In this document: in pieces, positions 1 to 64,000 of the stretch
Numbering within the stretch: the first letter of the stretch is position 1
Layout of the letters: each line of letters starts with the position of its first letter
NCBI GenBank assembly: GCA_934463425.1
Contig: CAKSJP010000007.1
Location: 18,813 to 82,812 of the forward strand
Reading direction: 5' to 3'
Length of the DNA stretch: 64,000 bases
From: an uncultured Ruminococcus sp.
Lineage (GTDB): Bacteria > Bacillota > Clostridia > Oscillospirales > Ruminococcaceae
Notes under the pieces: generated by a model
Told to the model about the DNA's origin: nothing
Database searches by the model: none
What the model saw: only the letters and a program-made list of their open reading frames with translations
Program-made: the position numbers and the translations under genes

Positions 1-3000
1 ACCGCGGTGCTTCCGCATTATTCAGAGTAATTTCGCCCTCTGTAAAGCCCTCTGTCCGGATCACCCACCGCACCTGGCGAATGGATTCATTCAGATTAAG
101 CTGTGACAGCTGCTGCTGGAGCTTCTGGTTGGTGCTGTCAAAATGGAGATTGTTCTTTTCCAGTGCAATGGTTGTGTTTGCATCCAGGGCATAGCCATTT
201 TCGTCACCAATGCGTACCCACCAGCTTGTACCAGTTCCGGAATTGGAATAGGTGTTGGAATAAATACCGTCATCCTGCTCCGTCTCCGGCGTATAGAATC
301 CGGTTTCCTTGTCCGGCTGTGTGCTGATAAGCACGTAGGGATAGACCTTCAGATGCTTTTCCAGAATGTCATGCACCTGCTCCGCATCTGCAGCATACTC
401 TGTCTCCAGTTCGCCGGATGAGGGAATTGCCCATTTACCAGTGGAAATTTCTGAAACACTGGGATAAACCAATTCAGAAACATGTGGTGTTACGTTCGGA
501 TAATTCACTGGTGCTTCCTGATCTGTACCGCGCAATGTCGCATAATTCGCCAGATTATAATTCACCACAAATTCATTGACCGATGCTGTATCATTAGACA
601 CCTGATCAATATAAGTGACTGTTTTATAAACCTGCTTGATATGCGGGTCTTCTGCGATGACCGTAGAAGAGTTTGGATCGTTGACGCGCACACGCTGATA
701 GTTCAGGTCAGCGCGCACAGTGGTCTTGGGCGCAATCACAGTGACCTTTGCAGAAGATGCGATCAGATTGATCTCACCCGGCACAACGCCGTCAAAGGGT
801 TCGATCTCCGGAATGGCATTTTTCTTTGTACTATTGGTATCCTTCACCCGCACCGCATTTTGCAGCTGCATACCCTCCATGGTCTGTCCGGAGAAGTTGA
901 AATCATAGGTGTCATAAGCCAGCTTTGATTCCGGCACTTCCTGTCTCTGCTGCTTTTCGTAGACGATATTGCCGTAGGCATTATAGACATATGCCCCGTT
1001 CTCGTCCTGTTTCGGCATGAGACAGCCACCGCGGACATAGTACTTGCCGTCTGCATCCCGTTCGGCAAAAACGCCGTCCTTTGTGATGGCAAACTTGCCG
1101 TCTGTATCCTCAAATGTCACATAGACCTTGGAATAATAGTTTTCCCAGCTGCTGTCGGTGTCGTCCGCCAGTTCCAGGTTGTCGATCCGGGTCTTGATCT
1201 TAAAGTTCAGCGTGCCGTTGAAATAGCCTGCCGGATGATTGCCTGCAACATAGGTCTTGTCGTCCTTGCAGTCGAAGCCTGCATCCTTCGGTGTGGTGAT
1301 CTCGAATACCAGTGTTTCACCGCCGCGCTTGACAGCAGAATCCGCCCGTGTCAACTCGGCATCCGCATTTTCCGCCGGCGCAACATTCCTGGCAAAGTAC
1401 CGCTGTGTCAGTTCGATGCCCCAGCCTGCCGCTCTGGCTTCTGCCATGGTCAGCTTTTGTGTGGTGCCGGACTTGTCGGTGTACTCCAGATAGTAGTCGT
1501 CCATCAGATCGTCCTCATCCCAGTACCGCACATTCTCCGGCAGCTGGAATGTCACTACCATCTTCGCGTGGAAGATGCTGCCGCGGTAACGATAGTCCTT
1601 CTCGGACTGACTGGACACCTTGGCACTGTACCAGAGAATATCGCTGTAGTCAAAATCCTTTCCACTGTTCTGATACTGCTGACGAGTGTCTACTTCGTCC
1701 AGGTTTTCCGTGTCTGCGGTAAAGCCCTTCTTACCCGCTTCTGTTTTTTCCGCAGCTACCATGTTCTCCGCCTTCAGGGACGGTGTCTGGGTGCGGATCT
1801 TCAGCGTATTCACAACGCCGGAATCCTGCATTGCTTCGGCAGAGGTGAAATCCGAGAAAAGCATATCCGTTTTTCCGTCATACGGCGAAACGTCACGGTT
1901 CAGTGCAGAACGGATGCTTTCCCACAGTGGCTTGTCCTTCCGGTACTCATCCATCTGCATTTCTTCATTTTCGGCATACCGCTTCATGCTGCCCAGCATA
2001 TAGGTGCCGTGTTCGTAGTTATGGTTCAGCAGAACATAGGAATCCGAACTGGTTGAAGAAAGTCCGTCATTGTCTGTATCCGGACGCATGGGCAGGGTAT
2101 TCTTGGAAGCAAGATACTCCGTGCTATAACTATCATGATAGTTATAAGTCACCTTAGCTGTCGCAGCAACCGCATCCTTACGTTCATCCGTTTTACGGAA
2201 TCCATAATCATAATAATTGTTGATGATCGGCTCGATCACTGCCGGCGAGCATACCTTGTATGGATTTCCGGAAATGTCGTTGTCCGTGATAAACTGGTAC
2301 GCGTTCACTCTGCTGGAAACATAGGAATAGTTGTTCAGGTAATTTTTCAGCAGATCTTCGTCTTCCGCGCCGTTTATCATATCATCCGGCTCTGCATAGG
2401 TGAAGGTCTTGATGCAGAAATTGTACAGGCTGCCATTTCGGATCGCCGCATCCTTTTTCTGCTTTTCTTCCAGCTGTGCTGCTGTCATTGCCGTTTCGGT
2501 ATCATTTTCCTCCCTGGCAAAGATCTGCACCACATAACGCTTGGTAGACGCATCATAATAGACCTCAGTGTCATAAAGCGCCGCCTGTTCGGTCAGTTCT
2601 GTCTCTGCATCCTTGTCGTACAGTTTCCACTCCACGGACTTTTTACGATTTTCCGTGTTATCCGTGGTATAGCGTGAGCCATCCGATGCCACCGGAACGA
2701 TACCATAGGGCAGAATGTTGGTGATGACCGGCAGAGAAAGCGAACCCTTCTGACCGCCGTCTGTACCGTAGCTGTGCAGCGTTTTTTCATTGACATAACC
2801 ATATGTGCCCGTGCTGCCGTCAAAGCCATATGCATCCCAGTAATAATTGTTCTCCACATGGACATTGATCCAGTTGACCTCGCCCTGTGTCTCGGTGTAA
2901 TACTGTTCCACCGTCTTGCCGTACATCTCGGTTTCATTGCTGCCGATGGTTTCGCTGATGGTTGTCCAGCTGCGCACCAGAGGCTTTCGCTGAACCGCTC

Positions 3001-6000
3001 TCGTACCAGTTTCGGCATAGAACATAGTTGTACCGCTGGTATAGCGGGAGATGTCTCCGTTGTTGGTGAAATGATAGCTGCCGTTCTCCTCCACCGTTTC
3101 CTTGTTTTGGATATTATAGCCATTGACAGAAGGCGTGTTCGGAGAAGCCGCCAGGTACTTTAACTTTTCCGGCTGCGGATCAGAATAATACCAATGATAA
3201 TATGCCGGACTCCAGAGGTAGTCCATGCCGCTCAGCTGGTTGTGCTTTGCCAGTGTTTTGGTCGAGCCGTCCCAGTGATCGATATCGTAGATCTGATAAT
3301 AGAGATGGTTTTCGCTGTTGTCTGCCACATAGGGCTGTGTGAGCACACGGTCATACCAAGTACCGCTTGCCGTGTTGGTAAATACTCTCGCCGGAAGTGT
3401 TACCCGGGTGATATAACCAAAGTCACTGCCTCTGCCGTACCACTTTTTCAGCGGCTGTTTTACGGTGATCTTTACCACATACGGTGTATACTGTTCCGCA
3501 GTGTAATAACCATCCGCTTTGTCAGTGATCGCTGTATTCTGCGCCGCATCGCGCATCGCCTTCGGCGCAAGATACTTCGGATTTTTCGTTTCCGGTGTCT
3601 GAATGATCTCTGCTTCTACATTCGCCGCATCGATCGCTGCAAACTTTCCGGACTTGGAATCGCCGGTGTTGGTATATGCCAGCACCTGGGAGACATCCAG
3701 CTTTCCGCTGTCATCCACTACTGGCTTCATGCCGTAAGCGAATGTATACAGGAATGTCACGCCATCCAGATCCCAGTCACCATAGTTGTATGCCTGAAGC
3801 TGAACGGTCGTATCCTCGTCATATTCCAGGGCAACAGCGCCGGAACGGTCTGTGATAGAATGAACCTTATTTCTGTAAGAATTATCACTGTAGGAATCAT
3901 TATATGTACCGAAATACGGGTAATTCGGGTCGGTCAAAATGCCGTCTGTCCAGTCGCCGCCGGTCGCTTCGTACTGAATATTTTTTTCCTCGCTCAGGAA
4001 CTCTGTGCTGGTGGCAAGCCATGCCTTTTGCAGGTGGAGACGTGTTTCACTCCAGATCACCGGCGTGTCCTTTGCAGCATCCAGTGTTTTCCAGTCGGCA
4101 TGGTCAGCATTTCGCTGATGCATCGCCAGCCTGAACCAGTCGCGATTGATGTTGTTCGCCTTATATTCTACCGTCTGAGGCTGCTGCTGCAGCTGTTCGG
4201 CAGCGGTGATACCGGAAGCCGCATTGTACCATACCTTCTGCATATTCTTTGCAGTCTGAGAATCCTCGTCCAGCAGCACACCGTTTTGACCGCTGATATT
4301 GCCGCTTGTGGTAGACGAGCCGGGGATATGGGTGATGGTCTGATCCAGAAATTCCCACATATCCACTTGTGTATTCTTATCTGCACTGAAACCGATATCA
4401 TGCATCAGATAATCCATATCCATCAGGATATTGCTGTTCTGTATCGGCTTATCGTTATTATTGGCATTCCATGTGTTGGAGAATCCGCCCGGCAGCATAG
4501 GGTACAAATTGCCGTTGGGAGAAAGCGATTCTGAACCATAGTGTACCAATCCGTTTTGATAATACTCACCAATGCGCGGGAAGTATGCCGGATGCAGTCC
4601 GGCAGATCCGGTCGTAGACGCTGCGGTATCATTTGCATAGGTAGAAGCCGTGTATACCATAGGCAGATCTTCCTTGCGAATGGTTGCCGAATAGCAGAAC
4701 TCGATCTGCTCGCCCGGCTGCAAAACGAAGTCCTTGTCATGGTCATCTGCATAACGCAGGCGCAGTTCGTATACCGTAAACGAAATCGAGAAAGTATTGT
4801 TGCTGTCGGGCTTCAAATCCGCAAACGCTTTCCGGCTCGCATTGCCGTTGGTGTAACCGTCAGTATAGGTCATCTTTCCGCCGCTGTCATAGCCGGTCAC
4901 TCCTGTGGTTCGATTCGCCAGATACAGCTCAATATTAGTCAAATCCTTCTCGTTGCCGTCAGCATCCAGGAGACGCAGATGAAAATCGGGTATGCTGTCG
5001 CCGACCTCATACGAATCGTACAAAGCCGAAGCAAAATATTCCGGCATCTTATCATAGATCACCGGGTTGATGAGTCTGCCCTCCTCGCCTGCCTGACTGC
5101 CGCTCTTCAGTGCTGCCAGGTTGTTTTTCAGTGTCACCTTCTGCCAGATGGTTTCGCCCGGACGATAGCTTGTTTTCTGTGCCGCATTCTCCTGATACGG
5201 TGCAGCGGCCGCTTTCTCTGTGGCAAAGGTCTGGGTATGGAACGATGCAATGGGATTTTCCCGATAGATCGAATGGGTCAGTTCTTTTCGGTCTGCCGTC
5301 TGGATCGTATGGGATGTGGCTGTAGCATCCGCAGCAATTGTGCTTCCGGATTCGGTCACAGTAACCGCCTGGATATCCTCACTGTGAATATGGGTATAGG
5401 TGTTCACTGCGGTGAAATGCTGAGAATAAGTGTCCGCTTTCTTTGCAGTGCCGTCTGTCAGATCCTGGTATCTTCCCACACCGGTCAGCTTGACATCTTC
5501 CAGCGCGATCTTGCTCTTTGCCGTACTGCTGAACTTGGTGTCAGTTGCGCTTCCCTTCAGATCGTAGTAGATCCAGCGTACCCCAACTACATTCGGCAGA
5601 TCGGCATCTGTCATAGCTGCCTCTGCCAGCTGCCGTGCTTCGCCGGCTGTGTAGGTATCGGATTTCCAGGTGATCTTTATTTCGTCGTTTTCGTCTGTCT
5701 GGAAGGCGATGTTTTCATCTTCTGCAAAGCGCGGGTCTGTGCTGGGTGTTGCAACCGCATAGAGCACTTCTACCTTGCTGAACTTGTCTGGTTCAAGTGG
5801 AACGGTATACGGTTTTGTCAGTTCAAAGCCGCGGTAATACTTGACACCGCTGTCTTTCGTTTTCTTTTCCAGGAAAGAAACATCTACAGAATAGGTGTCG
5901 CAGTTGTGTCCGGTCTCCTGATACAAACCGCCAATGGTCAGCGATGCGCCCTTTCCGTCGTAATTCTGCTTCGGGTTATCCGCCTGATAGGTCAGTGTGA

Positions 6001-9000
6001 CCGGAGCAGTAGACTGATATTTCAGAGTACTCTGCACATGGGCATAATACTGCGTCTGCGATGCCGCATCCTTCTGAGAATAGCGGTAATAGTAGAGATA
6101 GCCTGCCAGATCTGCTCTGCGGGCTGCATAAGAACTGGTGTTGTTTGGCTGATAGTTTCCGCTGCCGGAAGCGTTATAGATCGCATACTGCGGATAAGCA
6201 TGCTTCTGTGCAGCGTGCACCTTTACATCTACTGTGCCGACCGACACATCATCATAGCTTCCGCCGTTTTCGGTGAGCTGTGTCGTCACACGGAGGTAAA
6301 CCGCTTCGCCCGGGTTGATCTGATCGTCAAGCTCTGCGCCCTTGCCCAGTTCAGCCGTCAGACTGCGGTAAGCCGTTTCCTCCGGATCGCCGTCTGTCTG
6401 GTTCAGCAGCGTGTACTTTACACCCTGTGCTGCTGCGATCTTTGTGCTGCCGTCGGACAATTCCGCGGTGATATCCGCCGCCGGAATATTTGCAGATGCA
6501 TTCTCCGTCGTCAGAACCTTGCCGCTTGCATCCACTACATCCCACCGAACAATACGCTGTCCCTTGGGAACGCTGAAATCCACGGAAACATGCTCCAGCG
6601 GAATCAATGCACTGTTTGCTGCGCTGATCTTTGTGGTATATTCCACATAATCATAGGGAGACAGATGGAGATAGTCCACGGACTGGATATCGCCGGTCTT
6701 GGAATCCAGATCATACATTTTCGTCCGGGAAACATCGACCTCCATGATTCCAGTCAGATTCTTGATGTTATAATAGGAGGATTTGTTGCTTTTTGCGGCA
6801 GATCCATCCGCATTGGTATAGGTATAGACATCGGCATTGGGGTCAATGGAAGTAAACGCTACAGACAGCTTGTTCACAGCGCTTTCCTTTGCATAATCAT
6901 TGGACTTCTTGCCGAAGGACGGCGTGGAGTCTGCATCCCAGGTATCCGAGGTAAAATCGTCAGGTGTCCGGTCAACATAAACGCCGTCATACAGGAACGT
7001 GCATTTTTCATTGGTTTTATCTGCGGTCAGATACTCTCCGTCTGCCAGAACGGTGCTGTCCTGGCTGCGGTCGGCGTTTTTCGCCTGGAGATCCAGCTGG
7101 AAGCTGCTGACATACGCCTTGACGTAAGTGCCCTGATCGAACGAATTGGTATAGGTGGAAAGCAGATCCGAATTGCTCTTATACAGCTGTCGGAGGATCT
7201 GCTCCGTGTCTACTGAGTAGACCGCTTCGCCGCCGACGTTCTCTGCTGTTCCCACATACACGGTGTAACCGCCGTTGCCATCCGGCCCATCGACACCCAT
7301 TCCCTTTACGATATTTACCGGAACAGTCGTCTTGCCGTTTACAGTGAGGATCAGCTGCGATACGGCAAACCAATCTTCATCCAGCAGGAATGTCGGCAGG
7401 TAGATGTGTTCCAGGCGATAACGGCTGTCCATGGTGTTGACAGAAGAAGCCTTGCTGATTCGGGCAGCCGCCTCTTTTCCTGTCGCCTGGTTCTTGTTCT
7501 GATTATAGATTCTGACCCGATAGAGTCCTCTGTTGGGGGTATTATTATCAGTTTCGCTGTAATCATAATACAGATCTTCTGTGGTGTAATTCGACCGGGT
7601 CTTCAGTTCGTATCCGCCTTTGAAATTAATGAGATAGCCCATGATTCTGGCGGTATCCGACTGCTGATAGATCACCTTCTCGGGCGCATAGTCGGTGGAG
7701 ACACTTGTTGCTGCGGTGTTGATACCGTATTTGTTATCATGTGTTTTCCAGATCGCATAAGGCTTTCCGTGCACCAGGATATCCCACTGGTTCGACTGAT
7801 GGGTATCGGCTTTTTCCTGATCGGTCAATTCCGCGGAATAGTCGCCTGTACCCGGAATGTCATACATCGTCATGCGATAGTCGGTGACAAATGTATCTTC
7901 GCCCAACGCAATGACATATGCTCCGTTTTCCTGTGTGATATGATAGCTCGGCTCTGCTGCCGGCTCGGTATCCGGTTCCGTGGTCTCTGTCGCAACCGGA
8001 ACATCACTTCTCCCCTTGTCCGGATACGTAAAGTTCACATACCAGTCATTTTTTGTGCCATACAGCGCCTTCAGATCCGCTACAGAGATAGAAACCGTCT
8101 GCGCTGTGCCGGTCTCTGCGCCGGTAGAATCCTTCGCTTTCAGCGTAAAGGTGATCTGGTCGCTGTCCCGGAAATACTGATAGATCTCTTTCTTGATCTG
8201 GATGCCGGTGGTCAAAAAGCCCTTATAATCATAAACATCATCCGGCTGGATCTCCGGCAGCTTATCCGAAAGCACAACCTGATCGGTAAACGCCAGCTTC
8301 TTCACCCAGTCATACTGATCTGTCCGGACATATGAACTGTTCATTGCCCAATGGTAGTCGTTGTTGTTGGGAGCTTTACGCGCATATGACCAGTAAACAT
8401 AGGAGGTGGGAACAGAAGTTGTTCTGCCCTGGCGATAAAAGCTGATGGCAAAGCTGTTGTCCTGTCCGAACTCAGCTTCATCATTGGTGTCAACAGACGG
8501 TGTTTCACCCACACCCTTCAGCACGTTGTCCTGGTCATTGACAATGTGAACTCTTGTGCTGGACTGCAAATGTGTAGCATTATAGTCATACCTGGTCTTA
8601 TACCAATAATCACCACAATTATAATTATAACTTGGGTTCCATCCATAATAATAGTTCTGGAATGACCAGGAAGAGCTCTTTGTTGTCTCGCCGGAGTCGG
8701 TGCGCTGCATGCTTCTGCCGTTGGTCTTGTTGCCCACAGTAACATCCGCATGCGCAGTTGCCACGGCTTCCTCCATCCGGTAGAAGCGTCCGGTCACTTC
8801 AAACGCACCCTGGGTAGAGGAATCTGTCTGATCGTACCAGATGCCGTAGTCCGGAGACTTTGCCGTTTTGCCGTCATCGTTGACAGTCTGATAGCGGTTG
8901 ATATCGATGGTCACGATGACCTGTTTTACCGGATTCGAGGGCGCTTGTCCCTGATAGCTTTCCGGCTTCTTATAGAAGTATTTTTCGTCCGAAGAGAAGG

Positions 9001-12000
9001 TGTCTGCCTTTTCTCCCAAAAGATTGAGACGGGCAAACTTGCCGGCAGCATTGCTTTCCGCCGCATCATATACGATATCTTCGCCAGAACGCCTGCGCTC
9101 TGTGCCGTCCTGATAGATCACCTTTACCGACTGAATGTAGTCTTTTGCGCGCGGATCAACTTTCAGATAATATGCGTCAAAGGAATCCGTCGGCAGATCC
9201 AGGGTCACAGCCACGGTAGCCGCCGTGTTCAGAGAAGCATCCCGCACATAGTTATAGGACTGGTGCTCCTGTCCGGCAAGTGTCGGCTTTGCAGCCGGTA
9301 GGTTGCTTCCGGTATTGCAATACTGACGGAAATCCACCGCAAAAGAACCGATAGACTTATAGCCGATCTCCAGCTCGGAGTTATCGGCACTGTCGCCCCA
9401 CACTCCATTTTCAGAGAACAGATAACCGTCACTGCTGTGCACATGGCCGTCGGAAGCGATATATTCTGTCGGCTGTGCATAATTCTGGCGAATGTGTTCC
9501 AAAGAACTGGACGCAGCAGCATACTTTTTATCTTTGGCAGTGGTGCTGTCCTTATAGAATGCCATTACTGTCGTGTCGAAATACATCTTGGAAACATAAA
9601 TGGCAGTGGTGTCCTTTGCGGTTACGATATACTTGTTGCTGTCATACGTCTCGGTGACATAGCCCTTGGATTCCCGGAAGCCGTCCAGATAGTTATGTGT
9701 ATCTACTTCCAGCGTATCGGTCTTTCCGAACAGAGAATCGTCATAACCGTCAAATTCAATATACCGCTTTTCCGATGCGGATTTGTCCACCAGCTTTACC
9801 AGTCTGCCGTTCAGTTCCACCTGTGTCAGATTTTCGATGCCAAAATCCGGGTAGACTCTGGTCTCCTCATCTCTGGTAAATGTCAATACGCCATTATTAA
9901 AGGTATACTGCTTGCTGGTATCGCTCTCCAGGTGGAATCCTGTCACCTTTCCGGTCTCGTCAGTTTCCGGCAAAAGGGTGATCTGCTGTTCCTTCCCGTC
10001 CGCATCTTTTCCGGTGAGGATAATGTTGTCAAATGCGCCGAACTGATCGATCAGATCTTTATAAATTCGCAGTTCCGTGGTATGGAAACCGGTTTTTGCT
10101 TCTCCCTGCTTTTCATACGGAATCTTAGCAATAATCTGGGTATCATCCAGAACCGAGATTGTCTCATTGGCAAATTCCGCACGCAGCATGAAGTCACGGT
10201 CATACGGAACGCCGAAAATGGTTTCATTTCCGTCCGTGTTGCCCGATGCCGCACGTGTGGATTCTTTCTGATCGTTATAGTAAATATGGGTGTTGACGCT
10301 GAGCGCCGGACGATCCACATGGAATTTTACAGAGGCAGACTTTGCCTGCTTTTCCATCAGCGCATGCTGCGGTGTCACCTTCATCGTTGCAGTCAGGTCA
10401 TCGAACCAGTTACTTGTGCCATAAATGCGCAGTTCCGGTGCGTTGCCCTGTGCCACAGAGAGGTCGCGCTCCAGATCGGCATAGCGGATCTCAACATTGG
10501 CAAGGTACAATCCCTGCGTTTTCCAATCGGACAGGTCGATCACCAGATCGCCGTCTGCATTCTTGGTTGCTTCCAATTCTGCCAGGGAAAAGGTTTTCAC
10601 AGGTGCCGGCCCGGAAACGCCCTCCGGCAGAAATGCAGTCAGCTGGATGCTTTCGATCTTGCCGCTCTTCGCATAGTTGGAAGAGAGGGTCACCTGATCC
10701 GACAGATAGCCCTTTACAATTTTGGCGCCGTCTTTTTCTGTCTTAACGCCAACGCTTTTCAGATCCACGGAAACCACAGACTTTCCTGCCTTGGAATAAC
10801 AGCTATTGGTATCCTTATTTTCCAGCAGGAATCCATAGTACAGACCATCTGCCTTATTGGGCACGGTCAGGCTTGTTTTGCTGCTCTCGTTGGTCTCCGG
10901 TCGATTGGCAGTCGGGGTGATCGTCAGGTTGGTATCCGCCACTTCCATAGTTGCATTAGAACTGGTACGCGACTCAGCATTGATGCTGCCGATCACTTCA
11001 AATTTGGCATCTGCTTTCAGAGAGCCAGTCCAGTCTGTCGAACCGTACAGTTTCAGCGTCAGTTCCTTCAGGTGGTTCAGATCCAAGTTGCCGTATATCC
11101 GCGAGAAAATGATGCGCACACTGCGCAGACGGCGAATGCTTTCCGGCACTTCGTATGTCACAACACCGTTTTCATCTGTCATCAGGACATCCGAAGAAAC
11201 CGTCAGATCCGGTTTAATTTCAGAAAGCGAATCTGCGGTATATGTTGTATTGTTCCAGTCAAACAGCTGGATCTCTTTGATCTCGGCAGCCCTGCCGCTG
11301 CCGACACCCTCCAGAACGATTTTCCGGGTGTCGAAGCCCTCCAGATCCTGGAGGCAGTCAATCGGTTCATTCTTCACACTGTCCATATTCACCTGGAGCA
11401 GTGCATGAGAACTGGTAGAACGGGAATTATTGGTCAGCAGGAACTGATACCATGTCTGCTCTGTCTCGCTGCGGTTGGGCACAGCCAGAGACGGATAGAC
11501 GATGCGTGTGCCGTTTTTATCTGTGACCGTGTGCTGTGTCTCTACGGCTTCTGTTCCATCTTTTCGGATAGCATGCACGCTTGCAGTCAGCTGCGGCAGT
11601 ACCTTAGACACCTCCAAAGTCACAGTAGCTTTCGCCACAGTATCCTCAGCAGTCTGGTCATGAGCGCCAAAGCTGTATGCCGTTTTCAGTTCAGCGTGCG
11701 GCTTGATCGTCTGTTCCGTGGTGGGCGTACCATTGATCTGGATGTAACAGTTGTCATCGCTTGTACTGTCTGTATAAGTGATCTGCTTTTCGATGCGTCG
11801 GAATCCCAGAGAAACACCCAGCAGATAGGACAGCGTGTTGTTCCACGCCGTCTTTGGAATCACCAGATCGCCTTCTGCATTTTTCGTGTACTGCGAAAGA
11901 TCCAACGGCACCTCTTTATCCACCAAATCCTTTCCGGTATAGCCTTTTCCGCGCAGCACAACAGACTGGATGTCTGCATTTTCCAGCAGCGACTTACTGA

Positions 12001-14362
12001 GGACAATGCTGGAAGCCACCAGGCCGCCTCCGCTGTAGTTGTCATCAGGATACAATGCAGTAATGTCCATAGATGCCGGCATAATACGGGAAATACTGTC
12101 ATTGGAAATCACAAACCGCGCACCAGCAGTGTCATCATTCAGAGATACCACCTGGGGGTTTCCCTTTTGCACCAATTTGCCAACGGGATCATCGTATACA
12201 CCGACACCGGCCAACACCGGGTTGGCCTTTTCTGTCCGAATCACTGCATTGGTATCGTCTACGCTCAGCGGATCCTTGATCCATTCTGCCGCACTCGATG
12301 CGCTCTGCGGCTGATAATAATGGAACTCATAGGAGGTGCTGATCTTATTGTCATATGTCCAAAAGTGCGGAAACGCCCCGCGCATGGTAATCAATCCATT
12401 GAACTCCGTGTACCGCGGAATCTCTTCCCGGAACAGGAACTGCACTTCCCGGCAGAAAGTCAATCCGGATTGGGCTGTAAGCGCCGTCCCCAGCGGAAGT
12501 GTCCAGAACTTGGAATCCGGGTTTTCCTCTTCGGCATCTGTATCTTCTGTCAGCTGCAGCCCCAGTTCTGCAGCTGTTTTATAGACCTTGGTTCCATCCT
12601 CCTGTGTAAAGCCAAAGCAGATAAACCGGTCAATGTCACCGTTCTCCACCCGAAACCAGTCGCTCAGCTGGATGTCCGGATAATAAAGCGGATCGTTATC
12701 CAGGCGGATGTCAATTTCCTGCAGGTCGAAATCCTCCGGCACATAGTCAGTTGTCACCGCATGAAATACCGGAACATTGCCAATGCTGTTGAAGCCGTCC
12801 AGATAATAGGCATCCACATCGCCGATACCCACCGTTTTTTCTGTCAGCTTATTGCCGTCTGCATCCATTACATATTTTTGATGCTGAAAATTATTTCTTG
12901 TAGGCGCTGTGAAATCTGCTGTGTTGCTTGCCGTTTTTGACCAGTGAATGCTGCTGCCGCCGCCGAAGGTGATCGTCGAGATCAGTCCTGTTTTGTTATC
13001 ATATCCCGTTCCGGAGTGGAAGTTATTGGAATACGGCACAGCGACCATATAGGTGTGCGCATTGTGATATGTTACTTCTGTGCTGTTCTGGTTCAGCTCA
13101 GCTGCCTTTTCCGCAGAATACAGCATGTGCGACTTATCTTTTACTTCCTTCCGCAAGATAATATTGCCGGAGCCAGTATAGCTGTAAGGCAGGGACTCCT
13201 GGGTAATGTTCGAGAATTTCTCCAGATCCCATTCCGTCTGCCAGTCAGGAACATCGGTGACATCATAGATCAGCACACCGCCCTCATTGGGCTTTCCGAT
13301 AAAGTCATGCTGCTGATAAAAATCAGAGGATACATTTTCATTTCGCGTATTCGGATCATCTGCCGGCCAGCACAAAAGATCCTCGTCCAAAACGCTCTTC
13401 ATGCGGTCTGCACGATACTGTGCCTGGAGTGTCAGCAGATAGTTATCAATGGTGCTTTCCTTTTCAGTAGAATCATTAGATACCGTGATCTGATAAACCA
13501 TGTAATTATACTGCTGCCACATTACTGCGCTGTTTTTTCCGGCATCATCTTTTTTGAGTTTGACCGTCGGAACATTTTCAATAGAGGTGCTCCAAATCAA
13601 ATTTGAATTGACAAAGGTAACACGGCGTTTTGAAAGGGTTGTTTCATCCAGTTGATCGGTAGACCACCCGTCCCCGAGCTTCTGTTCATTGCCATTATAA
13701 TACTCGCTGTAAGAAAATTTCATGTCCAGCGTTGCTGAAGCATTCTCCGGAATCGCCATCGCTTCTGGATTTGCACTGTAAAACTGGATTTCAAAGCTCG
13801 GTGTTGCAGTTTCGGACAGATTATCATAGTTATTGTTTCTCAAAATGATTTTTCCGCAAGCATAATCATTCTCGCCAAGCTTATTACCATTTGCATCAAA
13901 TACAAAGGTAGAATCGCCAAATTTCGCAAACCCTTTTGATTTGGCGCGGATCCCGATATATTCTCCCGCAGCGCGCTTCGATTCCGGAATTTTCTCCGGA
14001 GAGTCCACCTGTACCAGCACGCCGGTAGCGTCATCCAGATACAGATATGGCAGGCTGATCTCCAGTTCCTGTCCTTTTACATAACCTGTGGTGAAACCTG
14101 GTTCGACAATCGCTGTCAAAAGAATCTCCTGGCTATTCGGAACCATATAAAAACTGCCGTCTTTTCCATCTTCGCCGTTTTGCTCCGGGTTCACCGTCGC
14201 ACCGCCCACGGTTACGGTGCCGAAGCGCACCTGGAATGTTCCGTATTGTCCCAAAGAAGCGGCAGCCGTATAGATCGTCCCCCAATTGCACGAAGTCAGC
14301 AGCATTACTGTTGCTAATATACCATAAATCAATCGTTTCCATATGCTTATTTGTCGATTCAT
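1..14362 (-). CDS. Giant secreted protein, at least 4787 residues, 3' end outside the window
   Basis: A single minus-strand frame stays open from an ATG at 14362 to the left edge; I translated it through and met no stop. The start follows a strong AGGAGG ribosome site and a consensus promoter (14568-14596). The N-terminus has a basic stretch, a hydrophobic segment and two possible processing sites: a lipobox-like LTSC and, about 13 residues later, an AAAS signal-peptidase I-like site. The mature part is rich in Thr, Ser, Asp, Asn and Tyr with alternating beta-type sequence. Several blocks resemble the Ig-like repeats of large Gram-positive surface proteins (for example a VTLKN motif followed by YDKMPEYF). 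Residues about 790-1330 hold three imperfect repeats. I recognise no catalytic domain, and no dockerin or sortase signal is visible because the C-terminus is missing. Most likely a cell-surface or extracellular adhesin or matrix protein; that role is inference. Confidence 0.85.
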   Translation of the reverse strand, partial: MNRQISIWKRLIYGILATVMLLTSCNWGTIYTAAASLGQYGTFQVRFGTVTVGGATVNPEQNGEDGKDGSFYMVPNSQEILLTAIVEPGFTTGYVKGQELEISLPYLYLDDATGVLVQVDSPEKIPESKRAAGEYIGIRAKSKGFAKFGDSTFVFDANGNKLGENDYACGKIILRNNNYDNLSETATPSFEIQFYSANPEAMAIPENASATLDMKFSYSEYYNGNEQKLGDGWSTDQLDETTLSKRRVTFVNSNLIWSTSIENVPTVKLKKDDAGKNSAVMWQQYNYMVYQITVSNDSTEKESTIDNYLLTLQAQYRADRMKSVLDEDLLCWPADDPNTRNENVSSDFYQQHDFIGKPNEGGVLIYDVTDVPDWQTEWDLEKFSNITQESLPYSYTGSGNIILRKEVKDKSHMLYSAEKAAELNQNSTEVTYHNAHTYMVAVPYSNNFHSGTGYDNKTGLISTITFGGGSSIHWSKTASNTADFTAPTRNNFQHQKYVMDADGNKLTEKTVGIGDVDAYYLDGFNSIGNVPVFHAVTTDYVPEDFDLQEIDIRLDNDPLYYPDIQLSDWFRVENGDIDRFICFGFTQEDGTKVYKTAAELGLQLTEDTDAEEENPDSKFWTLPLGTALTAQSGLTFCREVQFLFREEIPRYTEFNGLITMRGAFPHFWTYDNKISTSYEFHYYQPQSASSAAEWIKDPLSVDDTNAVIRTEKANPVLAGVGVYDDPVGKLVQKGNPQVVSLNDDTAGARFVISNDSISRIMPASMDITALYPDDNYSGGGLVASSIVLSKSLLENADIQSVVLRGKGYTGKDLVDKEVPLDLSQYTKNAEGDLVIPKTAWNNTLSYLLGVSLGFRRIEKQITYTDSTSDDNCYIQINGTPTTEQTIKPHAELKTAYSFGAHDQTAEDTVAKATVTLEVSKVLPQLTASVHAIRKDGTEAVETQHTVTDKNGTRIVYPSLAVPNRSETEQTWYQFLLTNNSRSTSSHALLQVNMDSVKNEPIDCLQDLEGFDTRKIVLEGVGSGRAAEIKEIQLFDWNNTTYTADSLSEIKPDLTVSSDVLMTDENGVVTYEVPESIRRLRSVRIIFSRIYGNLDLNHLKELTLKLYGSTDWTGSLKADAKFEVIGSINAESRTSSNATMEVADTNLTITPTANRPETNESSKTSLTVPNKADGLYYGFLLENKDTNSCYSKAGKSVVSVDLKSVGVKTEKDGAKIVKGYLSDQVTLSSNYAKSGKIESIQLTAFLPEGVSGPAPVKTFSLAELEATKNADGDLVIDLSDWKTQGLYLANVEIRYADLERDLSVAQGNAPELRIYGTSNWFDDLTATMKVTPQHALMEKQAKSASVKFHVDRPALSVNTHIYYNDQKESTRAASGNTDGNETIFGVPYDRDFMLRAEFANETISVLDDTQIIAKIPYEKQGEAKTGFHTTELRIYKDLIDQFGAFDNIILTGKDADGKEQQITLLPETDETGKVTGFHLESDTSKQYTFNNGVLTFTRDEETRVYPDFGIENLTQVELNGRLVKLVDKSASEKRYIEFDGYDDSLFGKTDTLEVDTHNYLDGFRESKGYVTETYDSNKYIVTAKDTTAIYVSKMYFDTTVMAFYKDSTTAKDKKYAAASSSLEHIRQNYAQPTEYIASDGHVHSSDGYLFSENGVWGDSADNSELEIGYKSIGSFAVDFRQYCNTGSNLPAAKPTLAGQEHQSYNYVRDASLNTAATVAVTLDLPTDSFDAYYLKVDPRAKDYIQSVKVIYQDGTERRRSGEDIVYDAAESNAAGKFARLNLLGEKADTFSSDEKYFYKKPESYQGQAPSNPVKQVIVTIDINRYQTVNDDGKTAKSPDYGIWYDQTDSSTQGAFEVTGRFYRMEEAVATAHADVTVGNKTNGRSMQRTDSGETTKSSSWSFQNYYYGWNPSYNYNCGDYWYKTRYDYNATHLQSSTRVHIVNDQDNVLKGVGETPSVDTNDEAEFGQDNSFAISFYRQGRTTSVPTSYVYWSYARKAPNNNDYHWAMNSSYVRTDQYDWVKKLAFTDQVVLSDKLPEIQPDDVYDYKGFLTTGIQIKKEIYQYFRDSDQITFTLKAKDSTGAETGTAQTVSISVADLKALYGTKNDWYVNFTYPDKGRSDVPVATETTEPDTEPAAEPSYHITQENGAYVIALGEDTFVTDYRMTMYDIPGTGDYSAELTDQEKADTHQSNQWDILVHGKPYAIWKTHDNKYGINTAATSVSTDYAPEKVIYQQSDTARIMGYLINFKGGYELKTRSNYTTEDLYYDYSETDNNTPNRGLYRVRIYNQNKNQATGKEAAARISKASSVNTMDSRYRLEHIYLPTFLLDEDWFAVSQLILTVNGKTTVPVNIVKGMGVDGPDGNGGYTVYVGTAENVGGEAVYSVDTEQILRQLYKSNSDLLSTYTNSFDQGTYVKAYVSSFQLDLQAKNADRSQDSTVLADGEYLTADKTNEKCTFLYDGVYVDRTPDDFTSDTWDADSTPSFGKKSNDYAKESAVNKLSVAFTSIDPNADVYTYTNADGSAAKSNKSSYYNIKNLTGIMEVDVSRTKMYDLDSKTGDIQSVDYLHLSPYDYVEYTTKISAANSALIPLEHVSVDFSVPKGQRIVRWDVVDASGKVLTTENASANIPAADITAELSDGSTKIAAAQGVKYTLLNQTDGDPEETAYRSLTAELGKGAELDDQINPGEAVYLRVTTQLTENGGSYDDVSVGTVDVKVHAAQKHAYPQYAIYNASGSGNYQPNNTSSYAARRADLAGYLYYYRYSQKDAASQTQYYAHVQSTLKYQSTAPVTLTYQADNPKQNYDGKGASLTIGGLYQETGHNCDTYSVDVSFLEKKTKDSGVKYYRGFELTKPYTVPLEPDKFSKVEVLYAVATPSTDPRFAEDENIAFQTDENDEIKITWKSDTYTAGEARQLAEAAMTDADLPNVVGVRWIYYDLKGSATDTKFSSTAKSKIALEDVKLTGVGRYQDLTDGTAKKADTYSQHFTAVNTYTHIHSEDIQAVTVTESGSTIAADATATSHTIQTADRKELTHSIYRENPIASFHTQTFATEKAAAAPYQENAAQKTSYRPGETIWQKVTLKNNLAALKSGSQAGEEGRLINPVIYDKMPEYFASALYDSYEVGDSIPDFHLRLLDADGNEKDLTNIELYLANRTTGVTGYDSGGKMTYTDGYTNGNASRKAFADLKPDSNNTFSISFTVYELRLRYADDHDKDFVLQPGEQIEFCYSATIRKEDLPMVYTASTYANDTAASTTGSAGLHPAYFPRIGEYYQNGLVHYGSESLSPNGNLYPMLPGGFSNTWNANNNDKPIQNSNILMDMDYLMHDIGFSADKNTQVDMWEFLDQTITHIPGSSTTSGNISGQNGVLLDEDSQTAKNMQKVWYNAASGITAAEQLQQQPQTVEYKANNINRDWFRLAMHQRNADHADWKTLDAAKDTPVIWSETRLHLQKAWLATSTEFLSEEKNIQYEATGGDWTDGILTDPNYPYFGTYNDSYSDNSYRNKVHSITDRSGAVALEYDEDTTVQLQAYNYGDWDLDGVTFLYTFAYGMKPVVDDSGKLDVSQVLAYTNTGDSKSGKFAAIDAANVEAEIIQTPETKNPKYLAPKAMRDAAQNTAITDKADGYYTAEQYTPYVVKITVKQPLKKWYGRGSDFGYITRVTLPARVFTNTASGTWYDRVLTQPYVADNSENHLYYQIYDIDHWDGSTKTLAKHNQLSGMDYLWSPAYYHWYYSDPQPEKLKYLAASPNTPSVNGYNIQNKETVEENGSYHFTNNGDISRYTSGTTMFYAETGTRAVQRKPLVRSWTTISETIGSNETEMYGKTVEQYYTETQGEVNWINVHVENNYYWDAYGFDGSTGTYGYVNEKTLHSYGTDGGQKGSLSLPVITNILPYGIVPVASDGSRYTTDNTENRKKSVEWKLYDKDAETELTEQAALYDTEVYYDASTKRYVVQIFAREENDTETAMTAAQLEEKQKKDAAIRNGSLYNFCIKTFTYAEPDDMINGAEDEDLLKNYLNNYSYVSSRVNAYQFITDNDISGNPYKVCSPAVIEPIINNYYDYGFRKTDERKDAVAATAKVTYNYHDSYSTEYLASKNTLPMRPDTDNDGLSSTSSDSYVLLNHNYEHGTYMLGSMKRYAENEEMQMDEYRKDKPLWESIRSALNRDVSPYDGKTDMLFSDFTSAEAMQDSGVVNTLKIRTQTPSLKAENMVAAEKTEAGKKGFTADTENLDEVDTRQQYQNSGKDFDYSDILWYSAKVSSQSEKDYRYRGSIFHAKMVVTFQLPENVRYWDEDDLMDDYYLEYTDKSGTTQKLTMAEARAAGWGIELTQRYFARNVAPAENADAELTRADSAVKRGGETLVFEITTPKDAGFDCKDDKTYVAGNHPAGYFNGTLNFKIKTRIDNLELADDTDSSWENYYSKVYVTFEDTDGKFAITKDGVFAERDADGKYYVRGGCLMPKQDENGAYVYNAYGNIVYEKQQRQEVPESKLAYDTYDFNFSGQTMEGMQLQNAVRVKDTNSTKKNAIPEIEPFDGVVPGEINLIASSAKVTVIAPKTTVRADLNYQRVRVNDPNSSTVIAEDPHIKQVYKTVTYIDQVSNDTASVNEFVVNYNLANYATLRGTDQEAPVNYPNVTPHVSELVYPSVSEISTGKWAIPSSGELETEYAADAEQVHDILEKHLKVYPYVLISTQPDKETGFYTPETEQDDGIYSNTYSNSGTGTSWWVRIGDENGYALDANTTIALEKNNLHFDSTNQKLQQQLSQLNLNESIRQVRWVIRTEGFTEGEITLNNAEAPR
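10380..11990 (-). repeat. Three imperfect internal protein repeats in the giant gene
   Basis: Three consecutive stretches of about 150-230 residues share one pattern: a phrase of the type (I)(Q/K)S(V/I)(V/Q)L near the front, then (A/N)DGDLVI or ENGVVTYEV, then a hydrophobic strand, and usually an LYGSTDW or IYGTSNW phrase before an Ala-rich end. The DNA of the copies differs, so these are old domain duplications, not recent tandem repeats. Confidence 0.5.
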
Positions 14363-14527
14363 CACAATTCCTCCTGTTGAATTTCCATTTTTGCTATTTG
14401 AATTAACAGACACAATCTTTTTTTATCACTGTTTTTCAGAAATGCAAGCTGTAAAATGCATTCCACTTTCTCATATGATTTTTTGTAGAATTACATAAAT
14501 CTAAGTTTGCTTTATTCTATCATCATA

Positions 14528-14539
14528 GTGCAATTGCAC
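14528..14539. promoter_or_regulatory. Perfect 12-bp palindrome in the leader of the giant gene
   Basis: GTGCAATTGCAC is a perfect palindrome lying about 22-33 nt after the predicted transcription start of the giant gene. The position fits an operator acting as a roadblock. No regulator can be assigned from sequence. Confidence 0.35.
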
Positions 14540-14567
14540 AATCACGTAAAAGAATACGCTTAATTTT

Positions 14568-14596
14568 ATTATAACATTTCTATGTGAAAATGTCAA
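14568..14596 (-). promoter_or_regulatory. Promoter of the giant gene
   Basis: On the minus strand TTGACA (14596-14591) and TATAAT (14573-14568) are separated by exactly 17 nt. Both hexamers match the vegetative sigma consensus perfectly. The predicted transcript has an AT-rich leader of about 200 nt before the ATG at 14362. Confidence 0.8.
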
Positions 14597-14670
14597 CATA
14601 CAAAATAGAGATATTTGGAAGCTTTTTATTCCGACCCGAAATAAAAATTTTCCATGAAGAGAGAATTTAA

Positions 14671-14709
14671 AAAACCGCAGAATCAGACTGAACTGACTCT
14701 GCGGTTTTG
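14671..14709 (-). terminator. Intrinsic terminator of the SGNH-MFS operon
   Basis: A hairpin whose arms read AAAACCGCAGA and TCTGCGGTTTT, extended by TCAG/CTGA, sits about 45 nt after the MFS stop codon. On the minus strand it is followed by a T run. Confidence 0.85.
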
Positions 14710-14751
14710 CGAACCGAATTTTTTTGTTATCCGAGAAGCTTTCTCTGGCTT

Positions 14752-15948
14752 TCAAGCGGATTTTCTGCATCGTTTTGCCAGAAACAAACTCACTAACAGC
14801 AGCACCGGGAATATGATCGCCGCCAGAATGCCCATGTGCAGGTCATTTCCAAAGGCACTGGACACCAGACCTGCCAGTGTCGGGCCGCCGGAGCAGCCCA
14901 CATCACCTGCAAGCGCCAGCATTGCGAACATCGCCGTACCGCCGCCGCGGATACCTGCGGACGCTTTACTGAATGTTCCCGGCCAGAGGATTCCCACAGA
15001 AAAGCCGCACACAGCGCAGCCCAAAAGGCCTGCCAACGGAACAGGCACAAACACGATACACAAATAAGATGCCATACAGAGCAGGCAGCTGCCGCCCATA
15101 AAGCGATCCAGATCCAGACGATCGCCGTATTTTCCATAGATCAGCCGTGCAGTTCCCATCAGCAGGGCGAATGCCATCGGGCCGGCGAGGTCACCCACTG
15201 TCTTGGTGACACCGAGACCTTGTTCCGCAAAGGTAGAAGCCCACTGGCTCACCGCCTGCTCCGAAGCGCCGGCGCAGAGCATCATGAGCAGAAACACCCA
15301 GAACAGCTTCCGGGAAAAAAGCTGCTTTAGCGTCAGACCCTTCTCTCCCTCCTCATGGAGCGAATAGATTGGCGCTTTGGCAAAGAGCAGGATATTACAA
15401 ACCGGAATCAGCACCCAGAGCACTGTGAGTATTTTCCAATGCTTGATCCCAAACAGCGCAAAGAACACGGTGGAGACCAGTACCACGCCCACATGTCCCC
15501 AGCAATAAAACGAATGCAGCAGGCTCATTGCCTTTTCCTTGTTATCTGTGGGACAAGCTTCAAGAATGGGACTGATAAGAACCTCGATCAATCCGCCGCC
15601 TACCGCATAGATGCCGACAGAAAGTACGATTCCCCAATAGGGATCGTAAAACAGATCGGGCAGTATCGTCAGCCCCAGCAGTCCCGCAGCTGCACAGACA
15701 TGGGCAAGGATCACAGAGGCGCGATAGCCGATCTTATCCACGAATCCGGCAGAGATCAGATCCACTGCCAGCTGGATGCAGAAATTGATCGTAATCAAAA
15801 ATGTGATGCGCGACAGGGAAATCCCATAGCTTTTCTGAAATGTCACAAAAAGCAGCGGTACAAAGTTATTGACTACTGCCTGCACAATATAGCCGATAAA
15901 GCAGGCGTACATGGTTTTCTGATAGTTCTGCCGCACGGTTATCCTCAC
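14752..15948 (-). CDS. Major facilitator superfamily transporter
   Basis: The 398-residue protein has about twelve hydrophobic segments and the usual MFS length. Its first half begins with a GYIVQAVVNNF helix, and an acidic-polar loop between helices 6 and 7 (around residues 195-215) divides it in two. It resembles sugar-type MFS carriers, but the substrate cannot be read from sequence. The start is a GTG that overlaps the TGA stop of the upstream SGNH hydrolase by 4 nt (GTGA), so translation is probably coupled. The pairing suggests import of something released or deacylated by the hydrolase, or export of its substrate; this is inference. Confidence 0.85.
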   Translation of the reverse strand: MRITVRQNYQKTMYACFIGYIVQAVVNNFVPLLFVTFQKSYGISLSRITFLITINFCIQLAVDLISAGFVDKIGYRASVILAHVCAAAGLLGLTILPDLFYDPYWGIVLSVGIYAVGGGLIEVLISPILEACPTDNKEKAMSLLHSFYCWGHVGVVLVSTVFFALFGIKHWKILTVLWVLIPVCNILLFAKAPIYSLHEEGEKGLTLKQLFSRKLFWVFLLMMLCAGASEQAVSQWASTFAEQGLGVTKTVGDLAGPMAFALLMGTARLIYGKYGDRLDLDRFMGGSCLLCMASYLCIVFVPVPLAGLLGCAVCGFSVGILWPGTFSKASAGIRGGGTAMFAMLALAGDVGCSGGPTLAGLVSSAFGNDLHMGILAAIIFPVLLLVSLFLAKRCRKSA

Positions 15949-17096
15949 TTTCGGAGCAGTGCTTCCGGCACTTCTTCTGCCATTCTGGCATACGCCGTCA
16001 GACTGGGGTGCAGATGGTCGCCGCTGTCATAGCCTTGTGCAAAGGCAGTAGGATGCGCCGGATCACAGACGGCACGGTCAAAGTCCACGCAGCCATCAAT
16101 CTCGTTCGTGGTACGAATCCACTGGTTCACCGCCGTGCGCAGCTTTTCCCGAAAATCCGCATAGGTGCGCCACCCCTCAATGGGGAGCAGCGTGCCGACA
16201 TAGACCTGCAGTCCGGCAGCACGGGCAGTACGGATATAAAATCGCAGCCCCTCGATCATCTCCTCCGCAGTAGGCAGATCACTCCAGGGACGAAAACGGT
16301 TGACTTCTGTTCCCACCGGGTGAATGATATCATTGATGCCATGCTGAATGAGTACAGCTTCTGCGCCGGAAACCTGGATCTCCCGCGGAAAGCGCGTTTC
16401 GCCCTTCAATCCATAGGAATCATAGGTGATATTGTCATACTGCCGCAGGATGCGCGTACCGCTCGCCGCCTTTCGGATCACCGCCGCAGTGCCGTCACCG
16501 CAGCGCAGTGTGCGTTCAATGAGATAGTCCGGCCACGCCTGGGCAGTGATGGAATCGCCGTAGCAGATCAGCGTATGATTTTCCGATGCCGTCCGCACAT
16601 CGATATCACTGAGAAAATATACCGTATGCGTCTTTTTAGAAGTATCCATATCCAAAACAGCGGCATCCGTCTGGTTTCCCACTGCAAAATAGCCGCCGGA
16701 CAGCGGCCCGGTAATCACCACGCCGGAACGCATTTCTGTAAATCCGGCAAAGTAGAGACTCACGGCAATGGTCTCGCCCTTTTTCACCGGAAAATCCACA
16801 GGGTCGCTTTGCAGGCGTTCCCCTGCCGGAATAACAACACTTTTCGCGCCGGAAAAAGTCAGCGACACCCGGCTGTCTGCTGCAATGCCGTCTGCACCGT
16901 CAGAGCGTGCCACAGAAGCACAGGTCAGTGTCACAGCCTCATGACCGCAAAAGTTGTCCAGTGTGATCCGCAGCGCACTGCCGTCCAGCATCATTTTTAC
17001 CGGATACCGCAGTGTCAGATCTTTTGCATAATTTTCCGGTCGGCGCTCTGCAACAGAAATTGCATTTCCCCAGGCCGTAACCCATTTTTCATTCAT
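15945..17096 (-). CDS. SGNH/GDSL-family hydrolase or esterase
   Basis: The protein has 383 residues. The C-terminal half carries the SGNH signature: GDS nucleophile (CYGDSITAQ), a GxND-like block (HGINDI) and a C-terminal D-x-x-H (GDHLHPS). The N-terminal half (about residues 1-155) is beta-rich and may be an accessory jelly-roll domain. No signal peptide is visible, so it probably acts in the cytoplasm on a small ester or acetylated sugar. I chose the ATG at 17096 because AGGAG lies just upstream; a longer in-frame start at 17132 lacks such a site. It is the first gene of the operon with the MFS transporter. Confidence 0.8.
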   Translation of the reverse strand: MNEKWVTAWGNAISVAERRPENYAKDLTLRYPVKMMLDGSALRITLDNFCGHEAVTLTCASVARSDGADGIAADSRVSLTFSGAKSVVIPAGERLQSDPVDFPVKKGETIAVSLYFAGFTEMRSGVVITGPLSGGYFAVGNQTDAAVLDMDTSKKTHTVYFLSDIDVRTASENHTLICYGDSITAQAWPDYLIERTLRCGDGTAAVIRKAASGTRILRQYDNITYDSYGLKGETRFPREIQVSGAEAVLIQHGINDIIHPVGTEVNRFRPWSDLPTAEEMIEGLRFYIRTARAAGLQVYVGTLLPIEGWRTYADFREKLRTAVNQWIRTTNEIDGCVDFDRAVCDPAHPTAFAQGYDSGDHLHPSLTAYARMAEEVPEALLRK

Positions 17097-17117
17097 ATAT
17101 CTTCTCTCCTGATCCAT

Positions 17118-17165
17118 AAGGCAACACTGCACAAAACCGCCCGACAGCTTTGCGCGCAGTCTGCT
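17118..17165. repeat. Copy of the dispersed imperfect palindrome
   Basis: GGCAACACTGCACAAA faces TTTGCGCGCAGTC around about 17 nt, just upstream of the SGNH hydrolase start. It is one member of the family described at 48772-48826. Confidence 0.45.
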
Positions 17166-17530
17166 TGCTGATTTTCCGTCATAATCCCTTACCAGACCCG
17201 GGGAATATGCCGGCGGAATTTCTAAACGATCTGTCGAAAAATCCGGCTGCGCACCTTACGCACAAGCTTTGTAAAGGGTTGCCCTAAATTTCTTTAGATG
17301 ATGTTATCTTTGCTATTATATCATATTAAACCGCGAAATACAAGAGGCAGCACCGCGCAAAATTGTGCGCTGCTGTCAGGAAGAAATGAAAGCTGTCTTT
17401 TGAGAAGCGATTCGGAATGTACTTCCAGAAAATACCGATACAATTTCCTGAGCATTCTTCAGAATTAATGAAAAGCAATTCCAATCATAGAATCGACACA
17501 GAAGCTTTCACAAATCATCATGATATGTGA

Positions 17531-17559
17531 TTGACTAATTCCACATATCTTGATAGACT
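17531..17559 (+). promoter_or_regulatory. Candidate promoter of the PL1 gene
   Basis: TTGACT (17531-17536) and TAGACT (17554-17559) are spaced by 17 nt, followed 27 nt later by AGGAGG and the ATG at 17599. The -10 hexamer is imperfect. Confidence 0.5.
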
Positions 17560-17598
17560 ATAGTTATATTCCATAAAAACGCACAGGAGGAATTTGGA

Positions 17599-20500
17599 AT
17601 GAAACGAAAAAGCAAACACATATTAACTGCCATATTGACAGCGCTGGCAATTATAAGCAGTTTTCTTGCAATCCAGCCTGTATGGCTTGCGACATCTGCG
17701 GATACTGTCTCCTATCCGGCACAGGCAGTGCACTTCGGGGCGTACACCACAAACCGGAATCTGAACAATGCCGGCGGTGCTGCCAACACGCAGAAAGCCG
17801 CCGGAGCCGATTCAGAGGACTGGCGGATTGACTATGTTTCTGCCGGCATGTACCAAATTGTCAGTCTGGCTGACGGCAAGTATCTGTCCGCCAACGGTAC
17901 AGCGTGTACACTGACGGCAAAGACTGCTGACAACAGCCAGATTTGGAACATTGAAAGCGTAGAGAAAGACTTCGAGGGATACGACTTGTATTACAAGATC
18001 ACCAGTGTTTCCACCGGTGCGGCACTGACCTATTATCAGGGAAATAACACCATAGGGCTGAGCGCATACACCGGTGACGGTGCACAGAAGTGGAAGCTGA
18101 ATTGCAGCGGCCTGGAGGGATACGCCGCAAATGCACTGGCAAACGGCAAGGAAAAAGCGGGAACCATTGGCGGCCTGTTGGGTGAAACCGTTTTTGTTTC
18201 TACTGCAAATGATCTGGAAAAGCAGCTGAACACCACTGAACCCAAAACCATTGTCATTACAGCGGATATCGATATGCAGAGCAAATCCCATACTCGTATC
18301 CGGGACAACAAAACCATTGTAGGCTCTTATGGGAGCAAAACAATTTACGATTCCCAGTTCCGCACCAATGATACTTATGGTGCAGCAAATGACAATCCCA
18401 GCGACAACATCATTTTCCGGAATCTGAACATGATCGCAAAGAATGTGAAGAACCGGATCTTGATCAACATCTGGTCCTCGCGTCAGATCTGGGTGGATCA
18501 CTGCACGTTTATTTCCTACCTGCCGTCTGACCACACCGGAAACGGGCAGGACGAAGTAGGAAAATTCATCTGGCTGAACACACCTTATGAAAGCTATCTG
18601 GACGCCAAGGACAACGGCAGAAGTCCGGACTATATCACGATTTCCTATAACACATTCAAGAACCGTTTCTGGACGGTAGCATATGGCACACAGAACAGTG
18701 AAACGTCCCGCTGCCGCACTACGCTGATGTACAACTGGTGGGATGAATGCGTCCGCCGCTGCCCGCAGATCGGAAACGGCAGCGGTCATATCTACAACAA
18801 TTACTATTCCGGTGATGACAGCTTTTTGCCCAACAGCTGCAACCAGATCATCAGCGGCGAGGGCTCCAACATGGTCAGCGAAAACTGCCGTTTCCAAGCA
18901 GTTTCCGGACGGGAAATCATTGTGCAGCCGGACACTTCGCCGTATCGGGACAGCGGTTCCTACACAGCAAAAAGCAGCTCAGAAACCCCGACTAAGCTGA
19001 ATTATACCGCAAAAGTCACCAGCACATGGAATCCCAAAGACAACTATGGCTACACCCTGTTAGATGCCTACAACACCAGGGGCACAGACACCAAGGATTT
19101 CTGTACCAAATACGCCGGTGCTGCATCATCTTCCGGCGAACTGAAATACGTCACAGACAGCAGCATGCAAACCTTTGCGACAACCGTTTACACAGCGCCG
19201 TTCCTGACAGACAGCTTTGATTCCGCCTACGGCAATCCGGTAACCGACTACACACCGGCAGTCCTGCAGGAAGGTGCAGTCTACATGATACAAAACGTCA
19301 ACAGCGGACTGTATCTGGAAGTGGACGGCGGAAAGGCTGCGGACGGCACCAACGTCCAGCAGTGGGGTGCAAATGAACCTGCATCCCACAACACATGGCG
19401 GGTGCTGTCGGACGGTGACGGCTATTACACCCTGTATCCGCAGATCGGTGACAAGGTGAGCTATCTGCTGGACGTTGCCGGAAATGCTGCAGCAAACGGC
19501 ACCAATCTCGGCATCTGGTCAGCCACCGATGCGGATGCACAGCGGTTCAAATTCTACGAAGCCGCAGACGGTGTCTATTACCTGCTTACCAAAACCAGCG
19601 GCGACCAGAGCTGCGTTGCCGTACAGGGGGCTTCCACAAGTGCCGGAGCCAACGTGGTAGAATGGGCAGTTAACCTCTCCGACACTTCCCAGCAGTGGAA
19701 GCTGACACAGGTAGAGGACACCGGCTGCGTCATGGATACCACAAAAACATATCAGTTCCGCAACGCCAACAGCAATCTGTATCTGGAAGTGGCAAACGGA
19801 AAAGCCGAGGACGGCAGCAATGTGCAGCAGTGGGGGGCAGACCAGCCCGCAGCCCACAACTCATGGACACTGAAAGAATTTGGCGGCGGATATTACTACA
19901 TTCTCTCTGCTTTGGCAGACGGTAAGACCTACTATCTGAATTCTGTCGGAGAAACAGACGGCTCCAATATCGAGATCCACACCAACAACAAATCCAGTTC
20001 GCACCTGTTCAAATTCGTCAAGAATCCCGACGGAACATACACGATCCTGACACGCACTTCAAAAGATCAGGCTGCTGTAGAAGTGGCAAATGCGGAGAAG
20101 TCCAGCGGTGCCAACGTGCAGCAGTGGACAGTGAACGGCAACGCCTGCCAGAAGTGGAACGCAGTTGCTTTTACCACGACAACCTCAGTGTCTACTACCG
20201 CTGCTACCACTACAACTACTGTTGCAACAACTTCTGCCTCGTCTGCCACCGAAACCACAAAAGCATCTGCCACGACCGCTGCAGCTTCCAAAACCACTTC
20301 CACAATCACAACAGCTACAGCTATCGTATCCTCTGCATCAACTGAAAATCCAACAAGCACAACAGCTGCAGATATTTCAACAACATCGATCGTATCCACT
20401 GCAGATCCAGTGACAGCGTCCACAACAGAAACAACAAAAATTCATGCCGTTCTTCTGGGAGATATCAATCTGGACGGCAACGTAGATCTGGTGGATGCAG

Positions 20501-20664
20501 TACTGCTGAACAAAAAAGTGGCAGATATTGTAAGCTTCAACGAGCAACAGACAGCGAATGCGGACTGCTATATGATGGATGGAGAAATCAACGGACAAGA
20601 TGCAATTTCTCTGCTGAAATTTTTAACACATATCATTGATTCGCTGCCGAGCATGGATATATAA
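17599..20664 (+). CDS. Dockerin-containing PL1 pectate lyase with ricin-type modules
   Basis: The protein has 1021 residues. Order: signal peptide (about 1-34), an N-terminal ricin-like beta-trefoil (about 45-170), a PL1-type beta-helix (about 180-540), two further ricin/CBM13-like modules (about 565-705 and 715-860, each with YLEV and NVQQWG phrases), a Thr/Ser linker and a C-terminal dockerin (about 950-1015). The lyase shows WVDHCTF, the calcium-site motif of PL1, and a later RRCPQIG...HIYNNYY block matching the catalytic Arg region. It should cleave polygalacturonate by beta-elimination outside the cell while bound to a cohesin. The second calcium loop of the dockerin is unusual, reading DCYMMDGEINGQD instead of the DCDADG pattern of its siblings. 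Its own promoter and AGGAGG site lie upstream and a strong terminator downstream, so it is monocistronic. Confidence 0.88.
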   Translation: MKRKSKHILTAILTALAIISSFLAIQPVWLATSADTVSYPAQAVHFGAYTTNRNLNNAGGAANTQKAAGADSEDWRIDYVSAGMYQIVSLADGKYLSANGTACTLTAKTADNSQIWNIESVEKDFEGYDLYYKITSVSTGAALTYYQGNNTIGLSAYTGDGAQKWKLNCSGLEGYAANALANGKEKAGTIGGLLGETVFVSTANDLEKQLNTTEPKTIVITADIDMQSKSHTRIRDNKTIVGSYGSKTIYDSQFRTNDTYGAANDNPSDNIIFRNLNMIAKNVKNRILINIWSSRQIWVDHCTFISYLPSDHTGNGQDEVGKFIWLNTPYESYLDAKDNGRSPDYITISYNTFKNRFWTVAYGTQNSETSRCRTTLMYNWWDECVRRCPQIGNGSGHIYNNYYSGDDSFLPNSCNQIISGEGSNMVSENCRFQAVSGREIIVQPDTSPYRDSGSYTAKSSSETPTKLNYTAKVTSTWNPKDNYGYTLLDAYNTRGTDTKDFCTKYAGAASSSGELKYVTDSSMQTFATTVYTAPFLTDSFDSAYGNPVTDYTPAVLQEGAVYMIQNVNSGLYLEVDGGKAADGTNVQQWGANEPASHNTWRVLSDGDGYYTLYPQIGDKVSYLLDVAGNAAANGTNLGIWSATDADAQRFKFYEAADGVYYLLTKTSGDQSCVAVQGASTSAGANVVEWAVNLSDTSQQWKLTQVEDTGCVMDTTKTYQFRNANSNLYLEVANGKAEDGSNVQQWGADQPAAHNSWTLKEFGGGYYYILSALADGKTYYLNSVGETDGSNIEIHTNNKSSSHLFKFVKNPDGTYTILTRTSKDQAAVEVANAEKSSGANVQQWTVNGNACQKWNAVAFTTTTSVSTTAATTTTTVATTSASSATETTKASATTAAASKTTSTITTATAIVSSASTENPTSTTAADISTTSIVSTADPVTASTTETTKIHAVLLGDINLDGNVDLVDAVLLNKKVADIVSFNEQQTANADCYMMDGEINGQDAISLLKFLTHIIDSLPSMDI

Positions 20665-20710
20665 GACGACCGGCAGGCTTTTATCTGTATTTTTGCGTGT
20701 TATTTTAAGC

Positions 20711-20748
20711 AAAAAGGCTGCTGCAGCATATGCTGCAGCAGCCTTTTT
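20711..20748. terminator. Perfect bidirectional terminator between PL1 and tRNA-Leu
   Basis: Two 19-nt arms are perfectly complementary, each with AAAAA/TTTTT at the outside. It lies 46 nt after the PL1 stop and 6 nt beyond the tRNA 3' end on the other strand, so it can end both convergent transcripts. Confidence 0.92.
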
Positions 20749-20753
20749 CTCTT

Positions 20754-21077
20754 TGGTGCCGCTGACCGGACTTGAACCGGTACGGTATCGCTACCGAGGG
20801 ATTTTCTCACTACTCTATGTCACCATAGCCATACAAAACTGTATGTTGTAGTCCGGACTTGGTCTTTACCCTATCCTTTCGGACTTAGGTAGTCGGTGTA
20901 AGGTCTCTACACTCACTCTTGCAAGTTAGCACGGCGTTCTGTTTGTGCCTTCGCCGTTTTAGCCGACTTCTACACCACAGATTTCTCTGCGGGCACTCTC
21001 TGCGAACAAATCGCAGACGCACCTATGTGCGTACAAACATCAAAGTCCCTTGTGTCTGCCTATTCCACCACAGCGGC
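20754..21077 (-). tRNA. tRNA-Leu(UAA) interrupted by a group I intron
   Basis: Exon 1 is 21077-21043 (35 nt) and exon 2 is 20805-20754 (52 nt, with CCA encoded), giving an 87-nt mature tRNA of class II size. The acceptor arm GCCGCTG pairs with CAGCGGC. A standard D arm (GGTGGAATAGGC) follows, and the anticodon stem AGGGA pairs with TCCCT around the loop CT-TAA-AA. The variable arm begins CGGTAGCGATACCG, and the T arm is CCGGT-TCAAGTC-CGG. The anticodon is therefore UAA. The intron lies between U34 and A35. Without removing it the anticodon loop cannot form, so splicing is needed for function. Transcription should start from the consensus promoter at 21193-21221. Confidence 0.93.
20806..21042 (-). 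ncRNA. Group I self-splicing intron (IC3-like), 237 nt, in tRNA-Leu(UAA)
   Basis: The intron follows U34 and ends in G, as group I introns require. Visible core: P3 formed by GUAG..GUCGG with CCGACUAC; the conserved GUGUAGAGAC block of the P3-P7 region; a P8 stem with CCUAAG and a GAAA loop; and the GGGUAAAGACCAAGUCC block for P7-3'. Peripheral hairpins include CCGCAGA-GAAA-UCUGUGG (a P2-like stem with a tetraloop), CAUACA/UGUAUG (P9) and CUAUG-GUGA-CAUAG (P9 extension with a GNRA loop). These blocks closely match tRNA introns of Anabaena and Azoarcus as I remember them. I could not define P1 and the guide sequence with certainty, and P7 appears to contain one non-pairing position. There is no homing-endonuclease gene. 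Confidence 0.88.
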
Positions 21078-21192
21078 ATGTTTATTATGGCAGTCTGCCG
21101 TATTGAACAATCATGACCAAATTGCAAGGATTCAAAAAATATGACTGCATGATCTGCATATCATTCAGGCAGCACCGCACTCTAACTTGATA

Positions 21193-21221
21193 AGTATAGC
21201 ATGTTTTTTCCAAAAAGTCAA
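21193..21221 (-). promoter_or_regulatory. Promoter of tRNA-Leu(UAA)
   Basis: On the minus strand TTGACT (21221-21216) and TATACT (21198-21193) are 17 nt apart. The predicted transcript starts about 110 nt before the mature tRNA 5' end, leaving a leader to be removed by RNase P. Confidence 0.8.
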
Positions 21222-21337
21222 GCATTTTTTTGTGACAGATCCAAAAATCAGTTTTTCGTCCTTATCGATAACATGGAACGTACTCTCCCCAAGGCAAACA
21301 GCAAAGCCGCTCGAAGGATATCCTTTATCACATATAA

Positions 21338-21398
21338 AAAAATACATCCTTCTACGTATACCGACATGCAGAGCGATATGCAGATAGGATGTATTTTT
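21338..21398. repeat. Long-loop inverted repeat, possible bidirectional terminator
   Basis: AAAAATACATCCT (21338-21350) pairs perfectly with AGGATGTATTTTT (21386-21398) around a 35-nt partly self-complementary loop. It sits between the mannanase 3' end and the tRNA promoter and would form a terminator-like stem in either transcript. Confidence 0.5.
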
Positions 21399-21464
21399 CT
21401 ATAGTGATACAGATATTTAAGAGAGGAAATTCAACTGCACCGCATTTGTACCCAATGCAGCTGA

Positions 21465-21521
21465 TAAAAAATATTCGGAGAGACGGGCAGCATAAAAATG
21501 CAATTCTTCTACTGTCCGTCT
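21465..21521 (-). terminator. Candidate terminator of the mannan operon
   Basis: About 75 nt past the mannanase stop, AGACGGACAG pairs with CTGCCCGTCT (one mismatch). On the minus strand it is followed after a few bases by a T-rich stretch. Confidence 0.45.
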
Positions 21522-21594
21522 GTATGAAGTTTGGAAAGAGGATGTCTTATTATTCTTACAGCAGTGCTGTACAAAATTTTCTATAACAATCGCC

Positions 21595-24384
21595 TTATGC
21601 CTTTTCCGGCAAAGAATCAATGAGGTGTACCAAAAAGCGCAGCAGCGCAATTCCATCTGTACTGCTTAGTGTTCCATCTGCGTCACAGTCTCCATTTGCC
21701 GCTGCCGCATCATTGAGTGAAACACTTCCGGCAATTGCTTTATTCAGCAGAACCGCGTCAGTGATATCCAGCTTGCCGTCCAGATTGACATCGCCGTACA
21801 GCACAGATTCCGGCTTTTCAGAAGCGTTTGTGGTCGCTGTCGTTTCAGAAGAAACGGTATCCGAAGTCTCACTGCTCTCGATCGTTGTTTCTGTCTGCGA
21901 AGAAGATGTGCTCTCTGTGGTTTCAGAAGAGATTGCGGTCTCAGAGCTTTCCGAAGTTGCGGTAGTTTCTGTAGTGCTCGTTACTGTCGTGGTTGTTGTA
22001 GTTGTCCCTGTGCCGCCGAGAACCTCGATCGTCAGAACCACATCCGGACATGTTGCAAAAGCAACATGCAGTGTGTGTGTTCCTGCGGACAGTGTTTCCA
22101 GATAAGAACGATTGAAACGGAATTGACTGCCGTTAACTGCAAAGTCCGTTCCCTGCTGCAAAGCATTGTCCTCTTCTGTAATGCCAGTCAGCACATGACC
22201 GTTTGTGATAATGGTAAAGATAACATCCTCCGGATTTTGCCGATCAAAGGTTGCCTTGGTTTCTGTTGCTTCTGCATCGGGAGCAACGTCACTGCCGTCA
22301 TGGTACAGACCGATATCATCGAAATACCACACGCCAGTACCCGGATTGCCGTTCTGTCCGGTGTAGATGGAAAATTCCTTTACGCCTTCCAGCGTCGGTG
22401 TTTCTGAGGCAGTTCCCCACTGCTGTACATGAAAGTCAGAAAACGGAATCTTCACCTCCGTCCATCCCTCATTTGCTGTCACCTTCTGAATGCTTTCCCA
22501 GTATGCTCCTGCACCGTCTACAAACTGGATCGTGGTGTCGCGGTTGCTGCCGTCTGACAGAATCCAGAAGCGGATGCCGTCAAATCCAGTCCAGTCTGCA
22601 CTGTTCAGGCTCTTCGTTGCGCCGCAGTAGCCCGGGCCGCCGTCTGCTACGCTGTATGCATACTTCATTGCTGCCTTGCCATTCTTGACCTGCTCACTGT
22701 CCAGAGAAACGGTCAGTGTATCACCGCTGGAATTGCGCACATATGCCGCTGAAACAGCTGCACTGTCCTCATAGCTTTCAAAGTCATCGATCACACTGCG
22801 GGACTGTTCTTCTGCCGTGGAATCGTACACCCGGATCAGTGCAGACGGCTGTGCGCCGTCAGTTGTCAGAACTGTTACCTTGTGATTGCCCAGTTCCAGT
22901 TTTTTCAGTACGTCAGCAGAAATCGTGACAGCAGAGCCGCTGATGGTATAGTCTGTTCCATTACTCAGCACAGTGTCTCCCAGCTGTACGCCGGAGATCT
23001 CTCCGAGCTTCATCGTTGCCTGGAATGTAACATCTGCCGGTGCTGTAACATCAAAGTCTGCCTTCTTCGGAGAGATGCTGTTCTGTGCATTTCGCGCATT
23101 CATCCGCTCAGCATGTGCCAGGATTACATCACGGGCATCATTGGTTTTTGGATAGTCCCGATAATAAACCGTATAGCCGTCATAGTCCTGATACAGGCTG
23201 TCGCCATCCATAGATGCCAGCATCCAATAATTTGTACCGGCAAATTCTACACCTTCATAGGTATTGCCTTCAAAAATATTAAACCAGTCTGTATAAACGT
23301 CTGCACGCTCGCTCTGATCCTTCCAGCCGAACTCTTCTGCGATCAGCGGCTTATTCATGGCAGCCGTGTCCTCGCCATGCTTCTTGAACCAGAACTCACC
23401 CTGTTCCTTTGTCAGTCCCCACTGATCACAATAGACATGCAGTGTTCCAAAGTCAATATCCGGAATAGCGGTCAGCTGCAAATAGTCCATACCGGAGCTG
23501 CCGTGATAAACGTACTTGTGGTCACCTTCCGGAAAATCGTTATAGCCATAGTTATAGAAGCCCTCATCGCCTACTGCCAGCATATGGTTGCTGTCAATAG
23601 ACTTTACATAAGCGCTCATCTCAGTTGCCCATTTTACAACGGTATTATTCTCGCACCCGGCATCCGACTCGCAGCGCGGTTCGTTTGCCAGTTCCCAGGA
23701 AAAGATGGTGGGATCATCCTTATATTTGACTCCGGTATAGACATTCTCATGGTTGAGCATGGTCTTGATATAGTCCTTGTACCAGCCCTTAATGGTCTCG
23801 TTTGTATAGAAATCATCGTGACCGCTGACGTTTTCTCCTGCCAGCTTTGCCCATTTCACATACTGTCCCATGCCGCCAAATGCTTCCCAGTTGTTAGTAA
23901 AGGTAATCAGAAGCTTGATGCCCTCCTGTTCTGCCTTATACAGCGCATAGTCTAGCTTTTGCAGACCGTCCTCGCCTTCGTTGACGACCGGCTTGTTCAG
24001 ATCGGCATCAAAATACTGATAGTACACACCCTCTTTTTCGCCGGAGCCATCTATGCTGTCTGTGAACACAGTGTATCCCCTATCCGAAATTTTATCCGTC
24101 TTGACACCGGCATCCAGATTGCCCCAGGTGCGAACTACCTTCAGCCCCATTGCTGCTGCATCTTCCAGTGCGGCATCCACTGTTGCTTTCGGTTTGAAGT
24201 TGATGTAATAGTTGTTCGTTCCGGCATAATAAAATGTAGAACCATCCAACATAAACTGAGTTCCATTGGTTGTGACAAATCCAGTACGGGAATCTGCGGC
24301 AGTTACAGTTGTCGAAAACGGCGCTGTAATCGCGGTGCATCCCAACACCAGGCTGCTTACAGCTGCAATCCATCTACGCTTCAT
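21595..24384 (-). CDS. Dockerin-containing GH5 (subfamily 7-like) beta-mannanase
   Basis: The protein has 929 residues. Order: signal peptide (1-29), GH5 barrel (about 33-430), an X2-like Ig module (about 440-535), a carbohydrate-binding jelly roll (about 545-710), a second X2-like module (about 735-815), a Thr/Ser linker and a C-terminal dockerin (about 860-925). The early YAGTNNYY motif and overall pattern fit GH5_7 endo-beta-1,4-mannanases. The acid/base should be Glu235 (ELANEPR) and the nucleophile lies in IAEEFGW (Glu350/351). It would cut mannan or glucomannan backbones outside the cell on the cellulosome. It starts 68 nt after the phosphorylase gene with no visible promoter or terminator between, so it is likely the last gene of the mannan operon and supplies the importer's substrates. 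Confidence 0.88.
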   Translation of the reverse strand: MKRRWIAAVSSLVLGCTAITAPFSTTVTAADSRTGFVTTNGTQFMLDGSTFYYAGTNNYYINFKPKATVDAALEDAAAMGLKVVRTWGNLDAGVKTDKISDRGYTVFTDSIDGSGEKEGVYYQYFDADLNKPVVNEGEDGLQKLDYALYKAEQEGIKLLITFTNNWEAFGGMGQYVKWAKLAGENVSGHDDFYTNETIKGWYKDYIKTMLNHENVYTGVKYKDDPTIFSWELANEPRCESDAGCENNTVVKWATEMSAYVKSIDSNHMLAVGDEGFYNYGYNDFPEGDHKYVYHGSSGMDYLQLTAIPDIDFGTLHVYCDQWGLTKEQGEFWFKKHGEDTAAMNKPLIAEEFGWKDQSERADVYTDWFNIFEGNTYEGVEFAGTNYWMLASMDGDSLYQDYDGYTVYYRDYPKTNDARDVILAHAERMNARNAQNSISPKKADFDVTAPADVTFQATMKLGEISGVQLGDTVLSNGTDYTISGSAVTISADVLKKLELGNHKVTVLTTDGAQPSALIRVYDSTAEEQSRSVIDDFESYEDSAAVSAAYVRNSSGDTLTVSLDSEQVKNGKAAMKYAYSVADGGPGYCGATKSLNSADWTGFDGIRFWILSDGSNRDTTIQFVDGAGAYWESIQKVTANEGWTEVKIPFSDFHVQQWGTASETPTLEGVKEFSIYTGQNGNPGTGVWYFDDIGLYHDGSDVAPDAEATETKATFDRQNPEDVIFTIITNGHVLTGITEEDNALQQGTDFAVNGSQFRFNRSYLETLSAGTHTLHVAFATCPDVVLTIEVLGGTGTTTTTTTVTSTTETTATSESSETAISSETTESTSSSQTETTIESSETSDTVSSETTATTNASEKPESVLYGDVNLDGKLDITDAVLLNKAIAGSVSLNDAAAANGDCDADGTLSSTDGIALLRFLVHLIDSLPEKA

Positions 24385-24452
24385 TGTTTCCTCCTTATAA
24401 CGTCATGCCTGTCCTCTCTGGGTGCAGACAAAATTATTACCATTGCGCCTTT

Positions 24453-25625
24453 TTACTGCTGGCGCATAAATTCCAGGTTCTTTTCAATCAGATCACAGCG
24501 CTGTTTCACGCAGTCTGCGCTCCGCAGCGGATCACCGGGCGTATGGAACGCATAGTCCAAAAGCCGCTTGATGTCGGTTGTGGCTACATGCAGCCGGGTA
24601 TCGGATGATGCATAATAGATATAGACAGTACCGTCCGGACGAACGATCGCGCCATTGGTAAATACCACATTGGAAACATCGCCGATCCGTTCTTCTCCCA
24701 ACGGTGCCAGAAAATAGCCGGATGGCTCCGCAATCACCTTCCACGGCTCATGCAGATCTGTCACAAAAACATACAGCACATAGCGAAGTCCTGCGGCTGT
24801 GTTCCGCACGCCGTGCGCCAGATGCAGCCAGCCCTTTTCCGTTTCAATTGGAACAGCACCAGCACCGTTTTTGGATTCCGTAATGGTGTGATATTTCCGC
24901 AGGCTGGTCATCCGTTCTTCTTCGATCACCGCATTGGTGATATCGTCTGCTAATCCAAAGCCAATTCCTCCGCCAGAGCCCGTTTCAATAAAGCTGTCCA
25001 TAGGTCTGGTATAGAACGCATACTTGCCGTCTACAAATTTGGGCAGCAGGCAGACATTCCGCTGCTGCGGACTCTGTTTGGTCACCAGATTCGGCAGTCG
25101 CTCCCAGGTGTTCAGATCCTTGGTGCGAACAATGCCGGCAGCGGCCACTGCGGCAGACAAATCGCTCGGATCTTTCGCACTGGACTCCGAACAGAATACA
25201 CCGTAGATCCAGCCGTCCTCATGCTGCGTTAAGCGCATGTCATAGACATTGGTCTCATCCGGATACAGATCCGGCAGCACAATGGGCTTCTCCCGAAAGC
25301 GGAAGTTGTCGATGCCGTTTTTGCTTTCCGCCACGGCGAAAAAGCTCTTCCGGTCATTGCCCTCTACCCGGACAACCAGACAATACTTTCCGTTCAGATA
25401 GATCGCGCCAGCGTTGAATACGGCATTGACGCCAAGACGTTCCAGAAAAAACGGATTTGTCTCCGGATTCAGATCATACCGCCAGTGCAGCGGCACATGA
25501 TCTCTGGTCAGCACCGGGTTCTTCCAGCGCAGATAAATGCCATTGTAAAAAGATGATTTTTCATTCTTGCGGCAGAGCAGTTCCTCCTGCTTTTCTTTCT
25601 GCCGCAGATATTCCACATGATACAT
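24453..25625 (-). CDS. 4-O-beta-D-mannosyl-D-glucose phosphorylase (GH130_1)
   Basis: The 390-residue protein matches the GH130_1 pattern almost from end to end: FWRYDLNP-like start ([13 protein letters not shown]), [41 protein letters not shown] with the presumed catalytic Asp, [16 protein letters not shown] and [17 protein letters not shown]. It phosphorolyses mannosyl-glucose to mannose 1-phosphate and glucose in the cytoplasm, the last step of mannan catabolism after the 2-epimerase. The ATG at 25625 has AAGGAGG seven nucleotides upstream. That start lies inside the 3' end of the epimerase gene, giving a 65-nt overlap. No signal peptide is present, as expected. Confidence 0.92.
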
Positions 25626-26793
25626 CCGGGTTCCTCCTTATGATTTCCATGCACATTCTTCCATTATGATACGGGCACTTCCACGGGTCTACAATCGTCA
25701 GCTTCTTTACCGATTTGCCATCGACATCCACTTTCCAGAACCATTCACTGTTTTCCCGCGGATCAACCAACAATCGCAGAATGCAGTTCCATACTTTTTC
25801 TGCCGCTTCGCCGTATTGCTTCTGTTCCGGGTGCTTTTCCAGCATATGGATAAATCCCAGAATTGCCTCAGACTGCACCCACCAGATACGATCTGTATCT
25901 GTCACGCCGTTTTCGATCTCATTGCACACTGCTTCGCCGTCAAAGCCGTGTTCCAGAACGGACTCCGCCAACACATCTGTCATACGGTGTATCTTCTCCG
26001 ACAGTTTCCGGTCGCCCAGCAGATCGCAGCCCCAGTCCAGCAGCCACGCACTTTCAATATCGTGACCGTAGCTTTGCAGATCAATCAGAGGGTGGTACTC
26101 CCGATCAAAGAACACCTCCTGCCGCCGTTTTTCCGGCTGGAACATTTTCTCCGACCAGATCTCCAGCAGTGCGCGCATTTCTTTTTCCACTTCAGGTGAC
26201 TTCGCCGCTTGATACAGACCGCTGTAGCCTTCAAACACATGAAGCAGCGTATTCATGGTGCGTTCTGCCATCACGCCGTTTTCCGAAAGCTTTTCGTTTG
26301 ACTGCGGATTCCAGAAACGGTCATATGCCTCACCATAACCGCCGGCATCCCGGCAATGGCATTCTACACAAGAAAACAATTGCCGTGCCGCCTGAAGCGC
26401 CTCCGGATTTCCGCTTAACCGATAATAGGATGAGAGTGCATAGATGGCAAATGCCTGGTTATAGGTGTGCTTGGTGGTGTCCAGCGGCTTGCCGTCATAG
26501 GTCACCGACCAGTATACGCCGCCTGCCTTTCGATCCATGCAGTAGCGCATCAAAAAACGATACGCATGATCTGCTGCACTGCGCAGATCAGAACGGCACA
26601 GCAGCATCGCCGCTTCTGAGAAAAACCAGAGAATCCGGCTGTTCAGAATACAGCCTTTTTCCGCTTTTGGATCTCGGCGCAGATCCAGATCAACATAACT
26701 GATAAAGCCGCCATATCGTTCGTCCTTCAGTGAAAGCCAAAACGGTATAATATTTTCTTCCAGCATTCTCTGCACCGCAGCTGCCAGTTTCAT
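25561..26793 (-). CDS. Cellobiose/mannobiose 2-epimerase
   Basis: The 410-residue protein belongs to the N-acylglucosamine/cellobiose 2-epimerase (alpha/alpha-barrel) family. Typical blocks are [64 protein letters not shown] and [16 protein letters not shown], which hold the conserved His and aromatic residues of the active site. In this operon it should turn beta-1,4-mannobiose into mannosyl-glucose for the downstream phosphorylase. The protein runs about 20 residues past the usual end ([11 protein letters not shown]), and that extension is exactly the part overlapping the next gene. AGGAG lies upstream of the ATG; the gap to the preceding gene is only 15 nt. Confidence 0.9.
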
Positions 26794-26808
26794 CTGCTTC
26801 AGCTCCTT

Positions 26809-27828
26809 TTAGCGTCTGCCCTCGCTGCGGTCATCATCATCTGCCGCATCGTGCGCTTTGATATAGTCCAATACCGTTTGTACTTCTGTAAACGCCAGTC
26901 CCACATAGCTGTCTGCACAGCCATAATAAATAGCAATTCTTCCGGTGTCTCCATCCTGGAGCGTTGCACAAGGAAAGCAGACATTCGGCACAAAGCCGCG
27001 TTCTTCATACCACTGTTCCGGTGTCAGCAGGAAATTTTCGCAGCGGTATTTTACCTTGGACGGTTCCTCCAGATCCAGAATTGCACCGCCAATGCTGTAA
27101 ACAAAGCCGTTGCAGGTATTGGTCACACCGTGGTAGAACAGCAGCCAGCCCTCACTTGTCTCAATGGGTGCCGCACCGCCGCCGATTTTGGTGTTCTCCC
27201 ACCAGCGGCTGCTCTTTCCCATCACATGGCGGTGATGTCCCCAGTATTCCATGTCCCTGCTCTCGCTGAGGAAAATATCGCCGAACGGCGTGTGACCGCT
27301 GTCACTGGGACGAGAGAGCATCATATACTTGCCGTCGATCTTCCGAGGAAACAGCACTGCGTTTCGGTTAAAGGGCAGGAATGGATTTTCTACTCGGGTA
27401 AATGTCTGAAAGTCTGTGGTTTTTGCCATACCGATAGCCGCCCCATAGGCATCCTGGCACCAGATCACATAATAGATGCCGTCCACTTCTACCAGCCGCG
27501 GATCATAGGCATAAACCGGCTGAAACGGCGCGCCGTTTTCATCTACAAACTGAATTTTTTCCTGGTCGAATGTCCAGTGAACGCCGTCCTTGCTTCTGCC
27601 GAAGTAGATAAACGGAATGCCGTTCACCTGCTCGCCGCGAAACACACCGACAAAAGTCCCTTGATACGGAATGACTGCGCTGTTAAAGATCCGGGCAACG
27701 CCGGGAATGGGATTACGGGAGATAATGGGATTTTCCCGATAGCGCCATACCGGAGCAGTACAATCTGCCGGGCTTTCCTGCCATGGGATATTCGGCAGGC
27801 TCGCTGCCTGTGTTAAAATCGGTTTCAT
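26809..27828 (-). CDS. Beta-1,4-mannooligosaccharide phosphorylase (GH130_2)
   Basis: The 339-residue cytoplasmic protein shows the GH130 five-bladed propeller pattern: NPIISRNPIPGVARIFNSAV, VFRGEQVNGIPFIYFGRS, VYAYDPRLVEVDG with the presumed catalytic Asp, SRPSDSGHTPFGDIFLS, IGGGAAPIETSEGW and YHGVTNTCNGFVYSIG. It should release mannose 1-phosphate from beta-1,4-manno-oligosaccharides, leaving mannobiose for the epimerase. It closely resembles the second Ruminococcus albus phosphorylase (RaMP2 type). GAGGAGG precedes the start. The C-terminus ends in an acidic DDDDR tail. Confidence 0.9.
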   Translation of the reverse strand: MKPILTQAASLPNIPWQESPADCTAPVWRYRENPIISRNPIPGVARIFNSAVIPYQGTFVGVFRGEQVNGIPFIYFGRSKDGVHWTFDQEKIQFVDENGAPFQPVYAYDPRLVEVDGIYYVIWCQDAYGAAIGMAKTTDFQTFTRVENPFLPFNRNAVLFPRKIDGKYMMLSRPSDSGHTPFGDIFLSESRDMEYWGHHRHVMGKSSRWWENTKIGGGAAPIETSEGWLLFYHGVTNTCNGFVYSIGGAILDLEEPSKVKYRCENFLLTPEQWYEERGFVPNVCFPCATLQDGDTGRIAIYYGCADSYVGLAFTEVQTVLDYIKAHDAADDDDRSEGRR

Positions 27829-27844
27829 TTGGAATAGCCTCCTC

Positions 27845-28696
27845 TTATTCTTTGACAGCGCCCATCGCCATGCCGCTGTAGATTTGTTTCTGACAGAACA
27901 AAAAGATAATCAGGATCGGAATCATGGTAATAATTACGCCGGCACATATGTATTGATACTGGCTGCCCATCGGCCCGGTAAATGTATAGAGCGAAGTGGA
28001 TACCACCTGATATAAACTCTTGTCCTGCAAATAAAGATTTGCCATATAATATTCATTATAGGTGCTGACACCTTTCAGAATTGCACTGGTAACGATCGCC
28101 GGTTTCAGCAGCGGCAAAAGAATACGGAAAAATACGCCGAAATAGCTGCACCCATCCAAAATCGCTGCCTCATCCAATGTTCTCGGAAGATTCTCAAAAA
28201 ACTGCAAGAAAATGTAAATCGCAATGACATCTGTACCCAGCATCAAGAAAATATAACCATAAAGCGTATTGACCAGATGCAGTGCCGTCATGATCTGATA
28301 GACCGTTACCTGGGTTGCAATGCCGGGGATCAGCGCCGCCACCATAAACAGATTGCGGATAAGATGATTCCCTCGAAACTGAAAGCGGTTCAGCACATAT
28401 GCCAGCATCGCCGAGATCATGGTGCTGCCCACCAGGACGCACACCAGGATCAGAAAGCTGTTGAGAAAGGCTCTGCCCATGCCAGCCTTTTCCCAGGCGA
28501 TTTTAAAATTTTCAAAATACAACCAGTTTTCAGGCAGTGTCATTACACTTGTAGTACGATATTCTTCATCGGTTTTAAACGCCGTCGTCACACAGCTGAC
28601 AATGGGAACCAGGGCACAAAATGCACCGAAAAGCAGGAGCGCATATTGCAGGATCTGCTTCGGGAGCTTTTTTAGAAAAGCACTTTTGGTTTTCAT
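27845..28696 (-). CDS. Sugar ABC transporter permease, MalG type
   Basis: The 283-residue membrane protein has six hydrophobic segments and the permease EAA loop (DEAAILDGCSYFGVFFRILLP, about residues 178-198) that contacts the ATPase. The periplasmic-type loop after helix 1 is typical of the CUT1 family. It overlaps the upstream permease by 4 nt (ATGA). Together with that permease and the binding protein it should import manno-oligosaccharides. No ATPase gene is in the operon, so a shared multi-system ATPase encoded elsewhere is expected. Confidence 0.9.
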   Translation of the reverse strand: MKTKSAFLKKLPKQILQYALLLFGAFCALVPIVSCVTTAFKTDEEYRTTSVMTLPENWLYFENFKIAWEKAGMGRAFLNSFLILVCVLVGSTMISAMLAYVLNRFQFRGNHLIRNLFMVAALIPGIATQVTVYQIMTALHLVNTLYGYIFLMLGTDVIAIYIFLQFFENLPRTLDEAAILDGCSYFGVFFRILLPLLKPAIVTSAILKGVSTYNEYYMANLYLQDKSLYQVVSTSLYTFTGPMGSQYQYICAGVIITMIPILIIFLFCQKQIYSGMAMGAVKE

Positions 28697-29655
28697 TTTC
28701 TTGCCCTCCTCCTTTCAATTTTCACACCGGAATCCAGTTTCTTTTCTGCCAGCTTCTGCACTGCACTGACGATCAGGATCAACAGCAGCAGTACCACTGC
28801 CATGGCAGATGCCAAACCGACTTTCTGGTTGGCATGTGCCAGTTTGTCCATCAGGACAAAATAGGTAGATGTGCCGAATCCGCCGTCTGTAATAACATAA
28901 GGAATCTCAAAAACAGAAAGCGAGCCGGAAATTGCAAGGATCATGTTCAGCACAACGATGGTGCGGATGGACGGCAGGATGATATACCGGAAGCGATGCC
29001 ATGCATTTGCGCCGTCAATGGCAGCCGCTTCATACTGCGTCTTGTCCACGCTGGCGATGGCACCGATAAACAGTACCATATTCTGTCCCATATATCGCCA
29101 GATGGAGGAAGCCACCAGTACCCAGTTATTGATGCGCGTGTCCTTGAGCCAGAACGGGAGCATATCCTCCGGGATTCCCAACAGACCAAGAAGAGAGTCT
29201 AAAACGAATCCGTGGGTGTAAAAGTATTTGAAGATAAATCCGACGGCAATGCCGCAAACCAGACTCGGAAAATACAGTGCACCGCGGAAAAAGCTGCCGC
29301 CTTTGGGATTAAAGCTGAGGATCGTTGCAAACAGCAATGCCAATGCCAGCTGCACCACAGAACCTACCATATAATATAAGCTAAGTTTCAAGGCGTTGAA
29401 GCAATCGTCTCGGGTGAATACGTTCACATAATTTTCCAGGCCGACAAACTTTCGTTCTCCGATATATTTCATGTCATAGAAGCTGAACTGCACCATTTTA
29501 AAAAACGGCAGATAGGTAAACAGTACCAGCAGGAACAGCGGTACAAACAAAAATGTCAGCGAAACAACTACTTTTTGTACATTGATATTTGACCATTGCA
29601 GCCGTCTTTTCCGCCTGGACAAACCAACTTCTGTACGTCGTTCTGTCATGTCCAT
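28693..29655 (-). CDS. Sugar ABC transporter permease, MalF type
   Basis: The 320-residue protein has a basic N-terminus (SRRKRRLQW), six hydrophobic segments and an EAA loop (YEAAAIDGANAWHRFRYIILP, about residues 215-235). It is the partner of the adjacent MalG-like permease, which overlaps it by 4 nt, and lies 27 nt downstream of the binding-protein gene. The function as manno-oligosaccharide importer comes from the operon, not from sequence specificity. Confidence 0.9.
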   Translation of the reverse strand: MDMTERRTEVGLSRRKRRLQWSNINVQKVVVSLTFLFVPLFLLVLFTYLPFFKMVQFSFYDMKYIGERKFVGLENYVNVFTRDDCFNALKLSLYYMVGSVVQLALALLFATILSFNPKGGSFFRGALYFPSLVCGIAVGFIFKYFYTHGFVLDSLLGLLGIPEDMLPFWLKDTRINNWVLVASSIWRYMGQNMVLFIGAIASVDKTQYEAAAIDGANAWHRFRYIILPSIRTIVVLNMILAISGSLSVFEIPYVITDGGFGTSTYFVLMDKLAHANQKVGLASAMAVVLLLLILIVSAVQKLAEKKLDSGVKIERRRARK

Positions 29656-29682
29656 GCACCCCTTTCTGACTCATTCAAAGAT

Positions 29683-31050
29683 TTACTCTGGTGTTACACC
29701 GTTTTTTTCCTGTGCAGAAGTCCACGCAGCATTCCATTCATCTGCGATCTCTTCCATCGTTTTTCCGCCGCCGATTGCTGCTTCAACAATTGCTGCAACG
29801 TGTGTCGGGTCAGAATCCAAAGAAATCTCAGAATCATTATTGATCTTATTAAACAGATCCTCTTCGCCAGTCGGCGCCGGCGTGTCTGTGATCAATGTGA
29901 TATCCTGAAAGCTTGTCAGAGAATCCGGGTACGCATCACCCTTGACGATCGGGATCCCGCCCTGTGTTTTTGCATAACCAGACGATTCTGTCAGCCATTT
30001 GATGTACAGCATTGCAGCAGTTTTTTCTTCGCTTGTGCTGTTTACATTAATGCCATAGCAGTAATCTGCACTTGCTGAAGCATACTGTTCTCCGTCCACG
30101 CTGATAGGGAACGGCATATAAGCAATGTCATCTGCGTTCGGACCGCCTGCCTGCATCTGCGGCACTGCCCAGCTGCCCAGAACCATGCATCCAATGTTGC
30201 CTTCATTGATCTGCGCCTTGCAGCCCTCCCAATCCGTAGTAGTCGGATCTTCTTCTGTCAAGCCCTGCTTCACCGCTTCATATAAGGTATCATAAACTGC
30301 ATACGGTCCAGTCATATCATCGTGCTTTTCAAAAGGATTTTTAGAATGCACCAGCTTGTTGTTTTTAAAATCGGCATCTCCAGTAGCACCGCCGGAAATA
30401 TAGCTGTCCCATGCCGTCAGTGTCCATCCTGCAGCATAGTTGGTGTACAGCGGGATCGCATCCGTTTTCTCCTGGATCAGTTTCAGATCTGCCAGAAAAG
30501 CTGCCGGATCTGTAGGAAGCTCTGTGATTCCAGCCTTTTCAAACACAGCCTTGTTGTAAACAATACCGCTGACGTTGCCCATTGTCGGAATGCCATAAAC
30601 CTCATTGTTGAACATCTGCTTATCTACAAATTCGTAAGTATCCTGAAAATCTCCATAATCACCGATCTTTTCAAAATAGCTGCTGAGATCGCTTTTATCA
30701 ACTGTAGACGGTATGCAGCAGATATCGCCCCAGTTTCCGGAAGATAATCTCGTGGTAGCATCTGTGTCATAATCTGTAATGCCCTCATAAGTGATCTTGA
30801 TATTCGGATACATCGCATTAAATTCGCTGATATAGTCCTGGAAATCAGAATCCACCAGATCTGTACGATTGGTCAGGATCTTCAGATCCGCCTTCAGGTC
30901 GGTCTCTGTTTCACCAACCTTCATATCCTTGTACGCAACTGTCGGCTTTGCATCCTTGTTCTTGCCCGAGGTATTTCCTGTACTGCCGCAGGCAGTCGCT
31001 GCTGCTGCCAGAATTCCTGCCAGTACCAATGCCATCGCTTTATGTTTCAT
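29683..31050 (-). CDS. Extracellular sugar-binding lipoprotein of the mannan importer
   Basis: The 455-residue protein begins MKHKAMALVLAG with a lipoprotein signal ending ATAC, followed by a Gly/Ser/Asn-rich tether and a family 1 solute-binding domain (LKILTNRTD, FNAMYPNIKITYEG, YNKAVFEKAGI, GSWAVPQM). A longer frame would start at 31065, but its GGAGG is the ribosome site for the ATG at 31050, so I take the latter. It should capture manno-oligosaccharides and deliver them to the two permeases. It is the first gene of the operon behind the promoter at 31143-31171, which carries a LacI-operator-like site between its hexamers. Confidence 0.92.
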   Translation of the reverse strand: MKHKAMALVLAGILAAAATACGSTGNTSGKNKDAKPTVAYKDMKVGETETDLKADLKILTNRTDLVDSDFQDYISEFNAMYPNIKITYEGITDYDTDATTRLSSGNWGDICCIPSTVDKSDLSSYFEKIGDYGDFQDTYEFVDKQMFNNEVYGIPTMGNVSGIVYNKAVFEKAGITELPTDPAAFLADLKLIQEKTDAIPLYTNYAAGWTLTAWDSYISGGATGDADFKNNKLVHSKNPFEKHDDMTGPYAVYDTLYEAVKQGLTEEDPTTTDWEGCKAQINEGNIGCMVLGSWAVPQMQAGGPNADDIAYMPFPISVDGEQYASASADYCYGINVNSTSEEKTAAMLYIKWLTESSGYAKTQGGIPIVKGDAYPDSLTSFQDITLITDTPAPTGEEDLFNKINNDSEISLDSDPTHVAAIVEAAIGGGKTMEEIADEWNAAWTSAQEKNGVTPE

Positions 31051-31142
31051 TTCAAATTCCTCCATTCAGGTTTTGCAATATTATTCTTTTTTCGCATACA
31101 TGTTATCGGAATCCTTTTCGCATCCCGTTTTTTCATATCCCT

Positions 31143-31171
31143 ATCTTACTATGTTTTTACCTAAAAGTCAA
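31143..31171 (-). promoter_or_regulatory. Promoter of the mannan operon
   Basis: On the minus strand TTGACT (31171-31166) and TAAGAT (31148-31143) are spaced by 17 nt, about 90 nt upstream of the binding-protein start. Confidence 0.75.
31154..31166. promoter_or_regulatory. Candidate LacI operator O1 inside the mannan promoter
   Basis: TTTTTACCTAAAA occupies the spacer between the -35 and -10 hexamers. It differs by one central base from the palindrome at 31301-31313 and resembles the site at the lacI-type promoter. Binding here would block RNA polymerase. Confidence 0.5.
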
Positions 31172-31174
31172 GCT

Positions 31175-31192
31175 AAATTTAAACTTAAATTT
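31175..31192. promoter_or_regulatory. AT-rich inverted repeat just upstream of the mannan promoter
   Basis: AAATTTAA and TTAAATTT are perfect inverted arms around AC, abutting the -35 hexamer. It may be a binding site or simply an UP-like AT tract. Confidence 0.3.
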
Positions 31193-31300
31193 GCTTTTCT
31201 ATGTTTTACACAAACTAAATCCATTTATATTGGCTATATTAAACAAACAGAGTGAGTGCATTGTTGTATAATATTGCAACATGCTGTTCCTGGAAGCTTA

Positions 31301-31315
31301 TTTTTAGCTAAAAAA
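31301..31315. promoter_or_regulatory. Candidate auxiliary operator O2
   Basis: TTTTAGCTAAAA is a perfect palindrome, embedded in a longer AGCTTATT...AATAAGCT inverted repeat, about 135 bp upstream of the mannan promoter and about 110 bp after the regulator's stop codon. It could be an operator, or part of a hairpin ending the regulator transcript, although no clear T run follows. Confidence 0.4.
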
Positions 31316-31426
31316 ATAAGCTGCACCGTTTCTCAACAAGTACAGCCGCAAAAATATCCTGTTTTATAAATCGCTTTCCTAAAAACTGCTATGCCAAGCC
31401 AACAGGCAGACTTTGTGCAGTGCTTT

Positions 31427-32434
31427 CTAGCACATAGCCTTTACACTGTCCCGAATCACTAGCTTTCCACTGACGACAATGCGCCGCACATCCATTTCCG
31501 GTCGCTGGATACGCCGTATCAGCTGTTGTGCACTAGCTTTTGCCATATGATCAATATCCACAGCATAAGTAGTCAGCGCAGGAACAGCAAGTCCCGCTAA
31601 AATATAATCGTCAAAGCCGACAATCGACACATCTTCCGGCACACGAATCCCCTTCTCTTTCAGCGCATTCAGAAGAACATATGCCGTAATGTCACAGTTG
31701 CAGGCAAATGCAGTCGGAAGCTTTTTCAGATGTTCCAGTGAAATGACCACTTTCCCTTCACTGTCACGATCCGGCAAAATCCGATCGTCTGTCACTGTTA
31801 CGCCTGCTTCCCGCATCGCGCGGCAATAGCCATAATATCGGTCTGTAATGCTGCTGGTAGAATTGACAGAACCCACAAAAACAATATCCCGGTGTCCCAT
31901 CTGCAGCAGATAATCTACTATCGTATACATACCATAATAGCCATCTGAAATTACAGAATCCCGATGATACCGCGCATCAAAGGCATCCAGTACTACCATA
32001 GGAATCCCTGTCTCTGCCAGCATATCCCGATAGGCTCTCGAAAAATTGCCCATAACGATCACGCCGTCTACCCGCTCTTCCTGCACGAGCCGCGGAATCT
32101 GCTGCTCCTGTTCGGCGCTGTCTGTTACCACCTCCAGGATGCCGATATGTCCGGTCTGCGCCAGATAAAATAAAACACGCTCATATAAATTCCAGTAAAA
32201 AGACTGTCCTTTTTCGATATAGCGATAGGAGGTCACGATTCCCAAGGTATACGCCTTTGCCGGAGCATCCGGCTTATTCTTTTTGTTCTGGTATCCCATT
32301 TCATCTGCCAACTGTAAAATCTCCCGGCGAAGTTCCTCGCCGACACCGTCTTTTCCGGCAAGCGCTTTCGATACTGTTACAATGCTGACATGCAGCCGTT
32401 CGGCAATATCAGACATTCGCACTGCTTTTGCCAC
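31427..32434 (-). CDS. LacI-family transcriptional regulator of the mannan operon
   Basis: The 335-residue protein has an N-terminal LacI helix-turn-helix and hinge (VRMSDIAERLHVSIVTVSKAL, residues about 5-25, then LQLADEMGYQ). A periplasmic-binding-like effector domain follows (LGIVTS, VDGVIVMG, IPMVVLDAF, VSIVGFDDY). It would sense an intracellular sugar or sugar phosphate of mannan breakdown and repress the operon downstream. Start is GTG with GGAG just upstream; the predicted leader is short. Its own consensus promoter overlaps an operator-like TTTTTAGCTAATT, suggesting autoregulation. Confidence 0.9.
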   Translation of the reverse strand: MAKAVRMSDIAERLHVSIVTVSKALAGKDGVGEELRREILQLADEMGYQNKKNKPDAPAKAYTLGIVTSYRYIEKGQSFYWNLYERVLFYLAQTGHIGILEVVTDSAEQEQQIPRLVQEERVDGVIVMGNFSRAYRDMLAETGIPMVVLDAFDARYHRDSVISDGYYGMYTIVDYLLQMGHRDIVFVGSVNSTSSITDRYYGYCRAMREAGVTVTDDRILPDRDSEGKVVISLEHLKKLPTAFACNCDITAYVLLNALKEKGIRVPEDVSIVGFDDYILAGLAVPALTTYAVDIDHMAKASAQQLIRRIQRPEMDVRRIVVSGKLVIRDSVKAMC

Positions 32435-32463
32435 GTTTCTCCGTCCTTTCTTTTTACAATTTG

Positions 32464-32476
32464 TTTTTAGCTAATT
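32464..32476. promoter_or_regulatory. Candidate LacI operator O3 at the regulator promoter
   Basis: TTTTTAGCTAATT overlaps the -10 hexamer and the transcription start region of the regulator gene and shares the TTTTTA(G/C)CTAA core with the sites near the mannan promoter. Confidence 0.5.
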
Positions 32477-32502
32477 ATACTGTAATTTAAGTAATCTGTC
32501 AA
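32474..32502 (-). promoter_or_regulatory. Promoter of the LacI-type regulator
   Basis: Perfect TTGACA (32502-32497) and TATAAT (32479-32474) on the minus strand, spacer 17 nt. Confidence 0.85.
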
Positions 32503-32677
32503 GTGCTTTTGCATAACATTTTTGGAACAAGAAAAAATAATACTGTGAAGACAGATTCTAATATATGTCCATTCGCCTGATCCGCATTTTTTTCATAAGT
32601 CTCATACAGTACTTTGCAAGTAAATCGCAGCGGTCAAAACAGTGCTTCTCAGTCTGGTGTGATTTTTACAAAAACAA

Positions 32678-32706
32678 TTGACATTTCCCACAGATTGTGC
32701 TACAAT
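32678..32706 (+). promoter_or_regulatory. Promoter of the GH5 endoglucanase gene
   Basis: TTGACA (32678-32683) and TACAAT (32701-32706) with a 17-nt spacer; GGGGAGGA follows before the ATG at 32765. The rest of the 330-bp gap to the regulator gene shows no gene. Confidence 0.8.
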
Positions 32707-32764
32707 ATAGGCAAAACGAAAGTCAAGGCGGAGTAATTTCGCGCGCAGATATGGGGAGGACTTT

Positions 32765-34396
32765 ATGCTGCATCATTTTTTTCAAAAACTGCTGCTTCCG
32801 GCGACTTTGGCAGGAGCCTTGTTCGCCGGCACAGCCGCACCGACAATTTCTCTGGCGGCACAAGCAGCTACACAGCCGGACAGCTACCATGATGACTGGC
32901 TGCACGTCAATGACAACGCCGAAATCGTAGACAAAGACGGCAATCCGGTATGGATCACCGGCTGCAACTGGTTCGGCTATAACGTCGGCAGTCAGGTATT
33001 TGACGGAGTGTGGTCGCAGAATATGCACGAAATGCTGCGGCAGATCGCCGATCATGGATTTAATTTTCTTCGTATTCCCATGTCTACGGAAATTCTGCTC
33101 CAATGGAAAAATGGTGATCCTGACCCGGCAACGCCAAAGGTCAACCAGTATACCAACCCGGAACTTACCGAAGAGGGCATCGAGGGCGGTACGATCAAGT
33201 ACAGCTTCGATATCTGGAACATGGCTGTGAAATGGTGCCGGGAACTGGGAATCAAGATCATGATCGATATTCACAGCGCGGAAACTGCCTCTGCCGGTCA
33301 TCAGATCAGCCTCTGGTATACAGATAAGTTCAGTACCGAGGACTGGTGTGATGCATTGGCGTGGTTCGCAGATTACTACAAGGACGATGACACCATTCTC
33401 GCCATCGACCTGAAAAACGAGCCTCACGGCACAGCCGATGTCAAGGATCAGATGGCAAAATGGGATGACTCCACCGATCCCACCAACTGGAAATATGCCG
33501 CTGAAACCTGTGCGGCGCGCGTCCTGGAAAAGAATCCAGAGCTTCTCATTATGGTTGAGGGCACAGAGGTATATCCCAAGGAAGGCTATGACTGGACTGC
33601 ACCGCGAATCGACTATACTACCATGACGGAATACTACTACGGCACATGGTGGGGCGGCAACTTCCGGGGTGCCAAGAAATATCCCATTGATCTGGGCAAA
33701 TATCAAAGTCAGCTGGTCTACTCTCCTCATGACTACGGGCCGCTGGTATGGGAACAGAAATGGTTCTATGATGGCTTCACACAGGAAACACTGCTGAAAG
33801 ACTGCTGGTATGACAACTGGTTCTTCCTCCAGGACGAGGGCACAGCCCCTCTGCTCATGGGGGAATGGGGCGGCTTTATGGACGGCGACAAAAACGAGCA
33901 GTGGATGACATACCTCCGGGATTTCATGATCGAAAACCGCATCCATCACACATTCTGGTGCTTCAACGAAAACTCCGGTGATACCGGCGGCCTGGTCTAT
34001 GACAACTTTGGCAAGTGGGATGAGGACAAGTACGCCCTGGTCAAACCGGCACTGTGGCAAGACGACAACGGCAAATTTATCAGCCTGGATCATACGATTG
34101 CTCTGGGTGCAAACGGCATTTCTCTCTCCGACTACTATAGCGGCGGCAATACTGCCACCACAACACAGCCGAACAATACGATGATTTCCGGTGATGTGAA
34201 CAGTGATAAGCTGGTCAACGGTATGGACCTGACACTGATGCGGCAAAACATCAACAAATGGCAAAGCACAGAGGATGTACTGACTGCCAGCCCACAGGAC
34301 ACCAACGGCGACGGCATATTCAGCGTAGCGGATATTGTCCTGCTGACACAGTATCTATTGGGAAAAGACGTGACACTGAAAAGCTACTCTTCTTAA
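32765..34396 (+). CDS. Dockerin-containing GH5 endo-beta-1,4-glucanase
   Basis: The protein has 543 residues: signal peptide (about 1-35), a GH5 barrel (about 40-455), a short Thr/Asn linker and a dockerin (about 475-540). The family blocks are WITGCNWFGYN, NFLRIPMS, DLKNEPHG with acid/base Glu219, VYSPHDYG and LLMGEWGG with nucleophile Glu367. These fit endoglucanases of the GH5_1-like type. The dockerin is of a different sequence class from most others here: GDVNSDKLVNGMDLTLMRQ followed by DTNGDGIFSVADIVLLTQYL. This matches the GH26 dockerin at the right edge and not the DITDAVLLNK type. It should cut internal cellulose bonds outside the cell. Confidence 0.88.
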   Translation: MLHHFFQKLLLPATLAGALFAGTAAPTISLAAQAATQPDSYHDDWLHVNDNAEIVDKDGNPVWITGCNWFGYNVGSQVFDGVWSQNMHEMLRQIADHGFNFLRIPMSTEILLQWKNGDPDPATPKVNQYTNPELTEEGIEGGTIKYSFDIWNMAVKWCRELGIKIMIDIHSAETASAGHQISLWYTDKFSTEDWCDALAWFADYYKDDDTILAIDLKNEPHGTADVKDQMAKWDDSTDPTNWKYAAETCAARVLEKNPELLIMVEGTEVYPKEGYDWTAPRIDYTTMTEYYYGTWWGGNFRGAKKYPIDLGKYQSQLVYSPHDYGPLVWEQKWFYDGFTQETLLKDCWYDNWFFLQDEGTAPLLMGEWGGFMDGDKNEQWMTYLRDFMIENRIHHTFWCFNENSGDTGGLVYDNFGKWDEDKYALVKPALWQDDNGKFISLDHTIALGANGISLSDYYSGGNTATTTQPNNTMISGDVNSDKLVNGMDLTLMRQNINKWQSTEDVLTASPQDTNGDGIFSVADIVLLTQYLLGKDVTLKSYSS

Positions 34397-34418
34397 CAAA
34401 ACCTTATGATATCACAAC

Positions 34419-34466
34419 AAAAGCACCTGTTTTTCCGGTACAAGCCGTGAAAAGCAGGCGCTTTTT
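34419..34466 (+). terminator. Intrinsic terminator after the GH5 gene
   Basis: AAAAGCACCTG pairs with CAGGCGCTTTTT around an internal stem, ending in TTTTT. It lies about 25 nt after the stop, between convergent GH5 and Nudix genes, and could serve both. Confidence 0.75.
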
Positions 34467-34484
34467 GCGTAGCATAAAATGATA

Positions 34485-34985
34485 TCAGACAAATGCTTCC
34501 TTGATACTGTCATAGTGCAGGAAAATACCCTGCGCAGCAATAGCGCGAATCTCCTCAGCTGTTGCCAGTGCAAATTCTGTTACTTCATCCGGCTGTACTT
34601 TTACATCTGCTTCGGTAAAGTCCAGCACATATTTGTAAATATCCACAAAGTAATTGTTCTGTTCCTCCGGATTGACACGCTTGTAGGAAAACGCATAGCC
34701 GCCCTTTGCACCGGTAACATCAATTCCGGTTTCCTCCAGAATTTCTCGCTGCACCGCATCCGCGCCATCTTCTCCGGCACGAACACCGCCGCCGGGGATC
34801 TCCCACCAACCAGGTGCCCACTCTTTGTCTAGCTTCCGTCGCGTGATCAGATATCTCCCGTCCGGCCGCTGCAGCACACCCAATACGGTCAAATGAAAAT
34901 CTCCCGGCTTCATATGCCAGTCATTCCGGTTCATCGTGCGTCCGGTCTTTTGCTTATTTTCGTCGTAAATATCCCACTGTTCCAT
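34485..34985 (-). CDS. Nudix hydrolase
   Basis: The 166-residue cytoplasmic protein carries a complete Nudix box, G-x5-E-x7-REILEETGI (about residues 66-88), which binds the metal and cleaves a nucleoside diphosphate linked to another group. The N-terminus (WDIYDENKQKTGRTM) resembles the isopentenyl-diphosphate isomerase-like/NUDIX subgroup found as stand-alone housekeeping enzymes. The substrate cannot be inferred. It lies alone on the minus strand between two cellulosomal genes and has its own promoter. Confidence 0.88.
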   Translation of the reverse strand: MEQWDIYDENKQKTGRTMNRNDWHMKPGDFHLTVLGVLQRPDGRYLITRRKLDKEWAPGWWEIPGGGVRAGEDGADAVQREILEETGIDVTGAKGGYAFSYKRVNPEEQNNYFVDIYKYVLDFTEADVKVQPDEVTEFALATAEEIRAIAAQGIFLHYDSIKEAFV

Positions 34986-35014
34986 GCTTTGTGCTCCTTT
35001 TGGTATTTGTTTTT

Positions 35015-35044
35015 ATTGTAACACAGATCACGGTATATTGTCAA
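35015..35044 (-). promoter_or_regulatory. Promoter of the Nudix gene
   Basis: On the minus strand TTGACA (35044-35039) is followed after 18 nt by TACAAT (35020-35015). Confidence 0.65.
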
Positions 35045-35088
35045 GGGTAACACTACGGCAAAAAAGGTGTCTGCCAAGCAAAAAAATG

Positions 35089-35117
35089 TTGACAAAAAAG
35101 ACGACAAATGTTATAAT
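35089..35117 (+). promoter_or_regulatory. Promoter of the GH10 xylanase gene
   Basis: Perfect TTGACA (35089-35094) and TATAAT (35112-35117) with a 17-nt spacer. Confidence 0.85.
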
Positions 35118-35178
35118 ATATTTGTTCTCTATTACAACAAAGCTAGCGATAAATATTTGGAAAGAAGGATGATATCAG

Positions 35179-38100
35179 ATGAAATTCAAGAAACTCCTGG
35201 CGGCAGTCACCACTGGTGTGCTTGCTGTCACCAGTCTGTCCCTTTCGGGGCTGGTCAGCTCCGCAGAGGTACAGGAACTAATGAACGACACTTTTGAAAC
35301 CGGCTACGGCGCATGGAAAGGTGTCGGCTCTTCCCTGTCTCTGTCCACAGAGCAATCCCACGGCGGCGGTACATCTTTATATTGCTATGACCGCACAGCA
35401 AGCTGGGGCGCACCGCGGTGTTCTCTGACGGGAATCGTGGCTGCCGGGCAGAGCTATGAGATCTCTGCCAGTGCCATGTATGAGGGCAGCGGTCAGCAGA
35501 ACATGGCGATCAAGATGCTCTATACCGATGCCAACGGCACCGACCACTATGAACAGGTGGCTGCTGCGCAGGCGACTGCCGGACAATGGGTAGAGATGAA
35601 AGGCAACTATACCGTTCCCAACGGCGCTACCGGCATGATTCTCTATGTGGAAATGCCCAACGCCGGAACCGATCAGACCTATTATATTGATGATGTAGTC
35701 ATCAAGGGCGAAAAGACAGAGATCCAGCTGGACGACAAGTTCGAGTCCGACTTCGACAACAACTCCACCCAAAAGTGGAACGGCCGCGGCAGTGCCGAGG
35801 TAGAACTCTCCACCAAGTATGCCCACAGCGGCACGACCAGCTTATATGTTTCCGGCAGAACCCAACTGTGGAACGGTGCAACCCGCAGCGCATCCGACAT
35901 CATGGAGGCAGGCGGCTACTACAAGGTCGGCACATATGTTCTCTATGACGGCGACCAGTACACCGACACCCAGAAGTTTTCCATCAACTTGCAGTACGAT
36001 CTGAACGGCAAGGAAAACTATTACACCATCGCCACCGAGACTGCAAACAAAGGCGAATGGAAATATGTGGGCAGCGAATTCACCGTGCCGGAGGGTGCGA
36101 CCAACTTCTATATCTATGTACAGACCGGCTACACCAGTGCCCCCAAGGAACAGGATCTCATGAACTTCTACATGGACGATGCTGTGGGTGAACATCTGCC
36201 CGATCCGGCGATCCAGGACGACATCGCATCTCTGAAAGATGCCTATTCCGACTACTTCAAGATCGGCTGCGCCTGCGCCGGCTCGGAGTTCGCACAGGGC
36301 GCTACCAAGGATCTCATCAAGAAGCATTACAACAGTCTGACACTGGGCAACGAACTGAAGCCGGACAGCGTGCTGGATCAGGCGCTGTCCCAGAAGTATG
36401 TGGCAGAGACCGGCGACGACACCATGCCCCAGATCTCTCTGAATGAAGCAGACGAGATGCTGAAATTTGCCGGCGAGAACAAGATCCCGGTACGCGGTCA
36501 TGTGCTGGTATGGCACAGCCAGACACCGGACTGGTTCTTCAAGGAAAACTTCGATCCCAACGGGGAATGGGTTTCCAAGGACAAGATGACCAAGCGTCTG
36601 GAAAACTACATCAAGACCGTCATGGAAACGCTGAAAAAGGATTACCCCGATGTGGAATTCTACGCATGGGACGTGGTGAACGAAGCCGCTTCCGATGCCG
36701 GCACCATTCGGGACGCCGGTTCCAACAACGAGGTCAACGGACAGTCTGCATGGGTCAAGGTCTACGGCGACCAGTCCTATATTCCGCTGGCGTTCGAATT
36801 CGCCAAGAAGTACGCACCGGCAGGCTGCAAGCTGTTCTACAATGACTACAACGAGTACTCCCCCAACAAGCAGGCGTACATCATCAGCGACATTCTGAAA
36901 CCGCTGGTGGAAAAGAACCTGATCGACGGCGTGGGCATGCAGTCCCACATCTCCATGAGTTACCCCACCATTGATCTGTACAAGTCCGCCATGCAGCAGT
37001 ATGCAGACCTGGGACTGGAAGTACAGGTCACCGAGCTGGACGTTTCCGAAAAGTCCAACGAATACGCTGACCAGCTGGCTCTGGCACAGCGGTATCAGGA
37101 CGTGTTCAAGATGTACAAGGAAATGAAGGATTCCGGCGTGAACCTGTCCGCGGTTGTTATCTGGGGCATCACCGACTCCACCAGCTGGATCGGCGGTTAT
37201 CCCCTGCTCTTTGACAAGGACTATCAGGCAAAGCCGTCCTATTACGCTGTGATCGACACCGACTCCGAAGTAGAAAAACTCCAGACCATGACGGCATACC
37301 GCTATGACGGCACAGATGCCGATCTGGAACGGGCATTAGAAATCGGTACGGCACAGTATCTGAACAACGGAACCACATACTTTAAGGCTGCATGGTCAGA
37401 TAAAGGCATGGTGGTTCGTGTTTACAATCCACGTCACATAGATGGATGGGAAACACAGGAAGGCTGTGTGATTACAAATATTGATTTCCCCGACATTCTG
37501 ATTTATGGCAGTCAGGAAAAGCAGCAAGGAACACTTTTGCTTTCCGAAAAAGTCAGCAGCGACACCAAATTTGCAGATTTCACAATTCCGCTGACCGGAA
37601 AAATCGGAAGCAATGTATATATGGACGTACAAAACTGTGATCTTGCATGGAACGATACCGCTACTGCCGAAAAATTGTTTGGAGAATTTATTCATCAAAG
37701 CACCTTGACTTACGAAAGTGCAACTCCCACCTGCGGTATTGTCACCCTAGCAGAACAGCCCAAGTATGCCGAAGCAACCAAGACCGAAACACCCATTACC
37801 ATTGACGGAGACATTGATGCCGCATGGGCAGATGCCAACACCATTGATGTCAACACCTACTCTATGGGCAACGGTGCGACCGCTGTTTCCAAAATGCTCT
37901 GGGACGAGAACTACCTCTATGTGCTGACCGAAGTCACCGACCCCGTACTGAGCGTGGCAAGTGCCAACGCCTATGAGCAGGACACCGTGGAAGTATTCTT
38001 CGACGAGAACAACCACAAGACTTCCTCTTACGAAAGCGACGACATTCAGTGCCGCATCAACTACGAGAACGACAAGACCGTTACCGACGGACGTTCCACT

Positions 38101-38691
38101 GACGCATTCCTCTCCGGCACGAAAAAGACCGACAAGGGTTATATCGTCGAGGTGGCAATCCCGTACACCATTGGTTCGTTCCACGCCAACCAGATCGTAG
38201 GCTTTGACGTACAGGTCAACGACGACGGCACCGGCGACGGCAAGCGTACCAGCATTGCCAACTGGAACGACCTCACCGGTCAGGGCTATATCAACACCAG
38301 CGGTTTCGGCGTGTTGAAACTGGTGGGTGACGGCACAGTTACAACTGGTACAACAACCACCTCCGGCACAACTACCACAGAAACAAGCACCACTACCGAA
38401 ACTGTCACCTCTGCATCTGCAACCTCTGACACTTCCGGTACAACAGCTTCCAACACTGGCTCAAGTATTCCAGATACGAACACATTATACGGTGACGTTA
38501 ACCTGGACAGCCGGGTAGATATTACCGATGCAGTTCTGCTGAACAAAGCAGTGGCCGGCGCAGTAAAGCTGGACGGACAGCAGCAGAAAAATGCAGACTG
38601 CGACGCCGACGGCGACCTCAGCAGCAATGATGCGATCATTCTGTTGAAGTTCCTGGTTTCTGTGATTACCTCACTGCCAAGCGCGGAATAA
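35179..38691 (+). CDS. Dockerin-containing GH10 xylanase with CBM22 and CBM9-like modules
   Basis: The protein has 1170 residues. Order: signal peptide (1-29), two CBM22-like modules (about 35-175 and 185-335), a GH10 barrel (about 345-695), an extra beta-rich domain (about 700-860), a CBM9-like module (about 865-1055), a Thr linker and a dockerin (about 1100-1165). GH10 residues: acid/base Glu502 (WDVVNEA) and nucleophile Glu619 (QVTELDV), with the GHVLVWHSQTPDWF substrate block. It would hydrolyse internal xylan bonds on the cellulosome. DNA coding for residues about 697-855 (37270-37745) is more AT-rich and uses different codons from both flanks, suggesting a separately acquired, possibly degenerate CBM9-like domain. 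Confidence 0.9.
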   Translation: MKFKKLLAAVTTGVLAVTSLSLSGLVSSAEVQELMNDTFETGYGAWKGVGSSLSLSTEQSHGGGTSLYCYDRTASWGAPRCSLTGIVAAGQSYEISASAMYEGSGQQNMAIKMLYTDANGTDHYEQVAAAQATAGQWVEMKGNYTVPNGATGMILYVEMPNAGTDQTYYIDDVVIKGEKTEIQLDDKFESDFDNNSTQKWNGRGSAEVELSTKYAHSGTTSLYVSGRTQLWNGATRSASDIMEAGGYYKVGTYVLYDGDQYTDTQKFSINLQYDLNGKENYYTIATETANKGEWKYVGSEFTVPEGATNFYIYVQTGYTSAPKEQDLMNFYMDDAVGEHLPDPAIQDDIASLKDAYSDYFKIGCACAGSEFAQGATKDLIKKHYNSLTLGNELKPDSVLDQALSQKYVAETGDDTMPQISLNEADEMLKFAGENKIPVRGHVLVWHSQTPDWFFKENFDPNGEWVSKDKMTKRLENYIKTVMETLKKDYPDVEFYAWDVVNEAASDAGTIRDAGSNNEVNGQSAWVKVYGDQSYIPLAFEFAKKYAPAGCKLFYNDYNEYSPNKQAYIISDILKPLVEKNLIDGVGMQSHISMSYPTIDLYKSAMQQYADLGLEVQVTELDVSEKSNEYADQLALAQRYQDVFKMYKEMKDSGVNLSAVVIWGITDSTSWIGGYPLLFDKDYQAKPSYYAVIDTDSEVEKLQTMTAYRYDGTDADLERALEIGTAQYLNNGTTYFKAAWSDKGMVVRVYNPRHIDGWETQEGCVITNIDFPDILIYGSQEKQQGTLLLSEKVSSDTKFADFTIPLTGKIGSNVYMDVQNCDLAWNDTATAEKLFGEFIHQSTLTYESATPTCGIVTLAEQPKYAEATKTETPITIDGDIDAAWADANTIDVNTYSMGNGATAVSKMLWDENYLYVLTEVTDPVLSVASANAYEQDTVEVFFDENNHKTSSYESDDIQCRINYENDKTVTDGRSTDAFLSGTKKTDKGYIVEVAIPYTIGSFHANQIVGFDVQVNDDGTGDGKRTSIANWNDLTGQGYINTSGFGVLKLVGDGTVTTGTTTTSGTTTTETSTTTETVTSASATSDTSGTTASNTGSSIPDTNTLYGDVNLDSRVDITDAVLLNKAVAGAVKLDGQQQKNADCDADGDLSSNDAIILLKFLVSVITSLPSAE

Positions 38692-38706
38692 ATTCGCAGA
38701 AATATT

Positions 38707-38752
38707 TATCCCCAGAAGCGCCTCGGATGCAATGCACCGGGGTGCTTTTTGT
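38707..38752 (+). terminator. Candidate terminator after the GH10 gene
   Basis: An imperfect hairpin (AAGCGCCTCGG with CCGGGGTGCTT) followed by TTTTTG about 15-60 nt past the stop. Confidence 0.6.
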
Positions 38753-38824
38753 TTGGCCGAATTTCCTTGCACAGATGCTCTAAATTTATGAAACATTCCC
38801 GTTCTTTTTTAAGGAAAAACGCTA

Positions 38825-38853
38825 TTGACAGAACCGACAAAAAGGCATATAAT
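38825..38853 (+). promoter_or_regulatory. Promoter of the GH43-galT operon
   Basis: Perfect TTGACA (38825-38830) and TATAAT (38848-38853), spacer 17 nt. Its location shows that the longer open frame starting at 38749 cannot be the real gene start. Confidence 0.8.
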
Positions 38854-38913
38854 GGACTTACCAGAAGTGCATACCGCGCTGCTGCATGCTCCAGCGAAAG
38901 GATACGATATATT

Positions 38914-40398
38914 ATGAAAAAACAAGTCTACAATCCATTTCTTCCGATTTACGAATGCGTCCCGGACGGAGAACCGCATGTATTCGGCGACCGTGTTTAT
39001 CTATATGGTTCGCACGACAAAGAGGGCGGTGAAACCTTCTGCATGTTGGACTATACCACATATTCCGCACCGGTGGACGACCTGTCTGACTGGCGCTGTG
39101 AGGGGACGATCTACCGTGCCGACCAAGACCCGGCATATCCCTCTGACCGCAAATTCATGTACGCCCCGGATGTTGTACAGGGCAATGACGGCAGATTTTA
39201 TCTCTATTACTGCATGTCCGGCAGAGACGGCTTCGGCGGCTATAACGGCCCGATCAGCGTAGCGGTCAGCGACTCCCCTGCCGGCCCGTTCCGTTATCTG
39301 GGATTTGTACACTATCCGGACGGCAGCCCGATGCTGAAATATGTCTGCTTCGATCCCGGCGTTATCAATGACAACGGCACGATCCGCATTTATTATGGTA
39401 CATGGTCGGACGAAGCTCTGGACAAGGATTTTCAAAACAATGAATCGGAGATCCAGACCGTCATGAAGCGCTATCACAAGAGCCGCAATGAGGTACTGGA
39501 CACCGAAGGCAGTGTCATGGGCGCTTGTGTGGTAACGGTGGGCGATGATATGCTGACCGTCACCAGTGAGCCGCGGCATATCATTCCGGCGGATGTCACC
39601 GGAACCGACTTTGAAGCACATCCGTTCTTTGAAGCCAGCTCTATCCGCAAGATCGGCGAGAAATACTACTTCATCTACTCCTCCTGGCAGAATCACGAGC
39701 TTTGCTATGCCACCAGTGACTATCCGGATCGGGACTTTGTCTTTGGCGGCACCATCGTCTCCAACGGCGATGTGGGATACCAGGGCAGAACAGAAAAAGA
39801 CCGCCTGAACATGACCGGAACGACCCATGGCAGCATCGAAAACATCAACGGTCAGTGGTATGTATTCTATCACCGACTCACCCACAAGTCCGACTACAGC
39901 CGCCAGGCTTGTGCAGAACCCATTACGATTCTGCCGGACGGCAGCATTCCGCAGGTAGAGATCACCTCCTGCGGTCTCAACGGCAAGCCGCTGGCAGGCA
40001 AGGGCGTTTATCCGGCAGTGATCGCCTGCAACATCACCAACGGTCACATGCCCCACGGCTCTAACAAGATCTACATCGACAGCTTCCCCAACGCAACACA
40101 CTGCGGTGATGACCGCTTCATTGGCGAGATCCAGGACGGCACAATGCTGGGGTACAAATACTTCCAGTTCTCTGATGCCAAAGAGATCGGCATCCAGTAT
40201 CGCGGCACATGCAGCGGCAAATTTGTAGTATCGGATGATATCGACTGCAAGAACATCGTTGCCGAAATTTCAGTAGCACCGGCGGAAGCCTGGACAGATG
40301 CCAAGGCAGCTCTGCTGATTTCAGACGGCAAGCATCCGCTGTATCTGTTCTACCAGGGCAATGGTGAAGCAGCCGTAAAAGAACTTTACCTTGCATAA
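38914..40398 (+). CDS. Intracellular GH43 family arabinosidase/xylosidase
   Basis: The 494-residue protein begins MKKQVYNPFLPIYECVPDGEPHVFGDRVYLYGSHD, the typical GH43 opening with the catalytic base Asp in the first blade. Later blocks are MYAPDVVQ, CFDPGVI with a conserved Asp, and FEASSIRKIGEKYYFIYS with the probable acid Glu. The C-terminal part (about 365-490) looks like a CBM6-type jelly roll. No signal peptide is present, so it would act on imported arabino-xylo-oligosaccharides. I set the start at 38914, downstream of the promoter, with a modest AAAGGA site. galT follows 15 nt after the stop and is probably co-transcribed. Confidence 0.85.
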   Translation: MKKQVYNPFLPIYECVPDGEPHVFGDRVYLYGSHDKEGGETFCMLDYTTYSAPVDDLSDWRCEGTIYRADQDPAYPSDRKFMYAPDVVQGNDGRFYLYYCMSGRDGFGGYNGPISVAVSDSPAGPFRYLGFVHYPDGSPMLKYVCFDPGVINDNGTIRIYYGTWSDEALDKDFQNNESEIQTVMKRYHKSRNEVLDTEGSVMGACVVTVGDDMLTVTSEPRHIIPADVTGTDFEAHPFFEASSIRKIGEKYYFIYSSWQNHELCYATSDYPDRDFVFGGTIVSNGDVGYQGRTEKDRLNMTGTTHGSIENINGQWYVFYHRLTHKSDYSRQACAEPITILPDGSIPQVEITSCGLNGKPLAGKGVYPAVIACNITNGHMPHGSNKIYIDSFPNATHCGDDRFIGEIQDGTMLGYKYFQFSDAKEIGIQYRGTCSGKFVVSDDIDCKNIVAEISVAPAEAWTDAKAALLISDGKHPLYLFYQGNGEAAVKELYLA

Positions 40399-40413
40399 GA
40401 GGAGGGAAATGGA

Positions 40414-41919
40414 ATGATTGAGCAAAGCATTCAGGAACTCATTCAATACGGCATCGCAAAAGAGCTGATTACCGAAGAGGACAGCATTTTCCTGCGTAAC
40501 CAGCTAATGGATCTGTTCCGGCTCTCCGCATGGGAAACGCCGGCACTTCCGGAAGAGCTTCCCTCTGTGGATGAGATCTTAGACAAGCTGGTCTCCTACG
40601 CCGCCGAGAACGGCATTATTTCCGATTCCGGTGCGGCACGGGATCTGTTCGATACCCGCATTATGGGAATGCTGACGGCAATGCCGCATGTTGTCAACCG
40701 CGCATTTTTCACTGCATACCACCACAGTCCGGAAGAGGCAACAAACTGGTATTATCAGTACAGCAAGGATACCAACTATGTCCGTGCAGGACGTATTGCC
40801 AAGGATATGCGCTGGACATACGACTGCGATTATGGCACGTTAGATGTCACCATCAACCGTTCTAAACCGGAAAAAGACCCCAGAGACATTGCGGCCGCGA
40901 AAAATCAGCCGCAGAGCAAATATCCGGCTTGCCAGCTGTGCATAGAGAATACCGGATTCGCCGGCACACTGACACATCCGGCACGGCAGAATCTCCGTCC
41001 CATTCCCATTCAGGTGCACGGAGATAACTGGGCATTCCAGTATTCTCCATACGGCTATTACAATGAGCACTGCATCGTGTTCAATCAAAAGCATGTTCCT
41101 ATGGTGATCGATGCAGCAGTTTTTGAAAAGTTGTTCGATATTCTGGACATGTTCCCCCACTATTTCATCGGTTCTAACGCTGATCTGCCCATTGTTGGCG
41201 GTTCGATTCTGAGCCATGAGCATTTCCAGGGCGGTCACTATACTTTCGCTATGGCAAAAGCATCCATTGAGACACCATTCCTGCTGCCAAATCAGCCGGA
41301 AATCCAGGCAGGCATTGTCAAGTGGCCTATGTCTGTGATCCGCCTGCAAAGCGAAAACCGCGCTGCGCTTGCTGCCGCCTGTGACCATGTGCTGACGGAA
41401 TGGCGAAAGTACAGCGACCCGGAAGCCGCAGTATACGCCGAAACAGACGGAACGCCGCACAATACCATCACGCCCATCGCCCGGATGCGCGGCAGAACAT
41501 ATGAATGCGACCTGGTGCTGCGCAACAACCGCACCACACCGGAACGTCCGCTGGGACTGTTCCACCCGAATCCGTCGCTGCACCATATCAAAAAGGAGAA
41601 CATCGGTCTGATCGAGGTCATGGGCTTGGCAGTTTTGCCGGCTCGCCTGGCTTCAGAGCTGCCGATTCTGGCAAAGGCACTTTACAGCGAAACGGATCTC
41701 AGCGGCACAGAATCTCTTGCGAGTCATATTGCATGGATGCAGGAGGTCAAAGCACGGCATCCGGAAGCCAATGCAGAAAATGCGGACGCGATCATCCAAC
41801 AGGAGATCGGTGCTGTTTTTGAACAGGTTTTGTTGGATGCCGGTGTGTTCAAGCGCACCGAAACCGGAAAGGCACAATTTTTGCGGTTTGTCGATCAAAT
41901 CCGTCAAACAGCAAAATAA
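40414..41919 (+). CDS. galT: UDP-glucose-hexose-1-phosphate uridylyltransferase
   Basis: The 501-residue protein matches the long Firmicute-type GalT. Conserved blocks are ANTFAGT-like (ENTGFAGTLTHPARQNLRPI), EHCIVFNQKHVPM, SNADLPIVGGSILSHEHFQGG with the HxH-type active region, and NTITPIARMRG. It swaps UMP between UDP-glucose and galactose 1-phosphate in the Leloir pathway. GAGGAGG lies just before the ATG. Its operon with a GH43 enzyme suggests handling of galactose released from hemicellulose or pectin side chains; that link is inference. galK and galE are not in the window. Confidence 0.92.
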   Translation: MIEQSIQELIQYGIAKELITEEDSIFLRNQLMDLFRLSAWETPALPEELPSVDEILDKLVSYAAENGIISDSGAARDLFDTRIMGMLTAMPHVVNRAFFTAYHHSPEEATNWYYQYSKDTNYVRAGRIAKDMRWTYDCDYGTLDVTINRSKPEKDPRDIAAAKNQPQSKYPACQLCIENTGFAGTLTHPARQNLRPIPIQVHGDNWAFQYSPYGYYNEHCIVFNQKHVPMVIDAAVFEKLFDILDMFPHYFIGSNADLPIVGGSILSHEHFQGGHYTFAMAKASIETPFLLPNQPEIQAGIVKWPMSVIRLQSENRAALAAACDHVLTEWRKYSDPEAAVYAETDGTPHNTITPIARMRGRTYECDLVLRNNRTTPERPLGLFHPNPSLHHIKKENIGLIEVMGLAVLPARLASELPILAKALYSETDLSGTESLASHIAWMQEVKARHPEANAENADAIIQQEIGAVFEQVLLDAGVFKRTETGKAQFLRFVDQIRQTAK

Positions 41920-41976
41920 CCGCTTGGTTCTCATAAAATGTTTCCATAAACACATCCTGCATGAATCAAAAGTACA

Positions 41977-42013
41977 AACAGCCCTGTATCCAATAGAGAT
42001 ACAGGGCTGTTTT
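41977..42013. terminator. Bidirectional terminator between galT and the CDF gene
   Basis: ACAGCCCTGTATC and GATACAGGGCTGT form a perfect 13-bp stem with a 7-nt loop and flanking A and T runs between two convergent genes. Confidence 0.9.
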
Positions 42014-42018
42014 CGTTC

Positions 42019-43227
42019 TTATTCTTCTGTAAAATCCCGGTCAAATGTGATGCTCACATAACAGCTATGATCCATTCGGTTCAATTCACCAGAGACCATC
42101 TCCAAAAGGTCCTCGTCTGTATAAGTACAGTCAAACGGCACCACCAGATCAAAAATCAATCGATTGGAATTTTCCCCTGCAACAAGCCGAAAGTCATGCA
42201 GACTCAATCCCTGGTGCAGCCCGGAAATCACCTGCTCTGCCATTTTCCGATAATGGTTTACCATTTCGTTGTCCAGTTCAATCGGATCCATATGGATGGT
42301 CATCAGAATTTTCAGTTTCTCCTCAATTTCACGTTCAATAGTGTCCACGATTTCATGCACTTCTACAAAATCAGAATCACTGCGTACTTCAACGTGACAA
42401 CTTCCCATAGTACGCCCCGGTCCATAATTATGCAAAACCAGATCATGAATGCCCTCGATCTCAGCGTGAGAGAACACCAGTTTTTTCAGTTCCCGCACGG
42501 TTTCCGCATCTGCAGGACGTCCAAGCAGATCACCCACGGTATCCCGGATAATATCCAATGCCGTTTTTAAAATAAACAGAGATACAGCTGCACCCATAAG
42601 TCCGTCTATTGGCAGATCTGTCACCAGCGAGAGGAGCAGTGCCACAATAGTCGCTGTTGTTGCCGCCACGTCGCTGCGACTGTCTTTGGCAGCAGCGATC
42701 ATTACCGAAGAACAGATCTTTTTCCCCAATTTTGTATTGAACCATGCCATCCAAAGCTTAACTGCAATAGAAAAACCCAATGCCGCCAACGTCAGCCAGC
42801 GAAATTGCACCGCATCCGGGTGCATGATCTTTCCTATTGAATTTCGCAGCAGCTCAAAACCCATCAGTGCAATCATCACAGCAATTACCAGCGAGGTCAG
42901 ATACTCCATTCTCCCGTGCCCGAACGGATGCCCTTTGTCTGCCGGCTTTGCTGCAAGCTTATACCCGAACATGGTGATCAGACAACTGGCACAATCCGAT
43001 AAATTATTGAACGCATCAGAAATGATCGCAATAGAATGCGACAATGTCCCTGCAATATACTTCAATAAAAACAAAAATACATTGCAACAAATGCCGATTA
43101 CACTGCTGCATGTTCCATATGCTTTGCGCACTGACGGATCTGTGGTATTTTCATAATCTGAAATAAACCGTTTTAAGAATCGCTCTAACATGCTTCCACA
43201 CTTTCTCAAATAACTTTCTTCATTCAT
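42019..43227 (-). CDS. Cation diffusion facilitator family metal exporter
   Basis: The protein has 402 residues: six hydrophobic segments in the first 225 residues and a long C-terminal cytoplasmic region. Metal-site motifs are SDAFNNLSD in helix 2 and KDSRSDV in helix 5, the latter of DxxxD type. The HPFGHGRMEYL loop is also typical. The C-terminal half contains the CDF ferredoxin-like dimer domain and an extra tail of about 90 residues. It should export a divalent cation (Zn, Mn or Fe) in exchange for protons. The ATG at 43227 was chosen over an upstream TTG in frame. It is monocistronic, with a promoter at 43384-43412. Confidence 0.88.
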   Translation of the reverse strand: MNEESYLRKCGSMLERFLKRFISDYENTTDPSVRKAYGTCSSVIGICCNVFLFLLKYIAGTLSHSIAIISDAFNNLSDCASCLITMFGYKLAAKPADKGHPFGHGRMEYLTSLVIAVMIALMGFELLRNSIGKIMHPDAVQFRWLTLAALGFSIAVKLWMAWFNTKLGKKICSSVMIAAAKDSRSDVAATTATIVALLLSLVTDLPIDGLMGAAVSLFILKTALDIIRDTVGDLLGRPADAETVRELKKLVFSHAEIEGIHDLVLHNYGPGRTMGSCHVEVRSDSDFVEVHEIVDTIEREIEEKLKILMTIHMDPIELDNEMVNHYRKMAEQVISGLHQGLSLHDFRLVAGENSNRLIFDLVVPFDCTYTDEDLLEMVSGELNRMDHSCYVSITFDRDFTEE

Positions 43228-43320
43228 CTCCGAATCTTCCCGCAAACAGAAAGACTCAAAGCAGGCTCACACAAAATCCTTATACGTGAAATTTCACCAA
43301 AATGCCGCCTTCATTTTTAC

Positions 43321-43367
43321 GGCAATACTGTGCAAATCCGATAAGCAGGCTTTATGCGGCATTACCT
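43321..43367. repeat. Copy of the dispersed imperfect palindrome
   Basis: GGCAATACTGTGCAAA faces CTTTATGCGGCATTACC around about 14 nt, between the CDF start and its promoter, so it lies in the CDF leader RNA. Confidence 0.5.
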
Positions 43368-43383
43368 TATATGAACATGCTCT

Positions 43384-43412
43384 AGTATAACACATCTATA
43401 TACACATGTCAA
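43384..43412 (-). promoter_or_regulatory. Promoter of the CDF gene
   Basis: On the minus strand TTGACA (43412-43407) and TATACT (43389-43384) are spaced by 17 nt, about 160 nt before the start codon. Confidence 0.75.
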
Positions 43413-43566
43413 CCGTTTACTCGCCGGCAGAGCAAATCCATCCCAAACATACCACGCAAAGATTTTTATGAATGACGCATGTAAGTTCCAAAAAAAGTAA
43501 ACGCATTTCTTTTATTCCATATAAATCGCAATCAGAATCATATTTTCACCTTCTTTTTATGAGAAT

Positions 43567-43585
43567 TTGTCGAATATTGTCGAAT
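43567..43585 (+). promoter_or_regulatory. Tandem TTGTCGAAT direct repeat upstream of the response regulator
   Basis: TTGTCGAAT occurs at 43567-43575 and again at 43577-43585, one helical turn apart, ending 37 bp before the -35 hexamer. Position and form fit a regulator-binding site. Confidence 0.4.
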
Positions 43586-43622
43586 TGTAAAAAAAGCATT
43601 CTGAAAAAATTACAGACACCTA

Positions 43623-43651
43623 TTGATTTTCTACAATTGCTATGCTATAAT
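43623..43651 (+). promoter_or_regulatory. Promoter of the two-component operon
   Basis: TTGATT (43623-43628) and TATAAT (43646-43651), spacer 17 nt. The leader to the start codon is nearly 190 nt. Confidence 0.6.
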
Positions 43652-43843
43652 TTAATTATAGTGAATTTGATATAGTTTGATTATTTCCTGCAAAATTTGA
43701 TTCCATGACATTATATCGAACGACTCCCACGAAATAGAAATCGATTTTCACAGGTTTAGAAGTTTTGCTTTTATCACAGAACAGACAGAAAATAAAAGCA
43801 GCTCTTCAAAATTTCTAGTGCAATAAAACAGGGAGGATAAAAA

Positions 43844-44617
43844 ATGGTTCCTATGAAAGTTGCGATTGCAGATGACGAAATGTATGTATGTGAAAAAATC
43901 CGAAATTGCCTATTAAAGTACAGTGCGCAAAAAGATCTGGACATTGACCCGCCGGATATCTATAACAACTGCGACGCACTTTATAGCGCAGATCTTGGAA
44001 AAAAACGTTATGACCTGGTATTTTTGGATATTGACTTTTCCAATGGGGCATGTCCGGTAAAACCGACCAATACGCTGCTCCTCACCCGCGAAAATTGCTC
44101 TAACGGAATTATGTTAGGTGCACATTTGCGAAAACGCCTCGGACACACGAATTTTGACATTATCTATGTAACATCCCACGATTGTTATGCCATTAATACC
44201 ATTCCGGTTCGTCCGGCAGCATTCGTGCAAAAGCCCGTAACATATACCAAAATACAACGTGCATTGGATGACATGCTTTATTATCGTGACATTTCCCGGC
44301 GGGTTTTTGAATGCATTTATCAAAAATCGCAAATCCACGTGCAGGTTTCTCATATCCGTTATCTCAACAGCTGTGGACGAAAGGTTTATCTGCAAACAAT
44401 TGACAACTGCATCGGATTTTATGGAAAACTGTCAGAGGTACAGAAAGAACAATGCTTTGATTCCTTTCTTCCCATTCATAAGTCCTACGTTGTCAATCCG
44501 GATTATATCGATCACATTTCTTCAAACACTGTATACCTGCAAGGTGACAGCCACGAAGAACTTCCAATTAGCCGAACATATCAGCCGCTTGTGGAAAAGT
44601 GGCTGATGCAAAATTAA
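43844..44617 (+). CDS. LytTR-family response regulator (AgrA-like)
   Basis: The 257-residue protein has a receiver domain (KVAIADDEMYV; phosphoacceptor Asp in LVFLDIDF around residue 62; VTSHDCYA; conserved Lys in FVQKPV). A C-terminal LytTR DNA-binding domain follows (about 155-255: IRYLNSCGRKVYL, FLPIHKSYVVNPDYI). An insertion of about 20 residues after the phosphorylation site (GACPVKPTNTLLLTRENC) lengthens the receiver beyond the norm. GGGAGG precedes the ATG. The kinase gene begins 6 nt after its stop. Coding DNA is more AT-rich than the cellulosome genes. Confidence 0.88.
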   Translation: MVPMKVAIADDEMYVCEKIRNCLLKYSAQKDLDIDPPDIYNNCDALYSADLGKKRYDLVFLDIDFSNGACPVKPTNTLLLTRENCSNGIMLGAHLRKRLGHTNFDIIYVTSHDCYAINTIPVRPAAFVQKPVTYTKIQRALDDMLYYRDISRRVFECIYQKSQIHVQVSHIRYLNSCGRKVYLQTIDNCIGFYGKLSEVQKEQCFDSFLPIHKSYVVNPDYIDHISSNTVYLQGDSHEELPISRTYQPLVEKWLMQN

Positions 44618-44623
44618 TGCATT

Positions 44624-45925
44624 ATGGAACAAGTCATTTATTTGATTGCGAACCTGTTTCATATTTATGCTGTTTATGAGTGTTCGCAAATGTTTTTTCA
44701 AAAATATCCACAGCGAAAAACAGCAGAGCTTTTCTGTTATGCAGGTTATTTCATCATTAACAGCGCTGCATACTTTTTGTTTTCCAATACGATCATCAAT
44801 CTCCTCAGCAACCTAATTCCGTTTTTTGGAATTACATTGCTGTACCGCACTACCTGGCAGCACCGTATGATCGGCATCGTTTCGATCTATCTGCTGGGCA
44901 TGGCAGCAGATGTACTGTGCGTGACATTTTCGATTTGGTTTGAATATACCTTATTTTTCACCAGCGGCTTTGCCTCTGCACTACTTTTCTTGACGATCGT
45001 TCGCATAATGGTACACTTCCGACTCTATAAAAATGACACCATACCGCGACTGCATGCTTTTTATATGATCACAGCCATCCTAATACCACTTGGCAGTATT
45101 TTTCTGGCTCATTATATTGCCCGAAAGCTTTCCTGGAGATCTCTGGTGGCAGCCGTTGTATTACTGCTCATCAACGTCAGCATTTTTTCTCTCTATGACC
45201 ATCTGATTCATCTGATGCAGGAACAGCACAATACACAGCTGATCGAACAGCAAAACCGTGCTTACCGCTCCGAATTAGAGGTCATGCAGCAATCACAGAT
45301 GCGTCTGCGTTTTCTGCGGCACGATATGAAAAATCACTTGTTTCAGATCCAGCACTATCTGGAAATCCACGATATGGACGGGCTTTACAACTACATCAGC
45401 GACGCCGAAGCAAGCTTGAATCAAACGCAAAATATGATCTATACACAGCATGAGGCTATTAACAGCATTTTAAATTACAAACTTTCACCGCTTCGGGAAC
45501 AGGGCGTTTCTATAGATGTTTGTATTCAGCTGCCAGAACATTTGCCCTATTCTGTTTTCGATCTGAATGTTCTGTTAGGAAATCTGTTGGATAATGCGAT
45601 CGAAGCAACTGAAAAGGTGTTTCCCAAAAGCAAACGGCAGATCTCACTTGTGATGAAAGAAAAATTGGGATCTCTGCAGCTTTGTGTCAAAAACCGGTTC
45701 GACAGCAAGCTGCCCGAGAAAAGTTCAACACGAAAAGCGGATAAGCGCAATCACGGTTTGGGTCTGAAAAGTGTTGCTGATATTGTACAGCGCTATCATG
45801 GAAAAATTTGGGTTGTCCCAGAGAAAGACTGGTTCGAGGTCAATGTGATCATATACCAACCAGAGGAAGCTATCCGACATGATGCCTATATCAGCAGCGC
45901 CGATGAACAATTCAACAACGATTAA
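44624..45925 (+). CDS. Sensor histidine kinase, AgrC/GHKL type
   Basis: The 433-residue protein has six hydrophobic segments in the first 195 residues and a coiled linker (HNTQLIEQQNRAYRSELEVMQQ). An atypical H box (FLRHDMKNHLFQIQ, His near residue 235) precedes a GHKL ATPase with N box NLLDNAIEA and G box HGLGLKS. This is the layout of AgrC-type peptide-pheromone receptors. No obvious ribosome site precedes the ATG, so translation is probably coupled to the regulator gene. No AgrB or AgrD gene is adjacent, so the ligand is unknown. Confidence 0.87.
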   Translation: MEQVIYLIANLFHIYAVYECSQMFFQKYPQRKTAELFCYAGYFIINSAAYFLFSNTIINLLSNLIPFFGITLLYRTTWQHRMIGIVSIYLLGMAADVLCVTFSIWFEYTLFFTSGFASALLFLTIVRIMVHFRLYKNDTIPRLHAFYMITAILIPLGSIFLAHYIARKLSWRSLVAAVVLLLINVSIFSLYDHLIHLMQEQHNTQLIEQQNRAYRSELEVMQQSQMRLRFLRHDMKNHLFQIQHYLEIHDMDGLYNYISDAEASLNQTQNMIYTQHEAINSILNYKLSPLREQGVSIDVCIQLPEHLPYSVFDLNVLLGNLLDNAIEATEKVFPKSKRQISLVMKEKLGSLQLCVKNRFDSKLPEKSSTRKADKRNHGLGLKSVADIVQRYHGKIWVVPEKDWFEVNVIIYQPEEAIRHDAYISSADEQFNND

Positions 45926-45948
45926 AATCAGAACCAAACAGGTCGTAC

Positions 45949-45989
45949 AAAAAGGAGTTCAGATGCCAATTCATCTGAACTCCTTTTTT
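45949..45989 (+). terminator. Terminator of the two-component operon
   Basis: AAAGGAGTTCAGATG and CATCTGAACTCCTTT form a near-perfect stem with a 6-nt loop and a T tail, about 25 nt after the kinase stop. Confidence 0.9.
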
Positions 45990-46004
45990 GAGTATGCACA
46001 TATT

Positions 46005-46232
46005 AGAACCTGTCTTCACAAGCGTATACCCGTGTCTTTTCGGCAAATTTTGCTGCATACTGCGTGAAAAACACTTGCCGGGCGACTGCGTTCGAGGCAG
46101 GATTCTGCTTGAGAACAAAGGAGTGTCGCACTAGGATGGATTGCGACCGACAGCCCGCCTGCGTATTTTTGCCTTGTCTGCAACAAAATTATGCTCGAAA
46201 ATCCACACATATTTCTTGTGAAGACAGGTTCT
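46005..46232. mobile_element. 228-bp fold-back element with 18-bp perfect terminal inverted repeats
   Basis: AGAACCTGTCTTCACAAG (46005-46022) is repeated exactly in inverse orientation at 46215-46232. Inside, the two halves stay partly complementary (for example CTTTTCGGCAAATTTTG against its counterpart near 46185-46200), so the whole element can fold back. It encodes nothing. This is the form of a MITE mobilised in trans by a transposase with the same ends. I could not define a target-site duplication with certainty. Confidence 0.65.
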
Positions 46233-46266
46233 TATACTTGCAATACAAAAAACGAAATTAAAATTT

Positions 46267-47415
46267 TCATACCATCAGCATCCGGAACATCTCGATGACT
46301 TGCTCCAATGTTGCTTCTCTGGGATTACCCGGATAGCATGCATCTGCCAGAGCATCCTTTGCCAGCTGTTCCAGATCTTCTTCCTTAATGCGCTCATTTT
46401 TCTCCGGAATGCCCACATCTTTGGAAAGCTTCCGCACTGCGGCAATGGCTGCGTCGCGGTATTCCTCCTGAGACATCGCTTCTGTTCCTGCTACGCCCAT
46501 TGCCTTTGCGATTGCACGATAGCGGTCACCAGTATAATCCCGATTGAACTCCATAGAGATGGGAAGCAGCATTGCACAGGCAACGCCGTGAGGAGTATCA
46601 TAGTGCGCGCTTAAAGTATGTGCCATGGAGTGGTCAATGCCCAAACCTACGTTAGAGAAGCCCATTCCGGCAATGTACTGTGCCAGCGCCATGCCTTCTC
46701 TGCCGCTGGGCTTATTTTCCACTGCGTCCCGAAGATTCTCTGAGATCAGACGAATTGCTTCGATATGGAACATATCCGGAATCTCCCAGGCTGCCTTTGT
46801 GGTATATCCCTCAATTGCATGGGTCAGCGCATCCATGCCGGTGGCAGCTGTCAGTCCCTTTGGCATGGAGGACATCATATCCGGGTCAACAATCGCGACA
46901 GCCGGAATGTCATTGGTGTCTACGCAGACAAATTTACGCTGTTTTTCTATGTCTGTGATAACATAATTGATGGTAACTTCCGCAGCAGTTCCGGCAGTGG
47001 TAGGAACAGCGATCGTAGGAACCGCATGATTTTTCGTCGGCGCAACGCCCTCCAGGGACCGCACATCTGCAAATTCCGGATTCGTAATAATGATGCCGAT
47101 TGCCTTTGCAGTATCCATCGAGGAACCGCCGCCGATGGCAACAATGGCATCTGCACCGCAAGCCTTAAAAGCCTCTACACCCTCTTGTACGTTCTGAATA
47201 GTGGGATTGGGCTTAATCTTCGAATATATAGTGTAGGCAATCCCTGCGTCGTCCAAAATATCAGTTACTTTTGCTGTCACGCCAAATTTCAGCAAATCCG
47301 GATCTGTCGCAATAAACAAGTGCTGATAGCCATTGTTTTTCACTTCGCTGACAATTTCCTGAATTGCACCCTTGCCATGATAAGAAATGTTGTTTAATAC
47401 AATACGATTTGCCAT
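46267..47415 (-). CDS. fucO: Iron-containing alcohol dehydrogenase, lactaldehyde reductase-like
   Basis: The 382-residue protein matches FucO over its full length: NPTIQNVQEGVEAFKACGADAIVAIGGGSSMDTAKAIG, NPEFADVRSLEG, PTTAGTAAEVTINYVITD and GMDALTHAIEGYTT. Metal ligands are the Asp and His in the last block, and the His residues in GIDHSMAH and TPHGV. It should reduce lactaldehyde to 1,2-propanediol with NADH, recycling cofactor during fucose or rhamnose fermentation. A 1,3-propanediol or general alcohol dehydrogenase role is also possible. A consensus promoter lies 60-90 nt upstream; the gene stands alone. Confidence 0.85.
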   Translation of the reverse strand: MANRIVLNNISYHGKGAIQEIVSEVKNNGYQHLFIATDPDLLKFGVTAKVTDILDDAGIAYTIYSKIKPNPTIQNVQEGVEAFKACGADAIVAIGGGSSMDTAKAIGIIITNPEFADVRSLEGVAPTKNHAVPTIAVPTTAGTAAEVTINYVITDIEKQRKFVCVDTNDIPAVAIVDPDMMSSMPKGLTAATGMDALTHAIEGYTTKAAWEIPDMFHIEAIRLISENLRDAVENKPSGREGMALAQYIAGMGFSNVGLGIDHSMAHTLSAHYDTPHGVACAMLLPISMEFNRDYTGDRYRAIAKAMGVAGTEAMSQEEYRDAAIAAVRKLSKDVGIPEKNERIKEEDLEQLAKDALADACYPGNPREATLEQVIEMFRMLMV

Positions 47416-47474
47416 AATGCATGCACCTCACGATAAAATTTAATTGGTACTGCCATTTGAAGGAGTACAAACAT

Positions 47475-47503
47475 ATTATACAACATTTTGCTACAGTTGT
47501 CAA
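47475..47503 (-). promoter_or_regulatory. Promoter of the fucO-like gene
   Basis: On the minus strand TTGACA (47503-47498) and TATAAT (47480-47475), spacer 17 nt, both perfect. Confidence 0.85.
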
Positions 47504-47597
47504 TATGCATCGTGCACAATTTACATAATCTCATATTATACATTTCCTCTGTCAACGCCGCCATTGCTTTATGGCACAAAATGCAGCACAGAATATA

Positions 47598-47626
47598 CAA
47601 AAAATCACCTCTGTTACCAGAGGTGA
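47598..47626 (-). terminator. Terminator of the Cache-domain gene
   Basis: TCACCTCTG and CAGAGGTGA pair around a 4-nt loop, followed on the minus strand by TTTTTTG, about 70 nt past the stop. Confidence 0.85.
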
Positions 47627-47695
47627 CTGCTGCAATGGATTTGCACACAAAATCTTTCAAGAATTGCATACGTAAGATGAGACAAGATACTCCAA

Positions 47696-48631
47696 TTATT
47701 TCTTTGCTGTTTTCAAATTTTGCCGCAGCAGCTGCATCCGCAGTGCCAGACAGGTAACAAACAACAAACCGATACCGCCGCCGATCACCCAACCAACAAC
47801 AACATTTCGCATATGATAGATATCAGAATAGGGGACAGTGGCAAGAATCACATAATCACCGGTGGTCTGATAGTGTACCATTTCCATTCTGCCGTCTGCG
47901 TTCTTATGATCGAAATTGCCTTTATTGCGCTTCATGTTCTCAGCACTGTATGATGCAGTTGTTCCGATCAAACTGCTGTCGGTGCAGCTGATATACTTCA
48001 TAGTGTCTGCTTCCAGAATTGCTGTTGTACCGGAAGAATACAGCGGCATATCCGATGCAATATTCGCCCAGTCCGCATCTTTCAGCAAAGAGACTGCCGA
48101 ATCTGCGGAAAATGTGATCTGCACCATACCATGTCCACCATCCAGAGAAGAAGCGGCAACAATTGTCGGTGTATCCGAATCCAGCAAAAACAGAACGTCT
48201 GTGTATACATCATCCTGCAAATGCGCACGAAATTCCTCTCGTACCGAACTCCCCGCACCGGAAGGATCTGTGCTGGCGACCACATTGCCGTCTGCATCTG
48301 CCACGCTGAGCATATCTGCATTAACGGTTACACGCAGTTCTTCCAGTGTCCGGTCATCTGTAATAAAAGAGCTGTCCTGTTCCAGAAGCATCGCAATGGT
48401 TCTGGTTTTTGCAGAATAATCTTCCTTAAACTCTTCTGTCAATAATTCAGTAGCATTTTGGTTTTTTCCCAAATAGGCTTCTACAGAGCCAATATTTGCA
48501 TCGATTTGTGCAATCACTGTATTTTGACCAACTACGCCTACTGTATAACCAGCTGCAACCGCCAGAACTGCGATACAAGCCATCATACAAAAAAGTACCC
48601 AACGATATAATTTAAAAAAACGTTTTACCAT
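47696..48631 (-). CDS. Membrane protein with an extracellular Cache-type sensor domain and no output domain
   Basis: The 311-residue protein has a short basic cytoplasmic start, a first membrane helix (about 10-32), an extracellular domain of about 235 residues and a second helix near residue 275-300. It then ends after about a dozen residues. The extracellular part has dCache-like features (LSVADADGNVVASTDPSGAG, then a membrane-proximal YVILATVPYSDIYHMRN). Chemoreceptors, kinases and cyclases normally follow this layout with a signalling domain, which is absent here. I chose the ATG at 48631; in-frame GTG and TTG starts reach 48667 but would lie at the predicted transcription start. The function is unknown. 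Confidence 0.7.
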   Translation of the reverse strand: MVKRFFKLYRWVLFCMMACIAVLAVAAGYTVGVVGQNTVIAQIDANIGSVEAYLGKNQNATELLTEEFKEDYSAKTRTIAMLLEQDSSFITDDRTLEELRVTVNADMLSVADADGNVVASTDPSGAGSSVREEFRAHLQDDVYTDVLFLLDSDTPTIVAASSLDGGHGMVQITFSADSAVSLLKDADWANIASDMPLYSSGTTAILEADTMKYISCTDSSLIGTTASYSAENMKRNKGNFDHKNADGRMEMVHYQTTGDYVILATVPYSDIYHMRNVVVGWVIGGGIGLLFVTCLALRMQLLRQNLKTAKK

Positions 48632-48675
48632 TTTTGCAAAACACACCTGCCCTTTTTTCAAAATCAACTTTTGTT

Positions 48676-48704
48676 ATTATAACATATTCCGCGAGAAATG
48701 TCCA
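48676..48704 (-). promoter_or_regulatory. Promoter of the Cache-domain gene
   Basis: On the minus strand TGGACA (48704-48699) and TATAAT (48681-48676), spacer 17 nt. Confidence 0.65.
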
Positions 48705-48723
48705 GCGTTTCCGCCAAATTTTC

Positions 48724-48756
48724 AAAAAACAGGATGGGCGAACTCACCCATCCTGT
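48724..48756 (-). terminator. Terminator of the AGCS symporter gene
   Basis: ACAGGATGGG and CCCATCCTGT pair around an 8-nt loop with a T6 tail on the minus strand, about 75-100 nt past the stop. Confidence 0.88.
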
Positions 48757-48771
48757 AAATTACTATTTTTT

Positions 48772-48826
48772 AAAGCAACACTGTGTAACCCCCACAGACA
48801 GATCTTGTGCGGTATTGCCTTTGCTG
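48772..48826. repeat. Copy of the dispersed imperfect palindrome
   Basis: GCAACACTGTGTAA and TTGTGCGGTATTGC are imperfect inverted arms around about 18 nt. It directly follows the stop codon of the AGCS gene. Related copies lie at 17118-17165, 17346-17378, 31384-31430 and 43321-43367, with a half copy at 63139-63160. Confidence 0.5.
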
Positions 48827-50245
48827 TTATTGCAGCTGATGCCGCTTTTCTGCAAAATACTGCTTGGTATCCATAGCAACCACGCCAGACAACGCAATCA
48901 GGGCAATGACGTTCGGAAATGCCATCAAGCCGTTGAAAACATCCGCAGCATCCCATACAGCTTCCACCGTCAGATACGGACCAATAAATACAGCGACAAT
49001 ATACAGCCAACGATATATCAATGTTAAAGTATGGCTCGCTTTACCGCGCAGATAGGTCAGGCAGCGCTCAGAGTAATAGCTCCAGCCCAGAATGGTGGTA
49101 AATGCAAAGAAGATCAGGCAGAGCATTAGGATGCAGGAAGAAACCTGTGCCGGAAACGGCAGTCCATGCTGGAAGGCAGCATCTGTAATCTGGACACCCT
49201 GGAGATCCGGATTTCGCCATGCACCGGAAATCACAATAGAAAGACCTGTCATGGTGCAGATAATAATGGTGTCAATAAATGTGCCAGTCATGGTGACCAG
49301 ACCCTGACGGACTGGTTCTTTGGTACGGGCTGCTGCCGCCGCAATCGGCGCAGAACCCAGACCGGCTTCGTTGGAGAAAATACCTCTTGCAACACCCTTC
49401 TGCATTGCAACGATCATTGCACCCAGCGCACCACCGGCAACGGCGTCCATACCGAATGCACTCTTTACGATTTCTACAACGGCGTGAGGGATCGCAGTCA
49501 CATTGCAAGCCATCATGATCAGGCAGCAGAGCACATATGCCACAGCCATAAACGGCACCACCACCTGAGAAATCTGAGAGATACGCTTCAGACCACCGAT
49601 GACAACCAGTGCCACACAAACTGTGATAATCAGACCCATGATAACCGTTGTCCAGGTGTAATTTGTTTTAAACAGCGTAAATGCAATATGCTCACTTTTT
49701 GCGTCAAAAAAGTTGTTTGCCGCTGAAGCAATACCATTGATCTGTGTAATCGTACCGATGCCCAACAAACCAGCCAATACGCCGAACAGCGCAAACAGCT
49801 TCGCCAGCCACTTCCAGCGAGAGCCCATACCATTTTCAATATAATAAAACGGACCGCCCAGATAGTGCCCCTCTTTATCCACTGTACGGTATTTGATTGC
49901 GAGAAAGCCCTCGGCATACTTGGTCGCCATACCGAACAGCGCTGCAATTTCCATCCAAAACAGTGCGCCGGGACCGCCGGCTGCGATTGCTGTTGCAACA
50001 CCGACGATATTACCGGTGCCAATCGTTGCAGACAGAGCCGTACAGAGAGCACCAAAACTGGTGACTTCACCCTCGCCTTCCTCTTCATTCTTGACCATGA
50101 ATTTCAGTGCCAGACCGATCCGGCGTACCTGCAATCCACGGATACGAAGCGTCAGCCAGATACCGCACAAAAGGATCAGCAGGATCAGCGGAAGCCCCCA
50201 TACCCAAGAATCAATGTTTTTGATGATCTTCGTCATCATTTCCAT
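48827..50245 (-). CDS. AGCS family sodium:alanine/glycine symporter
   Basis: The 472-residue protein has about ten hydrophobic segments and the family signatures TALSATIGTGNIVGVATAI, GGPGALFWME, KYAEGFLAIKYR and GIFSNEAGLGSAPIAAAA. It should import alanine or glycine with sodium. The start at 50245 has AAGGAAG nine nucleotides upstream. It is monocistronic with its own promoter and terminator. The C-terminus ends in a short polar tail (KRHQLQ). Confidence 0.9.
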   Translation of the reverse strand: MEMMTKIIKNIDSWVWGLPLILLILLCGIWLTLRIRGLQVRRIGLALKFMVKNEEEGEGEVTSFGALCTALSATIGTGNIVGVATAIAAGGPGALFWMEIAALFGMATKYAEGFLAIKYRTVDKEGHYLGGPFYYIENGMGSRWKWLAKLFALFGVLAGLLGIGTITQINGIASAANNFFDAKSEHIAFTLFKTNYTWTTVIMGLIITVCVALVVIGGLKRISQISQVVVPFMAVAYVLCCLIMMACNVTAIPHAVVEIVKSAFGMDAVAGGALGAMIVAMQKGVARGIFSNEAGLGSAPIAAAAARTKEPVRQGLVTMTGTFIDTIIICTMTGLSIVISGAWRNPDLQGVQITDAAFQHGLPFPAQVSSCILMLCLIFFAFTTILGWSYYSERCLTYLRGKASHTLTLIYRWLYIVAVFIGPYLTVEAVWDAADVFNGLMAFPNVIALIALSGVVAMDTKQYFAEKRHQLQ

Positions 50246-50366
50246 TTGTGTTCACTTCCTTTAATATTCTTTCAACAGATGCAAGAGATGACTGTCACTT
50301 CAAAAAATGATAACAAACCGCGATCTGTTTTTATACATTCCGACATTGCCAGAAAAAAACATTTTT

Positions 50367-50395
50367 ATTATAGCACACTTCTGTATGTATTGCAA
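50367..50395 (-). promoter_or_regulatory. Promoter of the AGCS gene
   Basis: On the minus strand TTGCAA (50395-50390) and TATAAT (50372-50367), spacer 17 nt. Confidence 0.65.
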
Positions 50396-50510
50396 GAAAA
50401 AATGTAAAAAAATCTAAAAATTTTTTAGGGCAGCACTCCAAAAATTCTACGTGAGGCGGTCCTGGGGTATTCGACAAATGTACGAATTTTCCAAAAAAGT
50501 CCTAAACACC

Positions 50511-50561
50511 AAAAAAGCGTTCCGATCTACAGGACAGAAAGATCCTCTAGCTCCGAACGCC
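50511..50561 (-). terminator. Terminator of the preQ1 operon
   Basis: GCGTTCGGAG pairs with a TCGGAACGC-type arm around an internal stem, with a T6 tail on the minus strand, about 30-80 nt past queF. Confidence 0.7.
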
Positions 50562-50590
50562 ATTGTTCTTATGATGATTAAATACTTTAA

Positions 50591-51088
50591 TTATCGGTTG
50601 TCTACTTTTTCCGGAAACAAATCATGATGGGTCAGTCTATCCCATGCCACCTGCTCCCATTTCGTTCCCGGTCTGCCGTAGTTGCAGTACGGATCAATGG
50701 AAATACCACCCCGAGGCAGGAACTTGCCCCAAACCTCGATGTATGCCGGCTCCATCAGTTTAATTAAGTCGTTCATGATGATGTTCACACAGTCCTCGTG
50801 GAAATCGCCGTGATTGCGGAAGCTGAACAGATACAGCTTCAACGACTTGCTCTCTACCATAATTTCACGCGGCACATAAGAGATGTAAAGCGTTGCAAAA
50901 TCCGGCTGTCCTGTGATCGGACAGAGACTTGTAAATTCCGGACAATTGAACTTAACAAAATAATCCCGCCCCGGATGCTTATTCGGAAATGTTTCCAACA
51001 CTTCCGGCGCATAATCGCTGGCATATTTGGTATTCTGATTGCCCAGCAGCGTGATATCTCCGGTTTCTTCCTTGCTTCTTCCTGCCAT
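50591..51088 (-). CDS. queF: NADPH-dependent 7-cyano-7-deazaguanine reductase
   Basis: The 165-residue protein is a short-type QueF. The active-site region [22 protein letters not shown] holds the Cys that forms a thioimide with preQ0 and the nearby Asp; [21 protein letters not shown] is the NADPH and dimer region. It reduces the nitrile of preQ0 to the amine of preQ1. GAGGAGG lies before the ATG at 51088; a longer frame to 51166 runs into queC and lacks a site. It is the last gene of the operon, 5 nt after queC. Confidence 0.93.
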
Positions 51089-51093
51089 TTCTG

Positions 51094-51777
51094 TTACCTC
51101 CTCAATGCCGGGTCTTCCATGCCGTTTGCTGCAAAAGCTGCTGCACGGTCGCGGCAGGTACCGCAAATGCCGCAGGGCTTGTCACCGCCTTCATAGCAGC
51201 TCCAGGTCAGTTCATATGGCACACCCAATTCCAATCCTTTTTTCACCACATCTGCCTTTGTCCAGGTGACAAAAGGCGCTTCAATATGCAGCTGATTGCC
51301 GCTTCCCAGATAGATTGCCTGGCTGATGGCATCATTGAATGCGGTGCTGCAATCCGGATAGGCATTTCCGGCAGCATCGTCACTGTGCGCACCATAATAA
51401 ATGACCTCACAATCATTGGACAGTGCAATGCTTGCTGCAGCAGACAAAAACAGACCATTTCGGAACGGCACATAAGTGGAAACAGGACTTCCGTTTGTCT
51501 CCTGCAGCTGCTCCGCATAAGTCTCCTTCGGAATTTCCTGGGTCGAATTGCTCAGAAGCGAGCAGTTGGAATCTGCGAAAATCACAGCCAGATCCAGCTG
51601 CTGCCATTTCACGCCATAGTACGCCGCAATTTTTCCGGCAGCTTCTACCTCTTTCTGGTGCTTCTGTCCATAGGAAACCGACAGCGCCAGAACCTGGTCT
51701 GCGCCGTATTGATCGACAGCGATTCCGAGACAGGTGGTACTGTCCACACCGCCGCTGAAAAGAACCAATGCTTTCAT
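51094..51777 (-). CDS. queC: 7-cyano-7-deazaguanine synthase
   Basis: The 227-residue protein opens with the PP-loop [10 protein letters not shown] (residues 6-15) for ATP and ends with a zinc cluster [15 protein letters not shown]. It makes preQ0 from 7-carboxy-7-deazaguanine, ammonia and ATP. The [17 protein letters not shown] block is typical of the family. It sits 12 nt after folE and 5 nt before queF. Confidence 0.95.
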
Positions 51778-51789
51778 TTTTCTATCCTC

Positions 51790-52356
51790 CTAGAGTAATT
51801 CCTGCAGTGCCCGATCCGTCTGAAATGCGCCGCAGAATGTCTTGGTTGTTGTTCGGGATGAAACATTCCGGATGCCCCGAGCCGTCATGCAGCTATGGGA
51901 ACCGGTAATGACTACACCCACATCCGGTGTCCCGGCCGCTTCCATAAGAATCTCCGCGATATCTTGTCCCAAACGCTCCTGCAGCTGCAGCCGCTTGGAT
52001 GCCATATCGCAGATCCGGGCGATCTTACTCAGTCCGATGACTCTGCCATGCGGCACATAAGCCACATTCACAGACATGTCATACATCAGTGCCATGTGAT
52101 GTTCGCAGTAGCTGAACACACTGATGTCCTTCATGACCACAGGTGCCTGGGATTTTCCTTGATCCGGCGCTTCAAATGTTTTACCAAACATCTCCGCGAT
52201 CTCATGATTGGAATACTGAATCCCGGCAAAGATCTCCTCATACATTCTCGCCACACGCTGCGGCGTTTCCCGAAGCCCTTCCCGATCCGGATCTTCTCCG
52301 ATGGCTTCCAGAATGCCGCGAATATGCATTTCTATGGCTTTGGTATCCATTGACAT
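51790..52356 (-). CDS. folE: GTP cyclohydrolase I
   Basis: The 188-residue protein contains FSYCEHHMAL with zinc ligands Cys and His, VIGLSKIARICD, and the second Cys/His region GSHSCMTARG. It converts GTP to dihydroneopterin triphosphate, here feeding QueD. The start is ATG 52356 or 52350; both follow an AAGGAAGGGG stretch. It lies 11 nt after queE, inside the preQ1 operon, so it may be the queuosine-dedicated copy as well as serving folate. Confidence 0.93.
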   Translation of the reverse strand: MSMDTKAIEMHIRGILEAIGEDPDREGLRETPQRVARMYEEIFAGIQYSNHEIAEMFGKTFEAPDQGKSQAPVVMKDISVFSYCEHHMALMYDMSVNVAYVPHGRVIGLSKIARICDMASKRLQLQERLGQDIAEILMEAAGTPDVGVVITGSHSCMTARGIRNVSSRTTTKTFCGAFQTDRALQELL

Positions 52357-52367
52357 GCCCCTTCCTT

Positions 52368-53033
52368 CTATACACCGCGTTTCTGCGGATCCCAAATCAA
52401 TTTATGCAGCTGTAATTGCAGACGTATCTGGTTCAGTGTGTGCTGCTTTAAAAACTCCACGATTTCCGCCGGTTCGATAGAACCAAATACCGGGCTGAAA
52501 AAGACGGTGCATTTTGCCGGCAGCGCATACTGCCGAATCACTTCCAATGCACGTTCCAGATCGGCATGACTGCCCACTACAAACTTTACGGCATCCTGAT
52601 TCCGAAGCAGCGCGAAATTCTCCGGACGCATTGCGGCTTCCATGCCGCTTCCCGGAAGCTTGTAGTCCATGGTAAAGCAAGGTCGGAAGGACAAACCAGC
52701 AAAGGGCTGCAATGACACGCTGCCGTTTGTCTCGATCTCGACCCGGTATCCCAGTGCGCCCAGTGCGGTAATCAGTTCTCCGATTCCCGGTTGGAGCAAA
52801 GGCTCTCCGCCGGTCAGCGTCACATTCTGCACGCCGGTCTCCCGCACATAGGAAACCAGTTCTTCCGTTGTCATCTCCACAGCCGGCGTTTCTGCGGTGT
52901 TTGCCCATTTCGTATCACAAAAGCTACAGTCCAGATTACATCCGCGAAAGCGCAGAAACACTGCCAGTTCGCCGGCATGTGTACCCTCTCCGTTAATGCT
53001 GACAAATTTCTCAGCAACTGCATACCGATTCAT
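52368..53033 (-). CDS. queE: 7-carboxy-7-deazaguanine synthase (radical SAM)
   Basis: The 221-residue protein has the N-terminal FVSINGEGTHAGELAVFLRF block and a radical-SAM cluster CNLDCSFC (CX3CX2C). It also has the SAM-binding LTGGEPLLQ and ETNGS segments. It rearranges 6-carboxytetrahydropterin to 7-carboxy-7-deazaguanine. It starts 3 nt after the queD stop. The C-terminus (LQLHKLIWDPQKRGV) is complete. Confidence 0.94.
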   Translation of the reverse strand: MNRYAVAEKFVSINGEGTHAGELAVFLRFRGCNLDCSFCDTKWANTAETPAVEMTTEELVSYVRETGVQNVTLTGGEPLLQPGIGELITALGALGYRVEIETNGSVSLQPFAGLSFRPCFTMDYKLPGSGMEAAMRPENFALLRNQDAVKFVVGSHADLERALEVIRQYALPAKCTVFFSPVFGSIEPAEIVEFLKQHTLNQIRLQLQLHKLIWDPQKRGV

Positions 53034-53036
53034 GAC

Positions 53037-53456
53037 TCACACCTCATAAACCGCGCAGTTTTCCGGTGTTTCGTACACAGCTACGCGGCGCACCGGCAGC
53101 CCGTCTGCGGTCAGCTTTTCATAAAAGCACTTCGCAAACTGTTCTGCAGTAGGGCGAAACGGCACCGGGATCAAGTGGAATCCTTCTGCAAGCAGCGCCT
53201 CCACTGTTGCGCGCTGCAGTGAGCCTTCTTCATAAATCAGTGCATGATCATAGCTTTCTGCCAGTTCCCGCAATGCATGCTTAACATCGCCGAAATCCAG
53301 CACCATACCGCGGCAGTTGCCCTCTTCCTGCAAATTTTCCATGCCGACTGTGACTTCGATCTTCCAGCGGTGTCCGTGAAGGTTGGAACATTTTCCCTGA
53401 TAGCCGGACAAAAAATGTGCACTGTCAAAGCTGGCGGATGTCTTAAGTTCAAACAT
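53037..53456 (-). CDS. queD: 6-carboxytetrahydropterin synthase
   Basis: The 139-residue protein has the SFDSAHFLSGYQGKCSNLHGHRW block with the zinc His residues and catalytic Cys. A later MVLDFGDVK and SYDHALIYEE segment supplies further conserved residues. It turns dihydroneopterin triphosphate into 6-carboxytetrahydropterin. ATG 53456 has AGGAGG upstream. It heads the operon and is preceded by a leader with a terminator and a competing helix, so the whole pathway is probably under attenuation control. Confidence 0.94.
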   Translation of the reverse strand: MFELKTSASFDSAHFLSGYQGKCSNLHGHRWKIEVTVGMENLQEEGNCRGMVLDFGDVKHALRELAESYDHALIYEEGSLQRATVEALLAEGFHLIPVPFRPTAEQFAKCFYEKLTADGLPVRRVAVYETPENCAVYEV

Positions 53457-53475
53457 CGTTTTTCCTCCTATTGAT

Positions 53476-53512
53476 AAAAAAATGCAGCCGTACAAACCAT
53501 ACGACTGCATCC
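53476..53512 (-). terminator. Leader terminator of the preQ1 operon (attenuator)
   Basis: GATGCAGTCGTA pairs with TACGGCTGCAT around a short loop (one mismatch) and ends in T7 on the minus strand, about 20 nt before queD. Being upstream of the first gene, it must be read through conditionally. Confidence 0.85.
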
Positions 53513-53514
53513 AA

Positions 53515-53618
53515 AATTCATTTCAGAATGGGCAAAACTGCCCTGTAATCTACTGTTTCGGATGCCCTGGTTTTGTTTTACGACAGGATGGCGCAAACGA
53601 ACTGTCGATATGTTACCG
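53515..53618 (-). promoter_or_regulatory. Structured leader, candidate preQ1 riboswitch
   Basis: The leader contains a CGACAG/CTGTCG hairpin (53607-53581) with a 15-nt loop, followed by an A-rich tail (UAAAACAAAACC), a form reminiscent of class I preQ1 aptamers. GCAUCC (53565-53560) can pair with GGAUGC (53512-53507), the 5' arm of the terminator, giving an antiterminator. A GGGCAGTTTTGCCC hairpin lies between. The riboswitch class is not established. Confidence 0.6.
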
Positions 53619-53624
53619 AAACAC

Positions 53625-53653
53625 AGTATACCACACTTTTTTTGAAATGTCAA
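53625..53653 (-). promoter_or_regulatory. Promoter of the preQ1 operon
   Basis: On the minus strand TTGACA (53653-53648) and TATACT (53630-53625), spacer 17 nt. It starts just 12 bp past the flavin reductase stop. Confidence 0.82.
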
Positions 53654-53665
53654 GTGATTTTGTTT

Positions 53666-54175
53666 TTAATCTTCCGGTGAGATATAGGTGGGAGCGTTTT
53701 TCGGGCTGGCACCCTTGATGACACTATGATAGAACTGATATGTCATGGGAATGCCGTCAGCACGGTTCAGTTCGCAGTCTGTCACCTCGCCCAGAAAAAT
53801 GGTGTGTGTTCCGGCGGTCATGATTTTTACCAGCCGGCAGGTGATCCAAGCCATTGCCGCATCCGGCACCGGCATACCGTCATGTTCTGCGCAGGGAATA
53901 CCGGCAAATTTGTCTGCATCCCGACTGGAACGATAACCGAAACCGCCGATCAATGCCGGGTCGGTATCAGTTGCCAGAATCGACAGCGCAAACTTTCCGC
54001 TCTGTGCGATCTGATCGTGGGTAGCGTTGTCATGGTTGATGCTCACTGCGATCTGTGCCGGTGCAGATGTGATCTGCATGGCGCTGTTTGCCACACAGCC
54101 GTACTGCTTGCCATCGCAGGCAGTTGTCACCAAATATACGCCATATGAGAGCTTCTGCAATGCTTTCCGATTCAT
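53666..54175 (-). CDS. Flavin reductase-like FMN-binding protein
   Basis: The 169-residue protein has the split-barrel flavin reductase pattern: LSYGVYLVTTACDGKQYGCVANSAMQITSAPAQIAVSINHDNATHDQIAQSGKFALSIL, cut here into its motifs YGVYLVTT, CVANSAMQ, NATHDQI and FALSIL. A TIFLGEVTDCEL strand follows in the C-terminal half. It probably binds FMN and passes electrons to an unknown partner. It begins 14 nt after the GH9 stop with its own GGAGG and no intervening terminator, so it may be co-transcribed with the cellulase, an odd partner. The substrate is unknown. Confidence 0.82.
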   Translation of the reverse strand: MNRKALQKLSYGVYLVTTACDGKQYGCVANSAMQITSAPAQIAVSINHDNATHDQIAQSGKFALSILATDTDPALIGGFGYRSSRDADKFAGIPCAEHDGMPVPDAAMAWITCRLVKIMTAGTHTIFLGEVTDCELNRADGIPMTYQFYHSVIKGASPKNAPTYISPED

Positions 54176-54189
54176 TTCAATGCCTCCGA

Positions 54190-56598
54190 TCAGTTGCTGT
54201 AAGGCAGTGCGTTGATCATGGATACCAGGAACTTCAACAGCACGATCGCATCCTTGCTGTCCACTTCACCGTTGGCATCACAGTCTGCGTTCAGACCCTG
54301 CTGGTCGGAATCCATCTGTACTGCACCTGCGGCAATCTTGTTCAGCATAACTGCATCGGTAATATCCACTCTGCCGTCCAGATTCACATCGCCGTACAGA
54401 ACATTTGCCGGAAATTCTCTGGTGGTTGTTGTGGTAGAGGTTTCACTGCCGGAAGCTGTTGTAGTTGTCTCGTCAGAACTTGTTGTGACAGATTCGTTTG
54501 TCGTTGTGGTGGTTTCCTCGGTGGTAGAGGTGGGAATGACGCAAATCAGAATCTCGATCTCTTTGGTAAGTGTGATCGAGCCATTGGTTGCAGTCAGTGT
54601 CACAATGCCGCCGTCTTTCGCATGCAGCGTAACATTCAAACCGCTGCCCTCGACTTCCAGAATGTTCGGGTCAGAAGAAGTCCACTGGAAATCGGAATTG
54701 CTGCCGGTGTAGGAGATCGATGCACTGAAATCATCGCCTGCCATAATGTAGTTCGGGAAGTCTGCCCATTCCGCCTTTTCCTCAGAGGGATTTACAGTGA
54801 TTTCATGGGTAAATATTTGACCGTTATCTTTGGCAGTCAGTGTGACCTTGCCCGCTTTCTTTGCAGAAATTTTTGCATAAGTATAGAAGTCGCCTTCCTT
54901 ACCAGTTTCTGTCACTTCCAGGATCTCCGGATCAGAAGAAGTCCATGTGCAGGAAACGCCGCTTAAGCCAAGGTAATGTATGATCGTTGCCTTTGCTTCT
55001 TCTCCAACGGTCATTTCGTCCGGAACTTTTCCCCAGACAACTTCCCGTACCGCTGTAGACGTATCTGTCATTGTAGTGGTCTCTGTAGTTCCTTCGGTAG
55101 TAGTTGTCTGCTCCGTAGTGGTAGTGCCCGGCTGCGGTGTTTCGCCGTTTGCCACAGCAACTTCAGATGCATAGACAGTCACTTCCGGGCCGATTTCTGC
55201 CACAACAGAACCTGTGCCATAAGCTGCATACAGACCAGCTGCCGCACCTACCAGACCAACCTGATAGTCCAGTGCAACTTCGTTGGAGGTTGCTTCCTTT
55301 GCTGATTTATCATAGGTATTGAAGTCAGTGCTGGTCGGGCCGCCGCACAATGCGCCGTACAGAATATGTCCGCCGCTGGAAGCGTAGTCGCCGTCCCAGC
55401 TGTTGTACTCGTGCCAGTCAGAGCTGTTGGTCAGGTTGGAAGCGGCACGGTGGTGCGGAGAAGTGGCAGAAACATCATTCCAGCCAACGACCAGGCATAC
55501 ATTGGCATTGTTGTCACCCAGAATGTAGTTCATCTGCTTCTGTGCCCATTCGCTGTAATCCTTGCCGGATTCGTCCTTATGGTGAGAAACAACCAGTGCA
55601 CAGGTCTGCATCAGGGTGTTATGTCTCGCACTGCCCCAGCTGTTCATAACATAGAACTGGTTCTGGTTGGAATTGACAATGCCGTCAATATAGCTGGTTG
55701 CATAACTCCAGTTGCCGGTGATCTCCGCGTTGATGATCGCAGCGCCCAAAGACGCATTTGCATAGCAATAATCCTTTGTCCAGTCGTTAGTGCTGCTGGT
55801 ATACTTGCTGTTTTCTGTCAGGTAATCGTCCTGCTTGGTTGCCAGATACATCCAGCCTGCTGCCCAGGAGATATCGTCCTGCACATCCTTATCCGAATAA
55901 GTGCTCTGATCGTAGGTCATCTTCCGATACTTCGCAGCAAAGTTATAGAGTGCTGTCGCATAGGTCAGATCTTCCTGTCTGCCGGAGATGATATAGTTCT
56001 GTGCCAGTGCCGCAGCATACTGTGCCGCAACATTGCTTGCGCCGTCCTTAACAGAATAGGTCTCGCTGCTATCACGATCCCACATCTTTTCCGGCGCATA
56101 CCATGTGCTGTGATCCTTTCCGTCATCGCCCATTTCATAGACAAATGAGGACACTTCATCACCGGAAAGTGTTGTAGACGCCTTAAAGAAATCACAGAAT
56201 TCGTTCATGATCAGCTGGTAATGCTCCATGGTGCCTGTCTCCTGGAACTGATCCTGATACTCATAGCACATCCAGCCCAGTGTAGATGCCGTGAATCCGG
56301 CAGTCAAGCCACACTTAATGGCATCGCCGGCATCGTGAAAACCACCTGCAACAGCATCTCCCGTATGGCAGGCGCTTCTCCAGGAGAATGCGGAATTATC
56401 CGCCGCACTGCCGCACATGTTCGCATCATAAAAATACAGCGAATACTGCAGCAGTTTTGCATAGTTGTCCAACTGCAAGTCGGGAGTGTCCGCAGTTACC
56501 GTCATTCCCGACACTGCCGAAACCGTTCCCGTCACCGCCAAGACACCGGCGGACAGCACTGCAGTCAACTTTTTCTTTAAATTTCCTTTCCAGTTCAT
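54190..56598 (-). CDS. Dockerin-containing GH9 cellulase with two Ig-like domains
   Basis: The protein has 802 residues: signal peptide (about 1-36), GH9 alpha-barrel (about 40-460), a Thr linker, two bacterial Ig-like group 2 domains (about 510-595 and 600-680), a second Thr/Ser linker and a dockerin (about 735-800). GH9 residues: GGFHDAGDAIKCG with the catalytic base Asp (about 90), SPHHRAAS, and NEVALDYQ with the proton-donor Glu. It should cleave cellulose outside the cell. No CBM3c follows the catalytic domain. The ATG at 56598 has GGAG at proper distance; the GTG three codons earlier is too close to it. Confidence 0.9.
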   Translation of the reverse strand: MNWKGNLKKKLTAVLSAGVLAVTGTVSAVSGMTVTADTPDLQLDNYAKLLQYSLYFYDANMCGSAADNSAFSWRSACHTGDAVAGGFHDAGDAIKCGLTAGFTASTLGWMCYEYQDQFQETGTMEHYQLIMNEFCDFFKASTTLSGDEVSSFVYEMGDDGKDHSTWYAPEKMWDRDSSETYSVKDGASNVAAQYAAALAQNYIISGRQEDLTYATALYNFAAKYRKMTYDQSTYSDKDVQDDISWAAGWMYLATKQDDYLTENSKYTSSTNDWTKDYCYANASLGAAIINAEITGNWSYATSYIDGIVNSNQNQFYVMNSWGSARHNTLMQTCALVVSHHKDESGKDYSEWAQKQMNYILGDNNANVCLVVGWNDVSATSPHHRAASNLTNSSDWHEYNSWDGDYASSGGHILYGALCGGPTSTDFNTYDKSAKEATSNEVALDYQVGLVGAAAGLYAAYGTGSVVAEIGPEVTVYASEVAVANGETPQPGTTTTEQTTTTEGTTETTTMTDTSTAVREVVWGKVPDEMTVGEEAKATIIHYLGLSGVSCTWTSSDPEILEVTETGKEGDFYTYAKISAKKAGKVTLTAKDNGQIFTHEITVNPSEEKAEWADFPNYIMAGDDFSASISYTGSNSDFQWTSSDPNILEVEGSGLNVTLHAKDGGIVTLTATNGSITLTKEIEILICVIPTSTTEETTTTTNESVTTSSDETTTTASGSETSTTTTTREFPANVLYGDVNLDGRVDITDAVMLNKIAAGAVQMDSDQQGLNADCDANGEVDSKDAIVLLKFLVSMINALPYSN

Positions 56599-56661
56599 CT
56601 TTTTCACTCCAATTCTTCATTCCCGGTTCGCGTGGAACCGAATCGTTTTACGTACACTTTT

Positions 56662-56690
56662 ATCATACCATATTTTTTAGTATATGTCAA
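56662..56690 (-). promoter_or_regulatory. Promoter of the GH9 gene
   Basis: On the minus strand TTGACA (56690-56685) and TATGAT (56667-56662), spacer 17 nt. Confidence 0.75.
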
Positions 56691-56763
56691 GAAAAATAAT
56701 ACAATTCCATGAAACTTTTATGCAGTTTGACGAATCAACTCTTTTATGTATTGCACAATATAC

Positions 56764-56798
56764 AAAAAAACCGGCGCTCTCTTCCAAAACGCCGGTCT
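56764..56798 (-). terminator. Terminator of the DUF2325 gene
   Basis: ACCGGCG and CGCCGGT pair around a 13-nt loop with a T7 tail on the minus strand, about 60-90 nt past the stop. Confidence 0.85.
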
Positions 56799-56856
56799 TT
56801 CCTATGCAAAAGCTTTTTCAGCGCGGTATCTCACGCCCACCGCGGCTGAAAAGCAC

Positions 56857-57147
56857 TTATGCCTCTGCCACAGCCCGCTGTCCCAACAGTGCCCGCAGCG
56901 CGGAAACACTGCTGCTCTGCACTCGTGCAATGGGGATGGAATTCTTCTTCGCCGCCTTTACGGCGCCCTGCACCATTTTATGGGACACGGTACGGGTAAA
57001 CAGGATCATCAGATCCGGAGAGCCGATCTTCTTTTCGATCGGACCGGTTTCTTTCGGAAACACCTTCGCAGTACAGCCGTGCTCCATGCAAACATCTGCA
57101 TACTGCCGGCTCATACATTCGTTTCCGCCGATAATTACAACACTCAT
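56857..57147 (-). CDS. DUF2325 family small protein
   Basis: The 96-residue protein begins MSVVIIGGNECMSRQYADVC and contains the DUF2325 pattern (Rossmann-like start, a MEHGCTAKVF strand, PDLMILFTRTVSHKM, AAKKNSIPIARV). Its biochemical function is not known to me. I chose ATG 57147, which follows GAGGTGA; the frame extends upstream to 57303 but that part has no family similarity and is the structured leader. It is a single-gene unit with its own promoter and terminator. Confidence 0.85.
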   Translation of the reverse strand: MSVVIIGGNECMSRQYADVCMEHGCTAKVFPKETGPIEKKIGSPDLMILFTRTVSHKMVQGAVKAAKKNSIPIARVQSSSVSALRALLGQRAVAEA

Positions 57148-57324
57148 TTGATTCACCTCACATGGCTCCTGGGCATTCGGCAGAATTTCTCTGCACCGCC
57201 CGCTGATATTTCTGGCAGCCAAGCAGACCCTCGTCATCAAGAGCCGCCCGTCCAATGGTTCGTCAACCGCTGTCCAGACAGCTGGGGATCTTTGCTTTTT
57301 CAAGAGTTAGCATAGACTAACTAT
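57148..57324 (-). promoter_or_regulatory. Long GC-rich leader of the DUF2325 gene
   Basis: About 170 nt of unusually GC-rich sequence separate the promoter from the start codon. It contains several self-complementary stretches (CTGTC/GACAG, GGTTGACGAACC, CAGAGAAATTCTG), and TTAGTCTATGCTAA lies at its 5' end. It may be a cis-regulatory RNA; I cannot assign a class. Confidence 0.4.
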
Positions 57325-57353
57325 AGGATACCATATCTTTTCCTCTTTGTCAA
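57325..57353 (-). promoter_or_regulatory. Promoter of the DUF2325 gene
   Basis: On the minus strand TTGACA (57353-57348) and TATCCT (57330-57325), spacer 17 nt. Confidence 0.7.
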
Positions 57354-57455
57354 GCTTTTTTCGATTTTTTTGCCTGAAGTGTAATGAACAATATGTAACT
57401 TTCTTGTGTGATTTCATGGTTTTACAGCATTTCGCCCGAAACGCGGAAAATAGGG

Positions 57456-57484
57456 TTGACAAAAACCGACATATCCATTATAAT
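57456..57484 (+). promoter_or_regulatory. Promoter of the SSS symporter gene
   Basis: Perfect TTGACA (57456-57461) and TATAAT (57479-57484), spacer 17 nt, divergent from the DUF2325 promoter. Confidence 0.85.
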
Positions 57485-57590
57485 TGTAAAGCGCGTTCTC
57501 TTAAAATCCAAATCAATCTCCAGCTGATTTTTTCAGAATGCTGTAATTTTTGTTTTGACGGCTTTCTCTGCTGTCATAAAGGAGAGGAAT

Positions 57591-59180
57591 ATGACAACTG
57601 CAATCACCATTGGAATGATCATCATCTATGTCGCGATCATGATGGGCATCGGTGTCTATACCGCTAGGCAGACCCGTTCCGTCAGCGACTTTGTGCTGGG
57701 CGGTCACAGCGTTGGTTCGTGGCTCACTGCATTCGCCTATGGCACATCTTATTTTTCTGCCGTAGTATTCATCGGCTATGCCGGCCAATTCGGCTGGACT
57801 TACGGCGTTTCCGCAGCGTGGGTCGGTGTAGGAAATGCGTTGCTGGGCAGTCTGCTGGCGTGGATCGTCCTGGGACGGCGCGCCCGGATCATGACCCAGT
57901 CTCTGGGGGCAAAAACCATGCCGGAATACTTTGAAAAGCGCTGGAACTCTAAGGGGCTGAAAGTTGCTGCTGCTCTGATCGTCTTTGTGTTCCTGATTCC
58001 CTACACCGCATCCGTATACAACGGGCTTTCCCGTCTGTTCAACATGGCATTTCAGATCGAGTCTGAGGGCGCGTACAAGATCATCATTATTGTGATGGCG
58101 CTGCTGACTGCCATCTATGTGATCCTGGGCGGCTATGCAGCCACTGCCATCAACGACTTTATCCAGGGAATTGTCATGCTGGTCGGCATCGCTGCTGTTG
58201 TGATCTGTGCTATCCAGAACCGCGGCGGCATGACTGCTGCCCTGTCTGCCCTTGGCGACATTGAAGTCAACGGAAAAGTCAATACTCTGAACTCCGTATT
58301 CGGCCCGGACCCACTGAATCTCCTGGGTGTGGTAGTCCTGACCTCTCTGGGTACCTGGGGACTGCCGCAGATGGTACATAAGTTTTATGCCATCAAGAGC
58401 GAAAATGACATTAAAAAGGGCGCTGTGATTTCCACGGTATTCGCACTGATCGTTGCCGGCGGCTCTTATCTCCTGGGCGGATTTGACCGATTGTTCTGCA
58501 CCCTTACGCCAGACGGCAGCGACAAGACAGTTATTTCCACACTGTCGAATGGCAAGCCGGATTTTGATGCGATGATTCCGTCATTGCTGAACACTGCTCT
58601 CCCCGATATTTTGGTCGGTCTGGTCGTGGTTCTGGTACTGTCGGCATCGATGTCCACCTTGTCCTCACTGGTGCTGACTTCCAGTTCTACCTTGACCATC
58701 GACCTCATTAAGCCTAATATGAAGAAATGCTCTGACAAAAAAGAAATGCTCATCATGCGCATTTTGATCGCTGTATTTCTGTTGATCTCTGTACTGCTGG
58801 CATTCAATAAAAACGCTTCGATTTCTACGCTGATGTCTTATTCCTGGGGTGCTCTGGCAGGCGCGTTCCTGGGTCCGTTCCTGTACGGACTGTTTAGCAA
58901 AAAGGTTACCAAACCAGCAGTCTGGTGCAGCTTTGCCCTCGGGATCGGGCTGACATTGATACATATGTTTCTGTTCGGCTTTGGCCGGATGCCGGAGCTT
59001 TCTAAAGCAGCAGCTAGTCTGCCGTTGAATCTGGCATCCCCCATCAATGCAGGGGCAATTGCCATGCTGCTTTCGCTGATTGTTGTTCCGCTGGTGAGTG
59101 CCTGCACCAAGGTAAAGGATACTGCTCATGTAGAAGAAGTCTTTACCTGCTATGCGCCTGCTTCGGAGAAGAAGGATTAA
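57591..59180 (+). CDS. Sodium:solute symporter (SSS family)
   Basis: The 529-residue protein has about thirteen hydrophobic segments and SSS features: VSDFVLGGHSVGSWLTAFAYGTSYFSA cut here into VSDFVLGG and GTSYFSA near the N-terminus, WIVLGRRAR, GGYAATAINDFIQG, and SASMSTLSSLVLTSSST around helix 8, which holds sodium-binding Ser/Thr residues. It resembles PutP-type proline or related carriers, but the substrate is not certain. The start at 57591 follows AAAGGAGAGG; the frame's earlier ATG at 57555 has no site. It is monocistronic with promoter and terminator. Confidence 0.88.
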   Translation: MTTAITIGMIIIYVAIMMGIGVYTARQTRSVSDFVLGGHSVGSWLTAFAYGTSYFSAVVFIGYAGQFGWTYGVSAAWVGVGNALLGSLLAWIVLGRRARIMTQSLGAKTMPEYFEKRWNSKGLKVAAALIVFVFLIPYTASVYNGLSRLFNMAFQIESEGAYKIIIIVMALLTAIYVILGGYAATAINDFIQGIVMLVGIAAVVICAIQNRGGMTAALSALGDIEVNGKVNTLNSVFGPDPLNLLGVVVLTSLGTWGLPQMVHKFYAIKSENDIKKGAVISTVFALIVAGGSYLLGGFDRLFCTLTPDGSDKTVISTLSNGKPDFDAMIPSLLNTALPDILVGLVVVLVLSASMSTLSSLVLTSSSTLTIDLIKPNMKKCSDKKEMLIMRILIAVFLLISVLLAFNKNASISTLMSYSWGALAGAFLGPFLYGLFSKKVTKPAVWCSFALGIGLTLIHMFLFGFGRMPELSKAAASLPLNLASPINAGAIAMLLSLIVVPLVSACTKVKDTAHVEEVFTCYAPASEKKD

Positions 59181-59282
59181 GAAGCCACAATTCCAGTCAT
59201 CGGATTTGTCATTGAATTGTAACTCATTTGTTATGACAAAGTTCTTGAAAAATCGACTGGATTCTCTTATGATATAGTATGA

Positions 59283-59313
59283 GACACCCCGCTTGTCGGG
59301 GTGTTGTTATTTC
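59283..59313 (+). terminator. Terminator after the SSS gene
   Basis: ACACCCCG and CGGGGTGT pair around CTTGT, followed by a T-rich stretch. Confidence 0.75.
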
Positions 59314-59331
59314 CGTTTCTCTGCATACAAT
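59304..59331 (+). promoter_or_regulatory. Candidate promoter of the MBOAT operon
   Basis: TTGTTA (59304-59309) and TACAAT (59326-59331), spacer 16 nt. It partly overlaps the preceding terminator. Confidence 0.45.
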
Positions 59332-59383
59332 AGCAATATAGACACGGAAAACTTTTTTGTAAAAAGGGGATTGAGGAGCATCT

Positions 59384-60790
59384 ATGGTTTTTAGCACAAT
59401 TGAATTTTTGTTCCAGTTTCTTCCGATTTTTCTGCTGGCATATTATGCTACACCGCAGAAATACCGGAATATCACACTGATTATTGGCAGTCTCATCTTT
59501 TACGCCATCGGCAGCGGGTGGTACACATTGCTGCTCTTATTGTCTCTGATGATCAATTACGGTTTATCCCGGATCATCAGCGGCACACATGCCAGACATC
59601 CCAGCTATGCCAAACGCTATTTGATCATAGGACTGGTCTATAATTTCGGGCTGTTGGTTGTTTTTAAATATACCAACTTTCTGATCGGCAACCTGAATGC
59701 CTTGCTATCCGTTTTTCACACAGCAATCCCGGAGGTCTCTATCGTCATGCCCCTGGGTATCAGCTTTTTTACATTTCAGATCACTTCCTATTTGATCGAT
59801 GTGTATACCAATAAAACGAAACCGGCAAGAAGCATCACCGATCTTGGCGTTTATCTGTGCATGTTCCCGCAGCTGATCTCCGGCCCGATCTGCATGTACA
59901 GCGAGATTCAGCCGCAGCTGCAGAAACGGCATGTAGATATCCGGCTTTTGGAAGAGGGTATGGAAACCTTTGTAATCGGTCTTAGCGCTAAAACGCTTTT
60001 GGCGAATCCCATGGGCGGCCTGTGGAATAATCTTTCCGTCATCGGGTATGATAGTATCTCCACCCCTTATGCATGGCTGGGCGCTTTCGCCTACAGCTTT
60101 CAGATCTATTTCGATTTCTCCGGCTATTCCATGATGGCAATCGGCGTGGGAAAAATGCTGGGCTTTCAGCTGCCGCAAAACTTCAACCTGCCATATACAT
60201 CTGGCACAGTCGGAGAATTCTGGCGCAGATGGCATATGACATTAGGACGCTGGTTTAAAAATTACATCTATTTCCCCCTGGGCGGCAGCCGCGTGGGAAA
60301 ATGGAAAACCATACGCAATATGCTGGCAGTCTGGGCATTTACCGGGTTATGGCATGGTGCAAGCTGGAACTATGTTTTATGGGGACTGATCTTCTTCGTC
60401 CTGCTGACACTGGAAAAAAATGTATACGGTAAGTTCCTGGAACGCACCCATATCCTGAAGCATGCTTATATTATCTTTCTCATCCCTCTGACCTGGATGG
60501 TTTTTGCAATCCCGGATATGCATCAATTGGGAACATATTTCACACGACTGTTCCCCTTCCTCACCTCTGACGAAGTACAGACAAACACACGAGACGCTGT
60601 TCAGGCATTCAGCAATTACTGGAAGATCCTGATCCCCTGCGTCCTATTCAGCACTCCTCTTCCCTTGATGTACTACAAAAAATTCCGCAAGAGCGGCTTC
60701 TGTCTGCTGGTGCTGTTGGTACTGTTTATTTTCGCCATCCGCGCCATGATGACTCAGACAAACAATCCGTTCCTCTACTTCCAGTTCTGA
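59384..60790 (+). CDS. MBOAT family O-acyltransferase (AlgI/DltB-like)
   Basis: The 468-residue integral membrane protein has about eleven hydrophobic segments and the MBOAT signatures: MPLGISFFTFQ, YLCMFPQLISGPI, DFSGYSMMAIG, FWRRWHMTLGRWFKNYIYFPLGG and the catalytic His in GLWHGASWNYVLWG (about residue 324). Such proteins move acyl groups across the membrane to acetylate exported polysaccharides. AGGAG precedes the ATG. The SGNH-domain gene 25 nt downstream is the usual extracytoplasmic partner. The acceptor polymer is unknown. Confidence 0.9.
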   Translation: MVFSTIEFLFQFLPIFLLAYYATPQKYRNITLIIGSLIFYAIGSGWYTLLLLLSLMINYGLSRIISGTHARHPSYAKRYLIIGLVYNFGLLVVFKYTNFLIGNLNALLSVFHTAIPEVSIVMPLGISFFTFQITSYLIDVYTNKTKPARSITDLGVYLCMFPQLISGPICMYSEIQPQLQKRHVDIRLLEEGMETFVIGLSAKTLLANPMGGLWNNLSVIGYDSISTPYAWLGAFAYSFQIYFDFSGYSMMAIGVGKMLGFQLPQNFNLPYTSGTVGEFWRRWHMTLGRWFKNYIYFPLGGSRVGKWKTIRNMLAVWAFTGLWHGASWNYVLWGLIFFVLLTLEKNVYGKFLERTHILKHAYIIFLIPLTWMVFAIPDMHQLGTYFTRLFPFLTSDEVQTNTRDAVQAFSNYWKILIPCVLFSTPLPLMYYKKFRKSGFCLLVLLVLFIFAIRAMMTQTNNPFLYFQF

Positions 60791-60815
60791 CCATGCCATG
60801 AAAGGAGCATTTTTC

Positions 60816-61688
60816 ATGAATTTTCTGAAATTTCTCAAGCAATACCCTTTAATCATGGCGTTTGTGGTCTCCATTGCTGTTGCGAACATCTGGGACCTGG
60901 TACAGAGCGCCAAAAAAATTGACAATTCTGCTATTACAGCAGTTCAAACAACCACCCAGCCACTGCAAACCACAGATTCCGGACTCTTGGCGATGACAAC
61001 AACTACTGCACCCACACCGGTTTTTCAAACTGTCGATAATTCCTATTTTGACGATGCACTCTTTATTGGTGATTCCCGGACAGAAGGGCTTGCCCTTTAC
61101 GGCAGTCTCACCAACGCAGACTTCTTTTCCAGTGTAGGTCTCTCTATTTTCAAAGTAACCGAAAAAGCCGCCGGGAATCCGAATATCGGCGAAAGCATCA
61201 CCCTTTCTCAAAAGCTCACGCAAAAGAAATATGGAAAGATCTATATCATGCTGGGACTGAATGAACTGGGAACCGGCACAACAGAGGACTGGGCACAGAC
61301 CTACGCAGGAGTTATTGCACAGATACGCCAGGCACAGCCAGACGCGATCATTTATTTGGAGAGCATTCTGGTAGTTGCTGCATCTCAAGACAATCCGGGT
61401 GGTGCGATCAACAATGCCACTGTCAATGCCCGAAACCAGGCACTAGAGGCACTTGCTGATCCGCAGAACAACATCTATTATCTCAACGTCAACGAGGCGG
61501 TTATGGACGCAAACGGCTGCCTGGATGCTTCACTCACCTCGGACGGCATCCACCTGCTGGGCAACTCACTTTCTCTGTGGGAGGATTATTTGAAGCAGCA
61601 TGCCATTGTAACCGGCAGCGCAGGCGCTGCCACAACAGCACCGACAACCTATACTACAGCAGTTACAAGCACATCCCCAGCGCAGTAA
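60816..61688 (+). CDS. Membrane-anchored SGNH hydrolase, partner of the MBOAT protein
   Basis: The 290-residue protein has one N-terminal membrane helix (about 9-28), a Thr-rich tether and an SGNH domain (about 75-255). It has FIGDSRTEG with the Ser nucleophile near residue 86, LGLNELG as block III, and SDGIHLLG with Asp and His near 240. The tail is Thr/Ala-rich. The ATG at 60816 has AAAGGAG at 8 nt; a start at 60798 would contain that site. By analogy with AlgX/AlgJ or PatB-type systems it would complete O-acetylation of an exopolysaccharide or wall polymer on the outer face. Confidence 0.85.
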   Translation: MNFLKFLKQYPLIMAFVVSIAVANIWDLVQSAKKIDNSAITAVQTTTQPLQTTDSGLLAMTTTTAPTPVFQTVDNSYFDDALFIGDSRTEGLALYGSLTNADFFSSVGLSIFKVTEKAAGNPNIGESITLSQKLTQKKYGKIYIMLGLNELGTGTTEDWAQTYAGVIAQIRQAQPDAIIYLESILVVAASQDNPGGAINNATVNARNQALEALADPQNNIYYLNVNEAVMDANGCLDASLTSDGIHLLGNSLSLWEDYLKQHAIVTGSAGAATTAPTTYTTAVTSTSPAQ

Positions 61689-61702
61689 TACCCTCTAAAA
61701 CG

Positions 61703-61746
61703 AAAAATCCCCGTGTATTCTTTGAAAGATACACGGGGATTTTTTT
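61703..61746. terminator. Bidirectional terminator between the SGNH gene and uppP
   Basis: AAAATCCCCGTGTAT and ATACACGGGGATTTT form a perfect stem with a 10-nt loop; A and T runs on both sides serve the convergent genes. Confidence 0.93.
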
Positions 61747-61760
61747 AATCAAGGAGGTGT

Positions 61761-62675
61761 TTATCCAATAAATCCGGTAATACCACCGATCAGTACCAAA
61801 GCGCCCAGTGCAATACGATACCAGCCGAACACGGTAAAGTCATGCTTCTTAATATAGCTCATGAGGAAACGAATGACCACGATAGATACCAGGAATGCAG
61901 AAGCCATGCCGATCAGCAGCATTGCAGTTTCCATGCCAGTGGCAGGAAGTCCGCACTTCACCAGTTTCAGCAGGCTCGCGCCAAACATTGCCGGAATTGC
62001 CAAAAAGAAAGTGAACTCTGCCGCAGCCGTTCTGGATACACCCAGCAACAAAGCGCCGACGATGGTCGCGCCGGAACGGGAAGTTCCCGGAAAGATCGCT
62101 GCGATCAGCTGAAATACACCAATCAAAAGCACTGTGCTGTACTTCAAGGAAGCAATGCTGTTCATTTTCGGTGTGCGATTCTTGTGCCACTTTTCGATCC
62201 AGATAAAAGCAACACCAAATAAGATCAGCATGATCGCAACAGTCCAGGCGTTGTACAAATGTGCCTGACTCCAGTCATCCAGGAGCAGACCGATCACTGC
62301 TGCCGGAACAGTTGCCACAATGACTTTGCACCACATCTGAAGAATATCCTTTTTCAGACACGCCCCAAAACCGTCCTGCGCCATGGGATACGGATTATTC
62401 CGTCTGCCAAACGGCCACAGCTTCTTCCAATAGATCACTACAACCGCCATGATCGCACCCAGCTGGATGACAACATCAAACATCTCCTTGAAATTATCGG
62501 AAGCATCCAGCTTTAAAAATTCGTCCAGCAAAATCAGATGTCCGGTACTGCTGATAGGGAGCCACTCTGTGATGCCCTCCACAATACCGAATATCAGTGA
62601 TTTGATGAGTTCCCAAACCATATGTACCAATGTCCTTTCCATGATCCGCCTTTCGAGATCATTCTGTTTTTGCAT
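61761..62675 (-). CDS. uppP: Undecaprenyl-diphosphatase
   Basis: The 304-residue membrane protein has the two family motifs GIVEGITEWLPISSTGHL (active-site Glu, Ser and His) and PGTSRSGATIV (second motif with the catalytic Arg). It dephosphorylates undecaprenyl diphosphate to recycle the wall lipid carrier and can confer bacitracin tolerance. Three in-frame ATGs are possible: 62675 (AAGGTG close upstream), 62642 (AAAGGCGG) and 62621, where family similarity begins. I list the longest; the true start may be either shorter one. Confidence 0.93.
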   Translation of the reverse strand: MQKQNDLERRIMERTLVHMVWELIKSLIFGIVEGITEWLPISSTGHLILLDEFLKLDASDNFKEMFDVVIQLGAIMAVVVIYWKKLWPFGRRNNPYPMAQDGFGACLKKDILQMWCKVIVATVPAAVIGLLLDDWSQAHLYNAWTVAIMLILFGVAFIWIEKWHKNRTPKMNSIASLKYSTVLLIGVFQLIAAIFPGTSRSGATIVGALLLGVSRTAAAEFTFFLAIPAMFGASLLKLVKCGLPATGMETAMLLIGMASAFLVSIVVIRFLMSYIKKHDFTVFGWYRIALGALVLIGGITGFIG

Positions 62676-62700
62676 AAGTCACCTTATGCCGCTGTTCTCT

Positions 62701-62729
62701 ATTGTAACACAATTACCGGAATACGTCAA
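62701..62729 (-). promoter_or_regulatory. Promoter of uppP
   Basis: On the minus strand TTGACG (62729-62724) and TACAAT (62706-62701), spacer 17 nt. Confidence 0.75.
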
Positions 62730-62842
62730 TGTTTTCTCATAAACTTTTCTGAAAAACCGCATCACATTTTTATAACCTGCCCCGTTCTCATTCCCGTATC
62801 TGCTGCATATGCTGTAGCAAAACCATAATTGGAGTGAGGTAT

Positions 62843-63139
62843 ATGAATGAGCAGTCCGAAGCGCGCGCTGTCATCCTGGGCGAATATATCGTCCGGCAAA
62901 AAGCCACAGTCCGCGCTGCCGCAGAATGGTTTGGTGTCTCGAAGAGCACCGTGCATAAGGATGTCAGCGAGCGGCTGGAGCAGATCCAGCCGGATCTGTA
63001 TACACAGGTGAAAGAAATTTTGGAACAGAACAAGCAAGAGCGGCATATTCGGGGCGGTCTCGCCACTAAGCGAAAATATGCCATGCGGCGACAGCAGGAA
63101 GCAGAATATTTGCAGGCACATGCGCCGATAAAATTCTAA
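62843..63139 (+). CDS. spoIIID: Sporulation transcription regulator SpoIIID
   Basis: The 98-residue protein is a full-length SpoIIID: MNEQSEARAVILGEYIVRQKATVR, then a helix-turn-helix (AAAEWFGVSKSTVHKDVSERL, about residues 25-45) and a basic C-terminal part (GGLATKRKYAMRRQQEAEYL). It acts in the mother cell during sporulation with sigma-E. GGAGTGAGG precedes the ATG. Its presence implies a sporulation programme or its remnant. No consensus vegetative promoter is seen directly upstream, consistent with sigma-E control. Confidence 0.93.
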   Translation: MNEQSEARAVILGEYIVRQKATVRAAAEWFGVSKSTVHKDVSERLEQIQPDLYTQVKEILEQNKQERHIRGGLATKRKYAMRRQQEAEYLQAHAPIKF

Positions 63140-63156
63140 GGCAACACCATACAAAC

Positions 63157-63196
63157 AAAAAGCCCTGTCTCCGTCTGAATTGGAAACAGGGCTTTT
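63157..63196. terminator. Bidirectional terminator between spoIIID and the GH26 gene
   Basis: AAAAGCCCTGT and ACAGGGCTTTT form an 11-bp stem with outer A and T runs. A half copy of the dispersed palindrome (GGCAACACCATACAAA) lies just before it. Confidence 0.85.
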
Positions 63197-63217
63197 CTCC
63201 CTTATATCAGGTTAAAT

Positions 63218-64000
63218 TTATTTTCCAAGCAGATAGTTCAGCAATGCTACGATATCCGCAATGTTAAACGTCTCATCTCCGTTTACATCGCTGATGTCCA
63301 GGCGAACTGCCAGATTGAACAGTTTGTCTTCAAGCACTTCTCTTGCCATTACCAGATCCATGCCGTTAACCGTGCCGTTCTGATCGAAGTCACCCTTGAT
63401 AAACTTAGCCGGTTCTGTCGTGGTTGTTGTCGTTTCGCCGCCGTTTTCTGTTGTCGTAACAGTCGTTCCCGGCTCTACATCGGTATTGGTGTACAGATCA
63501 TCCGGCAGTTCATCCAGTGTAATGCAGTAATCACTGGTGTACATCTTTTTCAGCTGATCCGGATCATTGTACTGACTGGACATCAGGTAATCGCCGTACC
63601 ACGGGCAGAAGTACAGCCAGCCGGCATTCTCGATCACCATATTCTCTTCCGACGGGATCGAGTCATTTTCTGCCATGGCAACCATCTTCTTGCCGCCGGT
63701 CAGTTCATACAGATAATTGAAGATCGGAGAAATGGCGCTCAGGTTCGGTGTGCCGGCGCTCAGGCCGTCATCCCGGTTGTTCTCGCAGTTGTATTTGTCA
63801 TATGCCACGATATCTACATAATCATCGCCCGGATACCATGTGTCAGAGTTTGCGTAGTTGTAGCTGTTGTATTCCCAGATGATATTGTGGAGACCATATT
63901 CTTCGGTCAGTGTGGTGTACAGAAGCTTCCACAGTTCCTTGTATACTTCTGCGCCGCGGTCGCCCCACCAGAACCAGGAAGTGCCGTCGCCGTAGTTACC
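63218..64000 (-). CDS. Dockerin-containing GH26 beta-mannanase, C-terminal part
   Basis: The visible 260 codons run in frame to the right edge; the start is outside. The catalytic end has GH26 phrases: SWFWWGDRGAEVYKELWKLLY, LHNIIWEYNS and WYPGDDYVDIVAYDKYN. The presumed nucleophile Glu is in MVAMAENDSIPS. A Thr/Glu linker and a dockerin follow (KGDFDQNGTVNGMDLVM, then DVNGDETFNIADIVALLNYLLGK). The dockerin is of the NGMDL type shared with the GH5 endoglucanase. It should cut mannan outside the cell and complements the GH5 mannanase of the operon. Confidence 0.85.
   Translation of the reverse strand, partial: GNYGDGTSWFWWGDRGAEVYKELWKLLYTTLTEEYGLHNIIWEYNSYNYANSDTWYPGDDYVDIVAYDKYNCENNRDDGLSAGTPNLSAISPIFNYLYELTGGKKMVAMAENDSIPSEENMVIENAGWLYFCPWYGDYLMSSQYNDPDQLKKMYTSDYCITLDELPDDLYTNTDVEPGTTVTTTENGGETTTTTTEPAKFIKGDFDQNGTVNGMDLVMAREVLEDKLFNLAVRLDISDVNGDETFNIADIVALLNYLLGK

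Follow-up and report, generated by a model that had tools for sequence, protein, structure and literature searches.

An Intron-Split tRNA-Leu(UAA) in a Ruminococcus-Type Bacterium and Its Probable Link to Integrative Elements That Replace the Resident tRNA

Introduction

The window, by which we mean the whole 64,000-nt stretch of DNA analysed here, carries a tRNA-Leu(UAA) gene split by a group I intron, and the nearest relatives of this intron are found on integrative elements of the Ruminococcaceae that break the resident tRNA-Leu(UAA) of their host and bring an intron-split replacement with them. We consider it likely that these features belong together, with a phage-related, IC3-like intron whose split tRNA was spread by integrative elements, and with the window copy as a settled descendant of one of them. 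What appears to be new is this context of a split replacement tRNA on elements breaking the resident tRNA-Leu(UAA).

Introns at this site of tRNA-Leu(UAA) have long been taken as evidence of an ancient intron. The window intron lies between U34 and A35, the site of the group IC3 intron in the tRNA-Leu(UAA) of cyanobacteria and plastids. That intron is described as present in most cyanobacteria and in plastids (PMC4476775). Reviews and surveys on bacterial tRNA introns treat, in their accessible sections, general cases together with the fMet and Ile2 tRNAs, and they call RF00028, the generic Rfam group I model, unlikely to capture the diversity of these introns (PMC3984707, PMC8450103, PMC11835236, PMC6125680); in those sections the present case is not mentioned. 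A literature search covering partial texts, with most subscription journals outside it, returned no description of a group I intron that splits a replacement tRNA or the tRNA-Leu(UAA) of a Firmicute.

The Split tRNA Gene and Its Host

All three parts of the gene are on the minus strand: a 35-nt 5' exon that runs through U34 and ends in GGGACUU (21043..21077), an intron of 237 nt, UGAUGUUUG..GUAGUGAG, whose last base is G (20806..21042), and a 52-nt 3' exon including the encoded CCA (20754..20805). When the exons were joined by script, ARAGORN called an 87-nt tRNA-Leu with the anticodon UAA, and it called no tRNA on the unspliced gene. The original prediction of a complete 87-nt tRNA-Leu(UAA) made of two exons, with a 237-nt insert after U34 ending in G, was thus borne out, as was its warning that intron-blind gene finders would miss the tRNA. 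A pseudogene reading was dropped, given that the acceptor, the T arm and the CCA are intact. Directly after the tRNA there is a terminator-like hairpin of 17 pairs (20711..20748), reported on the plus strand and near-symmetrical, and about 115 bp upstream of the tRNA lies a promoter-like site on the minus strand, TTGACT-17-TATACT (21193..21221; 10/12, with TG before the second hexamer), the count of such sites in the window being not above that in shuffles.

Among the open reading frames (ORFs) of the window are several for dockerin proteins, for GH9 and GH130, and for a pectate-lyase-like protein, a set that fits a Ruminococcus-type host. The same host had been predicted earlier, and a 96% identical locus in G215, a genome of the R. 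albus family sample, agrees with it, as do the dockerin proteins around the window gene. Among the 24 longer ORFs chosen from the window, UUA makes up 45 of 1140 leucine codons and is present in 19 of the 24. No second complete UAA tRNA-Leu was found in the available assemblies of the six other genomes with a stand-alone split gene (G215, G216, G145, G213, G004 and G005).

Group I Identity of the Intron

The motifs named beforehand were all found, namely P3, P8 with its GAAA loop, GUGUAGAGAC, AAGUCC, and the GNRA loops on P2 and P9.1, and the fold of the window intron had a z-score of -4.79, with 0 of 100 shuffles equally stable. For comparison, 20 window-type introns were aligned (alignment A2) and a 15-helix structure was projected onto them from the window intron. 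On the minus strand of the window, P1 is the pairing of the internal guide sequence GAGUgCC (20992..20998) with the exon stretch GGACUU (21043-21048), and its loop holds two hairpins (21000..21032). It is followed by P2 with a GAAA loop (20976..20991), P3 (5' strand 20963..20968, 3' strand 20891-20896), P4 with the P5 segment (20931..20957, with P4 formed by 20952-20957 and 20931-20936), P6 (20915..20926), P7 (5' strand 20901..20905, 3' strand 20856-20860), P8 with a GAAA loop (20868..20890), and P9.0, P9 and P9.1 (20810..20851, with P9 at 20830-20845 and P9.1, capped by a GUGA loop, at 20815-20828).

Across this structure, 96.2% of the 1402 cells of A2 are paired, and both sides have changed in 41 of 72 pairs, while 0 of 500 shuffles reached any of these measures. 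Sliding the helix partners lowered pairing to 28-42%, a comparison in which the tested structure, having been derived from the window sequence, is favoured over the slid versions. Both-side changes are found in all of the core helices (P3 3/6, P4 3/6, P6 4/4, P7 2/5, P8 3/6), all 20 introns have a U.G pair where the 5' exon ends, and the final intron G is invariant. In the window intron, one P7 pair is a C.A mismatch, and the same pair fails in 5 of the 20 sequences.

In the Rfam check proposed earlier, RF00028 had no match in the window at its gathering score, nothing at E<=5 in positions 20700-21200, and no match at cut-off in any of 19 related loci; in two close relatives the intron scored 26.1 and 25.5 bits against a cut-off of 50 (E 1.6e-4 and 3.0e-4, each for one genome). 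RF00028 is too blunt for window-type introns. By contrast, a purpose-built IC3-like model found the intron at 20847..20970 (minus strand) with 64.7 bits and a rough E of 1.4e-12, as its sole match at E<=10 in the 64 kb. This model was made from 10 introns, three from Alpha-/Gammaproteobacteria-type contigs and seven viral, with no member of the window's 20-sequence Ruminococcaceae set; one of the 10, L221, branches basally in the wider viral clade. It also matched 12 of 14 further loci, the unmatched two (L035 and L187) having short inserts of another kind. With the covariance score, the compensatory changes in the core helices, the U.G pair and the final G, the window insert is confirmed, on comparative sequence grounds, as the group I intron that had been predicted. 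Most likely it self-splices, and would thereby provide the cell's UUA-reading tRNA.

An Unexpected Long-Range Helix

A local P5 hairpin is usual in IC3 introns. The P4 strands of the window intron enclose no such hairpin; in its place, the P5 segment (3' strand ACAAACA, 20940..20946) pairs with intron nucleotides 4-10 (5' strand UGUUUGU, 21033..21039), just past the 5' splice site. In a screen of 39 introns, 16 of which could not be read by pattern and were left uncounted, all 23 readable introns showed this helix, with 6-7 contiguous pairs. It occurs there as 11 distinct sequence pairs, and 0 of 3002 permutations were equally good; in A2, 97.1% of its cells are paired and both sides have changed in 5 of its 7 pairs. 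Five phage introns (L128, L133, L206, L210 and L227) have it too, and at least one intron (L292), judged by eye, has a local P5 instead. Such a helix would couple the splice site with the stack of P4 and P5, and we know of no described intron in which the 5' end pairs over long range with the P5 segment.

We call the window intron IC3-like and not a typical IC3 intron because its P5 segment pairs with nucleotides 4-10. The cyanobacterial and plastid IC3 intron has the same host gene and site and the same core motifs, but the window intron differs from it in the pairing of the P5 segment with the 5' end, in the two hairpins of its P1 loop, and in a lineage that groups with introns of phages and mobile elements and is linked to integrative elements. 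The Azoarcus and Synechococcus pre-tRNA IC3 ribozymes are like the window intron in their P3-P8 layout and in being short and free of ORFs, and unlike it in having a local P5 hairpin.

Integrative Elements Carrying the Split tRNA

In a tblastn search with the integrase of R. albus 8 (genome G001), a tyrosine integrase adjoins a window-type split tRNA in six loci (G001, G270, G220, G423, G299 and contig C2 of G003). In all four of these with enough flank (G001, G270, G220 and G423), a broken 5' half of a tRNA-Leu(UAA) lies 243-276 bp upstream of the split tRNA; the upstream DNA of G299 and of G003 C2 amounts to only 78 and 109 bp. A fifth half is found on contig C41 of G003, which ends 309 bp past the tRNA, before any integrase could show. 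The available assemblies of G001, G003, G220, G270 and G423 yielded no further complete UAA tRNA-Leu, and G299, which also bears the element, has an intact one that we read as a sign of a strain mixture.

The R. albus 8 locus (L296) presents the layout in full. An aldo/keto reductase gene precedes a 12/12 promoter-like site (9215-9243) and the broken tRNA-Leu(UAA) 5' half (at 9254), which ends past its anticodon arm. Between this half and the complete split tRNA-Leu(UAA) (9499-9822) there are about 200 bp containing TTTCTACCA repeats, and convergent with the split tRNA is the tyrosine integrase (9902-11197), beyond which lie C5 methylases, a BpuJI-like nuclease and a MobA relaxase. There is no forward promoter-like site directly before the split tRNA, and given that the sole forward promoter seen is that of the broken resident gene, expression of the replacement seems to start on integration. 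A plasmid search with this element gave no match, and in a phage search with its integrase all matches were below 60% identity. G235 represents a second element type, with a broken half, a different integrase, a helicase, a resolvase, a split tRNA and a methyltransferase; its split tRNA has an intron of another subtype and, by eye, a promoter of its own.

Seven loci have neither a half nor the integrase in their flanks, namely the window, G215, G216, G145, G213, G004 and G005, where the upstream flank is 147 bp in G145 and a run of N at about 249-348 bp upstream could hide a half in G215. Three more loci were left uncounted, two whose contigs end in the intron (L003, L162) and one with only 264 bp downstream (L089). 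The stand-alone split tRNA of G213 (L294, 5560-6049) has a 403-nt intron with about 165 extra nucleotides near the P1 loop.

Distribution and Phylogeny

Relatives were sought by a pattern in which a tRNA-Leu 5' exon is followed by a base other than A, and this gave at least 118 stretches in bacterial and archaeal contigs and at least 120 in viral contigs. Among the matches listed, one script could assign a 3' exon in 162 of 244 sites, the window included, and a second, which paired the acceptor ends and allowed longer inserts, gave at least 168 loci, later and repeated ones included. Inserts between U34 and A35 with pairing exons occur, among the matches listed, in Bacillota, Bacteroidota, Pseudomonadota, Eremiobacterota and viral contigs; inserts at this site are thus widespread, and not all of them are group I introns.

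Several inserts at the same site of tRNA-Leu(UAA) are of other kinds. Fifteen viral loci have tRNA-like or hairpin inserts of 48-103 nt, many of which end in ACCA, with an acceptor-like stem and in some cases a T-loop (GTTCAAG), and these are perhaps tRNAs nested in a tRNA and excised by tRNA end-processing enzymes. Three further viral loci (L126, L147 and L137) have hairpin inserts of 32 and 44 nt, and two Planctomycetota loci (L035 and L047) have 26-nt hairpins that are alike but not identical. In four Nitrospirota-type loci (L057, L060, L061 and L115) the 5' half of the tRNA-Leu is repeated about 144-147 bp before the whole gene, which may be another integration scar.

The window-type intron itself was matched in 10 of 396 genomes of the R. 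albus family, and it is therefore patchy. A class-wide search with the purpose-built covariance model, whose filters lose weak matches, gave 11 places in 9 of 391 genomes, and of these only the R. albus 8 place lies in a tRNA-Leu(UAA) by patterns; introns of the kind modelled are thus rare class-wide. The best relative, G215, shares with the window in blastn and tblastx comparisons the split tRNA (96% identity across the gene), short repeats and scattered weak matches, and has other neighbours.

In a midpoint-rooted tree of 47 introns (206 columns, 18 open forks, cyanobacteria outside the sample), a starred 14-row clade (98/84) unites seven element-linked introns, one of them by its half alone, with seven stand-alone introns including that of the window. 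This clade nests in a starred 29-row clade (99/94) that contains 11 viral introns, and the sampled introns of Pseudomonadota and Eremiobacterota, together with two of the three from Bacteroidota, fall outside it. On this tree, the lineage of the window intron nests among phage introns. The original prediction had left a choice between lateral transfer into the same site and an overlooked wider spread, and each holds in part: inserts at U34|A35 do occur in several phyla, but the window type reaches only 10 of 396 genomes in the R. albus family. Beyond that earlier reader's view lay the place of the nearest relatives on integrative elements that break the resident tRNA-Leu(UAA), and the phage introns deeper in the tree.

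An ordinary group I intron kept by vertical descent and without any mobile link, with the elements having happened to pick up a local tRNA, would agree with the seven loci that have no half or matching integrase, several of which, by eye, have a promoter close before the tRNA. We regard this as unlikely, given that the intron is rare and patchy, that element-linked and stand-alone introns are mixed within one clade, and that the near-identical G215 locus has neighbours unlike those of the window. Still less probable is that the intron came laterally by itself, with cyanobacteria or other bacteria as donors, and homed into a tRNA-Leu gene that was left in place. The insertion site is that of the cyanobacterial intron, and many viral and Bacteroidales inserts among the matches listed are at least 600 nt long, so that a homing endonuclease gene would fit; against this, the Ruminococcaceae elements bring a whole split tRNA as an extra copy beside the broken resident gene, and the nearest non-host relatives are viral on a tree that has cyanobacteria outside its sample. 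The combination of element spread and a phage-related intron accounts better for these observations, and it is supported by the ends of the elements.

Integration into the Resident tRNA

Upstream of the half, R. albus 8 and G270 are identical at 182 of 343 positions (shuffled mean 51%, maximum 54%), and from the half onward at 1857 of 1905. In each of the two, an orphan tRNA 3' half abuts the right end that the elements have in common; on the element side of this end, identity is 358/411 over the nearest 400 bp and 1051/1621 over 1500 bp, and on the host side it is 177/348 (shuffled mean 51%). The common core of attL and attR, read by eye, is 12 bp, ACTTAAAATCCC. Most of the genomes compared are fragmented. 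The attL and attR of R. albus 8 were read from separate contigs, and its assembly has two orphan 3' halves, on C52 and C57. We assigned C52 as the right end because its element side matches that of G270; the half on C57, which has another neighbour, was rejected and seems to belong to another element. A search for an empty site by way of the ABC transporter beside C57 led to three best loci in other species, which were without a tRNA-Leu by patterns.

Joining the resident halves by script gave a tRNA-Leu(UAA) in G001, G270 and G003 alike, and the joined 83-nt tRNA body of G003 is found letter for letter in an intact gene on contig C55 of G299. On a second contig of G299, C215, the right end is occupied, and all 47 nt of its available downstream flank agree with those after the intact gene, so that this assembly holds both an empty and an occupied site, C215 being unlinked to the split tRNA of G299. 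By tRNA-dependent integration we mean a tyrosine integrase, a broken and unrebuilt resident tRNA of the same isotype, a short common core, and an element-borne tRNA of that isotype; all of these are present in R. albus 8 and G270, and part of them in G220, G423 and G003. From the broken halves, the integrase and the common core it follows that the host tRNA is broken by integrative elements, which supply an intron-split one in its place. That the pairs of half and whole genes are instead decayed tandem duplications can be practically set aside: both copies are indeed tRNA-Leu(UAA) with near-identical 5' parts, but flank identity drops to chance at the 5' half and at the 3' half, the same element ends recur in two hosts with an integrase adjacent, G299 has the intact and the occupied site with a common 47-nt downstream flank, and related elements repeat the layout at tRNA-Leu(CAA).

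Related Integrases and a Possible Shielding Role of the Intron

Relatives of the R. albus integrase (E<=1e-60) are present in 102 of 396 family genomes, and we surveyed 30 loci among the matches listed. A split tRNA-Leu(UAA) lies at five of the 30. In three genomes (G380, G199 and G304) a broken tRNA-Leu(CAA) half is followed by a whole unsplit tRNA-Leu(CAA); G302 has the UAA counterpart, with a broken half and then a whole unsplit tRNA-Leu(UAA), and another locus of G380 suggests this arrangement too; in three others (G043, G057 and G124) the tRNA-Leu(UAA) is intact and there is no half. No tRNA-Leu was found by patterns at 18 of the 30, six of these 18 having a tRNA-Ser. With unsplit and split cases side by side among the relatives, replacement tRNAs are seen to recur in these elements. 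Replacement-tRNA elements that have no intron, in which a related integrase accompanies a broken resident half and then an unsplit tRNA-Leu (CAA or UAA), are seen at L373, L378, L381, L379 and G380 contig C114.

The 15-nt core of the anticodon arm is the same in half and replacement in five of six split cases, the exception being G220 with a one-base difference, whereas it differs in four of four unsplit cases (one-sided Fisher 0.024, n=10, the cases being not independent). This contrast is the ground for the idea that the intron shields the replacement tRNA from the integrase, and as support for it is only suggestive. G043 weakens shielding as a rule, because an integrase 97% identical to that of R. 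albus stands there beside an unsplit tRNA-Leu(UAA) with no half, and the intron is therefore not obligatory; the long similarity to the R. albus element starts at the 3' exon, as though a single loss had taken the half, the arms and the intron.

Proposed Mechanism and Comparison with a Known System

We propose that the split tRNA spreads in the Ruminococcaceae as cargo of integrative elements. The tyrosine integrase would insert the element into the resident tRNA-Leu(UAA) at its anticodon arm, and because the attachment sites have only about 12 bp in common, neither resident half is made whole again. The split tRNA of the element, about 245-275 bp inside its left end, would then replace the broken one, with its expression beginning on integration from the promoter of the broken resident gene, and the intron may keep this replacement from being a target of the integrase despite the match of its anticodon arm to the target. 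With the resident gene gone, the split tRNA could no longer be lost, and it would stay as an ordinary gene after decay of the element.

The window copy is probably such a settled descendant of a decayed element. There is no broken half in the window, neither of the two integrases matches anywhere in its 64 kb, and no scanned ORF is an integrase; as neither feature flanks the split tRNA, we do not class the locus as an element showing tRNA-dependent integration, and it is only the tree that points to its element origin.

The closest known system is the tRNA-dependent lysogeny of mycobacteriophages, which has a replacement tRNA with a demonstrated strong promoter of its own (Guerrero-Bustamante and Hatfull 2024, PMC10865867). 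In the main text of that paper the word "intron" occurs only within a reference title. Unlike that case, the Ruminococcaceae replacement tRNA is split by a group I intron, the R. albus 8 replacement shows no promoter of its own, and its carrier has relaxase and restriction genes.

Conclusions

A more far-reaching suggestion, which we put forward tentatively, is that the intron may be a working part of the element, making the replacement unrecognisable to its own integrase while the mature anticodon arm is identical to that of the host, and that repeated replacement followed by element loss might be a general route by which introns reach this site, possibly including the intron of cyanobacteria and plastids. 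The elements offer, in any case, a visible route by which introns can enter a genome and become indispensable, the resident tRNA being destroyed and a split one supplied. They tie a self-splicing-type RNA to integration and to the replacement of an essential gene and suggest a function for the intron as a shield against the integrase, and R. albus 8, which is in culture, makes the system open to experiment. For some rumen bacteria, of course, it also means that a tRNA finder misses what may be their only UUA-reading tRNA.
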